Source: Caulobacter sp. FWC26 (lineage in GTDB: Bacteria > Pseudomonadota > Alphaproteobacteria > Caulobacterales > Caulobacteraceae). From it: a stretch of DNA of 64,000 nucleotides. The stretch is taken from contig NZ_CP033875.1 in the NCBI RefSeq assembly GCF_002742645.2, forward strand, positions 1,714,001 through 1,778,000, given 5' to 3'. Numbering within the stretch: the stretch's first letter is position 1; each line of letters opens with the position of its first letter. The notes beneath the pieces are model-generated. The model had not been told where the DNA came from and did not search any database. It worked only from the letters and a program-made list of their open reading frames with translations. Below, one piece after another: positions 1 through 64,000 of the stretch. The position numbers were made by a program, and so were the translations under genes.

Positions 1-1643
1 ATCACGTAGCCGGCTTCGAGATAGGTGCGCTCCGACGGGCTATGCCAGCTCTTCATCACGCGTTGGGCGTGCGGGCCGCCATAGACCGAGACGATGGCCG
101 GGTACTTCTTGGCCGGGTCGAAGCCGACTGGCTTGAGGATCTCGTAGTGGAGCGTCTCGCCGTCCGCGGCCTTCAGCGAGCCGAACTCCGGCTGGGGCAG
201 GTTGGCGGCGTAGGGCCAGTAGGGGTGACTCTCGGCCAGCTTGTTCTCCTCGATCCAGCGCACGCGCTTGCCGTCGGCCGAATAGAGGGCGGTTTGGGGC
301 GGGGTCTTCGGATCGCTGTAGGTGCCCGCGAACGCGCCGCCGTTGTCGGCCACTTTCGCGCCCCACCAACCGCCGGCGGATGTCAGGGCTTTTGGCTTGC
401 CCGGCTTGGCGTAGCTCACCTCATAGAGGCGGCGCTCAATCGGCGTATCGATCGAGGCCGAGAAGATCGCGACCTTGCGCGCCTCGTCCACGCCCTCCAG
501 GCCGATGACCGGCCAATCGCCCTTGGTGACCTGAGCGATCAGCTTGCCGTCCGCAGCGTAGCGATAGAGGTGCTGATTGCCGTCCTTTTCCGAGCCCCAC
601 AGGAAGGTGCCGTCCTTCAGGGGGCGGAAGTCGTTGCTGACCTCGATGAAGTGAGGATCGGTGTCGGTCAGGATCGTCTTGCCCGCGCCCGTGGCGGCGT
701 CGAAGGCCAGCAGGTCGAGCGTCTTCTGATCGCGCGACAGCCGTTGGACATAAACCGTCTTGCCGTCGGCCGACCAGGTCACCCGCGCGACATAGATGTC
801 CTTGTTGGGGCCCAGATCGAGAGCCGTGACCTTGCCCGACGCCAGATCGCGGACGAACAGGTCCACCACGGCGTTGGGGCGGCCGGCGCGCGGGTAGCGC
901 TGGTTGACCACCGTGGCGCCGCCGGGACCGATGTCGGCGCGCGGCACGATGTCGACGCCGCTCTCATCCACGCGGGTGTAGACGATGCGGGACTCGTCAG
1001 GGCTCCACCAATAGCCGGTGAAACGGTCGAGCTCCTCCTGGACGATGAACTCGGCCACGCCGAACGACAGCGCGTCCTTACCGTCGGTGGTCAGGGCGAC
1101 CTCGGCGCCGCCGGCCACCGGCTTGATGTAGAGGTTCTGGTCGCGGACGTAGGACACATAGCCGCCCTTGGGCGAGACCTTGGCGTCGACCTCGTCGCCG
1201 GGGGTCTGCGTCAGACGCGTGATCTTCCCGTCTGCGACGGCGTCCAGATAGAGGTCGCCGTCCAGCGGGACCAGGATGAAGCGGCCTTGGCGGTCCCAGC
1301 TGTATTCGACAATGCCGCGCGCCGAGACGCGGGCGCGCTCACGACGCGCCTTCTCGGCTTCAGAGAGCTCCTTGTCGCCCGACGACAACGCGGCGCTGTC
1401 GATCAGACGATAGGGCTCGCCGCCCTTCACATCCGCCGCCCACAGATCCTGGATGTTCGCCGCCTCGGGCTTGCTCTTCAGATAGGTGACGCGCTTGCCG
1501 TCAGGCGACAACGCCACGCCCCTGGCCGTCGGCCCGCTGAGGCTGGGATCGGCGAAGACGCGTTCCGGGGTGAGTTTCTGCGCCAGAGCGGGCGAGGACA
1601 GGGCGAGAACGGCCGCGAGCGCCGTGAGCGAGGGCTTTTTCAT
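1..1643 (-). CDS. DPP IV-like S9B peptidase, 3' end cut by window edge
   Basis: Exported dipeptidyl aminopeptidase of the prolyl oligopeptidase family; only the first ~547 residues are present. An N-terminal signal peptide (about residues 1-22, ending AQA-type) is followed by a beta-propeller. Near residue 204 the sequence VQEELDRFTGYWWSPD carries the double-glutamate motif that holds the substrate amino terminus in DPP IV enzymes. The sequence reaches SVYGGPHAQRV, the start of the alpha/beta-hydrolase domain, before leaving the window, so the catalytic Ser/Asp/His are not visible. It probably removes X-Pro or similar dipeptides in the periplasm. The start at 1643 was chosen because it gives a clean signal peptide. 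Confidence 0.9.
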   Translation of the reverse strand, partial: MKKPSLTALAAVLALSSPALAQKLTPERVFADPSLSGPTARGVALSPDGKRVTYLKSKPEAANIQDLWAADVKGGEPYRLIDSAALSSGDKELSEAEKARRERARVSARGIVEYSWDRQGRFILVPLDGDLYLDAVADGKITRLTQTPGDEVDAKVSPKGGYVSYVRDQNLYIKPVAGGAEVALTTDGKDALSFGVAEFIVQEELDRFTGYWWSPDESRIVYTRVDESGVDIVPRADIGPGGATVVNQRYPRAGRPNAVVDLFVRDLASGKVTALDLGPNKDIYVARVTWSADGKTVYVQRLSRDQKTLDLLAFDAATGAGKTILTDTDPHFIEVSNDFRPLKDGTFLWGSEKDGNQHLYRYAADGKLIAQVTKGDWPVIGLEGVDEARKVAIFSASIDTPIERRLYEVSYAKPGKPKALTSAGGWWGAKVADNGGAFAGTYSDPKTPPQTALYSADGKRVRWIEENKLAESHPYWPYAANLPQPEFGSLKAADGETLHYEILKPVGFDPAKKYPAIVSVYGGPHAQRVMKSWHSPSERTYLEAGYV

Positions 1644-1716
1644 GGCGCGGGACGCTATGCGGGCGCGCCGCGCTTGTCAGCAGTGAAGTTGTGTCGTGGT
1701 TGAAATGCGAAGGTGC

Positions 1717-2622
1717 TCAGCGGCACATCGCGTCAAGCGGCGCGAGATCGATGGGATTAGGCGGAACGGGCAGGCCCTTAGCGCGCAGCGCGGCGTCCAG
1801 CGTGGTGGGGCCCGGCGGCAACCCCGGGTCGGTGTCTGTCTTGTAGAAGGGGTGCTTCTGGGCCTGCGCGAGGGTCGTGAAGCCAAAGCCCTTGTCCTGG
1901 TAGAGCTTGAAAAGGCGCGGCGCCATGCGGGCGTCGAAGGCTCCGCCGTGCATCAGCAGCACATAGGGGATGTCCTTGCCAAACAGCGCGTGGCTCATCG
2001 CCCTCGCTCGGTCGGCGTCGGCGGCCGCGCCCGCCAGGAAGCGTTGTTCCAGTTCGGCGATGGCGGCTTGGTCGCCCTTGGCCATGCAGCGGGCGTAGGG
2101 CTCGTTATAGGCGTAGTCGCCAAAGCTCATCGTGACGCTGGCGATCTTGTAGTGGTTGGCGGCGAGCCAGGCCCGCACCGCCAGGCGCTTCTCCGGTGTG
2201 TCGCCCTCGGACAGGAACGGATAGCGCAACCAGCGCCAGTCCTCCGGGCCCATCAGAGCCTGCAATACAGGCTCGTTACGCTCGATCTCGGCGATGAACT
2301 GATCAGCCGTCAGGCTGGTGAGGTTCTGATGAGACCAAGTGTGGTTGCCCAGCGGCTGACCCGCGTCGCGCCACATTTGGAGCACCGGCGCCGCGCCGGG
2401 TTCCCGTTCGTTCTGCACCGCGTTGATGAAGCCGAAGGCAGGCGCCTTGGCTTCCGCCGAGGCCTTCAGAAGATCGGCGGCGACTTGCACGCGGGTGACG
2501 CCGGGGGGCAGGGCGCTGTGGGCGGGCAGGTCGTCCCAGGTGACGGCGATGACCGGCTTGTCCGCCGCTTGGGCCGCGCCCGCCAGCGTCAGGGCCAGGA
2601 CGGCGGAAAGCAGGACGCGCAT
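1717..2622 (-). CDS. Exported polysaccharide deacetylase (NodB-like) family protein
   Basis: Periplasmic protein of 301 residues with a signal peptide (residues 1-19, ending AQA). The NodB fold is indicated by TWDD (Asp30-Asp31, a variant of the usual TFDD) and by HTWSH (His94, His98), the metal-binding H(S/T)xxH motif; MHGG further on may be another catalytic loop. Members remove N-acetyl groups from chitin-like sugars or peptidoglycan; the substrate here is unknown. It starts only 3 bases after the stop of the upstream GDSL esterase, so the two are probably co-transcribed and may work together on an acylated polysaccharide. That last point is inference. Confidence 0.8.
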   Translation of the reverse strand: MRVLLSAVLALTLAGAAQAADKPVIAVTWDDLPAHSALPPGVTRVQVAADLLKASAEAKAPAFGFINAVQNEREPGAAPVLQMWRDAGQPLGNHTWSHQNLTSLTADQFIAEIERNEPVLQALMGPEDWRWLRYPFLSEGDTPEKRLAVRAWLAANHYKIASVTMSFGDYAYNEPYARCMAKGDQAAIAELEQRFLAGAAADADRARAMSHALFGKDIPYVLLMHGGAFDARMAPRLFKLYQDKGFGFTTLAQAQKHPFYKTDTDPGLPPGPTTLDAALRAKGLPVPPNPIDLAPLDAMCR

Positions 2623-2625
2623 CGG

Positions 2626-3855
2626 TTAGTGGTTCTCAAACAGGCTCAGCGGAATGGCGTCGGCCATCGCTTTGTAGCCCGCCATATTGGGATGCAGGCC
2701 GTCATTGTCGTAGGCTGGCAAAAGGTGGGTCGGACGCGCAGGGTCGCGGAGCACGGCGTCCCAGTCGATCACCGCGTCGAAATTGCCGGGCGCGCGGATC
2801 CAGGCGTTGATCGTCTGACGCGCCGCTTCCGCCTCTGCCGGCGGGTGATAGTAGGCCGATCCTGAGTAGGGGAGGATCGTCGCGCCGATGGCCTTGATGC
2901 CCTTGGCGCGAGCCTTGGCGACCATGCTGGCATAGGCGCGGATCAGGTCCTGAGCCATACGCGCGTTGGTCGGCGCGTCCTGGCTTTTGTCGCGGTTCAG
3001 CACGCCCAGATCGTTGACGCCTTCCAGGATGATGAAGTGGGTGACGCCCGACTGCGAGAGGACGTCACGGTCGAAGCGCGAAACGCCGCTCGGCCCCAGC
3101 CCGTCGGCCAGCACGCGGTTGCCGCCGATTCCGAGATTCAGGACGGCGATGTTCTTGCCCTTGAGCCGCTCGATCAGCCCGTCGGTCCAGCGCAGATTGG
3201 TGTTCGGCTGGACGCCGTAGCCATCGGTGATGCTGTCGCCGAACGCGACGATGGCCGAGGCTTTCCGGGACGCGATATCGATGCCGGCGATCTGGAACCA
3301 GCGGTCAGCGGTCTTGGCGCCGGGGAGGTCAGTCGCTGCAGTGTGATCGCCGGTGAGGACATAGGACGTCGCCCGCGAGCCCGGATGCCCGGTCTGGACG
3401 CTGGGGGCGGCGGGGTAGTGGAGACTGACGACGAGGTGCGCGAGGGGCTCCACCTTCAGCGCAACCGGATCCGACCAGGTTTCGCCGCCGGCGGGGATCG
3501 TCACCCGGGCGCTCGCGGAGAAGGTGAGCGGGCGGTCCGTCGCGGGGTCGATGCGAGGTGTCGACGGTTCCGCCGAGACCGCTATGCGCGCTGCGTCGAT
3601 GGTCAGCGGCTGGGTCCCGAAGAGGTTTGATAGCTTGACCCGCAGGGTGTCGCCTCCGATGGACACGCGCACGATCTGCCGCAGCGTGGCGTTGGGGTAA
3701 TCCTCCGGCCCCAGGCTGTTCTTGGCGTCGGGCGCCAGTTGCGCGCTGGACCAGGCCCCGACCCAGCGCTGGGTCTCGGCCTTGACGGATAGGGGGAGGG
3801 CCAGGGCGAAGGCCAGACCTGCGGCGACAAGGGCTGACCGCTTGCACATATTCAT
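2626..3855 (-). CDS. Secreted SGNH/GDSL-family esterase
   Basis: Exported esterase of 409 residues. The N-terminal signal peptide ends about residue 27. An all-beta domain (about 30-195) precedes the SGNH hydrolase domain, whose four blocks are all visible: FGDSIT (nucleophile Ser208), GGN (Asn246), the GVND block (Asn281), and DGLHPN (Asp385, His388). The architecture matches family members that deacylate or hydrolyse oligosaccharide esters; the substrate is not known. The start at 3855 follows a GGGAG-type ribosome site 9 bases upstream; the frame is open further upstream but that would bury the signal peptide. The deacetylase gene follows directly in the same operon. Confidence 0.85.
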   Translation of the reverse strand: MNMCKRSALVAAGLAFALALPLSVKAETQRWVGAWSSAQLAPDAKNSLGPEDYPNATLRQIVRVSIGGDTLRVKLSNLFGTQPLTIDAARIAVSAEPSTPRIDPATDRPLTFSASARVTIPAGGETWSDPVALKVEPLAHLVVSLHYPAAPSVQTGHPGSRATSYVLTGDHTAATDLPGAKTADRWFQIAGIDIASRKASAIVAFGDSITDGYGVQPNTNLRWTDGLIERLKGKNIAVLNLGIGGNRVLADGLGPSGVSRFDRDVLSQSGVTHFIILEGVNDLGVLNRDKSQDAPTNARMAQDLIRAYASMVAKARAKGIKAIGATILPYSGSAYYHPPAEAEAARQTINAWIRAPGNFDAVIDWDAVLRDPARPTHLLPAYDNDGLHPNMAGYKAMADAIPLSLFENH

Positions 3856-3998
3856 GAACGTCTTCTCCCGCCCCGTCGTCTGTTTCGTTCGGTAGCGGTA
3901 ACATTCGTAGGGCGCCCGGTGGGGCGCGTAAAGCGTCCGCCGTGAGGCGGGTACAGCGTCATCTCGTGCGACCGCTGGTCGCGGTTGATAGGAATCGC

Positions 3999-4029
3999 TT
4001 GCAACTGAACACATGTTAGCGCTATCAAT
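3999..4029 (+). promoter_or_regulatory. Promoter of candidate small RNA, overlapping a palindrome
   Basis: TTGCAA at 3999-4004 is followed, 17 bases on, by CTATCA within GCTATCAA (4021-4028), close to the Caulobacter housekeeping -10 GCTANAWC. The -10 is overlapped by TGTTAGC/GCTATCA (4014-4027), whose two 7-base halves match at 6 positions. This resembles LacI-family operators (TGNTAGCGCTANCA). The palindrome also lies 159 bases upstream of the divergent GDSL esterase start, so it could serve either direction. Confidence 0.45.
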
Positions 4030-4033
4030 CCCT

Positions 4034-4119
4034 TGTGAGGCGCCGAGCGCCTCTGCCCTTCCTGGGCGTTTCCTCCCTATGACTTTAAAGCCCGGTCTTG
4101 ATGGCCGGGCTTTCTTTTT
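4034..4119 (+). ncRNA. Candidate small regulatory RNA with C-rich unpaired segment
   Basis: A stretch of about 86 bases with no open reading frame but a complete RNA-gene layout. It has a promoter just upstream, a 7-bp hairpin (GAGGCGC, loop CGA, GCGCCTC; 4037-4053), a second small hairpin (GCCC-TTCCT-GGGC, 4055-4067), an unpaired TTTCCTCCCT (4069-4078), and a strong intrinsic terminator. A single-stranded CCUCC segment is a common seed in alphaproteobacterial sRNAs because it can pair with ribosome binding sites. I cannot assign it to a named family. It could instead be a 5' leader with early termination for the downstream EF-hand gene. Confidence 0.5.
4087..4119 (+). terminator. Intrinsic terminator of the candidate small RNA
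   Basis: AAAGCCCGG (4087-4095) pairs perfectly with CCGGGCTTT (4105-4113) across a 9-base loop and is followed by CTTTTT on the plus strand. Confidence 0.8.
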
Positions 4120-4172
4120 GCGCGCAACGCGCTCGCTGGTTTAGACTTCGTCGGTACGTTCGGAGATCCGTG

Positions 4173-4508
4173 ATGCCCGTCGGCAAGCCGTCCAAGAAGA
4201 CTGAAACCCTGGAAATCCGTCTGCCGCCGGAGACGAAGGCCGCCTTCATGGCCCGCTGCCAGGCCTCACGCCGTACGGCCAGCGAGGCGCTTCGCGGGTT
4301 TATCGAGCAGGACCTCGTCGCTCCGAAGGTGGGGCCGCGCCGTCGCAGTCTGGCTTGGCACGCGCTCGCCGCCGCAGTTGCGGGCCTGGCCGTGGGCGCG
4401 GTCGCCGCACCCTCGCTGGCGCGCACGGCGACGTCCGACGCGGCCTTCGAGCGCCTCGACGTCAACCACGACGGCGTCCTGAGCATCGAGGAGTTCCGCG
4501 CTCGCTAA
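4173..4508 (+). CDS. Small protein: ribbon-helix-helix-like domain, one TM helix, C-terminal EF-hand
   Basis: Protein of 111 residues with three recognisable parts. Residues 10-49 read as a ribbon-helix-helix (strand TLEIRLP, helix PETKAAFMARCQ, turn, helix TASEALRGFIEQDL). Residues 55-60 are basic (GPRRRS), followed by a hydrophobic Ala/Gly-rich helix (61-83). The last 16 residues hold one canonical EF-hand loop, DVNHDGVLSIEE (ligands Asp96, Asn98, Asp100, Ser104, Glu107). By the positive-inside rule the RHH would be cytoplasmic and the EF-hand periplasmic. This suggests, but does not prove, a membrane-tethered DNA-binding protein sensing calcium. The start at 4173 has CGGAG 7-12 bases upstream. 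Its stop overlaps that of convergent lepB by 4 bases. Confidence 0.7.
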   Translation: MPVGKPSKKTETLEIRLPPETKAAFMARCQASRRTASEALRGFIEQDLVAPKVGPRRRSLAWHALAAAVAGLAVGAVAAPSLARTATSDAAFERLDVNHDGVLSIEEFRAR

Positions 4509-5272
4509 CGGATCGGCCGCGCGAACCGATCCCACTGAAGGTTCAGCCAGGTCCAGGGCTTGTAGAGCGCCGCGCCAGGCTTCCAGGAGGCCAGAACGAA
4601 ACTGGCCTTGCCCACGATGTTCTCAGCCGGCAGGAAGCCAACGCCGACTTCGCCTGACCACCGGCTGTCGAGCGAGTTGTCGCGGTTGTCGCCCATCATG
4701 AAGTACTGGCCGGCGGGCACGACGTAGGTCTCGGTGTCGTCGCCTGGCTGGCCCGCACCGCCGTCGTAGGTGACGTACGCGCGACCATCGCCCTGCCGCT
4801 CGCGCACTTGCAGGACAGTACGGTCCGGCGCGTCGTGATCCTGCGTCAGGCCAAGCTGAGCCTGAGGCAGCGCGACATCGTTGACGAACACCTGGCCGCC
4901 CTGCACGCGAATGCGGTCGCCGGGGAGTCCGATCACCCGCTTGATCCAGGTTTGGCTCGGATCGCGAGGCAGGCGGAACACCACGACGTCCCCGCGCTCT
5001 GGCTGCCTGCCCAGCAGGCGGCCAGAGGGCAGCGGCGGATCGAACGGGACCGACGCGCGGCTCCAGCCATAGGCGAACTTCGACACCACGATGTAGTCGC
5101 CGATGACCAGCCCCGGCTCCATCGAGGACGAGGGAATGGTGAAGGGCTGAAAGACGACGACGCGCAAGGCCAGAGCGATCGCCAGGCCCGCTCCGGCAAC
5201 GCGGAGCGTCTCAAGAATTTCGTGGCGAAGCGAATTTGGCGCTGCGGGTGGGGAGGGGGCCGTCTGGGTCAT
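4505..5272 (-). CDS. lepB: Signal peptidase I
   Basis: Inner-membrane peptidase that cleaves Sec and Tat signal peptides; 255 residues. One N-terminal membrane anchor (about 24-43) precedes the catalytic region. The nucleophile is Ser50 in PSSSMEP, the general base Lys111 in WIKRVIGLPGD, and the conserved box GDNRDNSLDSR lies at 194-204. The start at 5272 was chosen because it places a short cytoplasmic tail before the anchor; the frame stays open to 5311 and no convincing ribosome site distinguishes them. It is a single gene here, with an upstream terminator separating it from the receptor gene. Confidence 0.93.
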   Translation of the reverse strand: MTQTAPSPPAAPNSLRHEILETLRVAGAGLAIALALRVVVFQPFTIPSSSMEPGLVIGDYIVVSKFAYGWSRASVPFDPPLPSGRLLGRQPERGDVVVFRLPRDPSQTWIKRVIGLPGDRIRVQGGQVFVNDVALPQAQLGLTQDHDAPDRTVLQVRERQGDGRAYVTYDGGAGQPGDDTETYVVPAGQYFMMGDNRDNSLDSRWSGEVGVGFLPAENIVGKASFVLASWKPGAALYKPWTWLNLQWDRFARPIR

Positions 5273-5371
5273 GGGACTAGTCAGACGCGACGAGCTGCGC
5301 TTCGCCAGCAAGACCGTGTGGGGACAGCCGGATTTCGTGTCCGGACACGCCGTTGAGAGGCGTGCTCGCCC

Positions 5372-5407
5372 CCAAAAAGAAAGGGCCGGACGACGTGCGT
5401 CCGGCCC
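5372..5407 (-). terminator. Intrinsic terminator of the TonB-dependent receptor gene
   Basis: GGGCCGGACG (5383-5392) pairs with CGTCCGGCCC (5398-5407) around a 5-base loop. On the minus strand the stem is followed by TTTCTTTTTGGG, a T-rich tract. Confidence 0.85.
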
Positions 5408-5431
5408 AAGTTCGAGGGGAAAGAGAGTGAC

Positions 5432-7744
5432 TTAGAAGGACTTCTTGATCGACAGGTAGACCTGACGCGGAGGCGCGGTCAGTACGGTCTGGGCCTCGCC
5501 GGTCGGGTCGCTGTTGACGAAGCCGCCCGAACCGATGGTCGAGATGTAGTCCTTGTCGGTGAGGTTGGTGACGTTGATCTGGATCTGCGTGCCCTTGGCC
5601 CAGCCTTCGCCCTCGAAGCGATAGCCGAGCGTCAGGTCCGCGACCGTCGTCGACGGCGCCAGGCCGCCGATGTTCTCGTAGGTGTAGTAACGCTCGTCGG
5701 TGTAGGCGACGCCCAGCTTGGCGAAGAAGCCGGCCTGGTCGAACGCGATCTCGCCCTTGAAGATGTTCTTGGGCGTGTTGACGACGGTCTTGCCCTTGGT
5801 GCGAGCGCGGATCGTGCCGTCTTGGGCGACGACGTCGTTCTCGTACTTGGAGTCGTTGTAGGTGTAGGCGCCGTAGAGGCTCCACGCGTCGGTCAAGCGA
5901 TACGTGCCCGCCAGCTCAATGCCCTTGGTCTCGACCGAGCCCACGTTCGACAGCACCGGCGCGTTGCCTTGGATCGCCGAGCCCTGAGCCACCGCCAGCA
6001 GGCGATTGTCGAAGGTCACGTGATAGGCCGCCGCAACGCCTTGGAAGCGTTCGGTGCGATAGCGACCGCCCAGCTCGAAGGTCTTGGAGCTTTCCGGCTT
6101 CAGCGTCCGGGCGATGTAGTTGACGCGGTCCTGGTTTTGCGAGGCGAACGGACCCGACGTGGCCGCCGAGACGTAGGCGCCCAGGTTCTCGGTGTAACCG
6201 CCGAAGACTTCAAAGTCCGGGGTGGCTTTGTAGACGAAGCCGATCTGCGGCAGGAAGTTGTCCTTGCTCTCGATCGTGCCCGCCAGCGCGCTGCCGACGA
6301 CGGTGTTCACAGTGTTTTCGACCTTGATCGCCTTGAAGCCGAAATTGACCTTCAGCGCGTCGCTGATCGTCCACTCGTCCTCGATGTGGCCGGTCGTGGT
6401 CTTGGTCTGGAACCCATACTGCCACTGGGTGAAGAACGGGTTCGACTGGAAGTCCAGCGGGTTGCGCGACGGCGCGGCGGCCGTCTCGGCGTAGAAGCGG
6501 CGAGCCTGATTGAAGTTGTTCACTTCGTGCCAGAAGCCGCCGCCCAGGCGGTGGGCGCCGATATCGACCGTCAGGCCGGCCGTCAGGCCGCCGCGGTCGA
6601 TGTCATACTCGGTGGTGCGGATCGACAGCGGCGCGGCGGTCGAACCAGCCGTGCCGAAGCCCGGGCTCGGGACGTAGGGCGTGTACCACAGGCCCTGACC
6701 CTCGTTTTTGTGCTGGTAAGCGGTGGCGTCCAGGGTGACGCGGTCGGTGATGTCGAGGTTCAGCTTCGCGCCATAAAGGTCGTCGTTCCGAACGCCGGCG
6801 CCGGCGTAGTAGGCGTCATCGACGGTCTTGAACGGCGCGGGCAGGGCGGCGCCCGGCGTGTTGTAGGCGCGGGCCGCCGCGATCGCGAGGCCCCAGTTCG
6901 GCTGGGTGTTGTCCCAGTCGCGGCCAAGGCGCCTGATCATGTCGAACGACAGATCCTGGTAGTCCTGCTCGCGACGCTCCGAGCGGTGGTAGAAGCCCGT
7001 CAGGTCACCGCGCTCGCCGAGCGGCAGCACCAGCTTGGCGTCGTACTGACGCTGCTTCTGCTCGCCGCCGCCCTTCCACTTGTCGCTCTTCTGGTCGGCG
7101 ACCGAGACGTAGCCGCGCAGACCACCCAGTTGGCTGATGGCGCCGGTCTCAAAGCGACCGAACACGCGGTGCATGTTGTCCGAACCGCCCGTCAGATCGA
7201 TCTCGCCGCCCATCGTTTCGGACGGATCGCGCGAGAAGAACTGCAGCGTGCCGCCCAGGTTCGAGGTAGAAGCGGTGCCCAGCGCGCCGGCGCCTTGAGC
7301 CAGCTCGACGCGGCCGATGTTCTCGCTGGCGACGGCGCGGCTGATGTGCAGGCCGTTGTGGTTGCCGTAGCTCATGTCGCCCAGCGGCACGCCGTCGAGG
7401 GTGAAGCCCAACTGGTTCTGGTTGAAGCCACGGATCGAGATGCGGGTCGACCACTCGTAGGCGCCAAAGGCGTCGGCCGATTGGAAGGTGACGCCCGGCA
7501 GCTTGTCGATCGCCTTCAGGGCGCTGGTGCCGGCGGCCTGCAGGCCGATCGCTTCGGTGTTCAGCGTCTGGACCTGACGGCTCTGGCCCTGACCGATGAT
7601 GATGACGGCGTCGACTTCCGAGGTCTCGGGCGGCGCGGCGTTGGTGGCGATGGGAGCGGAGGCGGCCGTGTCAGCGGCGAAGGCCGGCGCAGCGACCATC
7701 AGGAGCGCGCCAGCGGCGGCGCCCAGCAGCAGGTGGTTCTTCAT
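5432..7744 (-). CDS. TonB-dependent outer membrane receptor
   Basis: Outer membrane transporter of 770 residues, energised by TonB/ExbBD. A signal peptide (about 1-24, ending AFA) is followed by a possible TonB box (DAVIIIGQG, about 45-52). The plug domain contains the typical ISIRGFNQNQLGFTLDGVPLGD-like segment (split by the plug loops), and a long 22-strand-type barrel ends in the aromatic IKKSF. The ligand is not deducible; no neighbouring regulator or inner-membrane transporter is present. The start at 7744 has AAAGGGG 9 bases upstream; an in-frame ATG at 7753 directly abuts that site and is less likely. A strong terminator follows. Confidence 0.9.
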   Translation of the reverse strand: MKNHLLLGAAAGALLMVAAPAFAADTAASAPIATNAAPPETSEVDAVIIIGQGQSRQVQTLNTEAIGLQAAGTSALKAIDKLPGVTFQSADAFGAYEWSTRISIRGFNQNQLGFTLDGVPLGDMSYGNHNGLHISRAVASENIGRVELAQGAGALGTASTSNLGGTLQFFSRDPSETMGGEIDLTGGSDNMHRVFGRFETGAISQLGGLRGYVSVADQKSDKWKGGGEQKQRQYDAKLVLPLGERGDLTGFYHRSERREQDYQDLSFDMIRRLGRDWDNTQPNWGLAIAAARAYNTPGAALPAPFKTVDDAYYAGAGVRNDDLYGAKLNLDITDRVTLDATAYQHKNEGQGLWYTPYVPSPGFGTAGSTAAPLSIRTTEYDIDRGGLTAGLTVDIGAHRLGGGFWHEVNNFNQARRFYAETAAAPSRNPLDFQSNPFFTQWQYGFQTKTTTGHIEDEWTISDALKVNFGFKAIKVENTVNTVVGSALAGTIESKDNFLPQIGFVYKATPDFEVFGGYTENLGAYVSAATSGPFASQNQDRVNYIARTLKPESSKTFELGGRYRTERFQGVAAAYHVTFDNRLLAVAQGSAIQGNAPVLSNVGSVETKGIELAGTYRLTDAWSLYGAYTYNDSKYENDVVAQDGTIRARTKGKTVVNTPKNIFKGEIAFDQAGFFAKLGVAYTDERYYTYENIGGLAPSTTVADLTLGYRFEGEGWAKGTQIQINVTNLTDKDYISTIGSGGFVNSDPTGEAQTVLTAPPRQVYLSIKKSF

Positions 7745-7985
7745 TTCAGTCATCCCCTTTGTCCCGACGTTGAGAGGCGTCGGCTGTGGGGCTCGGCTAA
7801 CAGCGCATGGCGACGTCACGGCGAAGCTTCCGTGTCGGGTTTCCGACGCTGGCGCGAAGGAACGATGACAGCCGTCCTGCTCCGGAAGGCTCAAGGCCGC
7901 TCGGCCGACGATTGCGCGAACGCCTCTGGACCGCTATTTCAGCGCCCAATCCCCGAAACATCGTCCCAGCGAGATCGCGAGCCTC

Positions 7986-9653
<1,668 letters not shown>

Positions 9654-9674
9654 GGCGCGAGGCTCCAAAGGGTG

Positions 9675-9710
9675 AAAAGGGCGGTGGTTCTCCACCGCCC
9701 TTTTTCTTTG
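9675..9710 (+). terminator. Intrinsic terminator after ettA
   Basis: A GGGCGGTGG / CCACCGCCC stem extended by A/T pairs (9675-9687 with 9692-9705) closes a TTCT loop and runs into TTTTTCTTTG. Confidence 0.9.
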
Positions 9711-9880
9711 CCGCCGCCGTGGGCGCTTCGGGCCCACAGGCGGCGATCCGAAGGGTGGCAGCCGCAATGCGCGCCAGGCCGCGGGGGCGCCGGGAGCGGC
9801 GAGGGAATGGTCGCTCGGAACCGCCGACGCGGCGGAGGGTTGTTGGCTGGCCCTTTCTCGCCCCCACAGGAGTTCCCGCC

Positions 9881-10432
9881 ATGACCGATCAAACCCTCGC
9901 CGGCCGCAAGGTCGCCGTCCTCGCCACCGACGGCTTCGAGCAGTCCGAACTGGAAAAGCCGGTCGAGGCTTTGAAGGCCGCCGGCGCCATCGTGGAGGTG
10001 GTCTCGCCGAAGTCGGGCGAAATCCAGGGCTGGGAGCATCACGACAAGGGGCGGGCCGTGCCGGTCGATCGCGAACTTTCGTCCGCCCGTCCCGAAGACT
10101 ATCAGGCGATCATGCTGCCGGGCGGCGTGATCAACCCCGACGCCCTGCGTCTTGAGCCCAAGGCGATCGACTTCATCCGCCACTTCGTGACCGAAAAGAA
10201 GCCGATCGCGGCCATCTGCCATGGGCCGTGGACCTTGATCAACGCCGGCGCGGTCGAGGGACGTGAAGTGACCTCATGGCCGTCGTTGGAGGCTGATCTT
10301 ACGAACGCCGGGGCCCGCTGGGTCGACCAGGAGGTCGTGGTCGACGACGGTCTGGTCACCTCGCGCAAGCCCGATGACCTGCCGGCGTTCTGCGCCAAGA
10401 TGATCGAAGAATTCGCCGAAGGCCGACACTAG
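9881..10432 (+). CDS. DJ-1/PfpI family protein (YhbO/Hsp31-like)
   Basis: Class I glutamine-amidotransferase-like protein of 183 residues. The nucleophile elbow is AICHGPW (Cys113-His114) and the partner acid lies in TDGFEQSE (Glu20), as in PfpI/YhbO proteins linked to repair or glyoxalase chemistry on methylglyoxal-damaged molecules. Function beyond the family is inference. The start at 9881 follows AGGAG with 8 bases spacing; the frame is open upstream but lacks a comparable site. It stands alone between the ettA terminator and a GC-rich hairpin at 10459-10483. Confidence 0.88.
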   Translation: MTDQTLAGRKVAVLATDGFEQSELEKPVEALKAAGAIVEVVSPKSGEIQGWEHHDKGRAVPVDRELSSARPEDYQAIMLPGGVINPDALRLEPKAIDFIRHFVTEKKPIAAICHGPWTLINAGAVEGREVTSWPSLEADLTNAGARWVDQEVVVDDGLVTSRKPDDLPAFCAKMIEEFAEGRH

Positions 10433-10458
10433 GGCTCTCGATAGGCTTGAGGCGCAGT

Positions 10459-10488
10459 GGCGCGGCCAGCGACAGGCCGCGCCGCTTT
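10459..10488 (+). terminator. GC-rich hairpin after the PfpI gene, weak terminator
   Basis: GGCGCGGCC (10459-10467) pairs with GGCCGCGCC (10475-10483); only a short GCTTTGG follows, so termination is plausible but not certain. Confidence 0.45.
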
Positions 10489-10575
10489 GGTCTGGGCAAA
10501 CGCGACAGGTGGAGTAGCTTGGACGAAACACGCGTCTAGCGTCGGCTGGGCAGGTCGGCGCTTCGGAGGAAACGG

Positions 10576-11535
10576 ATGCCGCAAACCGCCACCGAGAAGC
10601 CCCATGTCCTGCTCTCGCACGAAATGCTGATGCCGCTGCAGCCGCTGCTGGAGAGCATCTATGTCGTGCATCGGCTCTGGGACTACCCGGATCGGATGGC
10701 CTTCCTCGAAGGGCCTGGGCAGAGCATTCGAGCGATCGTCCATGCGGGCGAAATGGCGCTGAGCCGAGACATGCTGGCCGAGATGCCGCGCCTGGGACTC
10801 ATCGCTTGCGTCAGCGTCGGCTACGACGGCGTCGACGTGCCGTGGTGCAAGGCGCACGGCGTCGCGGTGACCCATTCGACGGGGCTCAACGCCGCCGACG
10901 TGGCCGATCATGCCGTGGGTCTGGTTCTGGCCGCTTGGCGCGGGATCGTCGAAGGCGACCAGCGGCTGCGCGCCGGCCGGTGGTCTCACGCCGAGCGGAT
11001 GGCACCCCGCCATGGTCTTCGCGGCCGCAAGGCGGGGATCGTGGGACTCGGCCACATCGGCGAGGCGGTCGCCCGGCGCCTGAGCGCGTTCGACATGAAG
11101 GTCGCCTGGTGGGCGCCGCGGCTCAAGGAAGCGGACTATCCTCGCGCCGAAAGCCTGATGGCCCTGGCGCGTGAAAGCGATGTTCTGGTCGTTTGCGCCC
11201 GTCCCGACGAGACCAATCGCCACCTGATCAACAAGGCGGTGATCGAGGCCGTCGGCCCGCAGGGCCTGATCGTCAATGTCGCGCGCGGATCGCTGATCGA
11301 TGAGGGCGCTTTGATCGCGGCGTTGCGGTCGGGCTCGCTCGGTATGGCCGCCCTGGATGTCTTCGAAACTGAACCGACGCCGGCGTCGCGTTGGGCGGAC
11401 GTTCCCCGCACCGTACTGACGCCGCACACGGCCGGCGCGACCCTGGACAGTATTCCGGCCATGGTCAGCCTGACGCTCGAAAACCTGCGCCGTTACTTCC
11501 ATGGCGAGCCGCTCGCTACCCCGGTGGCGGCCTAG
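10576..11535 (+). CDS. D-isomer-specific 2-hydroxyacid dehydrogenase (glyoxylate/hydroxypyruvate reductase-like)
   Basis: NAD(P)-dependent reductase of 319 residues, interconverting 2-keto acids and D-2-hydroxy acids. The nucleotide-binding Rossmann motif is GIVGLGHIGEAVARRL (about 154-169). The catalytic triad of the family is present: Arg237 in NVARGS, Glu266 in DVFETEP, and His284 in LTPHTAG. Overall layout is closest to GhrB-like glyoxylate/hydroxypyruvate reductases, but the exact substrate cannot be read. GGAGGA lies 5-10 bases before the ATG. The stop shares the palindromic tetranucleotide CTAG with the convergent AhpD-like gene. Confidence 0.87.
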   Translation: MPQTATEKPHVLLSHEMLMPLQPLLESIYVVHRLWDYPDRMAFLEGPGQSIRAIVHAGEMALSRDMLAEMPRLGLIACVSVGYDGVDVPWCKAHGVAVTHSTGLNAADVADHAVGLVLAAWRGIVEGDQRLRAGRWSHAERMAPRHGLRGRKAGIVGLGHIGEAVARRLSAFDMKVAWWAPRLKEADYPRAESLMALARESDVLVVCARPDETNRHLINKAVIEAVGPQGLIVNVARGSLIDEGALIAALRSGSLGMAALDVFETEPTPASRWADVPRTVLTPHTAGATLDSIPAMVSLTLENLRRYFHGEPLATPVAA

Positions 11536-12074
11536 CCGGGAAACGGGACGGCGAAATCTTCAGGCTCCAGGCGTAGGCCGTTCGCCAGGAGGCTGACCGT
11601 CCGGTAGAAGCCGGCGAGCATCATCAACTCGATCCGGGCCTCTTCGCTGAAGACCTTGCTGAGGCGCGCCCAAAGTTCGTCATCGATGGCGGCGCGAGCG
11701 TTCACCGCGTCGCAGAAAGCGATCAGCAAGGCCTCGTTATCGCTCCAGCAGTCGGCGACGCCAGGAGCGAGGGTTGCGGCGAGACGTTCGGCGTCCAGAC
11801 CGGCCGCCGAGGCGAAGATCGCTGCGTGGACGCCCCATTCGTAGCCGCAGCCGTTGAGGGCGCAGATGCGGTGGATGACGATCTCACGATCTCTCAGCGA
11901 CAGGTGGCCCGGATCCAGTAAGCCGCTGCCGGTGAAGCGCGCAAAGAGCCGCTCGTCTCGGGCCAGGGTCCGGAACAGCGACAGGGGTTCATCGCCGGGC
12001 GTCTTCAGCCGGCCCAAAGCCTTGGCGACGGCGGGCGGGTAGGGCGCTTTTGCGGGCTCGATCCTGGGCGACAT
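11532..12074 (-). CDS. Carboxymuconolactone decarboxylase/AhpD-like protein
   Basis: Cytoplasmic all-helical protein of 180 residues in the AhpD-like superfamily. The segment DREIVIHRICALNGCGYEWGVH is the core helix pair (written here only to show the layout: CxxxxCxxxxxH). The usual redox CxxC is absent, as in many non-peroxidase members. The function is unknown; relatives act on lactones or as peroxidase partners. GGAGG lies 7 bases upstream of the ATG. It is divergent from an HxlR regulator, and the palindrome between them suggests the regulator controls it. Confidence 0.75.
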   Translation of the reverse strand: MSPRIEPAKAPYPPAVAKALGRLKTPGDEPLSLFRTLARDERLFARFTGSGLLDPGHLSLRDREIVIHRICALNGCGYEWGVHAAIFASAAGLDAERLAATLAPGVADCWSDNEALLIAFCDAVNARAAIDDELWARLSKVFSEEARIELMMLAGFYRTVSLLANGLRLEPEDFAVPFPG

Positions 12075-12090
12075 TTGAAATCCTCCGTGC

Positions 12091-12103
12091 TACAAAATTT
12101 GTA
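12091..12103. promoter_or_regulatory. Palindromic operator between the AhpD-like and HxlR genes
   Basis: TACAAA and TTTGTA flank a single central A, a perfect inverted repeat in the 31-base gap between divergent starts. A further CTACAAAA half-site sits just inside the regulator gene (about 12124). This placement is typical for an autoregulated HxlR/MarR-like repressor. Confidence 0.6.
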
Positions 12104-12105
12104 TC

Positions 12106-12459
12106 ATGCAAGATCGTGGCGATGCTACAAAAAATGAAGCGCCTCTTCCGGGCGGCCCCGTTCGTGGCTCGGACTCTGGCCGCCCCATCATGGCCGCCCT
12201 CGATCTGTTGGGGCGTCGCGGCGCCCTGCGGATCGTCTGGGAACTGCGGGAGGGGCGTGTTTTGACGTTCAGGGCGCTGCAGGCGGCGGCTGAACTGCCG
12301 CCCGGGACCCTGAACACCCGTCTGGCTGAACTGCGGGCGGCGGATATCGTCGCTGTCGACTGCGGATATCGCCTGAGCTCGCGCGGCGCGGACTTGATCG
12401 TCGCGCTGTGGCCTCTGCTAAGGTGGTCCGAGGATTGGGCGAGCGCGCTGGAGACCTGA
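12106..12459 (+). CDS. HxlR-family winged-helix transcriptional regulator
   Basis: Small DNA-binding protein of 117 residues. The core reads as a MarR/HxlR winged helix: LDLLGRRGALRIVWEL, then the recognition region FRALQAAAELPPGTLNTRLAEL and the wing ADIVAVDCGYRLSSRGADL. The Cys used for redox sensing in some HxlR proteins is not near the N terminus. The ATG at 12106 lies only two bases after the palindrome, implying a leaderless or very short leader transcript; an ATG at 12190 is possible but would trim the first helix. It is probably autoregulated and controls the divergent AhpD-like gene; the VOC gene follows one base after its stop. Confidence 0.75.
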   Translation: MQDRGDATKNEAPLPGGPVRGSDSGRPIMAALDLLGRRGALRIVWELREGRVLTFRALQAAAELPPGTLNTRLAELRAADIVAVDCGYRLSSRGADLIVALWPLLRWSEDWASALET

Positions 12460-12460
12460 C

Positions 12461-12838
12461 GTGGCCAAGGTGCTGGGACTGGGCGGGATCTTCTACAAGG
12501 CGCAGGACCCAAAGGCGGTCCGTGACTGGTACGCGCGGGTGCTGGGTTTCGAGATCCACGATTGGGGCGGGGCGGTGTTCGAACATCCCCGCTCGACCTC
12601 GACGACCTGGTCACCCTTTGCGTCGGACACGCAGTATTTCGCGCCATCGACGTCGCCGTTCATGATCAATTTCATTGTCGATGATATGGATGGGCTCCTG
12701 GCTAGGGCGGCCGCCGAGGGCGTGGAGCCCATTGGGCGTCAGGACGAAGACGGCATGGGTCGGTTTGCCTGGCTTATGGACCCCGCAGGGGTGAAGATTG
12801 AGCTCTGGGAGCCCGTCAAAGGCGACTCCGAGGCATAA
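12461..12838 (+). CDS. VOC-family (glyoxalase/dioxygenase-fold) protein
   Basis: Protein of 125 residues with the vicinal oxygen chelate fold: an N-terminal beta-alpha-beta module (DPKAVRDWYARVLGFEI) and a C-terminal one ending WLMDPAGVKIELWEP. The terminal Glu is the usual metal ligand. Family members include glyoxalase I, dioxygenases and antibiotic-binding proteins; nothing here narrows this. The start is GTG at 12461 with GGAG 7 bases upstream and lies immediately after the HxlR stop, so the two are translationally close and probably one transcript. Confidence 0.8.
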   Translation: MAKVLGLGGIFYKAQDPKAVRDWYARVLGFEIHDWGGAVFEHPRSTSTTWSPFASDTQYFAPSTSPFMINFIVDDMDGLLARAAAEGVEPIGRQDEDGMGRFAWLMDPAGVKIELWEPVKGDSEA

Positions 12839-12855
12839 GTTTCTCTTGCCAAATC

Positions 12856-12879
12856 GGACATAAAGATATCTTTATGTCC
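12856..12879. promoter_or_regulatory. Perfect 24-bp palindrome before sahR, probable SahR operator
   Basis: GGACATAAAGAT is followed directly by its exact reverse complement, ATCTTTATGTCC. The site ends 2 bases before the sahR start codon, so it would overlap the -10 of a leaderless transcript. The AT-rich core AAAGATATCTTT resembles the motif described for SahR, the S-adenosylhomocysteine-responsive repressor of methionine-cycle genes. Confidence 0.75.
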
Positions 12880-12881
12880 CC

Positions 12882-13859
12882 ATGAAGCTTACCGCCGAAC
12901 AGGTTGTCGAGGTGCTGCGCGCGGCCGGCGAGTCCACGCGCCTGCGGCTTTTGGCCTTGCTGGCGGCCGAGGAGCTGTCAGTACTGGAGCTCTGCCGCAT
13001 TCTCGACCAGAGCCAGCCGCGCGTGTCTCGCCATCTGAAGCTCCTGGCCGAGGCCGGCCTTGTAGAGCGCTTCCCGGACGGCGCCTGGGTGTTCTATCGC
13101 CTGGCCGCAAAGTCGCCCGGCCGGTTGCTGGTTGAGCAGGCGTTGGACCTGATCGACGAGGGCGACGAAATCATCCAGGCCGACGCCGACAAGCTGGCCG
13201 CCGTGCGGGCCGAGCGCTCGACCGACGCCCAGGCCTATTTCGCCCGCAACGCCGCACGCTGGAACGAGATTCGCTCGCTCTATGTCGACGAGGCCGAAGT
13301 CGAAGCCGCAATCCTGCGCGCTACCGGCGAGGGGCCGTTCGACGAGATGGTCGACCTGGGCGCGGGCGCGGGGCGGATGCTGACCCTGCTGGGCAGGCGC
13401 GCCAGCAACGCGCTGGGCCTGGATCTCTCGCAGCAGATGCTGAACATCGCCCGCGACGAGGTGGCCAAGGCCGGCCTCACCGCCTGCGAGTTGCGGCATG
13501 GCGACATCTTCCGCACCGGCTTGCCGGGCGGCTGCGCCGATCTCGTCACCGTCCACCAGGTGCTGCACTACCTGACCGATCCGGCGACCGCCGTCGCCGA
13601 AGCCGCCCGCCTCGTGACGCCAGGCGGCCTGCTGTTGATCGCCGACTTCGCGCCGCACGATCACGAATTCCTTCGCGAGGTTCACCAGCACCGCCGTCTG
13701 GGTTTCGACGACGCCGAGATCGTCGCCTGGATCCAGGCCGCCGGGCTTGCGCTGGAAAGCAATATCGCGCTCCCGCCTGCCACGGCCGAGGGGCTGACCG
13801 TCAAAATCTGGACGGCGCGCCGTCCCAGCAAGGCATCCCTCGAAAGGAGCGCCGCATGA
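12882..13859 (+). CDS. sahR: ArsR-type regulator fused to a SAM-dependent methyltransferase domain (SahR-like)
   Basis: Regulator of 325 residues with two domains. Residues 1-95 are an ArsR winged helix (RLRLLALLAAEELSVLEL, then QPRVSRHLKLL as recognition helix). Residues about 115-315 are a class I methyltransferase fold with motif I DLGAGAG (158-164). SahR proteins use this domain to bind S-adenosylhomocysteine rather than to methylate, releasing DNA when it accumulates. The perfect palindrome at the start codon and the downstream metF-metH genes fit that role closely. The stop overlaps the metF start by 4 bases (ATGA), so it heads the methionine operon. Whether the methyltransferase domain is also catalytic is unknown. 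Confidence 0.85.
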   Translation: MKLTAEQVVEVLRAAGESTRLRLLALLAAEELSVLELCRILDQSQPRVSRHLKLLAEAGLVERFPDGAWVFYRLAAKSPGRLLVEQALDLIDEGDEIIQADADKLAAVRAERSTDAQAYFARNAARWNEIRSLYVDEAEVEAAILRATGEGPFDEMVDLGAGAGRMLTLLGRRASNALGLDLSQQMLNIARDEVAKAGLTACELRHGDIFRTGLPGGCADLVTVHQVLHYLTDPATAVAEAARLVTPGGLLLIADFAPHDHEFLREVHQHRRLGFDDAEIVAWIQAAGLALESNIALPPATAEGLTVKIWTARRPSKASLERSAA

Positions 13860-14800
13860 CTCTTCCGCCTACCCGTCGGGTGATTGGCCCCGTGGCGCGC
13901 GCCGGCGAACGTACGGGGCGTCCGCGCGTGTCGTTCGAGTTCTTCCCGCCTAAGACGCCGCAAATGGAGGAAAGTCTGTGGGCGGCGATCACGCGCCTGG
14001 CTCCGCTGGATCCTGCGTTCGTGTCTGTGACCTACGGCGCGGGCGGCTCGACGCGCGAGCGCACGCACCGGACCGTCAAGCGCATCCTCGACGAGACCCG
14101 CCTCAAGCCTGCGGCGCACCTGACCTGCGTTGGCGCCAGCCGCGACGAGGTCGACGACGTCATCCGCGAGTACTGGGAGACGGGCGTTCGCCACATCGTC
14201 TCGCTGCGCGGCGATCCGCCTCCGGGCGAGGGCGGCATCGGCGGGGTCTATGTGCCGCGCGCCGACGGCTACGCCAACGCCACAGAGTTGACCAAGGCCG
14301 TGCGCGGGATCGCGCCGTTTGAGGTGCTGGTCGGGGTCTATCCCGAGAAGCACCCTGAGAGCCCTTCTCTGGAGCACGACATCGACGTGCTGAAGCAGAA
14401 GGTCGACGCCGGGGCGACCCTTGGCATCAGCCAGTTCTTTTTCGACCTCGATGCGTTCCTTCGCTACGTCGACAAGGTCCGCGCGGCCGGGATCACGATC
14501 CCGATCGTGCCGGGGATCATGCCGGTGACGAACTTCGCGGGGCTGAAGAAGATGGCCGCCGCCTGCCAGACGGCGATCCCAGCTTGGTTGGGCAACCTGT
14601 TCGACGGCCTGGAGAACGACGCCGAGACCCGTCGCCTGATCGCCTGCTCGGTCGCCGCCGAGATGTGCGCCAAGCTGCAGGAGCAGGGGTTCGAGGACTT
14701 CCACTTCTACACCCTGAACCGGGCTGATCTCGTTTACGCCATCTGCCGGGTGCTTGGCGTGCGCGAGGTCTCGCCCGCCACCTCTGAGGTCGCAGCATGA
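13856..14800 (+). CDS. metF: 5,10-methylenetetrahydrofolate reductase
   Basis: Flavoprotein of 314 residues that reduces methylene-THF to methyl-THF, the methyl donor for methionine synthase. The N-terminal SFEFFPPKT carries the conserved Glu28, and SVTYGAGGSTR, LRGD and ISQFFFD are typical TIM-barrel and FAD-binding segments. It overlaps sahR upstream and the beta-lactamase gene downstream by 4 bases each, pointing to translational coupling. The product is used directly by the two metH-encoded proteins later in the operon. Confidence 0.95.
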   Translation: MTLPPTRRVIGPVARAGERTGRPRVSFEFFPPKTPQMEESLWAAITRLAPLDPAFVSVTYGAGGSTRERTHRTVKRILDETRLKPAAHLTCVGASRDEVDDVIREYWETGVRHIVSLRGDPPPGEGGIGGVYVPRADGYANATELTKAVRGIAPFEVLVGVYPEKHPESPSLEHDIDVLKQKVDAGATLGISQFFFDLDAFLRYVDKVRAAGITIPIVPGIMPVTNFAGLKKMAAACQTAIPAWLGNLFDGLENDAETRRLIACSVAAEMCAKLQEQGFEDFHFYTLNRADLVYAICRVLGVREVSPATSEVAA

Positions 14801-15666
14801 AGCGCTTGCTCCTGATCGCCGCCGCCTCGCTGTTGGCTCTCGCGCCTGCCGCCTACGCCGACGACATGCCGGCCAACTGGACCAAGCCGACCAAGCCCTA
14901 CCGGGTGGTCGGCAACATCTATTACGTCGGCACCGAAGGCATCTCGTCCTGGCTGATCACCTCGTCCGCGGGGCATGTGCTGCTGGACGGCGGGCCGAAC
15001 GCGGAGACCGGCAAGCAGATCGAGCGGAACATCGCGTCGCTGGGCTTCCAGCTGACTGACGTGAAGATGCTGATCAACACCCACGCTCATTTTGACCACG
15101 CGGGCGGTCTGGCGCAGTTGAAGGCTGACACCGGCGCCAAGGTGTGGATCTCGCGCGGCGACGCGCCGGCCATGACGGCGGGCCACCACATCGGCGACAA
15201 CGTCTATGGCGCGACGCCGATGCCCGCCGTGAAGCCGGATCGGACCTTCGGCGACCAGACCAAGCTGAAGCTAGGCGAGATCGCCATGGTCGCCCACCTG
15301 ACGCCGGGTCACACCATCGGCTGCACCAGTTGGACGACGGCGGTGGTCGAGAAGGGGCGGCCGCTGAACGTGACCTTCCCGTGCTCGCTGTCGGTGGCCG
15401 GCAATGTGCTCGTGGGCAATAAGACTCACCGGACCATCGTCGCCGACTATCGCGCCAGCTTCGCCAAGCTGCGCGCCATCCCCACCGACGTCATGCTGCC
15501 CGCGCATGAGGAGCAGGGGAACCTGCTGGCCAAGCGCCAGAAGCAGCTGCGCGGCGACCCCAACGCCTTCGTCGATACGACCGAGCTTGCCCGATTCGTC
15601 GACGCCTCCGAAGCCGCCTTCAACAAGGAGCTCGCGCGCCAGCAGGCGGCGGGGCCCAAGCGATGA
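14797..15666 (+). CDS. Subclass B3 metallo-beta-lactamase, CAU-1-like
   Basis: Periplasmic zinc hydrolase of 289 residues with a signal peptide ending AYA (about residue 21). Zinc ligands are all visible: HAHFDH (His96, His98, Asp100, His101), His172 in PGHTIGCTSW, and His237 in AHEEQGN. This is the B3 pattern, where two sites are formed by His/His/His and Asp/His/His. Length and sequence match what I recall of CAU-1/Mbl1B from C. crescentus. It overlaps metF and the next gene by 4 bases, so it is part of the methionine operon; why is unknown, and a role other than resistance is possible. Confidence 0.9.
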   Translation: MKRLLLIAAASLLALAPAAYADDMPANWTKPTKPYRVVGNIYYVGTEGISSWLITSSAGHVLLDGGPNAETGKQIERNIASLGFQLTDVKMLINTHAHFDHAGGLAQLKADTGAKVWISRGDAPAMTAGHHIGDNVYGATPMPAVKPDRTFGDQTKLKLGEIAMVAHLTPGHTIGCTSWTTAVVEKGRPLNVTFPCSLSVAGNVLVGNKTHRTIVADYRASFAKLRAIPTDVMLPAHEEQGNLLAKRQKQLRGDPNAFVDTTELARFVDASEAAFNKELARQQAAGPKR

Positions 15667-16739
15667 CCGACCTCTCCATCCGCGCCAATCGCGTGGCCGC
15701 GCTCAAGGCCGCCGCGAAAGAAAAGATCCTCATTCTCGACGGCTCCTGGGGCGTGATGTTCCAGAAGAAGGGGCTGACCGAGGCGGATTACCGCGCCGAG
15801 CGTTTCGCCACCTACAACGGCCAGATGAAGGGCAACAACGACATCCTGTGCCTGACCCGGCCGGATCTCGTGGCCGAGCTGCACGACGCCTATTTCTCGG
15901 CCGGCGCCGACATCTCCGAGACCAACACCTTCTCGGGCACCACGATCGCCCAAGCTGACTATCACCTGAGCGAACAGGACGTCTGGGACATCAACATCGA
16001 GGGCGCGAGGATCGGCCGCTCTGTCGCCGACCGCTGGAACGCTGAGAACCCGGCAAGTCCGAAGTTCATCGCCGGCTCCATGGGGCCGCTGAACGTCATG
16101 CTGTCGATGTCGTCCGACGTGAACGATCCGGGCGCGCGCAAGGTGACCTTCGATCAGGTCTATGAAGCCTATCGCCAGCAGGTGGACGCGCTCTACCAGG
16201 GCGGGGTCGACCTCTTCCTGATCGAGACGATCACCGACACCCTGAACTGCAAAGCCGCGATCAAGGCGATCCTTGACTGGCGCGACGAGGGGCACGAGGC
16301 GCTGCCGATCTGGATCAGCGGCACGATCACCGACCGCTCGGGCCGCACGCTGTCTGGCCAGACGGCCGAGGCGTTCTGGAATAGCGTCAAGCACGCCAAG
16401 CCGTTCGCGGTGGGCTTCAACTGCGCCCTGGGCGCGGACCTGATGCGTCCGCACATCGCCGAGATGGCCCGCATCGCCGACACCCTGGTCGCGGCCTATC
16501 CCAACGCCGGCCTGCCCAACGCCATGGGCCAGTATGACGAGGAGCCGCACGAGACTGGCCACGCCCTGCACGAATGGGCCAAGGACGGTCTGGTCAACAT
16601 CCTGGGCGGCTGCTGCGGCACGACGCCGGACCACATCCGCCACGTCGCCGACGAAGTGCGCGGCGTGAAGCCCCGCCAGATCCCCGAGCGCCCCAAGGCC
16701 ATGCGCCTGGCGGGCCTCGAACCGTTCGAGTTGGCTTAG
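15663..16739 (+). CDS. metH: Methionine synthase, homocysteine-binding module as a separate protein
   Basis: Protein of 358 residues equal to the N-terminal module of cobalamin-dependent MetH. It binds and activates homocysteine on zinc: Cys254 in GFNC and Cys317-Cys318 in GGCCGTTP. The usual single ~1,200-residue MetH is divided; the pterin, cobalamin and activation modules are encoded by the next gene, 168 bases on. The two products must associate or transfer substrate in trans. The start overlaps the lactamase stop by 4 bases. No frameshift is needed: a normal stop, an intergenic repeat and a fresh start separate the modules. Confidence 0.93.
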
Positions 16740-16750
16740 AGCTTCGCGGC

Positions 16751-16887
16751 CCTCTCTCCTCCCTTCCCCTTTGATGGCGAAGGGCCGGGGATGGGGTGAC
16801 AGCGCATCAGAATTGAACGCGGTGGTCGGGACAGACCGCTGCGTCACCCCACCCCAACCCCTCCCCATCAAGGGGAGGGGAAAGAGC
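16751..16887. repeat. Inverted-repeat element between the two metH genes
   Basis: Outer arms (about 16752-16780 and 16858-16887) are inverted copies of a CCTCCCTTCCCCTTTGATGG-like sequence; inner arms GGGGTGAC and GTCACCCC and a central GCGGT/ACCGC hairpin make a long cruciform. It looks like a dispersed Caulobacter intergenic element. It does not end in a T-tract, so readthrough into the second metH gene is likely. Confidence 0.7.
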
Positions 16888-16907
16888 TATCTGGACTTCG
16901 ACCGATC

Positions 16908-19577
<2,670 letters not shown>

Positions 19578-19667
19578 GATGGAGACGCAGCCTCCCTCGT
19601 GGGGAAGGATTGTCAGGCGCTGAGCCTCAACGCATCCTCCTCCCAACACATAACCGGAGGGGACTGC

Positions 19668-21116
19668 ATGCAACGCTCAGGCGTGAGCCGGCGAGCGCTA
19701 GGGGCTTTGGCCCTAGGCGGCGCGGCGGCGGGGCTTTCGGGCTGCGAGGGGACTGGGGACGCCGACCTGACGCCCAAGAGCCGGCAATTTCCTAAGGACT
19801 TCGTCTGGGGGGTGGCGACAGCGGCCTTTCAGACGGAGGGCGCTCAGACCGCCGACGGGCGCGGACCCAGCGTCTGGGACGTCTTCGAAAAGGTCCCCGG
19901 CCACGTCAAAGACGGTTCCGACGCCACGTTCGCCACCGACAGCTACCGCCGCTACCAGGACGATGTCGACCTGATCGCGGGCGCCAGTCTCAACGCCTAC
20001 CGCTTCTCGATCAGTTGGTCGCGCATCCTGCCGACCGGGGCAGGGGCGGTCAACGCCGCTGGCCTGGACCATTATTCCCGGCTGGTCGATGCGTTGCTGG
20101 CCAAGGGCGTCACGCCCTACGCGACCCTCTTTCATTGGGACCTGCCGCAAGGCCTGCAGGATAGGGGCGGGTGGGCGAACCGCGACACAGCCCAGCGATT
20201 GGCCGACTATGCGGGCGCGGTGGTCGAGAGGCTCGGCGACCGTCTGAAGAACTACATCATCTTGAACGAAGCGGCTGTCCACACGGTGTTCGGTCACGTA
20301 TTGGGCGAGCACGCGCCGGGGCTCAAGGACGCGGCGCTGCTGGGGCCGGTCACCCACCATATGAATCTGGGTCAGGGACTGGCGATCCAGGCGCTTCGTG
20401 CGGCGCGGAGCGATCTGGCGGTGGGCACCACCATGGCTCTGCAACCCTGCCGCCCTGCCGGTGGGCCGCTGGCCTTCTGGAACCGCCTGGCCTCGGATGG
20501 GCTCGATCAGATCTGGAACCTGTCCTGGCTGGATCCTCTGTTCAAAGGAACCTATCCGAAGGCGATGGAGGAGCCGCTGAAGGGCGTCCTGCGCGATGGC
20601 GATCTGAAGATCACGCGGCAGGCCGTGGACTTCCTGGGCGTGAACTATTACGCGCCCGCCTATGTGCGGCTGGATCTTTCTGCCCCGAGCCGGATCGCCG
20701 CCGCGCCCGCCCCCGAAGGCGCCGAGCAGGATGCGTTTGGGCGCCATGTCGATCCCTCAGGCCTGTTCGAGGTTCTGGATCGCGTTCGGCGGGATTACGG
20801 CGCGCCCAAGATGCTCGTAACCGAAAACGGCTGCTCAGACCCCTTCGGCAGCGGTCCCGCTATTCTGGATGACAAGTTCCGCATCAAGTACCTGCGCCGT
20901 CATCTTCAAGCGGTGCTGGCGGCCCGCGAGGCGGGGTGCGACGTGCGGGGCTACTTCGAGTGGACCCTGATCGACAACTTCGAATGGGACCTTGGCTACA
21001 CCTCGAAATTCGGCCTGAGCGCCATGGAGGCCGCGAGCGGCCGACGCATTCCGAAGGCGTCCTACGCCTGGTTCAAGGCCTTGGCCGAGAGCGGCGTATT
21101 GCCCTCGGCCCCCTGA
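19668..21116 (+). CDS. Exported lipoprotein beta-glucosidase, glycoside hydrolase family 1
   Basis: GH1 retaining beta-glycosidase of 482 residues. The N terminus reads SRRALGALALGG and ends in LSGC (Cys26), combining a twin-arginine-like signal with a lipobox, so it is probably a folded enzyme exported by Tat and lipid-anchored. The acid/base is Glu201 in IILNEA (usually NEP) and the nucleophile Glu386 in VTENG. FPKDFVWGVATAAFQTEG and YRFSISWSRI are GH1 signatures. CGGAGGGG lies 5-12 bases before the ATG at 19668. GH1 enzymes are usually cytoplasmic, so the surface or periplasmic location is unusual. Not obviously part of the methionine operon. Confidence 0.88.
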   Translation: MQRSGVSRRALGALALGGAAAGLSGCEGTGDADLTPKSRQFPKDFVWGVATAAFQTEGAQTADGRGPSVWDVFEKVPGHVKDGSDATFATDSYRRYQDDVDLIAGASLNAYRFSISWSRILPTGAGAVNAAGLDHYSRLVDALLAKGVTPYATLFHWDLPQGLQDRGGWANRDTAQRLADYAGAVVERLGDRLKNYIILNEAAVHTVFGHVLGEHAPGLKDAALLGPVTHHMNLGQGLAIQALRAARSDLAVGTTMALQPCRPAGGPLAFWNRLASDGLDQIWNLSWLDPLFKGTYPKAMEEPLKGVLRDGDLKITRQAVDFLGVNYYAPAYVRLDLSAPSRIAAAPAPEGAEQDAFGRHVDPSGLFEVLDRVRRDYGAPKMLVTENGCSDPFGSGPAILDDKFRIKYLRRHLQAVLAAREAGCDVRGYFEWTLIDNFEWDLGYTSKFGLSAMEAASGRRIPKASYAWFKALAESGVLPSAP

Positions 21117-21127
21117 TCGGTGGCGGC

Positions 21128-21919
21128 TCAGTCCGCCTTGCAGATCAGGACGTCCTTGCCGCCGCGCTTGGCCGGAACCAGGCTACCCGCGCAAGGGACC
21201 GGATTGGCGGGGTCAACGATGACTTCAGTCGAGGCCGTCGGTTTTGCCGCCGGCGCTTTAACCGTCGGCTTCGCCGGGGCGGGGACCGACTTAACCGCAG
21301 GCTTGACCGGCGAGGCGGGAGGCGGTTCAGGCGCGGTCTCCGCCGGAGGCGCAGCCTCAGCCGCTGACGGAGCGTTCGCAGGCGCCTGAGCCTCCGTGGC
21401 CGGGGCTTGCGTCGTGGCCGAGACGGCGTTGTAGTTCAGAGCCTTGCCGAGGATGGAGGACTTGATTTCAAGCGCCTTGGCGCGCTTTTCGCAGTCGCCG
21501 GGCGGGCTCCAGCTCATCCACATCTGGGCCAGGCGCGCCTTGTCGATCGAGCCTGCGCCTTGCCAGATGGCCGCGCCGCGTTTGACCTGTGAGCCGCCAT
21601 ATTCTGAGATGGGGCGCGGGCTGGCCTTCTCGGCCGCCGTGATCGCCGAGGCGAAGGTCTTCAGGTCCTTCCGGGCCTGAGCGCGAAGCTCGGGATAGGT
21701 CTTCAGTGAGGCTTCCACGCCATCCGGACCGGGAAACGCCTTCTCGATCCGAGTCACCTCCGGCATCACCTGATCGTACAGCGAGGCGTAGCCGCCCAGA
21801 GCGCCGTAGCACCAGGCAACATAACCATACTCGTCCGACGGCGGCGCGTTGGGGCTTTGGGGACTCGCTTGGCCGTCTTGGGCCAGCAAGGCCAGGGCGA
21901 GGAAGAGGGCGTTCGCCAT
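21128..21919 (-). CDS. Hypothetical exported protein with Ala/Pro-rich linker
   Basis: Unrecognised protein of 263 residues. A hydrophobic N terminus (about 1-13) looks like a signal peptide. Residues 28-160 are a globular region with paired Cys (WCYGALGG and GDCEKRA) that could form a disulfide. About 165-235 is a low-complexity Ala/Pro/Lys linker, and the end (NPVPCAGSLVPAKRGGKDVLICKAD) again has two Cys. The pattern suggests a periplasmic protein with a small disulfide-closed C-terminal domain. It is convergent with the glucosidase, 11 bases apart. No function is proposed. Confidence 0.65.
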   Translation of the reverse strand: MANALFLALALLAQDGQASPQSPNAPPSDEYGYVAWCYGALGGYASLYDQVMPEVTRIEKAFPGPDGVEASLKTYPELRAQARKDLKTFASAITAAEKASPRPISEYGGSQVKRGAAIWQGAGSIDKARLAQMWMSWSPPGDCEKRAKALEIKSSILGKALNYNAVSATTQAPATEAQAPANAPSAAEAAPPAETAPEPPPASPVKPAVKSVPAPAKPTVKAPAAKPTASTEVIVDPANPVPCAGSLVPAKRGGKDVLICKAD

Positions 21920-22193
21920 GCGGGCGTAGGTCCTTTCTGATTACCGGGTGTCTTCACTAGAGTATTTCGATCCGGATTGGGACCGTTGCGTGGCGGTGGC
22001 GCTTCACCGACAAGCGGAGCCATAACGATCAATCCCGCGTTCGGCTCCCGTGCGATATCGGCGCGGGCATTCGCCGCATTGCACTAAAGTCATGTGAACG
22101 ATCATTCTCATTGTGCTAGAAGCGCGGAATGAGGTGATCCGGTCGCTCTGTCGTGCGTATCTCTCTTGTCCGTTGCTGGTTTCGAGGCGACCC

Positions 22194-22889
22194 ATGTCCT
22201 TCTGGCGCAACATCGCGAGCATCGCCGCCCGGCGTCTGGACCTGGCCGACTGCACCGAGTGTCCCGGCGGTCTGCCCGGCGAGGATCCGGCGTTCTCTAC
22301 GGCGGTGACGGCGCTCGGCGCTAAGCTGGCGAAAGTCGATGGTCGCGCCGATGGCGGGGAGTTCGCCGCTTTTACCGAGGTGTTCCAGCCTGACCCGGCC
22401 TCGGAGCCCAACATCCACCGCCTTTACGACTTGGCGCGCCAGACCACACACGGCTTCGAGAGCTACGCCAAGCGTCTGGCCAAGCGCTACTCGAGCTGCC
22501 CGCAACTGCTGGAAGACGTGGTCGATGGTCTCTTCCACATCGCCAAGTCCGACGGCTTTGTCTCCCAGGATGAGCTCGACTATTTGGAGCGGGTCTCGAA
22601 TCTGTTCGGCATGTCGCCGCTGGCGTTTCGTCGCCTGCGCGCCACCCATCTGGGCGTGGGGCCCGACGATCCCTACGCGATCCTGGAAGTGCCGCCGGAC
22701 GCCGACGACGCCACGGTGCGTTCGGCCTGGAAGTCGGCGCTGTCGAGCGCCCACCCTGATCGCGCCCGCGCCCGCGGCTTGCCGTCCGAATTCATCGAAG
22801 TCGCCGAGGCCAAGGCCGCTGCGATCAACGCCGCGTTCTCGACCGTGATGAGGGAGCGGCGGGAACTGGGCTTGGCCGCCGTAGGCTGA
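22194..22889 (+). CDS. TerB-like/J-domain (DjlA-type) co-chaperone
   Basis: Soluble protein of 231 residues. The middle region (about 50-150; FHIAKSDGFVSQDELDYLERVSNLFGM) is a TerB-like helical domain. The C-terminal 65 residues form a J domain with the essential HPD in SSAHPDRARARG, preceded by DPYAILEVPPDADDATVRSAW. Such proteins stimulate DnaK; DjlA has an N-terminal membrane anchor, whereas this one has only a short amphipathic start (SFWRNIASIAARRL). The start at 22194 follows a GAGG at 22183-22186; an earlier ATG at 22113 lacks a ribosome site. Partner and role are inferred. Confidence 0.8.
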   Translation: MSFWRNIASIAARRLDLADCTECPGGLPGEDPAFSTAVTALGAKLAKVDGRADGGEFAAFTEVFQPDPASEPNIHRLYDLARQTTHGFESYAKRLAKRYSSCPQLLEDVVDGLFHIAKSDGFVSQDELDYLERVSNLFGMSPLAFRRLRATHLGVGPDDPYAILEVPPDADDATVRSAWKSALSSAHPDRARARGLPSEFIEVAEAKAAAINAAFSTVMRERRELGLAAVG

Positions 22890-23015
22890 CCGAGACAATC
22901 CGTCCCGCACCGACCTCGTAAAAAGGCTTTCCATCCTTTGCGAGGGAGTGTTCAGTTGACGTTCAGCGCTTGTGAACCAACTTGTTTGACCATGAGCGCC
23001 GACGAAAGGACCCCG

Positions 23016-23288
23016 ATGAGCACCGTCGCTTCGCCCTTGCGAAACTTGGCCTGGCTGGCCGGCGCCCTGGCGACCTCGGTCGCGGTGGTCGTGGGCGCGG
23101 TGCTGGCGGTGATTTTCGCGGCGACCGTGGTCGTAGTCGGCTTTATCGGAAGCGCGCTGTTCGGCTTGGCCGCTTTCGCGTTCCGCGGGCGAAAGGTCGC
23201 CAAGTCCTCGGCGGATGACGGCTTGATCGAAGCGCGCAATGTCGGCGGCCACTCCTGGGTCGCCTATGGCTGGAACGAGCGTTCCTAA
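23016..23288 (+). CDS. Small hypothetical membrane protein
   Basis: Predicted protein of 90 residues. A long hydrophobic stretch (about 12-58) would make two closely spaced membrane helices, followed by a basic segment (FRGRKVAKS) and a polar tail. No family is recognised. The start at 23016 has AAGGA 6-10 bases upstream; ATGs further upstream at 22992 and 22938 lack ribosome sites. It stands alone between the J-domain gene and the monooxygenase-like gene. Confidence 0.6.
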   Translation: MSTVASPLRNLAWLAGALATSVAVVVGAVLAVIFAATVVVVGFIGSALFGLAAFAFRGRKVAKSSADDGLIEARNVGGHSWVAYGWNERS

Positions 23289-23386
23289 CGAATTTCGATC
23301 TGATTGCCCGCCGAGGCGATAATCGCAGGCGCACTTCCGCTACGTCTGGCCTTGCCGCGCGCCGCGCACTCCCGCATCCTGCAATT

Positions 23387-23400
23387 CAAACAATTGTTGG
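23387..23400. promoter_or_regulatory. CAAAC-N4-GTTGG palindrome before the monooxygenase/acyl-CoA dehydrogenase pair
   Basis: CAAACAATTGTTGG has arms matching at 4 of 5 positions around AATT (core AACAATTGTT is perfect). It sits directly upstream of the GGGAGG ribosome site and resembles the sites at 25473, 27734 and 62810. Confidence 0.4.
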
Positions 23401-23409
23401 GAGGAAGAC

Positions 23410-23700
23410 ATGATCGGCGTTGTCGCGACCTTGAAGGTCCAGCCGGCCAAGGCTGCGGAATTCGAAAAAGTGTTCCTGGATCTCGCCGCCAAGGTGAAGG
23501 CCAACGAGCCGGGCTGCCTTATGTACCAGCTGACGCGCTCCAAGAGCGAAGAGGGCGTCTACAAGGTGCTGGAGCTCTACGCCTCGACGGATGCGCTGAA
23601 GCACCACGGCGGCACCGACTATTTCAAGGCCGCCGGCGCGGCCATGGGTCCGACCATGGCGGGCGCGCCGGTCATCGAATATCTCGACGCGGTGGAGTAG
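23410..23700 (+). CDS. Antibiotic biosynthesis monooxygenase (ABM/YgiN-like) domain protein
   Basis: Small ferredoxin-like-fold protein of 96 residues typical of the ABM family (IGVVATLKVQPAKAAEFEKVF at the start, then EPGCLMYQLTRS and YASTDALKHHGGTDYFKA). Members act as cofactor-free quinol oxygenases or heme-degrading enzymes; the activity here is unknown. GGGAGG lies 8-13 bases before the ATG. The acyl-CoA dehydrogenase gene follows 6 bases after the stop, so the two form an operon. Confidence 0.85.
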   Translation: MIGVVATLKVQPAKAAEFEKVFLDLAAKVKANEPGCLMYQLTRSKSEEGVYKVLELYASTDALKHHGGTDYFKAAGAAMGPTMAGAPVIEYLDAVE

Positions 23701-23706
23701 GGCGCG

Positions 23707-24918
23707 ATGGATCTGGCGTTCTCGGCCGAGGACCTGGCCTTCCAGCAAGAGGTGCGCGACTGGATCGTCACCGCCTATGACGACGATCTGCGCCGCCAGA
23801 TGAGCCAGTCCAAGAACGGCTATCTGGACAAGGCCGGTCAGGTGAAGTGGCAGAAGAAGCTGGCCGAGCGTGGCTGGGCGGCGCCGGACTGGCCCGTCGA
23901 GCTGGGGGGGGCTGGTTTCACGCCCTCGCAGCGCTACATCTTCAACATGGAGATGAGTCTGGCGGGTGTCCCGACCTCGTCCCCGATGGGCCTGAAGATG
24001 GTCGCTCCGGTGATCATGGCGTTCGGATCGGACGCGCAGAAGGCTCAACATCTGCCACCGATCCTCAACTCCGACATCTGGTGGTGCCAGGGCTATTCAG
24101 AGCCCGGTTCGGGCTCGGATCTGGCCAGCCTGCAGATGCGGGCCGTGCGCGACGGCGATGACTACGTGCTCAACGGGTCGAAGATCTGGACCACCCACGC
24201 CCAGTGGGCCGACTGGATGTTCTGTCTGGTGCGCACCTCGACCGAGGGCAAGCCGCAGGAAGGCATCTCATTCCTGCTGCTGCGGATGGATACGCCCGGC
24301 ATTCAGATCAAGCCGCTGCCGACCCTAGACGGCCCGCCGGACAACGAGCAGGAGATCAATCAGGTCTTCTTCGACAATGTCCGGGTGCCGGTGGCCAATC
24401 GTATCGGCGAGGAGAACAAGGGCTGGACCTACGCCAAGTATCTGCTCGAGTTCGAGCGCGGCAACGCCTATGCGCCCGGCCTGATGAACATGCTCAAGAA
24501 GGTCAAGCGCATCGCGGCCTTGGAGCGGGCCGACGACGGCGGTCGCCTGATCGACGATCCGGACTTCCGCAGCAAGATCGCTAACCTTGAGATCCAGGTG
24601 GAGGCGCTAAACGCCTCTGAACTGCGCATCTTCTCCGGACGTGGCGCGGGCAAGAACATTGGCCCCGCCTCGTCGATGTTGAAATGCGTCGGCTCCGAGC
24701 ATCAGCAAGCGATCACTGAGCTGACGCTAGAGGCGGTTGGCAATTATTCCGCGCCGTTCGTGCGTGACACCTGGTCGCCCGCCAACGATGGCCGGGCGGG
24801 GCCCGACTACGCCGGCCCCGCTGCGCCAGCCTATTTCAACTACCGAAAAGCCTCGATCTACGCCGGCTCCAACGAGATCCAGCGCAACATCATGGCCAAG
24901 ATGGTGCTGGGACTCTGA
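23707..24918 (+). CDS. Acyl-CoA dehydrogenase
   Basis: FAD enzyme of 403 residues that oxidises acyl-CoA thioesters to 2-enoyl-CoA. Family segments are WWCQGYSEPGSGSDLASL (FAD/substrate loop), KIWTTHAQWADWMF, and the C-terminal YAGSNEIQRNIMAKMVLG. It resembles the subgroup found in steroid and branched or aromatic acyl degradation (FadE-like), but the substrate is not certain. It is translationally coupled to the ABM protein and probably shares the operator at 23387. A bidirectional terminator follows. Confidence 0.9.
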   Translation: MDLAFSAEDLAFQQEVRDWIVTAYDDDLRRQMSQSKNGYLDKAGQVKWQKKLAERGWAAPDWPVELGGAGFTPSQRYIFNMEMSLAGVPTSSPMGLKMVAPVIMAFGSDAQKAQHLPPILNSDIWWCQGYSEPGSGSDLASLQMRAVRDGDDYVLNGSKIWTTHAQWADWMFCLVRTSTEGKPQEGISFLLLRMDTPGIQIKPLPTLDGPPDNEQEINQVFFDNVRVPVANRIGEENKGWTYAKYLLEFERGNAYAPGLMNMLKKVKRIAALERADDGGRLIDDPDFRSKIANLEIQVEALNASELRIFSGRGAGKNIGPASSMLKCVGSEHQQAITELTLEAVGNYSAPFVRDTWSPANDGRAGPDYAGPAAPAYFNYRKASIYAGSNEIQRNIMAKMVLGL

Positions 24919-24924
24919 GGATCG

Positions 24925-24961
24925 ACAAAAGGGGGCTCAGGCCTGTGTCTGGGCCCCTTTG
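24925..24961. terminator. Bidirectional terminator between acyl-CoA dehydrogenase and membrane protein genes
   Basis: AAAAGGGGGCTCAG and CTGGGCCCCTTT form an imperfect stem around GCCTGTGT, with T-rich sequence on the plus strand and AAAA (TTTT on the minus strand) at the other side. It overlaps the 3' end of the minus-strand gene. Confidence 0.65.
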
Positions 24962-25362
24962 GATTTGCCGAGCCAGCGGATCAGCAGCGGCGGTGCGGCT
25001 ACGCCCACCACCACAAGCAGCGCGAACCAGATCTTGTTGAAATCCGTCGCAGGCAGTCCGCTGCCGAACCAAGCCAGAGCGTTCAGGGCCGCACCGACCA
25101 GCATCAAGGGGTAGGAAGCCTTAAGGTTGGCGATCAGACGTTCGGCAGGCCAAATCGACCGCATCAGGGCGGTCATGAACAGGATCACACCGATCAGCGC
25201 CTCGCCCACCTTGTGGTGAATGGTCGGGGAGGTGAGCAGGCCCTTGTAACCCGCGTGCGCCAGGATCGCGTGGCCGTGGTCCATGAAGTCCTTCAACAGG
25301 AACACCGCAGCGAAAATCCCCGCCGCCAGCATGATCCACCAGTTCGCCGGCTTGCCGCCCAT
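24937..25362 (-). CDS. Hypothetical four-helix membrane protein
   Basis: Membrane protein of 141 residues with about four hydrophobic helices (WWIMLAAGIFAAVFLL; VGEALIGVILFMTALM; YPLMLVGAALNALAWF; FALLVVVGVAAPPLLI). No catalytic motif is seen. A small loop, HHKVGE, and DHGHAILAH contain several His that could bind metal or heme, but this is speculative. The start at 25362 has GGAGG at an 8-base spacing; an ATG at 25377 in the same frame overlaps that site. It is divergent from the old yellow enzyme gene. Confidence 0.6.
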   Translation of the reverse strand: MGGKPANWWIMLAAGIFAAVFLLKDFMDHGHAILAHAGYKGLLTSPTIHHKVGEALIGVILFMTALMRSIWPAERLIANLKASYPLMLVGAALNALAWFGSGLPATDFNKIWFALLVVVGVAAPPLLIRWLGKSKGAQTQA

Positions 25363-25472
25363 AATCCGCCCTCCCATCTGAGCCGCGCGTTTGTCGCGTT
25401 CCCGTCGCGCCGACGCAAGCCTTCGCGCGCGGAACCGCCGCCGTTGCAGTTTTTCTGCCTTGGCTTAGGTCT

Positions 25473-25486
25473 CGAACGCGTGTTTG
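25473..25486. promoter_or_regulatory. CAAAC-N4-GTTTG-like operator before the old yellow enzyme gene
   Basis: CGAACGCGTGTTTG, arms matching at 4 of 5 positions around GCGT, 36 bases before the start codon. Resembles the sites at 27734 and 62810 closely. Confidence 0.5.
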
Positions 25487-25522
25487 AATTTTTAAGACGA
25501 TTTTCTCTCCCCTGGAGCCTTC

Positions 25523-26614
25523 ATGTCGCTCGACGCCCTCTTCAAGCCCTTCGAGTTCAAGTCGCTGAAACTGCCTAATCGGGTGGTGATGGCGCCGATG
25601 ACGCGGTCGTTCTCGCCGGGCGGCGTGCCGACCGATGAAGTCGCAGCCTACTACCGTCGCCGCGCCGAGAATCAGGTCGGCCTCATCGTGACCGAGGGCA
25701 CCGGCGTCGCGCGCGCCGCCTCGCTGAACGACGCCAACGTGCCGCGTTTCCACGGCGAGAAAGAGCTCGCGGCGTGGAAGAAGGTGGTCGACGAGGTCCA
25801 CGCCGCCGGCGGCAAGATCGCGCCTCAGCTTTGGCACGTCGGCGCTGCGAAGGGTAAGGACGTGCTGGGCAAGGTCGATAGTCCCTCGGGTCTGTCCAAG
25901 GCCGGCGGCAATCCCTTCACGGAGCCGATGACCGATGCCGAGGTGGCCGACACCATCCAGGCCTTCGCGACGGCGGCTGCGGACGCCAAGCGCCTGGGCT
26001 TCGACGCCATCGAACTGCACGGCGCCCACGGCTACCTGATTGACCAGTTCTTCTGGTCGGGCACCAATGTCCGTAGCGACGCCTGGGGCGGTCCGACGAT
26101 CGGCGAGCGGGGCCGCTTCGCCGCCGAAATCCTCAAGGCTGTGCGCGCGGCGGTCGGGCCGGACTATCCGGTGATCATCCGCCTGTCGCAGTGGAAGCAG
26201 CAGGAATACACCGCCCGTCTGGCCCAGACGCCGCAGGAGATGGAGGCCTGGCTGCAGCCGCTGGCCGACGCCGGCGCTGACATCTTCCACTGCAGCCAGC
26301 GTCGCTTCTGGGAGCCCGAGTTCGAGGGCAGCGATCTGAACTTCGCCGGTTGGGCCAAGAAGCTGACCGGCGCGCCGACCATCACCGTCGGCTCGGTGGG
26401 CCTCTCGGGTGAGTTCATCGCCGCGTTTGGCGGGGAGGGCAGCCAGCCGACCTCGATCGACAACGTGATCGGCGGTCTGGAACGCGGCGAGTACGACATG
26501 GTCGGCGTCGGCCGCGCCCTGCTGCAGGATCCGGAGTGGGTCACCAAAATCCGCGAGGGCCGCTCGAACGAACTTAAGGCGTTCGAGCGCGCCGCACTCG
26601 GGACGCTGTACTAA
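25523..26614 (+). CDS. Old yellow enzyme family NADH:flavin oxidoreductase
   Basis: FMN ene-reductase of 363 residues, reducing activated C=C bonds of enones or nitro compounds. The TIM barrel begins LPNRVVMAPMTRSF; substrate-binding and active-site segments are APQLWHVGAA and ELHGAHGYLIDQFF, with the FMN phosphate site in MVGVGRALLQDPEW. It resembles OPDA-reductase/NemA-type members. Natural substrate unknown. A ribosome site (CCTGGAG) precedes the ATG. It shares a palindromic upstream site with SMP-30, SDR and acyl-CoA dehydrogenase genes, hinting at a common catabolic regulon. Confidence 0.9.
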   Translation: MSLDALFKPFEFKSLKLPNRVVMAPMTRSFSPGGVPTDEVAAYYRRRAENQVGLIVTEGTGVARAASLNDANVPRFHGEKELAAWKKVVDEVHAAGGKIAPQLWHVGAAKGKDVLGKVDSPSGLSKAGGNPFTEPMTDAEVADTIQAFATAAADAKRLGFDAIELHGAHGYLIDQFFWSGTNVRSDAWGGPTIGERGRFAAEILKAVRAAVGPDYPVIIRLSQWKQQEYTARLAQTPQEMEAWLQPLADAGADIFHCSQRRFWEPEFEGSDLNFAGWAKKLTGAPTITVGSVGLSGEFIAAFGGEGSQPTSIDNVIGGLERGEYDMVGVGRALLQDPEWVTKIREGRSNELKAFERAALGTLY

Positions 26615-26624
26615 CCCCCTTGTT

Positions 26625-26652
26625 CCGGGGCTGTCCGGCTGGACGGCCCCGG
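26625..26652 (+). terminator. Strong hairpin after the old yellow enzyme gene
   Basis: CCGGGGCTGTCC pairs with GGACGGCCCCGG (one G-T pair) around GGCT. No T-tract follows, so it may stabilise the mRNA end rather than terminate; transcription could continue into the small ORF at 26686. Confidence 0.55.
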
Positions 26653-26660
26653 CGCATCGT

Positions 26661-26681
26661 CACCTCCGATCTTGGGAGGTG
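26661..26681 (+). promoter_or_regulatory. Hairpin occluding the ribosome binding site of the 28-codon ORF
   Basis: CACCTCC (26661-26667) pairs perfectly with GGAGGTG (26675-26681) around GATCTTG. GGAGGTG is the near-ideal Shine-Dalgarno of the ATG at 26686, so the site is sequestered when folded. This would suit a thermometer-like or trans-acting control. Confidence 0.65.
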
Positions 26682-26685
26682 AACG

Positions 26686-26772
26686 ATGTCCTGGTTGCCT
26701 TATATGTCGGGTCTTCTGGCCGTGCTGGCCGTAGCCCTGCTGATCGCCGGCTCGTTCCTGCGCGAAGAGTAG
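26686..26772 (+). CDS. 28-residue single-helix membrane peptide
   Basis: A small gene starting MSWLPYMSGLLAV and ending SFLREE. Residues 5-24 form one very hydrophobic helix and the last four are charged, the layout of small inner-membrane regulatory or subunit peptides such as KdpF or CydX. An ideal Shine-Dalgarno, GGAGGTG, lies 4 bases before the ATG, within a perfect 7-bp hairpin. The stop lies 6 bases before the stop of the convergent SMP-30 gene. No family is recognised and no partner complex is encoded nearby. Confidence 0.65.
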   Translation: MSWLPYMSGLLAVLAVALLIAGSFLREE

Positions 26773-26778
26773 TCCGGT

Positions 26779-27690
26779 CTAGGCGTTGAAGTTCAGCTTC
26801 AACCCCGGGCGAGGCCAGCGCGCCTTGTAGAGCTTGCCCGTCCCAGAGGCGGTGATCCATGCATCGCGCATGTCCGCGCCGCCAAAGCAGATGTTGGTCA
26901 CGATCACGTCCGGGAAGGCGTAGTGCTCGGTGGAGCCGTCCGGCGCGAAGGCGGTGATCCCGCCGTTGATGATCGTCGCTACGCACACCTTGCCGTCCGC
27001 CTCCACCGCCAGACTGTCCAGCAATTGATAGCCCGGCAGGTTGCAGACCACATTGCCCGGCAGCAGCGGGACGGCCTCGGCGAGGACGCCCGGCGAGGCG
27101 ATATCGAACGACCACAGCCGCCCCAGCATGGTGTCGGCCATGTAGACGGTTTTCTCGTCGGGCGAGAGTCCCACGCCGTTGGGGGAGACGAAGTGGTCGC
27201 GCCAGCGGGTGATCTTCGAGCCGTCGGGCAGGGCGTAGTACAGCGCACCGTACTTGCGGCCATCGGGCGTCGAACAGCCATGGTCGGTGAACCAGAAGCC
27301 GCCCTGTTTATCGAAGACCAGGTCGTTGGGGCCGACCAGCGGCTTGCCGTCGCATTTGGTGTAGAGCGTCGTGACCGCGCCCGTCTGCAGGTCCACCCGC
27401 TGAATGGCGCCGCCCGTGTGGGTGGGCGGCGTGGGACCGGGAATGTTCAGGCCGTTGGCCTCGAAGAACTGGAAGCTGCCGCCATTGTTGGTGACGTAGA
27501 TTGCGCCGTCCGGACCGATTGCCGCGCCGTTCGGGCCGCCGCCGGTTTCGGCCACGGTTTCCTTGCGACCGTCCGGCCAGACGCGGGTCAGGCGCTGCCC
27601 CTGGATCTCGGTCAGGATCACCGAGCCGTCGGCCATGGCGATCGGGCCTTCCGGGAATTGCAGGCCCTCGGCCACCAGGTGGATATCCAT
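26779..27690 (-). CDS. SMP-30/gluconolactonase-like (LRE) protein
   Basis: Six-bladed beta-propeller protein of 303 residues, in the SMP-30/gluconolactonase/paraoxonase-like family of metal-dependent lactonases. EGLQFPEGPIAMADGSV carries the first metal-ligand Glu; GGPNGAAIGPDGAIYVTNNG and VSPNGVGLSPDEKTVYMAD are the classic blade motifs with Asn/Asp ligands. The true substrate may be a sugar or aromatic lactone. The start at 27690 has GGGAG 7 bases upstream. A palindrome shared with other catabolic genes lies 44 bases upstream. Confidence 0.87.
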   Translation of the reverse strand: MDIHLVAEGLQFPEGPIAMADGSVILTEIQGQRLTRVWPDGRKETVAETGGGPNGAAIGPDGAIYVTNNGGSFQFFEANGLNIPGPTPPTHTGGAIQRVDLQTGAVTTLYTKCDGKPLVGPNDLVFDKQGGFWFTDHGCSTPDGRKYGALYYALPDGSKITRWRDHFVSPNGVGLSPDEKTVYMADTMLGRLWSFDIASPGVLAEAVPLLPGNVVCNLPGYQLLDSLAVEADGKVCVATIINGGITAFAPDGSTEHYAFPDVIVTNICFGGADMRDAWITASGTGKLYKARWPRPGLKLNFNA

Positions 27691-27733
27691 GTCGCGTCTC
27701 CCTGAGCGCCTCTGACGGGCGGTCAGGAGACTA

Positions 27734-27747
27734 TAAACGCACGTTTG
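27734..27747. promoter_or_regulatory. CAAAC-N4-GTTTG-like operator before the SMP-30 gene
   Basis: Read on the minus strand the site is CAAACGTGCGTTTA, arms matching at 4 of 5 positions, 44 bases upstream of the SMP-30 start. It differs from the site before the SDR gene (CAAACGTGTGTTTG) at only two positions. Confidence 0.55.
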
Positions 27748-27824
27748 AATCTGGCCAGGGTGACTTGCGCGCGACGCGCTTTCGCGGTGAGTCGGGGGCC
27801 CACTTGCGGACAAGGGATTCTGCG

Positions 27825-28283
27825 ATGCGTTTATCTGTACTGGCGGCGGCGACCATGGGTTTGGTCGTGACGGGCTGCGGCGCCAAGGTTCCCTTCCTGC
27901 CCCGTCTGTCCGCTCCGCTGTCGACTCCCCAGCCTGCGGCCAAGCCAGCCGCGATGCCGACGCGCCCTAGCTGCCCGGCCTTGAAGGACGCCGATTGGAA
28001 GCCGGTGTTGGACAGCGCGGTCCACAAGGCCTTCGATCGGGATCTCAGCAAACGCTACGGCGATACTGCGGTGCAGTTCCGCACCGGCTGGGATCGTGAC
28101 AACCAGAGCAACATCGTCATCACCGCGCACCGGATCGGCCCGGCCGGCTACGCCTTGCCCGCGCCCGGGCGAGGCGGGAAGGTCGCGGTCGTCTTTCGTG
28201 CCTGCACAGGCGAGGTTCTCAAGACCCGCAAGCTCGCCAATCTGGAGCGCAGACCTAGCGCCGCTCCAGCACCCGGAAAGTAA
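27825..28283 (+). CDS. Hypothetical small lipoprotein
   Basis: Protein of 152 residues. The signal peptide ends in VTGC, a lipobox with Cys18, so it is probably lipid-anchored. A Pro/Ala-rich linker (about 26-50) precedes a domain with two Cys (SCPALKDADW and FRACTGEVL) that may be disulfide-bonded. No family is recognised. Its last 29 bases overlap the 3' end of convergent folA, which supports both reading frames being tightly packed. Confidence 0.65.
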   Translation: MRLSVLAAATMGLVVTGCGAKVPFLPRLSAPLSTPQPAAKPAAMPTRPSCPALKDADWKPVLDSAVHKAFDRDLSKRYGDTAVQFRTGWDRDNQSNIVITAHRIGPAGYALPAPGRGGKVAVVFRACTGEVLKTRKLANLERRPSAAPAPGK

Positions 28284-28770
28284 AGGCGTGATCATCACCG
28301 ACGCCGGCGGGATGCTCTTCCCGCCGGACCTCGGTCCATAGCGCTTGATCGAAGTCCGGAAAGCGCACGTCACCCTCAACCTCGGCGGCGACCTCTGTCA
28401 GGTACAGGCGCCGGGCCTTTGGCAGGGCCAGTTCGAAGAGCGCCCGACCACCGATCACGCAGACCTCCTCCGCCCCGTCGTCGGCGGCCTGCTCGCGCGC
28501 GATCTCCACCGCTTCCATCCAGGTTTCGCAGGCGACCGCGCCCTCGGGTTCAAAGCTCTGATCGCGGGACAAGACGATATTCGTCCGCCCGGGCAGCGGC
28601 TTACGCGGCAGGCTATCCCAGGTTTTGCGGCCCATGATGATAGGCTTGAACAGGGTGTTGGCCTTGAACAGGGCCAGATCCGACTTCAGGCGCCAGGGCA
28701 GGTCGCCATCGCGACCGATCACCCCATTGGCGGCGCGGGCGACGACAATGGCGAGGGTGGGCATGCTCAT
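28255..28770 (-). CDS. folA: Dihydrofolate reductase
   Basis: Enzyme of 171 residues reducing dihydrofolate with NADPH. The N terminus shows AIVVARAANGVIGRDGDLPWRLKSDLALFK, split here as ANGVIGRDGDLPW (Asp/Trp of the Met20 loop region); IIMGRKTWDSLP and VIGGRALFELAL are the NADPH-binding motifs. The usual active-site acid is within LKSDLALFK (Asp). It lies near thyA, which produces dihydrofolate, with one unrelated oxidoreductase gene between. An alternative ATG is 6 bases downstream at 28764. Confidence 0.95.
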   Translation of the reverse strand: MSMPTLAIVVARAANGVIGRDGDLPWRLKSDLALFKANTLFKPIIMGRKTWDSLPRKPLPGRTNIVLSRDQSFEPEGAVACETWMEAVEIAREQAADDGAEEVCVIGGRALFELALPKARRLYLTEVAAEVEGDVRFPDFDQALWTEVRREEHPAGVGDDHAFTFRVLERR

Positions 28771-28872
28771 GCTCCCTGATTAGCGAGCGTCGGCTCTGTG
28801 CGCCATGCCTTGATCCAAACCTGAACGTCGATAACTCTGCTGTCCGAAGAACAAGTATCGGGGAGGCGCGCG

Positions 28873-29895
28873 ATGTCTGGTACGGCGTTCGAGATGCACA
28901 TGGCCCGGACGGGCGGCGTCGAGGTGCTGCAGGGGCGCGAGGTCGCCCTGCCGCCACCCGGTTCCGGCGAGGCGCGCGTGACGATCGAAGCCGCCGGCGT
29001 CGCCTTCGCCGATATCGTGATGCGCACTGGTCTTTATCCCGGCGTGAAAGCGCCGGTGACGCCTGGCTATGACTTCGTGGGCCGGATCGAGGCGCTCGGT
29101 CCTGATGTTCAAGGCTTCTCGGTTGGCCAGCGCGTCGCCGCGCTGACGGTGACGGGCTCCTACGCGTCTCGGCGCAATATCGAAGCGCGCTACCTGGTGG
29201 CCGCCCCGGAGGATCCGCCGGCCGAGGCGCTTGTCGCTGGCGTGTTGAACGGCCTGACCGCTTGGCAGATGTTCCATCGTGTCGCGGGCTCGGCGGCCGA
29301 TGAGTGGGTCTTGGTTCACGGCGCGGCCGGCGGCGTGGGCGGTCTGCTTCTGGAGTTGGCCCGCCTGTCGGGTGTGCGGGCCATCGGAACGGCCTCGGCG
29401 GGCAAGAAGGCGGAGGTCGAGGCCAAGGGGGGGATTCATATCGACTATCGCGCCGAAGCCGTCGCTGAGCGGGCGCTGGCCATCTCGGGCGGTGGCGTGG
29501 TCGCGGCTTTCGACCATGTGGGTGGCCCGCACCTGAAGGCCGCCTCCATGGCCGCCCTGCGCGATGGCGGGACGGCGGTTCTGTACGGCGGCTATGACGC
29601 GACGAAGGGCGGCAAGGCCCAGCCTGCCGCCATGCTCAAGATGCTGCTGGCTGATCGGCTCTCGGCGCTGAAGCTGTTCAGTAGTAGCCGAGGTGTGGTC
29701 GGTTACAACGTCACGTCGTGGCGCAATGCGCGGCCAGGGCCCTACCGCGAGGATCTGGCCCGGGTGTTGTCGCTGATCGCGGAGGGCGCGATCCAGCCGA
29801 AGATCGCCAAGGTCCTGCCGCTCAGCGAGGCGGGTGAGGCTCAGGCCCTGCTGCAGTCAGCCAAGCTGGCGGGCAAGATCGTTCTCAAGCCTTAG
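28873..29895 (+). CDS. MDR-family NADPH:quinone reductase-like oxidoreductase
   Basis: Zinc-independent medium-chain dehydrogenase of 340 residues related to quinone oxidoreductase (QOR) and synaptic vesicle VAT-1. The nucleotide-binding motif [18 protein letters not shown] and the N-terminal GroES-like fold ([15 protein letters not shown]) are clear; the zinc-binding Cys cluster of alcohol dehydrogenases is absent. Substrate unknown. CGGGGAGG precedes the ATG. The stop shares TTAG with the convergent thyA stop. Confidence 0.85.
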
Positions 29896-30731
29896 ACCGA
29901 AACCTCGGCCTTGATGTGCGGGTGGGCCTGATAGCCCTCCAAAGTGAAGTCCTCGTACTCGAAGCCAAAGAGGTCGCGCTTGTCGGCGATCTTCATGGTC
30001 GGGAAGTCGAAGGGCTCGCGGGTCAGTTGCTCGCGGGCCTGGTCGAGGTGGTTCAGGTAGAGGTGGGCGTCGCCGAACGTGTGGACGAACTCGCCCGGCT
30101 CCAGGCCGACGACCTTGGCGACCATCAGGGTTAGCAGGGCGTACGACGCGATATTGAATGGCACGCCCAGGAATACATCGGCGCTACGCTGGTAGAGCTG
30201 GCAACTCAGCTTTCCGTCGGCGACGAAGAACTGGAACAGGCAGTGGCAGGGCGGCAGGGCCATGTCGTCGACGTCGGCCGGGTTCCAGGCCGTGACGATG
30301 TGGCGGCGGCTGTTGGGGTTCGTCCTCAGGTTCTCGACCAGGGTCGAAATCTGGTCGATCACCCGGCCGTCGGGCGTGGCCCACGAGCGCCATTGCTTGC
30401 CGTAGACCGGGCCAAGGTCGCCGTTCTCGTCTGCCCACTCGTCCCAGATGCGCACGCCGTTGTCCTTGAGGTAGGCGATGTTGGTATCGCCCTTCAGGAA
30501 CCACAGCAGCTCGATGATGATCGAGCGCAGGTGCAGCTTCTTGGTGGTCAGGACCGGAAAGCCCTTGGCCAGATCAAAGCGGATCTGGCGGCCGAACACG
30601 CCCAGGGTGCCGGTGCCGGTGCGGTCGCCACGCTGCACGCCGTTTTCCAGGATGTCGGCCAGCAGGTTCAGATACTGCCGCTCGGGATGGTCGGCGGCGG
30701 CTTTCGGAAGGTCGAGGACGGCGGTGCTCAT
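29892..30731 (-). CDS. thyA: Thymidylate synthase
   Basis: Enzyme of 279 residues converting dUMP and methylene-THF to dTMP and dihydrofolate. The catalytic Cys lies in [21 protein letters not shown] and [10 protein letters not shown] (nucleotide/folate sites), and DAHLYLNHL are further signatures. The start at 30731 (ATG) is preferred over a GTG at 30740. With folA nearby it forms the thymidylate cycle. It also competes with MetF of this window for methylene-THF, a functional link rather than an operon. Confidence 0.96.
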
Positions 30732-30818
30732 GGTCGCCACTGTGGCCGCGAATCGCCGGGTTGAACACTGCGGCGCCTTGGCTCCTCCACAGTCCTATCA
30801 GGCTCGTACCGTGGCGGC

Positions 30819-31379
30819 TTACCCCGCGAAGCCGCCTTCATCCAAGAACTCCTGCTCGGCCTCGGTGGTCTCGCGGCCCAGGCCCGGGTTGCGGTGGGGG
30901 AAGCGACCGAACCGGGCGATAATATCGCGGTGGATAATCGCGTACTTCATCGACTCCTCGTCGCCGGTGTCGGCCTGCAGCGCCGCGAACAATTGAACGC
31001 TGAATTCCTGGTCGACCAGAGACTCCGAGTGCTCGAACGGCAGGTAGAAGAATCGCCGAAGCTCCAGGGGAATCGAGGGATCCTGGTCGTGACCGGCGGC
31101 GATGGCCTCGCGGGCGAACATCCGCGCCAGCGGATCGGTGGCGAAGGCGTGCGGGGTGCCCCGATACATGTTGCGCGGGAACTGATCGAGCAGGATCAGT
31201 AGCGCCAGGGCGCCGTGAGGCGTCTGGTTCCAGGCGTCGTACTTACGCATTGAGGCGCGGTAGTGGGTCTGTTCGAACTTCAAGGCGATTGCAGCGTCGA
31301 AGGCCTGATCCTTGGCGAACCACTTGCTGGGGCCCGCATGGCGCCAGAAGCCTACGATATCGTTGGGGTGCGCGGTCAT
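30819..31379 (-). CDS. DUF924 family protein
   Basis: Soluble all-helical protein of 186 residues of a widespread family without known activity. Typical segments are IVGFWRHAGPSKWFAKD, ALLILLDQFPRNMYRGT and FFYLPFEHSESLVDQE. The fold is TPR-like in related structures. The start at 31379 lies after GGAG; the frame stays open upstream to 31448 without a ribosome site. It is divergent from the RcnB-like gene. Confidence 0.85.
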   Translation of the reverse strand: MTAHPNDIVGFWRHAGPSKWFAKDQAFDAAIALKFEQTHYRASMRKYDAWNQTPHGALALLILLDQFPRNMYRGTPHAFATDPLARMFAREAIAAGHDQDPSIPLELRRFFYLPFEHSESLVDQEFSVQLFAALQADTGDEESMKYAIIHRDIIARFGRFPHRNPGLGRETTEAEQEFLDEGGFAG

Positions 31380-31473
31380 CCTGGCTCCGTTCAAGCGCGG
31401 TTCATCCGGCGAGTCCGATGTTGCTATCAAGGGACAAGCCCGGGCCATGCTTCAAGGCCCTTCGGAGCAGGAA

Positions 31474-32406
31474 ATGAAACGTCTGATCACGACCGCAATG
31501 CTGCTTTCGCTGATTGGGGGCGCGGCTGCGGAGGCCGGCGCCGCCGGGGCGGTGGTCGCCCAACAGCAGCAGGCTCAGCGCGAGCAGCGCGACGGCGGCC
31601 CGCGCGGCGATCGAGGCGATCGTGGCGGCTGGCAGGGCGGTGATCGTGGCGATCGCGGCGGTCAGGGCGGTTGGAACCGGGGCGGTGACCGCCCGCAACC
31701 TCAACCGCAGGCGCAACCTCAACCGCAACAGCAGCAAGGCGAGAGCGGCTGGAATCGCGGCGATCGGGGAGAGCGTGGTGATCGGGGTAACCGTCCTGAC
31801 GGGAACGGTGGCGGGTGGAGCCGTGGCGGAGACCGACCCCAACCCCAACCCCAACCTCAACCGCCTCAGAGCAACGTCGGCGGAAGCGGCTGGAACCGCG
31901 GGGACGATAACCGCGATCGGAGCGGCTGGAATCGCGACAACAACAATCGTGGCGGCTGGAACCGGGATGACAACCGAGGGCAGGACCGGGACCGCGGCAG
32001 GGACGATCGTCGCGGTCGCGACAACGATCGTTGGGACAATCGCGGCGGTTGGGACCGCGGCGGCTGGGATCGGGACGACCGTCGCCCAGGCTATGGTCAG
32101 TACCGGGACCGTGACCGCGGGCGTCAGCACTATGATCGCGGCTACTATCGCCCGAGCTTCCGGTCGATCCAGCGCTATCGCGCGCCGGCGTATCGTTATC
32201 CCAGCGGCTGGTACGCAAGAGCGTGGTCGTTTGGTGATTACCTTCCGCACGGCTGGTACTCGCCGTCCTACTATCTGGACGCCTGGCGCTATGGCTTGCC
32301 GCAGCCGCCGATCGGCTGCGAGTGGGTGCGGGTCGGTGACAACGCCCTGCTGGTCGACGTCTGGAGCGGCCAGGTGCTGAGCGTCTATTACGATCTGTTT
32401 TGGTAG
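31474..32406 (+). CDS. RcnB-like exported protein with long Arg/Gly/Asp-rich repeat region
   Basis: Exported protein of 310 residues. A signal peptide (about 1-20) leads into a very long low-complexity region (about 30-215) rich in RGG, DRGG, GGWNRG and PQPQPQ units. A C-terminal domain of about 95 residues follows (SIQRYRAPAYRYPSGWYARAW ... PIGCEWVRVGDNALLVD), which matches RcnB-type periplasmic Ni/Co-homeostasis proteins. The repeat region is far longer than in RcnB; it may bind polyanions or cell-wall polymers. GGAGCAGGA precedes the ATG. A terminator follows at 32429. Confidence 0.75.
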   Translation: MKRLITTAMLLSLIGGAAAEAGAAGAVVAQQQQAQREQRDGGPRGDRGDRGGWQGGDRGDRGGQGGWNRGGDRPQPQPQAQPQPQQQQGESGWNRGDRGERGDRGNRPDGNGGGWSRGGDRPQPQPQPQPPQSNVGGSGWNRGDDNRDRSGWNRDNNNRGGWNRDDNRGQDRDRGRDDRRGRDNDRWDNRGGWDRGGWDRDDRRPGYGQYRDRDRGRQHYDRGYYRPSFRSIQRYRAPAYRYPSGWYARAWSFGDYLPHGWYSPSYYLDAWRYGLPQPPIGCEWVRVGDNALLVDVWSGQVLSVYYDLFW

Positions 32407-32428
32407 TAAGACACGTCGATAGACCGAG

Positions 32429-32457
32429 GGGCGGAGGCATGAGCTTCCGCCCTTTTG
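32429..32457 (+). terminator. Intrinsic terminator of the RcnB-like gene
   Basis: GGGCGGA (32429-32435) pairs with TCCGCCC (32446-32452), loop of 10 bases, followed by TTTTG. Confidence 0.75.
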
Positions 32458-32589
32458 TCCTTACGGCCGTTGTCCGCGAATTCGCGCTTGCGAAGGGGCT
32501 CGCGTGCAGCGCCACATGGCGCAGCTCCGCCAGAGCGCGTAAAAGCAAACGCAAAGGCTTTGGTATTTCGGTGTTCTGTCGGCTTCGCC

Positions 32590-33703
<1,114 letters not shown>

Positions 33704-33729
33704 GTTTCAGTCCCCAAACTGATCCCACG

Positions 33730-33760
33730 AAGCCCTCGGCCCCAGGCCGAGGGCTTTTCG
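33730..33760 (+). terminator. Intrinsic terminator of ilvC
   Basis: AAGCCCTCGGCC pairs perfectly with GGCCGAGGGCTT around CCA and runs into TTCGTTT. Confidence 0.9.
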
Positions 33761-33794
33761 TTTGCCACTTGCACGGGGCGGGCTTGCGTGCATA

Positions 33795-33812
33795 CTGAAC
33801 CAGATGGTTCAG
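33795..33812. promoter_or_regulatory. Palindromic operator overlapping the arsR-type start codon
   Basis: CTGAACCA and TGGTTCAG form a perfect 8-base inverted repeat separated by GA. The start codon (33804) lies in the centre, so repressor binding would block transcription of the ArsR/AHSA1 pair. The TGAACCA/TGGTTCA half-site is common in front of such pairs. Confidence 0.75.
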
Positions 33813-34163
33813 CAAAGCGCCGCCCGCCTTGATGTGTCTTTCGCCGCCCTGTCGGATCCGACGCGCCGGGGCGTGCTGGAGCACCTGGGGCGAGGGGAGG
33901 CCTCGATCACGGATCTGGCGGAGCGGTTCGGCATGACCCTGACGGGCATGAAGAAGCACGTCAGTCTGCTTGAGGAGGCGGGGCTGGTGATTACCCAGAA
34001 GGTCGGACGCGTCAGGCTCTGTCGCCTACAGGACGGCGGCCTCGAGGCTGAAGCCGCTTGGATCGAGCGGTATCGCCAGCGCTGGGCGCTACGGTTCGAT
34101 GCGCTCGACGAGATCGTCGAGAACTTGAAGCAGAGGGACATCGCGAATGGCCGGAAAGAATGA
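33804..34163 (+). CDS. ArsR-family winged-helix repressor
   Basis: DNA-binding protein of 119 residues: SFAALSDPTRRGVLEHLGRGEASITDLAERFGMTLTGMKKHVSLLEEAGL in pieces is the ArsR fold, with recognition helix TLTGMKKHVSLL. No Cys pair typical of metal-sensing ArsR is visible. It belongs to the ArsR group paired with AHSA1/SRPBCC proteins. It overlaps the next gene by 17 bases. The transcript must be leaderless or nearly so since the operator covers the start codon; autoregulation is likely. Confidence 0.85.
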   Translation: MVQQSAARLDVSFAALSDPTRRGVLEHLGRGEASITDLAERFGMTLTGMKKHVSLLEEAGLVITQKVGRVRLCRLQDGGLEAEAAWIERYRQRWALRFDALDEIVENLKQRDIANGRKE

Positions 34164-34623
34164 AACTGTGGTGGAGCGAAGGTCGGATTGCGAATTGGTG
34201 GTGACCCGCCTTTTCGACGCCCCGGTCGAGATCGTCTTCGAGGCCTGGTCTAAGGCCGAGCTCTTTCAGCGTTGGTGGGTTCCCAAGGCGTTGGGCGTGC
34301 CTCTGCGAGCCTGCGAGATGGATGTCCGCACGGGCGGCGGCTATCGCTTGGAGTTCGGGCTCGACGCGGCCAACGCCATGGCGTTCTACGGCAAGTACAC
34401 GGACGTGACGCCGCCCTCGCGGATCGTCTGGACCAATGAAGAGAGCGGCGAGATCACCGTGACGACGGTGACGTTCGAGGATCGGGCCGGCAAGACGTTG
34501 CTGACGCTCAGCGAGCTCTATCCCAGCAAGGAGGCCTGCGATGAGGCGCTCCAAGGTTCCGCCGCAGGTCTGCCGGTCCAGTTCGAGCAACTGGAGGAGC
34601 TTCTGCCGGAACTGGTGGCCTGA
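34147..34623 (+). CDS. AHSA1/SRPBCC-domain protein
   Basis: Protein of 158 residues with the Bet v1-like START-related fold: LVVTRLFDAPVEIVFEAWSKAELFQRWWVPK, in which FDAP and WWVPK are family hallmarks. It could bind a hydrophobic ligand, but the activity is unknown. Its gene starts inside the end of the ArsR gene, so expression is coupled. Such pairs often respond to a small-molecule ligand of the SRPBCC protein; that is inference here. Confidence 0.87.
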   Translation: MAGKNETVVERRSDCELVVTRLFDAPVEIVFEAWSKAELFQRWWVPKALGVPLRACEMDVRTGGGYRLEFGLDAANAMAFYGKYTDVTPPSRIVWTNEESGEITVTTVTFEDRAGKTLLTLSELYPSKEACDEALQGSAAGLPVQFEQLEELLPELVA

Positions 34624-34723
34624 GATCGACAGGAAAGGGGCTGGCGTTTGTGGGTTGCGCGGTTCATCGCCGCACGGGAAGCTCGCCGCCGCTCCCGCCT
34701 GGGAATGACGAAGGAGACGCTCC

Positions 34724-35302
34724 ATGAAACGCCTGCTCGCCGCCATGATCGCCGGCGCCGCTCTGTCGGTCGCCGCCGCCCCGGCCTTTGCCGAAGAAGT
34801 CGCTTACAAGCTGGATTCTTCACACACCGAGACCTTCTTCTCGATCGACCGGATGGGCTTCACGTCGATCCTGGGCCTGTTCGCCCAGTCGGAAGGCACA
34901 ATCTGGCTGGATGAAGCCGCGCCCGAGAAGTCGCGCGTCGAGGCCACCGTCGCCGTCGGCAGCATTCTCACCGCCAACACCGCGCGTGATGAACATCTGA
35001 AGGCCGAGCGCTGGCTGAACGCCGCTAAGAACCCGACCATGACCTTCAAGTCGACCAAGGTGGAGAAGACGGGCGACACCACCGCCAAGGTCACCGGCGA
35101 CATGACCGTTATGGGCGTGACCCAACCGGTCACCCTGGACGTCAAGCTCAACAAGATCGGCGTCGGCAACAATCAAAAGAAGCAGGCTGGGTTCACCATC
35201 ACCGGCCAGATCAGCCGCAAGGCGTTCGGCCACACGATCGGGGCGGGCGCGATCGGTGATGCGGTCAACATCCGGATCGAAGCTCTGGCGGTTGCCCAAT
35301 AG
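34724..35302 (+). CDS. YceI-family periplasmic lipid-binding protein
   Basis: Exported protein of 192 residues with a signal peptide ending AFA (about residue 23). The lipocalin-like YceI fold is indicated by YKLDSSHTETFFSIDRMGFTSILGLF at the start and VTGDMTVMGVTQPVTLDVKL in the middle. Such proteins bind polyisoprenoid chains such as quinones. AAGGAG lies before the ATG. Convergent with the CAP-domain gene, 2 bases apart. Confidence 0.9.
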   Translation: MKRLLAAMIAGAALSVAAAPAFAEEVAYKLDSSHTETFFSIDRMGFTSILGLFAQSEGTIWLDEAAPEKSRVEATVAVGSILTANTARDEHLKAERWLNAAKNPTMTFKSTKVEKTGDTTAKVTGDMTVMGVTQPVTLDVKLNKIGVGNNQKKQAGFTITGQISRKAFGHTIGAGAIGDAVNIRIEALAVAQ

Positions 35303-35304
35303 GG

Positions 35305-36102
35305 CTAGCCGAGGACAAACACGGGGCCCCAGGCCACCTGGTAGCGGCGTTCACCGGTCGATAGGTGAGGGCGCAGCTGCCAGGCCCCGGGCGTGAGCGC
35401 CGTGGCGGCGCGATCCTCCAGATAGGTCGCGGTCAGCACCTCGCCCCCGGGCTCGGACACCGAGAACTGCCGAATAGCTGGCGTCGCATAAGAGAGGGCC
35501 CGGGCGATCTCGTCCGTCGTCCGCACGCGTAGCGGCGCGGGACCGGCGAGACGAGCGCTGACCTCGGCGTAGGCGCCGACAGCGATGACGCGCGGCCCCT
35601 GACGGAACACCCCGTAGCCGACATGGGTGAAACCCGGCGCCAGCAGATTGGCGCGGTGGCCGGGGCTGGTCTTCCACTGGTTCATGATCTGGTCGTAGGT
35701 CACGGCGCTGGAAGCATTGCGTCGCATGGCGATGTTCTCGCCGGGCGCGCCCACCAGATCGCGCGCGAACAGGCCCACCCGTCCGGCGGGAGAGAACCCT
35801 TCGCGGGTCATGTGCTCGAAGACGCCAGTGACCGCGACATCGGCGGCGTGCGCGCGGGCGGCGAGCCTGAGGCCCTCGTCCCAGGCCAGCGGCGCGCGGC
35901 CCTGGCGCTGGCGGTAGATGTTGTTCAGATCGAGCAGGGTCTCTTCGAAGTCGGGATCGAAGTCACCTCCAGGCGGATCGGACAACAGCCCGCGCAGGCG
36001 GCGCTCGTAGGCGATCCAAGGGGCTGCCGGCGCCGCCAGGGCGGAGGAGGCCGCCAGGGCCAAGCCGGTGGTCAGCAAGGTTCTACGCGCGATAGTCCGC
36101 AT
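35305..36102 (-). CDS. Exported CAP-domain (SCP/PR-1-like) protein
   Basis: Protein of 265 residues. The N terminus (IARRTLLTTGLALAASSALA) looks like a Tat-type or Sec signal. The CAP domain (about 50-180) has LLDLNNIYRQRQGRAPLAWDEGL, HAADVAV, PGENIA and QWKTSPGHRANLLAPGFTHVGYGV: His and Glu/His residues of the metal-binding CAP cavity. A C-terminal extension of about 80 residues is not recognised. The role is unknown. GGAG lies 5 bases before the ATG. Confidence 0.85.
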   Translation of the reverse strand: MRTIARRTLLTTGLALAASSALAAPAAPWIAYERRLRGLLSDPPGGDFDPDFEETLLDLNNIYRQRQGRAPLAWDEGLRLAARAHAADVAVTGVFEHMTREGFSPAGRVGLFARDLVGAPGENIAMRRNASSAVTYDQIMNQWKTSPGHRANLLAPGFTHVGYGVFRQGPRVIAVGAYAEVSARLAGPAPLRVRTTDEIARALSYATPAIRQFSVSEPGGEVLTATYLEDRAATALTPGAWQLRPHLSTGERRYQVAWGPVFVLG

Positions 36103-36170
36103 TCGATCTCCGCGGCCCGAAATGAGGCCCAGCATTGACACCCGCCGCTCGGGACCAGACCTAAGGCGGT

Positions 36171-36731
36171 ATGAAACCCGTTCGTTCCTTATGGCTGGCC
36201 GGCCCAGAGGCGTGGCTCCCCGATTTCGACATCCAGGCGTCGCGTCAGCGGGCGCTATGCCTTGAAGCCGGGCTCGAGGCCCTGGTCCCCGCCCGCATGC
36301 CTGTCGGCGATACGGGCGATGAACTCGAGGCTAGACAATTCTACGCGGCTCGCATGGCGCAATTGCGCCAGGCCGACGCCGGCGTCATCAACCTGACCCC
36401 ATTTCGGGGCCCCACGGCCGACACCGCGACGGTGTTCGAGGCGGGCGTGCTGGCGGGATTGGGCAAGCCGACGTTCGCCTACATGAACGTGACCCACGAA
36501 ATCCAGGCGGAGTATGTCGCGCGCGTCGATACCGCGCTCGGCGCGACTCTGGACGAAGACCGTATCTGGCGTGACGGCGACGGCTGCATGATCGAAGACC
36601 ACGGTCTTCCTGAGACCGTCATGCTTTGGGGCGAGGCGCGTCGCCTTTTCGTGATCGTCACCGAAGATCCGCTGCGCGACCTCACGGGACTGGAATTGTG
36701 CCTAGAGGCGCTGGCGCTCTACGCCGAATAG
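36171..36731 (+). CDS. Nucleoside 2-deoxyribosyltransferase-like protein
   Basis: Protein of 186 residues in the family that transfers or hydrolyses 2-deoxyribosyl groups. LAGPEAW at the N terminus, and FRGPTADTATVFEAGVLAGLGKPTFAY in pieces, provide the nucleotide-binding Asp and the catalytic Glu. Most bacterial members salvage nucleosides or degrade modified ones; the substrate is unproven. Only 68 bases separate it from the divergent CAP-domain gene. Confidence 0.85.
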   Translation: MKPVRSLWLAGPEAWLPDFDIQASRQRALCLEAGLEALVPARMPVGDTGDELEARQFYAARMAQLRQADAGVINLTPFRGPTADTATVFEAGVLAGLGKPTFAYMNVTHEIQAEYVARVDTALGATLDEDRIWRDGDGCMIEDHGLPETVMLWGEARRLFVIVTEDPLRDLTGLELCLEALALYAE

Positions 36732-36802
36732 GCGTCTGGCTTGACCTGCATCAAGGTGGGGATGGTGAATGGCTCCACCTTCGCCTTTTCGGAGGGTTGA
36801 CG

Positions 36803-37180
36803 ATGCATTTGGGGATCGGTCTGAGCCTTGCGCTATCGAGCCTGCTGTTAGGACCGACATCCGTTGGTCAAGCCGCGTCGTCTCCCGATCCCGTCGCCAG
36901 GGGCAAGGCGATCGTCTTGCGCGACTGTTCTGGCTGCCACGCCGTGGGGACCGCAGGGGACAGCCCCAATCCCAAGGCGCCTCCGTTTCGGACGCTTCAG
37001 GAGCGCTATGATGTCGAGGCGCTCGCGGAGGGTCTGGCCGAAGGCCTGACCGTCGGCCATGGCCCTATGCCCGAGTGGACCTTTCCGCCTGACGACGTTA
37101 CCGCCATCGTGGCCTATATGAAGTCGATCCAGACCCGTAGCGGCGGGCCGACGACGCCCCCGTCCGACCCGCGCCCCTGA
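36803..37180 (+). CDS. Exported c-type cytochrome
   Basis: Periplasmic protein of 125 residues. A signal peptide (about 1-24) is followed by one heme-binding CSGCH (about 42-46) and the axial Met in GPMPEWTF. Fits class I cytochrome c monohaem carriers. Its electron partners are not encoded nearby. CGGAGGG precedes the ATG at 36803; longer versions starting upstream would hide the signal peptide. Confidence 0.87.
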   Translation: MHLGIGLSLALSSLLLGPTSVGQAASSPDPVARGKAIVLRDCSGCHAVGTAGDSPNPKAPPFRTLQERYDVEALAEGLAEGLTVGHGPMPEWTFPPDDVTAIVAYMKSIQTRSGGPTTPPSDPRP

Positions 37181-37191
37181 CGCAGGGCGGG

Positions 37192-37935
37192 TTACCAAGA
37201 CAGGTCGAGCGCACCGCGCAGAATCGCCTCGGCTCGCGCGGCATGTTTGCCGCCCTCGCGATCGTGCATGACCAAAGGCGGCAGAAGGACCAGCGGCGCT
37301 TTGCCAGTCTTGATCGCGCGCACGATCACCCGCTTGGCGGGCGCGTCAACGAAAGGGGCCACCGGGCGAATTCGGAATGATCCGGCCTTGGGCGCCAGGA
37401 GGTCCAGAATATCGGCCAAGCGATCGGCGCGATGGATCAGGGTGATCGTCCCTCCCTCGCGCACCGCCTTCAGACAGAAGGCTGTCCAGGCGACCAGTCC
37501 GCCGTCCGCCATCCATGCGCCGCTCTTGGCGGGGGAGGGCGCGCGCAGGACGCTTGGGTCATCGAAATAGGGCGGGTTGGCCATCACCGCGTCGAAGGCC
37601 GGCAGGCCCAGCGCGCGAAATCCCGCTTCGACATCGCCGGTCGAGATGCTGACTCTCGAGGATAGATCATTCAGCGCAATATTCTCGGCGGCGAGCGTGG
37701 CGGCCGCCGCGTCGCGCTCGACGCCGTGGAAGATCGCCTCCGGGCGGCGAGTCGCCGCCGCCAGCAACGCTCCGCCGACGCCGCAGCCGGGCTCGAGCAC
37801 ACGCTGACCAGGCCCCGCGTCGCAAGTCGCCGCCAACAGGGCGGCGTCCATGCCGGGCCTGTAACCATCAGGCGCCTGACGGAGCCGTACCCGGCCGTCC
37901 AGAACTCGATCCTCGGTCACGCCTGCGTCGTTCAA
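37192..37935 (-). CDS. TrmN6/YfiC-like N6-adenine methyltransferase
   Basis: Class I methyltransferase of 247 residues. Motif I is VLEPGCGVGGALL and the amino-methylating motif IV is NPPYFDD, the signature of N6-adenine methyltransferases acting on tRNA1(Val) A37 (COG4123). The specificity is inferred from family. The start is uncertain: TTG at 37935 or GTG at 37920. Its 5' end is divergent to the polyprenyl synthase gene; the two start codons are about 90 bases apart. Confidence 0.8.
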   Translation of the reverse strand: MNDAGVTEDRVLDGRVRLRQAPDGYRPGMDAALLAATCDAGPGQRVLEPGCGVGGALLAAATRRPEAIFHGVERDAAAATLAAENIALNDLSSRVSISTGDVEAGFRALGLPAFDAVMANPPYFDDPSVLRAPSPAKSGAWMADGGLVAWTAFCLKAVREGGTITLIHRADRLADILDLLAPKAGSFRIRPVAPFVDAPAKRVIVRAIKTGKAPLVLLPPLVMHDREGGKHAARAEAILRGALDLSW

Positions 37936-38027
37936 TGCTTTCTAGGCCTTGTGCTCGCCTTGACCCTGACCTATCCCGCCACCATTGTCCCTCGCAATGG
38001 TTCGCGGGTGGCCGTCTTAAGGAGAGC

Positions 38028-39044
38028 ATGGTTTTGGACGCAGCCGCAGCGACCCTGCCCCGGAAGTCGGGATCGGTGGATCGTCTCGTGCGCCTCGCCG
38101 AGGCCGACATGGCGGGCGTCAACCGCCTGATCACCGATCGCATGCAAAGCGACGTGGCGATCATCCCCGCCCTGGCCGAGCACCTGATCGCCGCCGGCGG
38201 CAAGCGGCTGCGGCCGCTGATGACTGTGGCCGCCGCGCGGCTGGCCGGCGCCGATAACGACCATTTCCAGAAGCTCGCCGCCGCCGTCGAGTTCATCCAC
38301 ACCGCCACGCTGCTGCACGATGACGTCGTCGATGGCAGCCAGCTGCGTCGGGGCAAGGTCGCCGCGCACCTGATCTGGGGCGGCGCCCAGAGCGTACTGG
38401 TCGGCGACTTCCTGTTCGCGCGCGCCTTTGAGCTGATGGTCGAGACCAACTCGATGAAGGCGCTGGAGATCCTGGCCCGCGCCAGCCGCGTCATCGCTGA
38501 GGGCGAGGTTCTGCAGCTGATGCGCAGCCACGACCTCAATCTCTCGCAGGCCGTCTATCTGGAGATCATCCAGGCCAAGACCGCCGAGCTGTTCGCCGCC
38601 GCTTCGGAGGCGGGGGCTGTGTCGGCGGGCGTCGACGCCGCTCAGTCCCAGGCGCTGCGCGACTATGGCCTGAACCTGGGTCTGGCGTTCCAGCTGGCCG
38701 ATGACGCCCTGGACTACGGTGGCGCGACCGAAACGCTGGGCAAGAACGCCGGCGACGACTTCCGAGAGGGCAAGGCCACCCTGCCGCTGCTGTTGGCGAT
38801 CGCCCGCTCGGGCCCGCGCGAGGCCGAGTTCTGGGAACGGGCCATTGGTCGCCGCGAACAGACCGAGGCGGACTTCCGCCGGGCGCGAGAGCTGATCATT
38901 GGTTCCGGCGCGCTTGACGCCACGCTGGATCTGGCCGCCGACTACGCCGACAAGGCCAAGGCCGCGCTGGCGATGTTCCCGGCCAACGATTGGCGCGAGG
39001 CGCTCGAGGAGCTGGCCGACTTCGCGGTCAGCCGCCGCGCCTAG
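38028..39044 (+). CDS. ispB: Polyprenyl (octaprenyl/decaprenyl) diphosphate synthase
   Basis: Trans-prenyltransferase of 338 residues making the isoprenoid tail of ubiquinone. The two Asp-rich motifs are LLHDDVVDGSQLRRG (Asp98, Asp99, Asp102) and LADDALDYGG. Chain length cannot be read with confidence; Caulobacter makes Q-10, so decaprenyl is possible. AAGGAG lies 4-9 bases before the ATG at 38028. A membrane protein gene follows immediately, overlapping near the stop. Confidence 0.92.
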   Translation: MVLDAAAATLPRKSGSVDRLVRLAEADMAGVNRLITDRMQSDVAIIPALAEHLIAAGGKRLRPLMTVAAARLAGADNDHFQKLAAAVEFIHTATLLHDDVVDGSQLRRGKVAAHLIWGGAQSVLVGDFLFARAFELMVETNSMKALEILARASRVIAEGEVLQLMRSHDLNLSQAVYLEIIQAKTAELFAAASEAGAVSAGVDAAQSQALRDYGLNLGLAFQLADDALDYGGATETLGKNAGDDFREGKATLPLLLAIARSGPREAEFWERAIGRREQTEADFRRARELIIGSGALDATLDLAADYADKAKAALAMFPANDWREALEELADFAVSRRA

Positions 39045-39635
39045 ATGACGGCCCGGAAGTCCATGATGGGCGGACTTCCGCCGCTGAAACCAGGCGAAAA
39101 GCCGCCGCGCTTGCAGACTGTGATCGCGACCTCGCCTGAAAATCCGGCCGGGGACCCCAATATCCGCCCGCACGAGGCTGGAGAAGCGGCCGGAAAGGTG
39201 ATCGGCGGCGGGCTGGGCGTCCTGCTGGTCACGGTCTGCGTCTTGCTGCTGTTGGGTCCCGTACTGTGGGGGCCGAGCTGGGCGGGCCTGCGGGTCGCGC
39301 GGTTTCTGAGCGGACCCTGGCAACCCTGGCTCGCGGGCCTGGGCGCCTTCGTTGCGGTCGCCGTGCTTCAGACCTGGTTGCTGGTCCAGCGCCACCCGGC
39401 GCTGCGTTATCCCGTGGTGGCGTTGTTCTCCGTGCTTTGGGTCGGAGGGCTCTGGCTGGAGTTCAACTCCCCCCGACACGACTGGGTGACGACGGCGCCG
39501 ACCCTCCAGATGCCGGGGCCCTGGTCGTGGGTTCTGATCGTCACGGGATCGATTATTTATGCCGGTATCTACCTGCTGGCCCTGGGGCCGGTGGTGAAAA
39601 GCCGGCGGGCGCGCCGATGGCAGTTGATCAAATAG
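39045..39635 (+). CDS. Hypothetical four-helix membrane protein
   Basis: Protein of 196 residues. A Pro-rich cytoplasmic N terminus (about 1-45) is followed by about four hydrophobic helices (GLGVLLVTVCVLLLLGPVLW; AGLGAFVAVAVLQTWLL; VVALFSVLWVGGLWL; WVLIVTGSIIYAGIYLLAL) and a basic end. No family recognised. The start codon begins one base past the polyprenyl synthase stop, suggesting co-transcription. Confidence 0.7.
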   Translation: MTARKSMMGGLPPLKPGEKPPRLQTVIATSPENPAGDPNIRPHEAGEAAGKVIGGGLGVLLVTVCVLLLLGPVLWGPSWAGLRVARFLSGPWQPWLAGLGAFVAVAVLQTWLLVQRHPALRYPVVALFSVLWVGGLWLEFNSPRHDWVTTAPTLQMPGPWSWVLIVTGSIIYAGIYLLALGPVVKSRRARRWQLIK

Positions 39636-39723
39636 GGCGGTGAATTCGGCGTAATCCACGCCGAAAGCCCTTCACAGCGACGCCTTGCGGAGCCACCTCT
39701 AGGCTCTCTTCTTGGGGCAACAC

Positions 39724-40122
39724 ATGATCCGCTTCATCCTGAACGTTCTCTGGCTCATCTTCGGCGGTTTGCTGACCGGTCTTGGCTGGCTGCTGGCCGG
39801 CGTCATCCTGGCGATCACCATCGTGGGTCTGCCCTATGCCGGCGCGGCCTGGCGGATCGCCGGCTTCGCCTTCTGGCCCTTCGGCAAGGAGATCGTCAGC
39901 CGTCAGATCGTCACGGGCCAGAAAGACCTCGGCACGGGACCGATCGGCGCTGTGCTGAACGTGATCTGGTTCCTGCTCGCCGGCTGGTGGTTGGCGCTGA
40001 GCCATCTGCTGGTCGCGGTGGCTGAGGCGATCAGCATCATCGGCATCCCCTTCGCCATCAAGGACCTGCAGTTGGCGCGCATCGCCCTGGCGCCGATCGG
40101 CGTCGCGGTGGTCAAGCGGTAG
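39724..40122 (+). CDS. YccF-domain inner membrane protein
   Basis: Membrane protein of 132 residues with two tandem YccF domains: LNVLWLIFGGLLTGLGWLLAG and LNVIWFLLAGWWLALSHLLVA, each followed by a short amphipathic segment (PYAGAAWRIAGFAFWPFG and PFAIKDLQLARIALAPIG). Family function is unknown. The start at 39724 is preferred over a TTG four codons earlier. Confidence 0.88.
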   Translation: MIRFILNVLWLIFGGLLTGLGWLLAGVILAITIVGLPYAGAAWRIAGFAFWPFGKEIVSRQIVTGQKDLGTGPIGAVLNVIWFLLAGWWLALSHLLVAVAEAISIIGIPFAIKDLQLARIALAPIGVAVVKR

Positions 40123-40136
40123 GAGCGTAAGGGGCT

Positions 40137-40571
40137 TCAGCGGCGTAGGGCGTGTGTCCAAGGCCCGCCGGCGTCCGACCGAAACCCCAGGGCTTCCCAG
40201 AACGCGCCTGCGGCCTGGGAAGCCCTGGCGTTGACAGTCAGTAGCCTGACGCTGTCGAAGCCTTCGTGGATCAGCGCTGAGGCGAGGGCGGTGGCGACGC
40301 CGCGCCGGCGCAGGGCGGGGCGGACATAGAAGCGGCGCAGACGCCGCGCGGGTTCGAGGGCGGCGGGTTCGGGTGTCATGGCGCCGATCCCCGCCAACTC
40401 TCCGGCCAGGAAGGCGGCGAGCAAGGCCTTGCCGTCGTCTTCAAAGTGCACGCCAGCCCGCCAGCTTTCCGCCAGCAGCGCCATGTTGCGCACGCCTTCG
40501 CCGGAGGCTTCGGCGACCAGGTCGCCAAAGCTTTCCGGCAGCTCGTCGAAAATGCGGACGAGCTGGAGCAC
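40137..40571 (-). CDS. GNAT-family N-acetyltransferase
   Basis: Protein of 144 residues with the GNAT acetyl-CoA-binding core: LRRFYVRPALRRRGVATALASALI (motif A, RRRGVA pyrophosphate loop) and a terminal AGAFWEALGFR. The acceptor is unknown. It appears to start with GTG at 40571, 6 bases after the fumC stop, so the two are probably co-transcribed. Confidence 0.82.
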   Translation of the reverse strand: MLQLVRIFDELPESFGDLVAEASGEGVRNMALLAESWRAGVHFEDDGKALLAAFLAGELAGIGAMTPEPAALEPARRLRRFYVRPALRRRGVATALASALIHEGFDSVRLLTVNARASQAAGAFWEALGFRSDAGGPWTHALRR

Positions 40572-40577
40572 CTCAGG

Positions 40578-41969
40578 TCAGCCCGGCGAGATCATCTTCT
40601 CCGGACGGACATACTGGTCGAACTCTTCGTTCGTCAGATAGCCGCCGCCGACGGCCTCCTCGCGCAGGGTGGTGCCGTTCTTGTGCGCGGTCTTGGCGAT
40701 CTTGGCGCAGGCGTCATAGCCCAGCTTGCCGTTCAGGGCCGTGACCAGCATCAGGCTGTTCTCGACGCCCTTCTTGATATTGTCGACGCGCGGCTCGATG
40801 CCGACCACGCAGTTGTCGGTGAAGCTGATCGCGGCGTCGGCCACCAGGCGGACCGACTGCAGGAAGTTGTAGGCCATCACCGGGTTGAAGACGTTCAGCT
40901 CGAAGTGGCCCTGGCTGCCGGCGAAGGTCAGGGTCGAGTGGTTGCCGAACACCTGCGCGCAGACCTGGGTCAGGGCTTCGGACTGGGTCGGGTTGACCTT
41001 GCCCGGCATGATCGACGAGCCCGGCTCGTTCTCCGGCAGGGCCAGTTCGCCCAGGCCGGCGCGGGGGCCAGAACCCAGGAAGCGGATGTCGTTGGCGATC
41101 TTGAACAGCGAGGCGGCGACCGTGTTGATCGCGCCGTGGGTGAAGACCATCGCGTCGTGGGCGGCCAGGGCCTCGAACTTGTTCGGGGCGGTGGTGAAGC
41201 CAAGGCCGGTGATGCCGGCGATCTTTTCGGCCACCAGCTCGGCGAAGCCCACCGGGGCGTTCAGGCCGGTGCCGACGGCGGTGCCGCCTTGGGCCAGCTG
41301 CATCAGCATCGGCAGGGTGCTCTCGATCCGGGCGATGCCGTTCTCGATCTGCTGGGCGTAGCCGCCGAACTCCTGGCCCAGCGTCAGCGGGGTGGCGTCC
41401 TGGGTGTGGGTGCGGCCGATCTTGATGATGTCCTTCCACTCGGCGGCCTTGGCGGCCAGGGCCTTGTGCAGGTGCTTGAGGGCCGGGATCAGGTCATGGA
41501 CCACCTGCTCGGCGCAGGCGATGTGCATGGCCGTCGGGAAGGTGTCGTTCGACGACTGGCTCATGTTGACGTGGTCGTTCGGGTGGACAGGCTTCTTGCT
41601 ACCCATCTCGCCGCCCAGCATCTCGATGGCGCGGTTCGAGATGACCTCGTTCGCGTTCATGTTCGACTGGGTGCCCGAGCCGGTCTGCCAGACGACCAGC
41701 GGGAAGTGGTCGTTCAGCTTGCCTTCGATCACTTCATTGGCGGCGGCGATGATCGTCTCGGCGATCTTCGGGTCCAGCTTGCCCAGGGCGAGGTTAGCCT
41801 CGGCGGCGGCGCGCTTGACGATGCCCAGGGCGCGAACGACGGGCAGCGGCTGCTTTTCCCAGCCGATCTTGAAGTTGCCCAGGCTGCGCTGGGCTTGCGC
41901 GCCCCAGTAGCGGTCGGCGGCGACTTCGATCGGGCCAAAGGTGTCGGTCTCGATACGCGTGGCGGTCAT
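40578..41969 (-). CDS. fumC: Class II fumarate hydratase
   Basis: TCA-cycle enzyme of 463 residues, normal length, interconverting fumarate and malate; oxygen-stable and iron-free. Signatures are [12 protein letters not shown] (about 140-151), [21 protein letters not shown], and [15 protein letters not shown] with the mobile catalytic loop. The gene is followed by the GNAT gene in the same direction. Upstream is a divergent DUF1697 gene. Confidence 0.96.
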
Positions 41970-42054
41970 GCGGCGTGTCTCCCAAAAACGGTCGAGCGCG
42001 GTCTAGACCTTGCGCGGCGGGAGGGCAATGTTCGCAAGCGCGAAGGAGACCCGC

Positions 42055-42594
42055 ATGAGCCCCTATTTGGCGCTGCCCCGTTCAATCAATACCGGCAAGC
42101 GCAAGGTGCTTAAAGACGACCTGCTGGGCGTCGCGCGGGATCTAGGCTTCACGAGCGCCAAGACCTATCTGGCGAGCGGCAATCTCGTCCTGTGGGGCGA
42201 CCACGAGGGCGGGCTGGTACTGGAGAAGGCGCTGGAGGACGCGCTCGAGGCGCGGATGGGTCTTAGGACCGACTTCATGGTGCGATCGCCCGCCGAGCTA
42301 CGAGCGATCATCCACGGCAATCCGTTCAAGGCCGAGGCTCTTGACCATCCCAGCCACGTGATCGTCAATTTCCTGAAGAGGCCGCTGCCGGCCGAAGACG
42401 AGACGATCCTGCGCGAAGCGATCACGGGGCCGGAACGCTTTGTTGTCGGCGCCCGAGAGCTCTATCTGGACTTCCCGATCAGCATGGCCGACTCGGTGTT
42501 GGATCGGGACTGGAAGAAGACCAAGCGTTCGCCCGTCGGGACGACGCGGAACTGGAACACTGTGATGGCTCTGGCCGGGATGATGGACGCGTGA
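42055..42594 (+). CDS. DUF1697 family protein
   Basis: Protein of 179 residues of the DUF1697 family (LALPRSINTGKRKV, LGFTSAKTYLASGNLVL, and FPISMADSVLDRDW-like ends are typical). No activity is known; the fold is ferredoxin-like. The start at 42055 has AAGGAG 8-13 bases upstream. Its stop overlaps the GTG start of the RusA-like gene (GTGA), so the pair is translationally coupled. Confidence 0.88.
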   Translation: MSPYLALPRSINTGKRKVLKDDLLGVARDLGFTSAKTYLASGNLVLWGDHEGGLVLEKALEDALEARMGLRTDFMVRSPAELRAIIHGNPFKAEALDHPSHVIVNFLKRPLPAEDETILREAITGPERFVVGARELYLDFPISMADSVLDRDWKKTKRSPVGTTRNWNTVMALAGMMDA

Positions 42595-42992
42595 GCCAGG
42601 CGCTCGATGGCATGGACTGGACCCACCACGGAAAGGTCCGCGCCCGCGAGACGGGCGGCGAGCTGACCCTCGTGGTCGATGGCCTCACCACCCAGGGCAA
42701 GTACTACAAGCCGCTGATCTACGAGTTCTTTCGCAAGTCCTGGCGCGGCTCACGGCCGGCCTGGGGTGAGTTCAGCGTCGAGATCGGCATGGAATATGTC
42801 GGCGAGCCGCCGTGGATGGATCTCGACAACCTGGCCAAGGCCCTGCTGGACGCGATCAAGGGCTACGCCTTCCACGACGACGCCCAGGTCGCCAGATTGC
42901 TGGTCGAGCGACGGCCGGGCGAACGCGAGCGGATCGTGATCCAGGTGCGGAAGCTGACCTCAAGCCTTATGCGGCGCACGCTCGAAGACTGA
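42591..42992 (+). CDS. RusA-family Holliday-junction endonuclease-like protein
   Basis: Protein of 133 residues. The RusA hallmark is intact: DLDNLAKALLDAIKGYAFHDDAQV, in which DLDN, the following Lys, and the distal DD correspond to the metal-binding Asp residues and catalytic Lys of RusA; this block lies at about 77-100. RusA resolvases are mostly carried by prophages, but no other phage gene is present. The neighbour is DUF1697, with which it is coupled by a GTGA overlap. It may act on RNA/DNA junctions or be an orphan resolvase. Confidence 0.78.
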   Translation: MSQALDGMDWTHHGKVRARETGGELTLVVDGLTTQGKYYKPLIYEFFRKSWRGSRPAWGEFSVEIGMEYVGEPPWMDLDNLAKALLDAIKGYAFHDDAQVARLLVERRPGERERIVIQVRKLTSSLMRRTLED

Positions 42993-43346
42993 CGCCGCCA
43001 CGGCCACGTACAGGACGACCAGAAACGCGCCGTAGCGCCCGGCGCTGACCGGATCGGTCGTCGGCATGACCTCGGCGTAGCGCGACACGACCAGCGCGCC
43101 GGCGACCAGGCCTGGCGTCGAGAACATCAGCATCGGAAACAAGCGGCGGCGGCGCGGTGTGTGCGTCAGCCGCGCCACCGCCTGAAAGGCGAAGGTCACG
43201 ACCGCCGCGGCCGCGAACGCGTTCAGTGCATAGAACCAGAAGGCGCTTTCGAGAACGCCCCCACCGAAAGCTGCGTAGAACAGGGTGGCCGCCGACCAGG
43301 CCGCTAGTCCTGTCCCCCCAAACGCCAGACCGTCCAGTTTTGACAC
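42960..43346 (-). CDS. Hypothetical membrane protein
   Basis: Membrane protein of 128 residues with about four hydrophobic helices and a basic cytoplasmic loop (LTHTPRRRRL). Similar in size and look to DUF-type small membrane proteins, but no family can be named. The start is GTG at 43346 with GGAG 7 bases upstream. Its 3' end overlaps the RusA-like gene by 33 bases on the other strand. Confidence 0.6.
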   Translation of the reverse strand: MSKLDGLAFGGTGLAAWSAATLFYAAFGGGVLESAFWFYALNAFAAAAVVTFAFQAVARLTHTPRRRRLFPMLMFSTPGLVAGALVVSRYAEVMPTTDPVSAGRYGAFLVVLYVAVAASVFERAPHKA

Positions 43347-43438
43347 GTCGCGTCTCCTTATCCCGCTCCCAGAACGCCGATCTGCAAAGTCCGCGCCTGG
43401 GAAAGGAAGCTGGGCGCGGCGAGCCGAAGCCGCCGGCG

Positions 43439-45595
43439 CTAGCTCCAGGGCAGCAGGTAGCCCCAAAGGCCCAGGAGCAGGCTCAGGAAGGCCAGGAGCA
43501 GCGCCGTGAACGTGGAGGCGACCTTACGGCCCTCGCTCCAGCTGTCGACGCGACGCCCACCGCGCCAGGCCATGGGGAGGAGGCCCAAGGTCAGGACGCC
43601 CAGCGCCGTTGCGACGAGCGCGCAGGCCGAGCCGCTGAGCAGCCAGCCGCTGGGCCAGTCGAAGAAGGTCGTGGTCTGGTCCGCCGCCTTCATCGCGAAC
43701 ATGCCCATGCAGCCTGCGGAGATCAGCCAGAGCACCGACTGCATGACCTGCATCTGACTGGCGCGGGCCTGGGTCGGCGTCTGTCGCGCCTCGCGACGAT
43801 TGCGGAACAGCGCGCCGAGGATCGTGGCCACACAGGCCAGGGCCGCCAGCGCAATCGTCCAGGACAGCAAGGAGGCGGAGCGCAGGAAACCGACCCGCTC
43901 ATAGGTCGCGAAACCGCGCGCGGCGTAGAAGCGCGACGGCCGGTCGCCGTTGGTGTCGAACACCAGGGTGAGCGGACCATCCACCGCCTTGAACACGCCA
44001 GGCCGTCCGGTTCCGTTGAAGAGGGAGGTGACGCCGCCGTCGGTGACCGACAGACGTCCCTCTGGCGTGGCGCGCACCTGAGCGCGGCCGATGAGCCGGT
44101 TGGTGAAGCCTTCCAGCCCGCCATAGGCTCGGCGGGTGGTCAGATAGTCGCCTTCGTAGACCTTGGCCTGGTCATAGGTCAGGGCGCTGTTGGCCGGCAC
44201 GGCCGAAGCAGGGGCGTAGAAGTGCTCGACGATCGTGGAGGGCAAATTCGCGGGAAGGTTTGCGCCGCTGTCGGTGTTGACCGAGACGAAGATCCCCAGC
44301 CCCAGCTCGGGCACGATCACCATGTTCGAATGGAAGTACAGCGTCGCGCCTTGATGTCCGAAGCCGCGACGCCCGCCCGGTAGGGGGACGTCCTGAAAGC
44401 CCGCGTTCCAGCCCGCCGCGTCGGGCGCTGGGCGATACATCGGCGTACGGAAGGCTTGAGCGGTCTTGGGGGAGAAGATCGTCCTGCCGTCAAGGGTTCC
44501 GCCGTTCAGCAGCAAGGTCATGTAGCGAGCGATGTCGGCGGCGGTGCTGGAGGCCGAGGCGGCGGGCGCAGCCTGACCCATAAACTCGCGCGGTTGGGTC
44601 TTCCATCCCATCGCTGTCCACGAGAAGGCGTCTGACAGGTCTGCGGCCAGGGGCTCCGCCATCGGCGCGGGAAGACCATCCCGCCATGGACGCGCTTCAC
44701 GGAAGGTGGTGCGCGTCATGCCTGCTGGGATAATGATCCGCTCACTGATCAACTGCTCGAAGGGCTTGCCGGTGACATTGGACACCGCCGCGCCGGCGAG
44801 GGCGGCCCCATAGTTGGAATAGCTGGGCAACAAGCCAGGTTCGCGGACTCGGCGCGGGCGCTCCTGCCTTAGATAGTCGGTCAAGGGGCGGACACGGTTC
44901 GGGTCGCGCTCGAAGAGCTGCCCGAGGGCGCGATCCTCGAACCCGGAGGTGTGCGTCATCAGATCGCGCAGGCGGATCTGGGTCTTCTTGCCCTGGTCTT
45001 TCACCTGCAGCGCTTCGGGCAGGTAGAGATTGACCGGACCATCAAGGCGCATGCGACCGGCCTCGATCTCGTTCATCAGGGCGATCCAGGTGAAGGTCTT
45101 CGAGATCGAGGCGACCCGGAACAGAGTCTTGTCGGGATCGACCCGCTTGCGTTGGCCAAGATTCGAAAAGCCATAGCCCTTCTTCAGCACCACTTCGCCG
45201 TTCTGAACGATCGACAGGGTGACGCCGGCGATATGGTCTCGGGCCATCGCGCGTTGCACAACGCCGTCCACGAACGCTTCCAATTCGGGTCGCGGCAGGG
45301 CAGCCACCCCCGGCGCAGGCGGCATGGCCGGCGCTGGCGCCGCCGAAGCGAGCGTCACGGCGGGGATAGGCGTTGGGCGGGGCGCTACCGGGACCGGCGC
45401 GACTCGACGCGGTGGGCGTGTCCGGCGCTGTCGCAGACTGGAATACGGACGGACGGTGGATTCCGAGGCCGTGGCGGCGGGTGTCATCGCGGCTGGGGAG
45501 GCGTCCTGCGCCCACGCCTCCGATCCGCCAGCGGTGGAGCAAAGTGCGAGCATGGCCGCAATCAAGGCGGCCGCGAGCGAAACGCGCGACGTCAA
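43439..45595 (-). CDS. Large serine hydrolase (class C beta-lactamase-like) with C-terminal membrane region
   Basis: Protein of 718 residues. A signal peptide (about 1-29) precedes a Pro-rich segment (about 58-100). The serine-hydrolase domain (about 105-460) has the three motifs of the class C/penicillin-binding fold: SISK (nucleophile Ser and Lys), YSNYG and GHQG. A beta-domain follows, and then about four or five membrane helices near the end (LLSWTIALAALACVATILG; LLSGSACALVATALGVLTLGLL; TFTALLLAFLSLLLGLWGYL). Related to estB/D-aminopeptidase-like hydrolases that act on peptidoglycan or esters; activity here is unknown. Confidence 0.8.
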   Translation of the reverse strand: MTSRVSLAAALIAAMLALCSTAGGSEAWAQDASPAAMTPAATASESTVRPYSSLRQRRTRPPRRVAPVPVAPRPTPIPAVTLASAAPAPAMPPAPGVAALPRPELEAFVDGVVQRAMARDHIAGVTLSIVQNGEVVLKKGYGFSNLGQRKRVDPDKTLFRVASISKTFTWIALMNEIEAGRMRLDGPVNLYLPEALQVKDQGKKTQIRLRDLMTHTSGFEDRALGQLFERDPNRVRPLTDYLRQERPRRVREPGLLPSYSNYGAALAGAAVSNVTGKPFEQLISERIIIPAGMTRTTFREARPWRDGLPAPMAEPLAADLSDAFSWTAMGWKTQPREFMGQAAPAASASSTAADIARYMTLLLNGGTLDGRTIFSPKTAQAFRTPMYRPAPDAAGWNAGFQDVPLPGGRRGFGHQGATLYFHSNMVIVPELGLGIFVSVNTDSGANLPANLPSTIVEHFYAPASAVPANSALTYDQAKVYEGDYLTTRRAYGGLEGFTNRLIGRAQVRATPEGRLSVTDGGVTSLFNGTGRPGVFKAVDGPLTLVFDTNGDRPSRFYAARGFATYERVGFLRSASLLSWTIALAALACVATILGALFRNRREARQTPTQARASQMQVMQSVLWLISAGCMGMFAMKAADQTTTFFDWPSGWLLSGSACALVATALGVLTLGLLPMAWRGGRRVDSWSEGRKVASTFTALLLAFLSLLLGLWGYLLPWS

Positions 45596-45672
45596 CGATG
45601 TCCCCTGGGTGAAGCGGAAACTTCTAGGGTTTGTGTAACGTGCTGACCGCCAGGGTCAAACCCGATCGCGCC

Positions 45673-46446
45673 TTAGGGTGCGTTCGGCGAGGTTCTGTTG
45701 AAGGCGTAGAGCGGCAGCAGCGGCCGGAGCGCGGGGCCGACCCAGATCTGAGGTTCCGAGGCGGGCTCTGCGCCCGTCTCCTTCTCCTTGCGCGACACGC
45801 AGGCTTGGACCCCCGCGCCGAGCGCAGCGAAGTCTCGGGCGCCGGGGGCGGCGGACAGGAAGCACTCGTCAAAGAACGGATACTTGTCGCTCTCGCCACA
45901 CCCGAACGACGCGCGGTCAGGCCGGGCGGCCGTCAGGATTAGCCGGTCCGGCTTCTGCAAGGGCGGGATGAAGACGCCCGAGAAACAGGCCGAAATCACA
46001 ACGATGCTAGGCCTGGCGGGGCAAGCCTCGTTCAGCATCGCCGCCAGCAGGTGTGGGCGAAGCAGTTCCTTGCCCAGAATCACGCCCTCGGGGCTGCCAT
46101 GGGTGCTGATGTAGAAGAGGCAGCCGGACTTGGCGGTCTCTGCCCGTGTGCGAAGCGCTTCGTAGATGGTCTGGGCTTTGGCCCGCGCGGGGGCTTCGGC
46201 GGGATAGCGCTCGGGGCGGACCGAGAACTGCTGGATCGACGCGCTCTGGAAGCCCATGCCGGCCAGCGTCTTGGTCACGTCGCGGCGGGCGTTGTCGAAA
46301 GCTTCGGTCGGGCCGCCCGAGTGAGCATGGAAATCACCAGCGATGACGACGGCGGTCCAGTTGGAGAACGGTCCGCCGGCGAACGTCGCCGAGGCGGGCG
46401 AGAAGAGCAAAACCAGAAGTCCAATGACCGCCGCCGCCCTTCGCAT
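45673..46446 (-). CDS. Exported C13 (legumain/caspase-like) family cysteine peptidase
   Basis: Protein of 257 residues with a signal peptide (about 1-23). The catalytic dyad of clan CD is visible: His116 in YISTHGSPEG and Cys154 in VVISACFSGVF. The pattern matches the C13 family found in bacteria, usually in the periplasm. Target unknown; clan CD enzymes cut after Asn or Asp. It is followed in the same direction by no close gene; the upstream gene is the thioesterase, 9 bases away. Confidence 0.82.
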   Translation of the reverse strand: MRRAAAVIGLLVLLFSPASATFAGGPFSNWTAVVIAGDFHAHSGGPTEAFDNARRDVTKTLAGMGFQSASIQQFSVRPERYPAEAPARAKAQTIYEALRTRAETAKSGCLFYISTHGSPEGVILGKELLRPHLLAAMLNEACPARPSIVVISACFSGVFIPPLQKPDRLILTAARPDRASFGCGESDKYPFFDECFLSAAPGARDFAALGAGVQACVSRKEKETGAEPASEPQIWVGPALRPLLPLYAFNRTSPNAP

Positions 46447-46455
46447 CGCCTGCCC

Positions 46456-46929
46456 CTATTTCTTCTTGAAATTGGCGAAGGGGGTGGGCATCGCCGTGCC
46501 GGTGGATTTGGCCAGCAAACGACCCTCGGCGTCGTACAGCTCGCCTTCCATGAAGCAGATGCTTCGCCCCCATTTCACGACCCGGCCGACCCCGCGCAGC
46601 GAGCCCGGCATGGCCGGTCGCAGGAAGCTGGTCTTCATTTCCAGCGTAGGGACGACGTGGGTCATGCCGGAAGTGATCATACCGGCCACCGACATGCACT
46701 CGTCCAGCATGGCGCAGACATAGCCGCCCTGGACCTGGCCCATCGGATTGCAGAGCAGCTCTGCGCGTGCGGTAAAGCCGACCTCCACCTCGCGTTCGGC
46801 CTGACGGACGGCCAGCAACTCGAAGCCCAGCGTCTGGGAGCCGGTCGGTTGCCGCGTCGACGCACGGAAGCGAGCGAGGATCGCCTCGTCCGTCAGGGTT
46901 TCCGGCGCGTCCGAGGCGATATCGGTCAT
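46456..46929 (-). CDS. PaaI/YdiI-like hotdog thioesterase
   Basis: Acyl-CoA thioesterase-fold protein of 157 residues. The active-site strand/helix GQVQGGYVCAMLDECMSVAG carries the catalytic-type Asp/Glu region, with the acyl-CoA loop in CNPMGQVQGG. Substrate unknown. Its start overlaps the sspB stop by 4 bases, so it is co-transcribed with sspB and with the C13 peptidase downstream. Confidence 0.87.
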   Translation of the reverse strand: MTDIASDAPETLTDEAILARFRASTRQPTGSQTLGFELLAVRQAEREVEVGFTARAELLCNPMGQVQGGYVCAMLDECMSVAGMITSGMTHVVPTLEMKTSFLRPAMPGSLRGVGRVVKWGRSICFMEGELYDAEGRLLAKSTGTAMPTPFANFKKK

Positions 46930-47414
46930 TTCTTGCGGAACTGGTCCAGGGAGACGATCTTGGGTCCGTCCTCGCCCGAAGCGGCGCTGGGCGCCTTGTC
47001 CTCAGGTTCGGGATCCGGCTCGGGCTCATCCTCGACGATGTCAGGCGCCGAGAACTGCAGCGCGAACTGAACCGACGGGTCGTAGAAGCGGGTCAGGGCC
47101 GCATACGGCACCGACAGGCGCTTGGGCTGGCCACCGAACTTCAGGGTCACCGAGAAGAAGGTCTCGCCCGGCGCGAGGTCCCAGTACTGGTGCTGCAGGA
47201 CGATGGTCATCTCGTCGGGATACTTCGACAGCAGGTCCTGGGGGCCCGATACGCCGGCGGCCTTGGTCTTGAAGGTAATGTAGAGGTGGTGAGGTTCGGG
47301 CAGGCCACCCGGCGCAGCGGCCTTTTTCAGGGCCGCCTTGACCACGCCGCGCAGGGCGTCCTGAGCCATGGCCTCGTATTGCATGAGGTCTTCGGGCGGT
47401 TCGGTCTGGGACAT
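46926..47414 (-). CDS. sspB: ClpXP adaptor SspB (alphaproteobacterial type)
   Basis: Protein of 162 residues. The substrate-binding domain (about 1-120) tethers SsrA-tagged proteins; HHLYITFKTKAAGVSGPQDL and MTIVLQHQYWDL are characteristic. An acidic linker (about 125-142, PEPDPEPEDKAP) leads to KIVSLDQFRKK, the ClpX-docking tail. It delivers proteins marked by the ssrA tag, and the ssrA gene lies only 360 bases upstream on the same strand. I recall this as the SspB-alpha of Caulobacter. Confidence 0.93.
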   Translation of the reverse strand: MSQTEPPEDLMQYEAMAQDALRGVVKAALKKAAAPGGLPEPHHLYITFKTKAAGVSGPQDLLSKYPDEMTIVLQHQYWDLAPGETFFSVTLKFGGQPKRLSVPYAALTRFYDPSVQFALQFSAPDIVEDEPEPDPEPEDKAPSAASGEDGPKIVSLDQFRKK

Positions 47415-47520
47415 GCTCGGCGTGAAACTTCGAACTGAAAACGAGATTCCGAACCTAGCGCGTCACGAGCCACGCGCAAAGCGGGCGACACCGGAATCCC
47501 TTTCGATCTGAGGCGAAGGG

Positions 47521-47774
47521 GGAGGGATTCTGTTGGCAGGCGCCCCCGTGCCCTCACGAAGAAGAGGAGGGAGCCTCGGCGATGCGGTGGAAAGTGGAGG
47601 GATTCTGTTGGCAGGCTCCCCCATGCCCTCACGAATAAGAGGAGGGAGCCTCGGCGATGCGGTGGAAAGTGGAGGGATTCTGTTGGCAGGCTCCCCCATG
47701 CCCTCACGAATAAGAGGAGGGAGCCTCGGCGATGTGGTGGAAAGTGGAGGGATTCTGTTGGCAGGCTCCCTCCG
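47521..47774. repeat. 75-bp tandem repeat, just over three copies
   Basis: Copies begin at 47521, 47596, 47671 and 47746 (last partial), each GGAGGGATTCTGTTGGCAGG-led and nearly identical. Each unit carries GGGAGCCT and AGGCTCCC about 35 bases apart, so each can fold into a hairpin. The unit length is 25 codons and the minus strand stays open across it, but no gene start supports a protein. Confidence 0.85.
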
Positions 47775-48060
47775 GGCCCCGCCTAGGGATCTGAACCCCT
47801 AGGACTTAAGAGGCGAATTCACCTGCACCGCATTACGCGGCGACGGCGAACTCTTCAGCGAAGTTATCGTTCGCATTTAGATAAAGGCCCGAAACGGTGG
47901 GCCAAGCCGAGAGAAAGCATACACCTTTACACGTCTGTCGATGCTGATCGGCCCCATGCAATCCCATGATAACTTGGGAGAGATTTGGTGGAGCCGCCGG
48001 GAATCGCACCCGGGTCCAGTCCGCTTATTACGTGCGCGTTTATCCCCATAGTTCGGCCGA
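47775..48060 (-). ncRNA. ssrA: Two-piece (permuted) tmRNA
   Basis: Rescues stalled ribosomes by trans-translation. Read on the minus strand, the acceptor piece comes first and ends CGGCTCCACCA (3' end at 47986) after a T-arm GGGTGCGATTCCC. An excised ~30-base spacer follows, then the coding piece starting GGGGCCG at 47955; its first seven bases pair with CGGCTCC, including the alanine-identity G3-U pair. The tag ORF (about 47836-47877) encodes ANDNFAEEFAVAA and a stop, giving AANDNFAEEFAVAA on proteins after the charged Ala. A CCTAGGG/CCCTAGG hairpin closes the 3' end. The outer limits are approximate. It lies beside its adaptor gene sspB. Confidence 0.95.
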
Positions 48061-48124
48061 AGCCGGACAGGTTGAATATAGGGGGCGAAGGGCGCGTAGG
48101 GAAGGGTCTCCGCCGCTTTGGCGA

Positions 48125-48943
48125 TCACGGGCGCAGCGGGTGGCTCATCCCGTCAGGGGCAGGCTCGGCGGCGACGGGGGGCGGTTGAGGACGGTCGCTT
48201 GCCACGAGCCGTCCGCCTGATTGCAGCAGCATTCCGTAGGCGGCGGCTTGGCGGGTAAAGTCCGAGCGCCTTGGAACTGCGGCGTCGAAGCGGGCGTCGT
48301 GACCCAGGGCGGCGCCGACCATCGTCATCAGTTCCGGTGCAATCGACCCGATCTCGGCGTCGTCGCACGCACGCCGCAGGTGGCGGGCCTGACCTGGGAC
48401 GAGAAGCGTGACATCCCACGAAACGCCGTTCACGCAGACCGCCGAGACCGCGCCGCCGCCATAGTCGACCGTCACCGACTGCGGCTGGCTCCAGGCAGGT
48501 GACAGAGCCAGAGCCTTCATCGCGCTCACGGCGGAGGGCGGCAGTTCTGCGTTGATGTCGACCCGACGACCGATTTCCGGCGTGCAGCAACCGAGACCGG
48601 CTCGAGCCTGCATGAACGCGCGGCCGTCGCGACGCACCGTAATTCGTATGACGGCTTGCCGTACGTCGCCGGAGGGGCGAGCCCAGGCTTCGACCACCTG
48701 TTCGCCGTCGCGGACGATCTGGGATTGAAGCGGTGGAAGCCCCCACAGGCGATAGAGCAGGGGATCCACGCCATTATTGATGGGAATGGGGCGTTCATCG
48801 CGCGCCCATCGGCGTCCGCCCAGTGGATCGAGAACGGCCGGTGGGCGCGGGACTTCCGGGGACCACCACGCGGCGGGGTCGGGCGTGGCGTCCTGCTGAG
48901 CGATGGCGAGAGCAAGCCCCGCGATCAGTCCGGTCAGGGCCAT
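48125..48943 (-). CDS. Hypothetical exported protein
   Basis: Protein of 272 residues with a hydrophobic N terminus (about 1-15) as a signal peptide. It contains two Cys in GLGCCTPEIG and isolated Cys elsewhere but no recognised motif. The gene starts 12 bases after the ilvN stop and may be the last member of the ilvB-ilvN transcript. No function is proposed. Confidence 0.6.
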   Translation of the reverse strand: MALTGLIAGLALAIAQQDATPDPAAWWSPEVPRPPAVLDPLGGRRWARDERPIPINNGVDPLLYRLWGLPPLQSQIVRDGEQVVEAWARPSGDVRQAVIRITVRRDGRAFMQARAGLGCCTPEIGRRVDINAELPPSAVSAMKALALSPAWSQPQSVTVDYGGGAVSAVCVNGVSWDVTLLVPGQARHLRRACDDAEIGSIAPELMTMVGAALGHDARFDAAVPRRSDFTRQAAAYGMLLQSGGRLVASDRPQPPPVAAEPAPDGMSHPLRP

Positions 48944-48955
48944 CGCCTGCCTCCG

Positions 48956-49513
48956 CTACATGCCTTCGAAGCCCCGCTCGATGGAAAGGACGCCGGTGCG
49001 TGAAAGTTCCACCAGGCCCAACGGACGCATCAGATCGAGGAACTTATCGATCTTGGACGGGGCGCCGGAGATCTCGAAGACGAAGCTTTCCAGCGTGGTG
49101 TCGACCGGCTTGGCCCGGAAGATCTCGGCGATCCGCAGCGCCTCGACGCGATCGACGCCCGACCCGCGCACCTTAACCAGCGCCAACTCGCGCTCGACGC
49201 CGTTGGGGTCGCGGGTGACGTCGTGCACGCGGCGGACGTTCACAACCTTGTTCAGCTGGGCTTCGATCTGATCGAGCACCTGACGCGTGCCGCGGGTCAC
49301 CACGGTGATCCGGCTGGTGTGGGCCTTGCGGTCGGTCTCGGCGACCGTGAGGCTTTCGATGTTGTAGCCCCGCGCGGCGAACAGGCCGACCACACGGTGC
49401 AGAACGCCCGGCTCGTTGTCGACGAGTAGGGCGAAGGTGGCGGACTGTTCGACCTGGTCCTTGGAGCTAAGGTCGTAGGCCGAGGCGGGGGCGGGTTGGA
49501 CGTTGGCGGTCAT
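48956..49513 (-). CDS. ilvN: Acetolactate synthase small (regulatory) subunit
   Basis: Protein of 185 residues. The N-terminal ACT domain (FALLVDNEPGVLHRVVGLFAARGYNIESLTV) binds valine to inhibit the large subunit, and a second domain follows (LALVKVRGSGVDRVEALRIAEIFRAK). It is encoded 42 bases downstream of ilvB. The pair makes acetohydroxyacid synthase, feeding ilvC. Both ilvH and ilvN names are used for such subunits. Confidence 0.94.
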   Translation of the reverse strand: MTANVQPAPASAYDLSSKDQVEQSATFALLVDNEPGVLHRVVGLFAARGYNIESLTVAETDRKAHTSRITVVTRGTRQVLDQIEAQLNKVVNVRRVHDVTRDPNGVERELALVKVRGSGVDRVEALRIAEIFRAKPVDTTLESFVFEISGAPSKIDKFLDLMRPLGLVELSRTGVLSIERGFEGM

Positions 49514-49555
49514 GGATCGCTTCTAAGCCAAAGGGTTGCAGAAGGGCGAGGGGTC

Positions 49556-51361
<1,806 letters not shown>

Positions 51362-51401
51362 GGGAAGATCCGGTGGAGATAAGAGGCGAAGAGGGGGCTG
51401 G

Positions 51402-51429
51402 AAAAGAAAAAAGGTCCCGAAGGACCTTT
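51402..51429 (-). terminator. Attenuator terminator in the ilvB leader
   Basis: On the minus strand AAAGGTCC, TTCG tetraloop, GGACCTTT, then TTTCTTTTC: a textbook intrinsic terminator inside the leader, 40 bases before ilvB. The upstream leader segment can form competing hairpins (GTGAC/GTCAC at about 51447-51467). Confidence 0.85.
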
Positions 51430-51463
51430 GCGCGCGCGACCGAGCTACGACGTGACTTCGAGG

Positions 51464-51499
51464 TCACCCCGCGAACGGCCGCTCCATAAGTACGATCAT
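51464..51499 (-). CDS. ilvB leader peptide
   Basis: A short reading frame of 11 residues, MIVLMERPFAG, in the 5' leader of ilvB. It starts with consecutive Ile, Val and Leu codons, the three amino acids made by the pathway. Slow translation of these codons would favour an antiterminator and permit readthrough of the terminator at 51402. Attenuation of Caulobacter ilvBN has been reported, as I recall. No clear ribosome site is seen, which may reflect a nearly leaderless start. Confidence 0.8.
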   Translation of the reverse strand: MIVLMERPFAG

Positions 51500-51538
51500 G
51501 GTTTTGCGCACTAGTCTTGCTCCAAAGCTACGGAATGG

Positions 51539-51567
51539 GTCATGACATGCGCAAGATGGAGCGTCAA
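51539..51567 (-). promoter_or_regulatory. Promoter of the ilvB-ilvN transcript
   Basis: On the minus strand TTGACGC, 14 bases, GTCATGAC: a good -35 and a weaker -10 relative to the Caulobacter consensus, about 40 bases before the leader peptide. Confidence 0.5.
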
Positions 51568-51720
51568 GGCGCTCTTTGCCGCAAGGTTGTGCCTCTCGCG
51601 GTGATGTGACCTTGCCGGGATCGGGTTCTCCAAGGGGTAGGTTTCACCCCTCGGGGCGGCTGCTGGGAAACGCAGCGTCGCTGCAGTGATCTCTACGGCG
51701 ACTTTTTCTCGCCAACGACG

Positions 51721-52191
51721 TCAGGTCTGCAGCGCTTCGAGGAGGAGTTTGAGCGCCGTATCCCGGAAGGCCTCCATGTTCGCGGCGCGATCGCCGTGGC
51801 CCGTCTCGATGACCAAGCTTAGCGAGACAGGGCCGGACACCGCCAAGCAGCAGTGGCCGGCGGCGTCGCCATAGGCGTTCCCCGAAGGGCCTGTGGCGCC
51901 CGTCTCGGCTATACCCCAAGTGGCAGCCATGCGCTCGCGTACGGTGCGCGCCATGAACTGGGCGTAGGGCTCGCTGGCCGAGCGCATCTCGCCCATCTCC
52001 TCCCTGGTCACGCCCATCAACGCCGCCCTGGCCTTGGGCGTGTAGACGATCGCGCCGCCGCGGTAGTAGGCCGACGCGCCCTCGACGCTCAGCAACGCGG
52101 CCGAGATCAGTCCGCCGGTGGAGGACTCGGATACCGCGATGGTCTCGCCCCGCGCCTTCAGCAGCGCGGCAATCTCTTCGATCAGGGTCAC
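51721..52191 (-). CDS. pncC: Nicotinamide-nucleotide amidase (CinA C-terminal domain)
   Basis: Protein of 156 residues equal to the CinA C-terminal/PncC domain, which deamidates NMN to nicotinic acid mononucleotide. [15 protein letters not shown] (catalytic Ser region) and [16 protein letters not shown] are family signatures. The start is GTG at 52191, with AGGA 7 bases upstream; it overlaps the miaA stop by 4 bases (GTGA), so translation is coupled. Downstream 51600-51720 has GC-rich hairpins but no recognised gene. Confidence 0.9.
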
Positions 52192-53078
52192 GGGCTGATC
52201 CTTTCCCAATCCGGCGTCTGGTTACGGAACCACGTCAGTTGCCGCTTGGCGTAGCGGCGGGTTTCCTGGCGTGCGGCGTCCAGGGCTCGGTCCAGCGTGG
52301 TTTCACCGCGAAGGTGGGCTGCGAACTCGCGGTAGCCGACGGCCTTCAAGGCGGGGAGGGCGGGGTCCAGGCCTCGGGCCTCCACGGCGCGAACCTCGTC
52401 CAGAGCGCCCTGTTCGACCATGACAGCCAATCGCGCGTCACAGCGCGCGTAGACCTCGGCCCGTGGCGGATCCAGGACAAGACCCTTCCAGGTCCCGGGG
52501 GCGAGGGCGGGCTTGGTGTCGGTCTGCCAGGCGGTCAGGGACTTGCCAGTGGCGATGGCGACGGCGTGTGCGCGAACCAAGCGCTGGCGGTCGCCCGTCT
52601 CGATCCGCACCTCGGCTTCAGGGTCCAGCGACCTGAGGATCTCGCGGAATTCGGACTCCCCCCGCGCCGCGTAGAGCAGGCTAGAGATCTCGCGTTGAGT
52701 TTCCGGCACCGGGGGCACGTCAGCGAGGCCGTGGGTCAGGGCGCGGAAATAGAGTCCAGTTCCGCCCACAATGATCGCGGGCTTTCCGCGGGCCTGGATT
52801 TCGGAGAGGACTTGAGACGCCGCCTCCAGCCAGCGTCCGACCGACCAGCCGATGGCCGGGTCGACGACCTGAAAAAGGTGATGCGGCGCCCGCGCGGTCT
52901 CTTCCGGCGAAGGGCCGGCGGTGAGCACGCGCAGACCCGCGTAAATCTGCATGGAGTCTGCGTTGACGATCTCGCCGCCGATACGCTCGGCCAAATCCAG
53001 GGCGTAGGCGGACTTGCCGCTTGCGGTCGGGCCCGCGATCAGCCAGATGCGGGACGCGATGTCCGAGCTCTCCACCAT
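52188..53078 (-). CDS. miaA: tRNA dimethylallyltransferase
   Basis: Protein of 296 residues that isopentenylates A37 of tRNAs reading UNN codons. P-loop GPTASGKS (about 16-23), [11 protein letters not shown] for DMAPP/tRNA, and [16 protein letters not shown] near the end are typical. The ATG at 53078 lies inside the 5' end of the divergent serB gene: the two coding regions overlap by 20 bases. Coupled to pncC downstream. Confidence 0.93.
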
Positions 53079-53937
53079 TCCGACCGTCCTCACCGTCGTG
53101 GGGGCAAACCCCGACGCTTACGCACAAGCCGTTTCGCGCGTCGAAGCGGCCCTGTCCAGCCGTCGCGAAAGCCTGGGGCCGCTGGCCGCAGACTTCTTTG
53201 TCGACGGCGGCGATGTGGAGCCCGTCAAGGCGGCCTTGGAGGACCTGGCTGTGGACTTCGCGATCCAGCCGGTGGTGAACCGCCGCAAGGGCCTGCTGAT
53301 CGCCGACATGGACTCCACGATCATCAACGTCGAGTGCCTGGACGAACTGGCCGACTTCGCCGGGGTCAAGGCGCAGGTATCGGAGATCACCGAGCGCGCC
53401 ATGCGCGGCGAACTGGCCTTCGAGGGCGCGTTGCGCGAGCGCGTCGGCATGCTGAAGGGGCTGGGCGTTTCGGCGCTGCAGGCCTGCTACGACGAGCGGG
53501 TCAAGCTCAACCCCGGCGCCGAGACGCTGGTGCGGACCATGGCCAAGCACGGCGCGCGCTGCGCGCTGGTGTCGGGTGGCTTCACGTTCTTCACGAGCCG
53601 CGTGGCCGAAGTAGCGGGCTTCCACCTGAACCGCGCCAATACCCTGATCGAACTGGACGGCGTACTGACCGGCGCGGTCGGCGATCCGATCCTGGGCAAG
53701 GAGGCCAAGCTGGCCGCCTTGCGCGAAGAGACCGCGGCGCTTGGTCTGACGCCCGCTGACGCCCTGGCGGTCGGCGACGGCGCCAACGATCTGGCGATGA
53801 TCGAGGCGGCGGGCCTGGGCGTGGCCTATCGCGCCAAGCCGATCGTGGCGGCGCAAGCCGACGCCAAGGTCGATCACACTGACCTGACCACCTTGCTCTA
53901 CTTCCAGGGCTACAACGCCGAGGAGTTCCACGCGTGA
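53059..53937 (+). CDS. serB: Phosphoserine phosphatase
   Basis: HAD-superfamily phosphatase of 292 residues, last step of serine synthesis. The nucleophile Asp83 and acid Asp85 lie in [17 protein letters not shown]; the Mg-binding motif is [11 protein letters not shown]. An N-terminal ACT-like domain (about 1-75) precedes the catalytic core. The start at 53059 overlaps the divergent miaA start by 20 bases; ATG at 53047 is also possible. The HAD phosphatase gene overlaps its stop by 4 bases. Confidence 0.93.
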
Positions 53938-54599
53938 GTTTCCCCCGCCGCGTCGAGGCCGTGGTCTTCGACATGGACGGCCTGCTGCTGGACACCGAGA
54001 TCGTCTATCGCGCAGCCATGATCGAAGCCGGCCAGGTGTTCGGCATCGGCTTCACCGGCGAGATCTACGCGGCGATGGTGGGTAAGACGACGCCCGAATG
54101 CGGCGTCATGCTGCGCGAACTTTTCGGCGAGACCTTCCCGGTTCAAAGCTATTTCGAGCGGGTCTGGGCCGATGTCGAGGATCTGCTCGAGGCCGAAACG
54201 CGCCTCAAGGCGGGGGTCATCGAAATTCTGGATTTCCTCGACGACCGGGGCCTGCCGCGCGGCATCGCCACATCAAACGGCAAGCCGGCGGTCGAGCGCT
54301 ATCTGGGTCGCTTTAACTTGTTGCCGCGCTTCAACGCCGTCGTCGCTCACCATGACGTCACCCGGCACAAGCCGCACCCCGATCCTTATCTGGAAGCGGC
54401 GCGCCGTATTGGAGTCGATCCGCTCGCTTGTCTGGCGCTGGAAGACTCCCACCCTGGTGTCCGCGCCGCTCACGCGGCGGGAATGATGACGGTGATGGTG
54501 CCTGATATCCTCGATCCGAACGAGGAGATGCACGAAAAGTGCGTGCACATCGCCGACAGCTTGCACCACGTGCTGGATCTGCTGAAGGCCTCGGCCTGA
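53934..54599 (+). CDS. HAD-family phosphatase (beta-phosphoglucomutase-like)
   Basis: HAD hydrolase of 221 residues. Motif I VVFDMDGLLLDTE with nucleophile Asp12-type DMD, motif II ATSNGKPAVE, and motif III/IV KPHPDPYLEAA and LEDSHPGVRAAHAAGM are clear. Substrate unknown; relatives include beta-phosphoglucomutases and sugar phosphatases. Its start overlaps the serB stop by 4 bases. It is convergent with the EAL protein gene. Confidence 0.88.
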   Translation: MSFPRRVEAVVFDMDGLLLDTEIVYRAAMIEAGQVFGIGFTGEIYAAMVGKTTPECGVMLRELFGETFPVQSYFERVWADVEDLLEAETRLKAGVIEILDFLDDRGLPRGIATSNGKPAVERYLGRFNLLPRFNAVVAHHDVTRHKPHPDPYLEAARRIGVDPLACLALEDSHPGVRAAHAAGMMTVMVPDILDPNEEMHEKCVHIADSLHHVLDLLKASA

Positions 54600-54603
54600 A
54601 CGA

Positions 54604-56940
54604 TCAGGCGATCCGACGGCTCTCGGTATCGACCGGCAGGTCGATCGACCACGCGTCTAGGAACGCGATCAACGGTTCGACGGCCAGCGGCTTGGCGACG
54701 TGATAGCCCTGCGCAAGGTCACAGCCCATCAGCTGCAGGGCGGCGATCACCTCGCGAGTTTCGACGCCTTCGGCAGTGACCTTCATGCCGAGGCTGTGGG
54801 CCAGGTCGACCGTCGACTTCACGAGCAACGCATCGGTGCCGCCGGACGCTAGGGCCGTCACGAACATCTTGTCGATCTTCAGTTCGTCGGCGCGGATCTG
54901 CTTCAGATAGGCCAAGGACGACAGGCCTGAGCCGTAGTCGTCGATCGACACGCGGATATTGGCCTCGGCCAGTCGGGCCAACACCGCCAGGGCGATGTCC
55001 GGATTGCCGATAACCGCCGTCTCGGTGATCTCGAAACAGATATTGGCCTTGGCGGCCGAAACTTGCGCGATGGCGTGCTCGGCGAAGGCCTGATCGTCGA
55101 TCAGCCGGCCCGAGATGTTGACCGACACCATCACCTCGTGGCCCGCCGCGCGCAGACGCGCTTGGTCCTCGATGGCTTGGGCGAGGACGTAGTCGGTTAA
55201 GGCCCGAATATGGCCTGTCTCCTCGGCCATGCCCACAAAGAGGTCCGGCCGCAGAAAACCTCGTGTCGGATGGTTCCAGCGAACCAGCGCTTCGACCCCG
55301 GTGATCCGACCCGAGCGCAGGTCGAGCTTGGGCTGGTGGTTCAGCAGCAGGCCGCCGTGGCGGACCGCCTCCAGCATCTCGCTCATCAGGGACAGGTTGG
55401 AGGCCGGATCGCCATAGGCCTCGGCGTCGAATACCATCAGCTTTTTATGGCTAGCGCGGGCCTGGTCCAGTCCGATCAGGGCGTGCTCGATCAGCCTCGC
55501 AGCGTCGCTGTCGCCGGCCCTGGCCGCCGCCATGCCGAAGGTGATGTGAACATCGACCGGCTCGCCGCCGATCTGCACCGGGGCTTCGAGGCTGGGAAGC
55601 AGACCTTCGGCTCGGGCCAGGACCTCATCGATGTGGGTGGCGGTCGAGATGACGCACAGGACCGAGGTGGTCAGTCGCCCCACGACCAAGCCGGGCGTGG
55701 TCTCGCCAACGCGTCGACCTAGCTTTGCGACGAGCTCCGTCGCCAGTTCGTAGCCAATCGCCGCGCGAACTTGGGTGAAGCGGTCGAAGCCGATCGTTCC
55801 GATGACCAGTTGTTCGCCCTCCGCCAAGCTGAGCAGGCGGGTCTGGATAGACCGTTCCAGCGCGCGGCGGTTTGGCAAGCCCGTCTCAGCGTCGTGCAGC
55901 GCTTGATGGACCATCTCCGCCTCACGCTCGCGGATCTCTCCGGCCATCAGGTTGAAGCTTTCGGCGAGTCGGCCGATCTCGTCGCGTGTGGTGACCTCGA
56001 CGACGACATTCTCGCCGCGCTGCAAGCGGCGAGCCGCTTCATCCAACGCGGTGATCGGCTTGGCGAGGCCTCGCGACAGCGCCCAACTTGCGGCGGCGAC
56101 GAGGGCCGCGCCGATCAGCCCGACCACGATGACCGCCGCCATCAGCGGGCGGTAAGGCGCCATGGCGAGCGCCATAGGATAGCGCAGCACCAAGGCCGCG
56201 CCGCGTGTTGGGTCGAGGGTGCGGATAGGCTGCACCAGCACCAGACTGTCGCCATCGCTACGAAGCCTGGAGGGGGCCAGGGACTTCTCTCGCATTGCTT
56301 TTGCGACATACGCCGCTAGCGCTTTTGCAGCGGGCGCTTGATCGGCGGAGACCCAGGCGTCGCCGCGCTGGGTAAAGACTTGGGCGTCCAGCCTGATCGC
56401 CGAGAGCTTCTCCAGCGCCTGCATCTCACGCTCGTCAAGCTTGGCGGCGAAGACGACCCAGCCTGTTAGGGTCGGCGACAGGATTGGCGCGGAGATCAAT
56501 TGATAGGGCTGGCCATCGACGGCGAACACCCCCAGCGCGCCGTCCTCGGCGTCCAACGCGGTCCACAAGGTTTCGAGATCCAGACGGCGCGGATCAATGC
56601 CGACGACATCGCCATCAACGCCGACGGTGAAGGCGAGGTCCAGGCCCAGGCGCTGGCGCAGATTGGTGACGGCCGACTCCACGGTCGCCCGATCATGGGT
56701 GGCGACTGCGGCGCGGAAACCAAAGTCACGGGAGAGCAGCTCGGCGCCGTCCTGCAGGCGTTGCGTGCGAAGCGCCCATACCCGGTCGAACACCGTTCCG
56801 GTCGCGGCGAGCTCCTGGCGTACAGCGCGCTGGGCGTTGTTGGCGATCGCCACATAGACCGTCACGGCCACGACGCTCAGCGCCAGGGCGAAGAGCCCGG
56901 CGTAGAGGACGGTCAGCTTGGTCTGGAGGCGCTGGAACAT
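54604..56940 (-). CDS. Membrane GGDEF/EAL protein, degenerate GGDEF and intact EAL
   Basis: Protein of 778 residues. A membrane helix (about 10-32) is followed by a periplasmic sensor region (about 33-275), a second helix (about 280-305), HAMP (about 305-360), a GGDEF domain and an EAL domain. The GGDEF signature is degenerate (GRLTTS), so cyclase activity is unlikely. The EAL domain keeps VEALVRW (Glu550), NISGR, FEITET, SIDDYGSG, LKIDKMF and TAEGVET, as expected of an active c-di-GMP phosphodiesterase. The start at 56940 is preferred because it leaves the first helix at the N terminus. It lies 7 bases after the cupredoxin gene, suggesting one transcript. Confidence 0.88.
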   Translation of the reverse strand: MFQRLQTKLTVLYAGLFALALSVVAVTVYVAIANNAQRAVRQELAATGTVFDRVWALRTQRLQDGAELLSRDFGFRAAVATHDRATVESAVTNLRQRLGLDLAFTVGVDGDVVGIDPRRLDLETLWTALDAEDGALGVFAVDGQPYQLISAPILSPTLTGWVVFAAKLDEREMQALEKLSAIRLDAQVFTQRGDAWVSADQAPAAKALAAYVAKAMREKSLAPSRLRSDGDSLVLVQPIRTLDPTRGAALVLRYPMALAMAPYRPLMAAVIVVGLIGAALVAAASWALSRGLAKPITALDEAARRLQRGENVVVEVTTRDEIGRLAESFNLMAGEIREREAEMVHQALHDAETGLPNRRALERSIQTRLLSLAEGEQLVIGTIGFDRFTQVRAAIGYELATELVAKLGRRVGETTPGLVVGRLTTSVLCVISTATHIDEVLARAEGLLPSLEAPVQIGGEPVDVHITFGMAAARAGDSDAARLIEHALIGLDQARASHKKLMVFDAEAYGDPASNLSLMSEMLEAVRHGGLLLNHQPKLDLRSGRITGVEALVRWNHPTRGFLRPDLFVGMAEETGHIRALTDYVLAQAIEDQARLRAAGHEVMVSVNISGRLIDDQAFAEHAIAQVSAAKANICFEITETAVIGNPDIALAVLARLAEANIRVSIDDYGSGLSSLAYLKQIRADELKIDKMFVTALASGGTDALLVKSTVDLAHSLGMKVTAEGVETREVIAALQLMGCDLAQGYHVAKPLAVEPLIAFLDAWSIDLPVDTESRRIA

Positions 56941-56947
56941 CGCCGAC

Positions 56948-57568
56948 CTAGTGACGGCCAGAGGGTTGGCGCAGTTCGACCGTAACGGCTTCGCGCACGG
57001 CCCCGGCGCCGACATTGGCAGTCGCCAGGGCTTTCTCATTCTTCATGGCGCGCAAATAAGGGTGCCAGACCTTGGCGGTCACCGCGCCAGCTGGAACATC
57101 GCGGACCGTGACGACGCCATTCGCATCGGTCTTGCCGGCGTAGGCGGTGTCCACCACGCGAATGAAGCTGACCATCTGGTCGTGGATATTGCAGCCAATG
57201 GCCACGACGCCCGGCGCGTTCATCCTCGCCGTGCGGTTCTCCTCGTGACCGTAGAGCTTGATCTCGAACTTGTTGCCTGAGGAGAACGAGTAGACGTGAT
57301 GCCGAACCTTATCGAGGTTCGGGAACTGCACGTCGGCGCCGACTGGGACCACCAGCATGAACGGGTTGAACTGAATGTTCTGCTGCGAGATCCGGTATGC
57401 CCATGGGAACTTGATAGGGCCCTTCGTGGGCTGTCCGTTTGGATAGACCATGACCACTGCGTCCGGAACGGGCTTTCCATCGACGCTACGCACCGAGATG
57501 GTCAGATCGCCAGCGTGGGCATATCCGCCAATGGACAGAGCAATAAGTGATGTCGCCAGACGCTTCAT
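56948..57568 (-). CDS. Exported cupredoxin-like protein (methylamine-utilisation type)
   Basis: Protein of 206 residues with a signal peptide (about 1-19). The middle region has a plastocyanin-like copper site: His in KVRHHVYSFSSG and Cys/His/Met in GCNIHDQM. A copper electron carrier or sensor is likely. Relatives are annotated as methylamine-utilisation proteins but no methylamine dehydrogenase genes are present. It is followed by the EAL protein and is divergent to the DUF3034 gene, 185 bases away. Copper binding itself is inferred from the motif. Confidence 0.78.
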   Translation of the reverse strand: MKRLATSLIALSIGGYAHAGDLTISVRSVDGKPVPDAVVMVYPNGQPTKGPIKFPWAYRISQQNIQFNPFMLVVPVGADVQFPNLDKVRHHVYSFSSGNKFEIKLYGHEENRTARMNAPGVVAIGCNIHDQMVSFIRVVDTAYAGKTDANGVVTVRDVPAGAVTAKVWHPYLRAMKNEKALATANVGAGAVREAVTVELRQPSGRH

Positions 57569-57753
57569 ACGTCTAGCTCTACCTAAGCGCCGGTGAAATC
57601 GCCGTTAATGCAGATTTTCCGACCAGCTGGAACTGGATTGGAAAGTTCATGGCGGTCGCCTAGTCGGAAACCTTCTGTAAAAGCTTTGGATAACAAGGTG
57701 TGAACGTCCGGTGCGGGACGTCGGACTCGCGATCAGCTCTCTTGGAGGGGCCT

Positions 57754-58620
57754 ATGAAGCCAGTTTCAGTGGCGACCATCTTCTTGTTCGCAGCTCTGGC
57801 GGGCGCCGCGTCGGCTGGGGAGATCGAGACCGGCGGGAAGCTTCTGCTGACGCACGGCGTCAGCGCGCTGGAGGGCGGCGCAGGCGGGGGTCTGGCGACC
57901 TGGGCGGTGATCGCCGGTGGAGCGACCAATCGCGGTGTCGGCGGCGAGGTCCACTACACGCACGTCGGCGTTGATGACTACAAGCTGGGCGCCTTCGGCG
58001 CGGCGGTGGGCTATCGCGATCGCGTCGAGCTGTCGGCGACCCAGCAGGTGTTCGACACCGGCGCGACCGGCGCCAAGCTTGGTCTTGGGCGCGGCTTCAA
58101 GTTCAAGCAGACCGTTCTGGGCGCCAAGGTGCGGGTGATCGGTGACGCGGTCTATGACCAAGACCGCTGGCTGCCACAGATCGCGGTCGGCGCGCAGTAC
58201 AAGGATAACAATCAGGACGCCCTCGTCCGGGCGCTCGGCGCCAAGAAGGATAGCGGCGTCGACTACTATGTCGCCGCCACCAAGATCCTGCTCGACAAGT
58301 CTCTGGTGCTGAGCGGCGCGGTGCGGCTGACCAAGGCCAACCAGACGGGGCTGCTCGGGTTCGGCGGGACCGATGGCTACAAGCCTCAGTTTGAAGGCTC
58401 GGCGGGCTATATGCTGAGCAAGCGGCTGGTGGTGGGCGCCGAGTATCGGACCAAGCCCAGCAATCTGGCGTTCGCCAAGGAGGATGACTGGATGGACCTC
58501 TTTGCGGCCTATGCCATCAACAAGAACCTGTCGGTGACCGCCGCCTATGTGGACCTCGGCGACATCGCCACCTTCAAGAACCAGCGCGGCGTCTATCTGT
58601 CGCTGCAGGCCGGCTTCTAA
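57754..58620 (+). CDS. DUF3034 outer membrane beta-barrel-like protein
   Basis: Protein of 288 residues with a signal peptide (about 1-21) and alternating hydrophobic/aromatic strands ending in LSLQAGF, a C-terminal aromatic typical of outer membrane barrels. It belongs to DUF3034 as I recall it. The channel or ligand is unknown. GGAGGGG lies 4-10 bases before the ATG at 57754. It shares a divergent control region with the cupredoxin/EAL pair and is followed 12 bases later by the globin gene. Confidence 0.8.
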   Translation: MKPVSVATIFLFAALAGAASAGEIETGGKLLLTHGVSALEGGAGGGLATWAVIAGGATNRGVGGEVHYTHVGVDDYKLGAFGAAVGYRDRVELSATQQVFDTGATGAKLGLGRGFKFKQTVLGAKVRVIGDAVYDQDRWLPQIAVGAQYKDNNQDALVRALGAKKDSGVDYYVAATKILLDKSLVLSGAVRLTKANQTGLLGFGGTDGYKPQFEGSAGYMLSKRLVVGAEYRTKPSNLAFAKEDDWMDLFAAYAINKNLSVTAAYVDLGDIATFKNQRGVYLSLQAGF

Positions 58621-58632
58621 GCGGAAATGACC

Positions 58633-59139
58633 ATGAAGACCTTCAGAGCCCTCATTCTGGCCGGGGGCGCCTCCATGTTGTTCGCCGGGGCCGCCTTCGC
58701 CCAGGACACGACGCCGCCCGGTGAAAAGCCGGTTGATCCCTACACGCAGTCGCCCGCCAACGCCGGCGCAGCACCCCTGTCTGATCCGGCGACCTTCCAG
58801 GCCTTCCATGGCAAGGAGGGCCTGGCGCGGATCGCCTCCGACCTGGTCGATCGCAGCATCGCCGACCCGAGGATCAAGGAGATCTTCGCCACCACCGACG
58901 TCCCGCGCCTGAAGCGGACCCTGACCGAGCAGTTCTGTTATGTGCTGGGCGGCGGCTGCGTCTATACCGGCCGCGACATGGCGTCGGTTCACAAGGACAT
59001 GGGCGTCACCAACAAGGACTTCAACGCCCTGGTCGAGAACCTGCAGTGGGCGATGGACAAGGAAGGCGTGCCCTTCGCCGTCCAGAACAAGCTGCTGGCC
59101 AGGCTGGCGCCGATGCAGCGCAAGGTCGTTGAGCGTTAG
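58633..59139 (+). CDS. Exported truncated hemoglobin-like protein
   Basis: Protein of 168 residues: a signal peptide (about 1-23, ending AFA), a Pro-rich linker, and a group 1-like truncated globin domain (about 50-165). The proximal His is in RDMASVHKDMGVT, the F-helix motif of truncated globins. Truncated globins are normally cytoplasmic; export to the periplasm is unusual. The start at 58633 has a GGA 7 bases upstream; ATG at 58627 is an alternative. It follows DUF3034 in one operon and faces the cupredoxin/EAL genes. A role in O2, NO or redox sensing is speculation. Confidence 0.82.
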   Translation: MKTFRALILAGGASMLFAGAAFAQDTTPPGEKPVDPYTQSPANAGAAPLSDPATFQAFHGKEGLARIASDLVDRSIADPRIKEIFATTDVPRLKRTLTEQFCYVLGGGCVYTGRDMASVHKDMGVTNKDFNALVENLQWAMDKEGVPFAVQNKLLARLAPMQRKVVER

Positions 59140-59207
59140 GGCCGCTACGCACTTGAAATGACTGCTGGTCACGCGGATATGAGGCCCCCGACCAGGAGGC
59201 TCCGCCC

Positions 59208-60304
59208 GTGACCGCAACCCTCGAAGACGCCCGCGTGGCGCTGGACCGCATCGCCGACCCGGCCAGCGGGCAGGGGTTGGTGACGGCGGGTCTGGTCCAG
59301 GGCCTGGTCGTCCGTAACGGTCGCGCCGGATTCATGCTGGAGGTCCCCGCCAGCGTCGTGGCGTCCTACGCGCCGGTCCGCGAGGCCGCTGAGAAGGCCC
59401 TGGCTGGCCTGCCGGGAATCGAGCAGGCGCAGGTGGTGCTGACCGCCCAGGCCGCCGAGGGCGCGACCCGCGTTCGCAAGGGCGCCAAGATCACTGAGGA
59501 CCCGCAGGCTCGCATGGCCCCGCCGCCGGAGGCGGAGAAGCCCAAGCACGTGCGCCATGTCATCGCCGTGGCGTCGGGAAAGGGGGGGTCGGCAAGTCGA
59601 CTGTGTCGACCAATCTCGCCGTGGCCTTCGCCAGGATGGGCCTTCGGGTGGGCCTGCTGGACGCCGACATCTATGGCCCTTCGGCCCCCAAGATGATGGG
59701 CGTGGACGGCGATCCGCTGTTCGAGAACGATAAGCTCCAGCCGCTGGAGGCCCACGGCGTCAAGCTGATGTCGATCGGCTTCATCGTCGACGAGGGCAAG
59801 GCGATGATCTGGCGCGGGCCGATGGCCTCGTCGGCCGTTCGCCAGATGATCCACGACGTGGCCTGGGGTTCGGAGGCGCAGCCGCTGGACGTGCTGGTCG
59901 TCGACCTGCCGCCCGGCACCGGCGACGTGCAGTTGACCCTGGTGCAGAAGCTCCGCATCGACGGCGCGGTGCTGGTGACCACGCCGCAAGAGATCGCCTT
60001 GATCGACGCGCGCCGGGCGGCCTCGATGTTCGAAAAGACCGCGACCCCGATCCTCGGACTGATCGAGAACATGGCCTTCTTCGCCGATCCCTCGACGGGC
60101 GCGCCAATCCCGATCTTTGGCGAGGGCGGCGGGGTCGCCGAAGCCGCGCGTCTGAACGTTCCGCTGCTGGGCCGCGTGCCGATCGAGATCGCTGTCCGAC
60201 TGGGTGGCGACCAGGGCGTGCCGGCGGTGATCGGCGAGCCCAAGGGGCAGGCCGCCCAGGTGTTCGTCGCCGCCGCACAGGTGCTCTGGGAAGCGATCGA
60301 CTAA
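59208..60304 (+). pseudogene. mrp: Mrp/NBP35-family Fe-S carrier ATPase, frameshifted in the P-loop
   Basis: The two halves give one ~365-residue Mrp protein if one base is added. The first frame runs from GTG 59208 (AGGAGG 8 bases upstream) through a DUF59-type domain to VIAVASGKGG. The run of G at 59582-59588 has 7 instead of the 8 needed for GKGGVGKST, and translation ends at 59696. The second frame continues from 59603 with STNLAVAF, DADIYGPSAPKMMG and DLPPGTGDVQLT. A real defect would disable ATP binding, but a sequencing or assembly error in the G-run is the most likely cause. Confidence 0.85.
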
Positions 60305-60309
60305 AGGAA

Positions 60310-60339
60310 AAGCCCGCCTGGATCGCTCCAGGCGGGCTT
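60310..60339. terminator. Bidirectional terminator between mrp and the FadL-type gene
   Basis: AAGCCCGCCTGGA (60310-60322) pairs with TCCAGGCGGGCTT (60327-60339). Minus-strand T-tract (TTTCC) follows the stem for the FadL gene; the plus-strand tail is weak. Confidence 0.85.
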
Positions 60340-60361
60340 GTCGTTCCAGGGGCGCTTGGCC

Positions 60362-61660
60362 TTAGAAGCTGAAGCGCGCGCCGGCGGCCAGCACCACGGC
60401 CGAACCTTCGACATCGCCGCGCAGGCGGACGGTCGAGCTGGTTGCGGTGACGTCGGTGCGGTTGATCTGGCTCTTGTCGAACGCGATGTAGCTGAGCGCG
60501 GCGTCGAGCTTCAGGTTCTCGGTCGCGGCCCAGGTGGCGCCGGTGGCGTACATCATGCGGTCGCCGTCCGGCACGCGGGCGGTGCGGCCGATGTCCGGCG
60601 TCGGGGTCGGGTCGTACTGGACGCCGGCCCGCAGGGTCAGGCGCGGCGAGGCCTGATAGTCGACGCCAGCGGCGTAGGTCGTGACGTCCTTGTAGTTCTG
60701 GACGCTGGTCGAGCCGCCGCCCGGGAAGCTCACGCGGATGGCGTCGAACTCGCTCCAGCCCACGCGGCTGACCGAGCCGTTCAGGGTCCACTGGTCGTTC
60801 ACCGCCCAGCGAGCGCCGAGGTTGGCGATCCAGGGCAGGGTGATCTTGGCCTGGCCGTCGACGGTGAAGTTGTTGGCGGCGGGGATCGGGGCCAGCAGGC
60901 CCGAGACCTTCACCGTGCCGTCCAGCTTGTGGTCGATCTTGCTGCGGTAGCTGGCGCCAATCGTCAGGCTCTTGGACGGGTGGAGCTGAGCGCCGACCGT
61001 GTAGCCGTAGGCCCAGCCGTCACCCTTCAGCGACTGCGCGCCATCGAGTTGCAGCGGCGAGATGTTGGGCAGGGCGTTGGTCAGTTCCGCGTCGGCGTAC
61101 ATCGCCGTGACGCCGACGCCGAGGTCCAGCATGTCGTTGACGCGATAGGCGACCACGCCTTCGACGTTCACGGTGCGCAGCTGGGACTTCAGCGCGTCGT
61201 AGCGGGTCCAGCTGTCGGCGTTGTACTCGGTGGTGAAGTTGTAGGGCGCGGCGACCGACAGGCCCAGCGACAGCTTGTCGTTGACCTTCCAGGCGCCGCC
61301 GAGGTTGGGGACGATCCCGTCATTGATCGGATCGAAGGCGGTGTTGGCGCCGCCGACCGGCGTGGTCAGACCCGTAGGCGGAACCGGACGGGTGATGGTC
61401 GAGCCGGTGTTGGTGACCTTGGAGTCGACCTGGATCGCGTTCAGGCCGAAATAGGCTTCGCTGCGGGCGATGCCGGCGATCGAGGCCGGGTTCCACCAGA
61501 GGCTGCCCACGCCCTTGTCGGCGACTTCGCCCGAATAGGCGCGGCCCGTGCCGCGAACCGATTGTTCCTGCAGGTAGAAGGCCGAAGCAGAGGCCTGGGA
61601 GGCGGCGACGAGCGCCACGAAAGCCACGCCGACGGCGAGGCGGGTACGCTTGAGAGACAT
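60362..61660 (-). CDS. OmpP1/FadL-family outer membrane transporter
   Basis: Outer membrane barrel of 432 residues with a signal peptide (about 1-25, ASA). The first mature residues, AFYLQEQSVRGTGRAYSGEVADK, and NPASIAGI are the FadL N-terminal hatch motif. It imports long-chain fatty acids or aromatic hydrocarbons; which is unknown. It ends in a terminal Phe (FSF). The SDR gene upstream is in the same direction, but a terminator lies between them. Confidence 0.9.
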   Translation of the reverse strand: MSLKRTRLAVGVAFVALVAASQASASAFYLQEQSVRGTGRAYSGEVADKGVGSLWWNPASIAGIARSEAYFGLNAIQVDSKVTNTGSTITRPVPPTGLTTPVGGANTAFDPINDGIVPNLGGAWKVNDKLSLGLSVAAPYNFTTEYNADSWTRYDALKSQLRTVNVEGVVAYRVNDMLDLGVGVTAMYADAELTNALPNISPLQLDGAQSLKGDGWAYGYTVGAQLHPSKSLTIGASYRSKIDHKLDGTVKVSGLLAPIPAANNFTVDGQAKITLPWIANLGARWAVNDQWTLNGSVSRVGWSEFDAIRVSFPGGGSTSVQNYKDVTTYAAGVDYQASPRLTLRAGVQYDPTPTPDIGRTARVPDGDRMMYATGATWAATENLKLDAALSYIAFDKSQINRTDVTATSSTVRLRGDVEGSAVVLAAGARFSF

Positions 61661-61789
61661 TTTGACTTGCGACCTTCTTGGGGAGGAGGAGGTCCGCCGG
61701 ACGCCGGCTGGCGCTCGAGGAGCGCGGCCTGTAACGCATCTAGTCAAATACCGTTGCTATTATTGATGCATGTTGTGAATTTTGTCAGC

Positions 61790-61822
61790 CGCGTAAAAGA
61801 AACGGGGGCGCGAGGCCCCCGT
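61790..61822 (-). terminator. Intrinsic terminator of the SDR gene
   Basis: On the minus strand ACGGGGGC, loop CTCGC, GCCCCCGT, then TTTCTTTTACG. Confidence 0.8.
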
Positions 61823-61889
61823 ATCAATCGCTGTTATGTCAAATATGGATCGAACACTGGTTTTCGATCTGTGTTTTATTTGTGGCGTC

Positions 61890-62795
61890 TTAGCCGCCCG
61901 CCATCTTGCGGAAGAACTTCTGGCCCTGCTCGCCGCCATTGAAATAGGCCTTCTGGCCATCCTCGGCGGTGATCTTGTCCCAGCTGTCGCGGACTTCCTC
62001 GGCCGACAGGCCGCCTTCGCCCAGATACACGCCTTCGGTCTCGTAGATCCGCGACAGGGCGAAAGCGCCCGCGCCGGCGGTCAGGATGGCGCCGGTCGGG
62101 GCCTCGTCCGAGCAGAGATAGACGACGCCCGGCGTCACATATTCCGGGGCCAGCTTGGCCAGCACTTCGGGCGGCATCAGGCCTTCGGTCATGCGGGTGG
62201 CCGCGACCGGGCTGATGGCGTTGATCTTCACGTCGTTCTTGGCGCCCTCGAGCTTGAGGGTGTTCATCAGGCCCAGCACAGCCATCTTGGCCGCGCCGTA
62301 GTTGCTCTGGCCGAAGTTGCCGTACATCCCCGACGACGAGGTCGTCACGACGATGCGGCCATAGTTCTGGGCCTTCATGATGTCCCAGACCGCCTTGATC
62401 GGCTTGAAGGTGCCGAAGACGTGGACCTGCATGACCGCCTCGAAGTCGGCCAGTTCCATCTTGGTCAGGGTGCGGTCGCGCAGGATGCCGGCGTTGGCGA
62501 TCAGGATGTCGATGCGGCCCCAGGCGTCCATGGCCTGCTTGACCATGTGGGCCACGCCGGCGTCGTCAGTGACCGACGAGCCGTTGGCGATGGCTTCGCC
62601 GCCGAAGGCCTTGATCTCCTCGACGACCTTTTGGGCCGCTTCGGAGCCGCCGCCCGAGCCGTCGACGCTGCCGCCCAGGTCGTTGACCACGACCTTGGCG
62701 CCGCGCCGCGCCAGTTCCAGGGCGTGCTGTCGGCCAAGCCCGCCGCCGGCGCCCGTCACGATCGCCACCTTGCCGTCGAAGCGGATGTCCGCCAT
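61890..62795 (-). CDS. Short-chain dehydrogenase (MFE-2-like 3-hydroxyacyl-CoA dehydrogenase)
   Basis: SDR enzyme of 301 residues. The NAD-binding motif VTGAGGGLGRQHALELA, the NAG motif in LIANAGILRD, and the catalytic Ser-Tyr-Lys (SSSGMYGNFGQSNYGAAKMA) are present. The long N-terminal loop NDLGGSVDGSGGG and the C-terminal extension match the dehydrogenase part of peroxisomal multifunctional enzyme type 2, which acts on 3-hydroxyacyl-CoA. The palindrome at 62810 is shared with other catabolic genes here. Confidence 0.9.
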   Translation of the reverse strand: MADIRFDGKVAIVTGAGGGLGRQHALELARRGAKVVVNDLGGSVDGSGGGSEAAQKVVEEIKAFGGEAIANGSSVTDDAGVAHMVKQAMDAWGRIDILIANAGILRDRTLTKMELADFEAVMQVHVFGTFKPIKAVWDIMKAQNYGRIVVTTSSSGMYGNFGQSNYGAAKMAVLGLMNTLKLEGAKNDVKINAISPVAATRMTEGLMPPEVLAKLAPEYVTPGVVYLCSDEAPTGAILTAGAGAFALSRIYETEGVYLGEGGLSAEEVRDSWDKITAEDGQKAYFNGGEQGQKFFRKMAGG

Positions 62796-62809
62796 GCCGA
62801 AGTCTCCCT

Positions 62810-62823
62810 CAAACGTGTGTTTG
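62810..62823. promoter_or_regulatory. CAAAC-N4-GTTTG operator before the SDR gene
   Basis: CAAACGTGTGTTTG, arms perfect at 5 of 5, only 14 bases before the SDR start codon. This is the best-matching copy of the site seen also at 25473, 27734 and, more weakly, 23387. Confidence 0.6.
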
Positions 62824-62901
62824 GTTTGGCGCGTTTGTGCGGCGCGGGAGAGGGGAGGTCAAGGGGAGTGGCTGTGTCATGATCCTCGCCGCTGCGTTGT
62901 T

Positions 62902-63026
62902 TCTTCTGCCCCCTTTGGGGGCGGACGACCGCGAAGCGGTCAGGTGGGGGCCTGCGGCGTCGGCGGGCCCTTTCCTGACTTGCCCCCTCCGCGCCTTCGG
63001 CGCTCCTCCCCCGGAGGGGGAAGAAG
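62902..63026. repeat. Palindromic intergenic repeats, copies E and F
   Basis: E (62902-62957) begins TTCTTCTGCCCCCTTTGGGG and has a GACC/GGTC hairpin. F (62980-63026) is a GCGCCTTCGGCGC hairpin between CCCCCTCC and CCGGAGGGGG. Both recur, inverted, at 63580-63694. Confidence 0.75.
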
Positions 63027-63579
63027 GTTGGCGCACAGCTTCGCGGCCTCACGCGGTTTCCCACTGAAGGTCTGGAAAGGGCTGCGGAGCGCCGGACATC
63101 CGTCCGGAGTGTGAGTTTGTAGATACCGTTTCGACGAAGCCCGACGCTCCGCGCAGCCGTTATCCGCCAGCGTCCCGGGAAGGTGGCCCTGTTCGGGCCT
63201 TACCGGGACCCGGGCGCTTCCGTTTCCGGCAGCGCCCGGCGATCGAAGAGGGACGAACCCTTTCCCTCGACCACGCCGACGGCGGGCGGGCCTGACCAGC
63301 ATCAGGTCCCCGGACCGTTCGAGTATCCCCCTCGAACCTGTCCCCGCTCGACCGCCCCCCGCCGCCGCAAATGGTCGCTGGCCATGCGCCCTTTCCTCGC
63401 GACGAGGTGGAAGCATTGTGAGGGTGGTTTTGCGGAGGATGCGTCGATTTTGGATGGCCCCGTCGCTCGGTGGGATAAGGCGTTGATTGTGTTGGGGGCG
63501 GGTGGCCCGGACTCCCATGAGGAAAGGGGGCTCGCAAGCTGACGCCTGCGGCTTCTGGAAGGGGTGGAAGTCGGACAGG

Positions 63580-63694
63580 CCGCAGCCCCCCACCGGACCA
63601 TGCTTTGCATGGTCGTCCGCCCCCATAGGGGGCAGAAGGTGCGCTCCCTTCTTCCCCCTATGGGGGAGGAGCGCCGAAGGCGCGGAGGGGGCGA
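63580..63694. repeat. Palindromic intergenic repeats, inverted copies of E and F
   Basis: 63580-63638 is the reverse complement of E with a different hairpin loop, and 63649-63694 that of F with ATAGGGGG instead of GGAGGGGG. The conserved parts are the stem sequences; the loops differ, a pattern seen in mobile REP-like elements. Confidence 0.75.
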
Positions 63695-63780
63695 GTATGG
63701 GTCGTGAACTGCCTCGAGCACGCCTCCGGAAAACCGACCTTCCCGGCGAACGCCGGGATCCAGATCAAGTCCGGCAGGGG

Positions 63781-63815
63781 AAACAAAAACGCCGCGCGGT
63801 GTCCCGCGCGGCGTT
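63781..63815 (-). terminator. Intrinsic terminator of the last, partial gene
   Basis: On the minus strand AACGCCGCGCGG, loop GACA, CCGCGCGGCGTT, then TTTGTTTCCC. Confidence 0.85.
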
Positions 63816-63843
63816 CTAAGCAGGCGTGGGCTGAGGGCGAGCC

Positions 63844-64000
63844 TTAGGCCTTCTTCTTGGCTCCGCCGGCCACCGGCGGGGTCGGCTTATCCCGCTTCAC
63901 GCCGGCCTTCTGGCCGGGCTTCATGAACTTGACCAGCACGCGCTGGCCGACCAGCAGCGGGGCGCCGTCGGCGCTGACCACTACTTCGACGACGCGCTCG
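63844..64000 (-). CDS. C-terminal end of a probable HlyD-like membrane-fusion protein, 5' part outside the window
   Basis: Only the last 52 codons are present: RVVEVVVSADGAPLLVGQRV-type ending followed by a Lys/Pro-rich tail (KAGVKRDKPTPPVAGGAKKKA). The beta-strand ending with a GQRVLV turn resembles the end of HlyD/MFP adaptors of ABC exporters. Identification is weak; the full gene would decide it. A strong terminator follows. Confidence 0.4.
   Translation of the reverse strand, partial: ERVVEVVVSADGAPLLVGQRVLVKFMKPGQKAGVKRDKPTPPVAGGAKKKA

What the first reader, a model, noticed from the sequence alone, without database searches (positions are those of the whole stretch)
54604..59139. Divergent cluster linking a periplasmic globin, cupredoxin, outer membrane protein and c-di-GMP phosphodiesterase
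Two divergent operons share a 185-base control region: cupredoxin plus EAL/GGDEF membrane protein on one side, DUF3034 barrel plus exported truncated globin on the other. Three of the four products are exported, with a copper site (GCNIHDQM, HH) and a heme-type globin (proximal His in ASVHKDMG), and the fourth has a periplasmic sensor region coupled to an intact EAL domain. Inference: the exported redox or gas-binding proteins supply a signal that the EAL protein converts into c-di-GMP breakdown. No such system is known to me by name.
Basis: partly seen in the sequence, partly recalled or inferred. Interest (0 to 1): 0.8.

Follow-up and report, generated by a model that had tools for sequence, protein, structure and literature searches.

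The report
Copper-and-globin envelope signalling gene module
Four neighbouring genes, for an exported copper protein, a membrane receptor with a domain that breaks down the messenger c-di-GMP, an outer-membrane barrel and an exported globin, travel together across distantly related bacteria and look like an undescribed system that reads chemistry outside the inner membrane and changes cell behaviour.

Summary
In 398 sampled genomes of the phylum, DUF3034 occurs in 39. All 39 carry this exported globin, 38 the cupredoxin, 37 the receptor's sensor region; 37 have all four. Thirty have them in one locus, in several gene orders (window; 29 fetched loci); seven have them split. No other neighbour family comes close.

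The system is two pairs: cupredoxin + receptor (together in 50 genomes; receptor alone 1, cupredoxin alone 3) and DUF3034 + globin. The usual output is a c-di-GMP phosphodiesterase with conserved EAL residues and often a lost GGDEF motif. Elsewhere the same receptor type carries a class III cyclase or Ser/Thr kinase, and some DUF3034-globin loci have a histidine kinase or an ECF sigma/anti-sigma pair instead. That argues for signalling. The globin keeps its proximal His, an apolar distal pocket and a near-invariant CX6C pair; the cupredoxin keeps four type-1 copper ligands; DUF3034 is predicted as a 12-strand barrel.

Ligand, contacts and direction of signalling are inferred. Ten paper searches found no description.

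The parts
54604..56940 (-). Membrane receptor: periplasmic dCache_3/CHASE4 region, HAMP, degenerate GGDEF, intact EAL (778 aa)
   Evidence: Pfam; EAL residues invariant or nearly so in 72 aligned proteins
56948..57568 (-). Exported cupredoxin with type-1 copper ligands H90, C126, H129, M132; plastocyanin-like domain at about residues 55-139
57569..57753 (.). 185-bp divergent intergenic region between the two operons
57666..57689 (+). Partly conserved element GGAAACCTTCTGTAAAAGCTTTGG upstream of DUF3034; a weak candidate for a control site
   Evidence: 9 aligned intergenic regions of relatives: GGAAACC in 5 of 9, GTAA in 9 of 9; no sigma-70 promoter found
57754..58620 (+). DUF3034 protein, predicted 12-strand outer-membrane barrel with signal peptide and C-terminal Phe
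58627..59139 (+). Exported truncated globin: proximal His122, CX6C pair Cys104/Cys111, apolar distal pocket
   Evidence: Pfam Bac_globin; conservation; controls

Best explanation
This is an envelope signalling module. The exported type-1 copper protein is the periplasmic partner of the dCache/HAMP receptor: its copper redox or occupancy state is read by the receptor's periplasmic domain, which switches the cytoplasmic EAL domain and so lowers c-di-GMP. The exported globin, paired with the DUF3034 outer-membrane barrel, is the upstream chemical front end: it binds or reacts with a small molecule that enters across the outer membrane (nitric oxide is my first guess, oxygen or peroxide next) and passes the change, by electron transfer or contact, to the copper protein or the receptor. 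Shown by computation: gene and genome linkage, export signals, conserved copper and heme ligands, conserved EAL residues, interchangeable outputs. Inferred: heme and copper content, cupredoxin-receptor contact, relay from globin to copper, ligand, sign of the response.
For: Cupredoxin and receptor co-occur in 50 of the 54 genomes that have either, of 398, also when unlinked (G142, G158, G375, G015). DUF3034 and globin: 39 of 39. The outputs change while the envelope proteins stay: EAL in most; Guanylate_cyc (L177, L181) and Pkinase (L174) beside the cupredoxin; Pkinase with all three envelope genes in L054 and L055; HAMP-histidine kinase plus another small copper protein after DUF3034-globin in L031, L033, L034; ECF sigma and RskA anti-sigma after DUF3034-globin-cupredoxin in L127. 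Copper ligands 84 of 84 and proximal His 103 of 103; exported by a simple rule: 101 of 102 globins, 81 of 84 cupredoxins. Partial correlations of evolutionary distance are higher for cupredoxin-receptor periplasmic part (0.41) and DUF3034-globin (0.43) than for cupredoxin-EAL part (0.17) or globin-EAL part (-0.19).
Against: No biochemistry, expression or phenotype was available. Cupredoxin-globin partial correlation is only 0.03 (0.13 in the thinned set), so a direct globin-copper contact has no support there. Cupredoxin + receptor occur without DUF3034 or this globin in 13 genomes, so the globin is dispensable for the pair. G078 keeps DUF3034 + globin with neither cupredoxin nor receptor found, and G019 has no receptor. 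Four of 14 fetched DUF3034-negative cupredoxin loci show no receptor nearby, though three of those genomes have one elsewhere. The co-occurrence statistics ignore relatedness, and 17 of 51, 5 of 37 and 10 of 29 rows of the three search alignments came from sampled genomes, besides the window.
Confidence: 0.5

Rival explanations
1. Metal sensing: the receptor senses copper (or heme) supply. The cupredoxin delivers or buffers copper, DUF3034 is an uptake channel, the globin binds periplasmic heme, and the EAL domain sets lifestyle to metal availability.
For: CHASE4 domains of two P. aeruginosa PA14 receptors bind copper or heme in vitro (PMC13277305: abstract and sections 7, 8, 11 read) and that of IsmP binds ferric iron (PMC10904736: abstract). 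Invariant copper ligands.
Against: No metal transporter, chaperone or siderophore gene recurs beside the module. The cupredoxin domain matches electron-transfer copper proteins. Those receptors are not shown to be orthologues; the periplasmic region had no PDB match by sequence.
Confidence: 0.2
2. Enzyme first: globin and cupredoxin are an exported redox enzyme couple (for instance NO or peroxide removal with DUF3034 as channel), and the EAL receptor only adjusts lifestyle to the same stress without touching them.
For: Truncated group 1 globins often act on NO (recalled; PMC3820574 seen in a search listing only). DUF3034-globin loci can lie apart from the receptor.
Against: The tighter pair of the receptor is the cupredoxin (50 of 51 receptor genomes). 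The distal Tyr/Gln set typical of NO-dioxygenase globins is absent: B10 V/L/I/M in 99 of 103, E7 and E11 apolar in 103 of 103.
Confidence: 0.17
3. Shared regulation only: the four genes answer the same regulator but have no mechanistic link.
For: The pairs can be unlinked. The cupredoxin-receptor pair also occurs without DUF3034, and DUF3034-globin occurs with other regulators (L031, L033, L034, L127).
Against: Linkage survives several rearrangements and near-exact co-occurrence survives loss of linkage. No other neighbour family comes close: next are a short-chain dehydrogenase cluster in 16 of 106 loci and an OMPP1/FadL cluster in 12, each with 9 Caulobacter-type loci.
Confidence: 0.1

Closest known systems
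IsmP/ImcA and other CHASE4 receptors of Pseudomonas aeruginosa (PA2072, PA14_37690, PA14_53310)
   Same: Membrane GGDEF/EAL proteins with a periplasmic CHASE4 region, reported to bind ferric iron, copper or heme (PMC10904736 abstract; PMC13277305 abstract and sections 7, 8, 11).
   Different: No cupredoxin, globin or DUF3034 partner appears in what I read; IsmP-type proteins have a cytoplasmic PAS domain, absent from the window receptor; PA14_37690 showed no PDE activity in vitro.
HmsC/HmsD and PdeC (periplasmic redox input to c-di-GMP enzymes)
   Same: A periplasmic protein or domain passes redox state to a membrane c-di-GMP enzyme (PMC8846402, passages).
   Different: Input is cysteine pairs, not copper or heme proteins; no barrel or globin partner in those passages.
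Globin-coupled sensors such as DgcO
   Same: Globin linked to c-di-GMP signalling (PMC8846402, passages).
   Different: There the globin is a domain of the enzyme itself; here it is a separate exported group 1-like truncated globin.
PrrC/SenC with the PrrB kinase (recalled, no call)
   Same: Periplasmic copper-related protein acting on a membrane sensor.
   Different: Sco/thioredoxin fold, histidine-kinase output, different family.
FapF, KdgM/NanC porins and COG4313 channel (barrel fold)
   Different: 9-15% identity; a shared barrel fold shows no function.

Membership tests
Group 1 truncated hemoglobin (TrHb1) | Bac_globin match and proximal His F8 | tested here: met
   42.3 bits, cut-off 21; His 103 of 103
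Group 1 truncated hemoglobin (TrHb1) | Distal Tyr B10 with polar E7/E11 (labels recalled, placed by alignment to HbN) | tested here: not met
   B10 V/L/I/M in 99 of 103, E7 and E11 apolar in 103 of 103; 20 hand-chosen lower-scoring globins: Tyr B10 13 of 20
Type-1 copper cupredoxin | Cupredoxin fold and His-Cys-His-Met ligands | tested here: met
Type-1 copper cupredoxin | Copper actually bound | not testable with these tools
   needs protein
EAL c-di-GMP phosphodiesterase | Catalytic residues | tested here: met
   8 of 9 residues invariant in 72 of 72, the ninth in 71 of 72
EAL c-di-GMP phosphodiesterase | Hydrolysis of c-di-GMP | not testable with these tools
   needs assay
GGDEF diguanylate cyclase | GGDEF motif in the window protein | tested here: not met
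   Window reads TTSVL; motif intact in 24 of 72 relatives
CHASE4/dCache_3 receptor | Pfam domains over cut-off plus HAMP | tested here: met
   dCache_3 38.0 (25.7), CHASE4 28.4 (26.2), HAMP 38.7 (25)
IsmP-type receptor | Cytoplasmic PAS between membrane and GGDEF | tested here: not met
   No PAS match in the window protein
FapF amyloid exporter | 12-strand barrel | tested here: met
FapF amyloid exporter | fap gene context and amyloid export | tested here: inconclusive
   No recurrent neighbour family besides the module; fap genes not searched by name
Methylamine utilisation (mau) protein, the database label of this cupredoxin | mau gene context | tested here: inconclusive
   Label seen; no recurrent neighbour family besides the module; mau genes not searched by name

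The most novel reading that the evidence does not exclude
A general extracytoplasmic signalling system in which a type-1 copper protein is the protein ligand of a family of transmembrane receptors with interchangeable outputs (c-di-GMP phosphodiesterase, diguanylate cyclase, class III cyclase, Ser/Thr kinase, possibly histidine kinase), and an exported disulfide-bearing globin with an outer-membrane channel gives it gas or redox specificity: globin-based sensing moved outside the cytoplasm.
Probability: 0.3. Interest if true: 0.9.

Novelty: new variant of a known kind. Interest (0 to 1): 0.72.

Why it matters
What most c-di-GMP receptors sense is unknown. Here comparative genomics names the partners: an exported copper protein found with the receptor in nearly every genome that has it, and an exported globin with its own outer-membrane barrel. 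That makes the ligand question directly testable in harmless, tractable bacteria (Caulobacter; Pseudomonas fluorescens-group species encode the receptor). It would also give a first role to DUF3034, to a family of exported CX6C globins with an unusual apolar heme pocket, and to cupredoxins now labelled 'methylamine utilization protein'.

Tried and rejected
Defence-system role: no PADLOC match for the four proteins. Chance neighbourhood: rejected. DUF3034 in the PDB by sequence: nothing convincing. Receptor region in the PDB: none with the single sequence, HAMP-region matches only with the profile. Promoter and terminator scan of 57400-57900: nothing found. Globins without DUF3034 (G328, G154): my DUF3034 model found nothing in the 16 kb around them; both look like lipoproteins by eye. 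For the L031, L033, L034 kinases the sensor model scored only 53-70 bits and Pfam found HAMP but no Cache domain, so I treat them as a different receptor. L041 (sigma/anti-sigma about 1.1 kb upstream of the globin with two ORFs between) and L013 (sigma factor about 0.75 kb from DUF3034 with another gene between) are weaker than L127 and not counted. L027 has a sensor region without any output domain.

Literature: ten searches; searches returned nothing, one search returned two incidental papers for DUF3034 (listing only); in the listings and passages I saw, none describes the module. The library lacks most subscription papers and holds no preprints.

Not done: structure prediction of the receptor region and a Foldseek listing for the cupredoxin (queue full; the VIA-align comparison was used). 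Absence of a family from fold listings is not taken as evidence.
Full report
WHAT IS THERE. The window's genome (G000, 4.87 Mb; the nearest named relatives are Caulobacter) holds two divergent two-gene operons. Minus strand: an exported cupredoxin (56948-57568), then a membrane receptor with a periplasmic dCache_3/CHASE4 region, HAMP, degenerate GGDEF and intact EAL (54604-56940). Plus strand: DUF3034 (57754-58620), then a truncated globin with a signal peptide (58627-59139).

IS THE GROUPING REAL. DUF3034 was sought in 398 genomes of the phylum with the Pfam model, which does not depend on my alignments: 39 have it. The 398 were then searched with family alignments of the globin, the cupredoxin and the receptor's periplasmic-plus-HAMP region. 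Cut-offs were set after seeing the scores: globin above 120 bits (lowest counted genome 132, a broken second copy in G078 at 125, next 91), cupredoxin above 118 bits (lowest counted 119, next 96), receptor E 1e-25. By these, 41 genomes have the globin, 53 the cupredoxin, 51 the receptor. All 39 DUF3034 genomes have the globin (2 other genomes do too), 38 the cupredoxin (not G078), 37 the receptor (not G019, G078); 37 have all four, from 25 of the 27 genera with DUF3034. Cupredoxin and receptor: together in 50, receptor alone in 1 (G119), cupredoxin alone in 3 (G019, G052, G233), neither in 344. One-sided Fisher values lie between 9e-59 and 4e-38, but they ignore relatedness, and 17 of 51 globin, 5 of 37 cupredoxin and 10 of 29 receptor alignment rows came from sampled genomes, besides the window.

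LINKAGE. I examined 106 DUF3034 loci: 67 from named genomes and 39 regions from 38 sample genomes, the window's own genome being the 39th. With score cut-offs the globin is beside DUF3034 in 102 of 106; the misses are three loci where DUF3034 starts within 300 bp of a contig end (L036, L057, L067) and the broken second copy in G078 (L136). The cupredoxin is present in 80, the receptor region in 73, the receptor with EAL in 68, all four with EAL in 67 (L049, where the nearest receptor is a cyclase, and L014, cut by a contig end, are not in the 67 although EAL receptors lie there). Single-linkage clustering at 65% DUF3034 identity leaves 43 clusters, with globin in 41, cupredoxin 31, receptor 26, receptor with EAL 23, all four 22. 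Several gene orders hold all four: collinear, divergent, inverted receptor, globin moved to the other operon. Among 1,530 predicted genes the next largest neighbour clusters are short-chain dehydrogenases (16 loci), OMPP1/FadL (12), an mrp-type NTPase (10) and an outer-membrane efflux protein (10); the first three consist of 9 Caulobacter-type loci plus a few others, the fourth mostly of Herbaspirillum. In the sample, 29 fetched loci plus the window have all four in one place. Seven more genomes have them split: G213, G225, G261 and G389 carry DUF3034-globin at one locus and cupredoxin-EAL receptor at another; G246, G126 and G142 are other splits.

TWO PAIRS AND INTERCHANGEABLE OUTPUTS. The data split the module into DUF3034 + globin and cupredoxin + receptor. 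Of 15 cupredoxin genomes without DUF3034 I fetched 14 cupredoxin loci: 6 have an EAL receptor beside it (L176, L182-L186), 2 a receptor with a class III cyclase (L177, L181), 1 with a Ser/Thr kinase (L174), 1 a hybrid histidine kinase nearby (L192), and 4 none nearby (L178, L179, L180, L193), of which three genomes have a receptor elsewhere. With DUF3034 and globin, L054 and L055 have cupredoxin and receptor-Ser/Thr kinase. L049 has an extra dCache-HAMP-GGDEF protein beside the module. In L031, L033 and L034 a different HAMP-histidine kinase and a different small copper protein follow DUF3034-globin (the L031 copper domain is just under its Pfam cut-off). In L127 (G019, which lacks the receptor) DUF3034-globin-cupredoxin is followed by an ECF sigma factor and an RskA anti-sigma factor. 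The envelope proteins stay while the output changes; this is my main argument that the module signals.

HOW IT PROBABLY WORKS. Distances among 68 loci with all four families gave partial correlations of 0.43 (DUF3034-globin), 0.41 (cupredoxin-receptor periplasmic part), 0.36 (globin-receptor periplasmic part), 0.20 (DUF3034-receptor periplasmic part and DUF3034-EAL part), 0.17 (cupredoxin-EAL part), 0.13 (DUF3034-cupredoxin), 0.03 (globin-cupredoxin) and -0.19 (globin-EAL part); the largest, 0.50, is between the receptor's own two halves. In a set thinned to 35 the first three were 0.48, 0.39 and 0.28. This fits a chain DUF3034 - globin - receptor - cupredoxin, but relatedness limits it and it gives no support for globin-cupredoxin contact. 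I propose that the copper protein is the receptor's protein ligand, the globin with its barrel the chemical front end, and c-di-GMP breakdown the output. Apolar distal pockets are known from NO and CO sensors (recalled), hence NO as first guess. Ligand, contacts and sign are inference.

KNOWN OR NOT. Ten searches of the held papers showed no description. Closest is the report that CHASE4 regions of two P. aeruginosa PA14 receptors bind copper or heme (PMC13277305: abstract and sections 7, 8, 11), and ferric iron for IsmP (PMC10904736: abstract). A review (PMC8846402: passages) describes globin-coupled sensors and periplasmic thiol input through HmsCD and PdeC. PMC3770913 (passages) lists truncated globins of iron oxidisers without this context. 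I file the system as a new variant of a known kind: a periplasmic protein acting on a membrane c-di-GMP receptor.

Noticed in passing
window 59208-60304 (+): The mrp/apbC-type gene beside the module is read in two overlapping frames (ORFs 59208-59696 and 59603-60304) near a run of seven G: a frameshift or a sequencing error. A relative (L008) encodes both domains in one frame.
   Followed up: partly
L196, L198, L199 (G086, G362, G383): A second type of apparently exported globin with the same CX6C pair but lower module score, in genomes without DUF3034.
   Followed up: partly
L098, L099 (G344, G237): Two EAL receptors, one on each side of the cupredoxin gene, on one strand with DUF3034 and globin; relatives of one receptor are Pseudomonas proteins.
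   Followed up: no
L049 8789-10498 (-): Extra dCache-HAMP protein with an intact GGDEF domain beside the module, so the receptor type can also carry a diguanylate cyclase.
   Followed up: partly
L177, L181 (G064, G281): Cupredoxin followed by a dCache-HAMP receptor with an adenylate/guanylate cyclase domain.
   Followed up: partly
L136 (G078:C3, about 72 kb): A second, broken copy of DUF3034 and globin with a stop codon, in a genome without the cupredoxin and receptor.
   Followed up: no
L167, L168 (G328, G154): Module-type globins that look like lipoproteins by eye, in genomes without DUF3034; G154 also has the cupredoxin with a receptor-Ser/Thr kinase elsewhere.
   Followed up: partly
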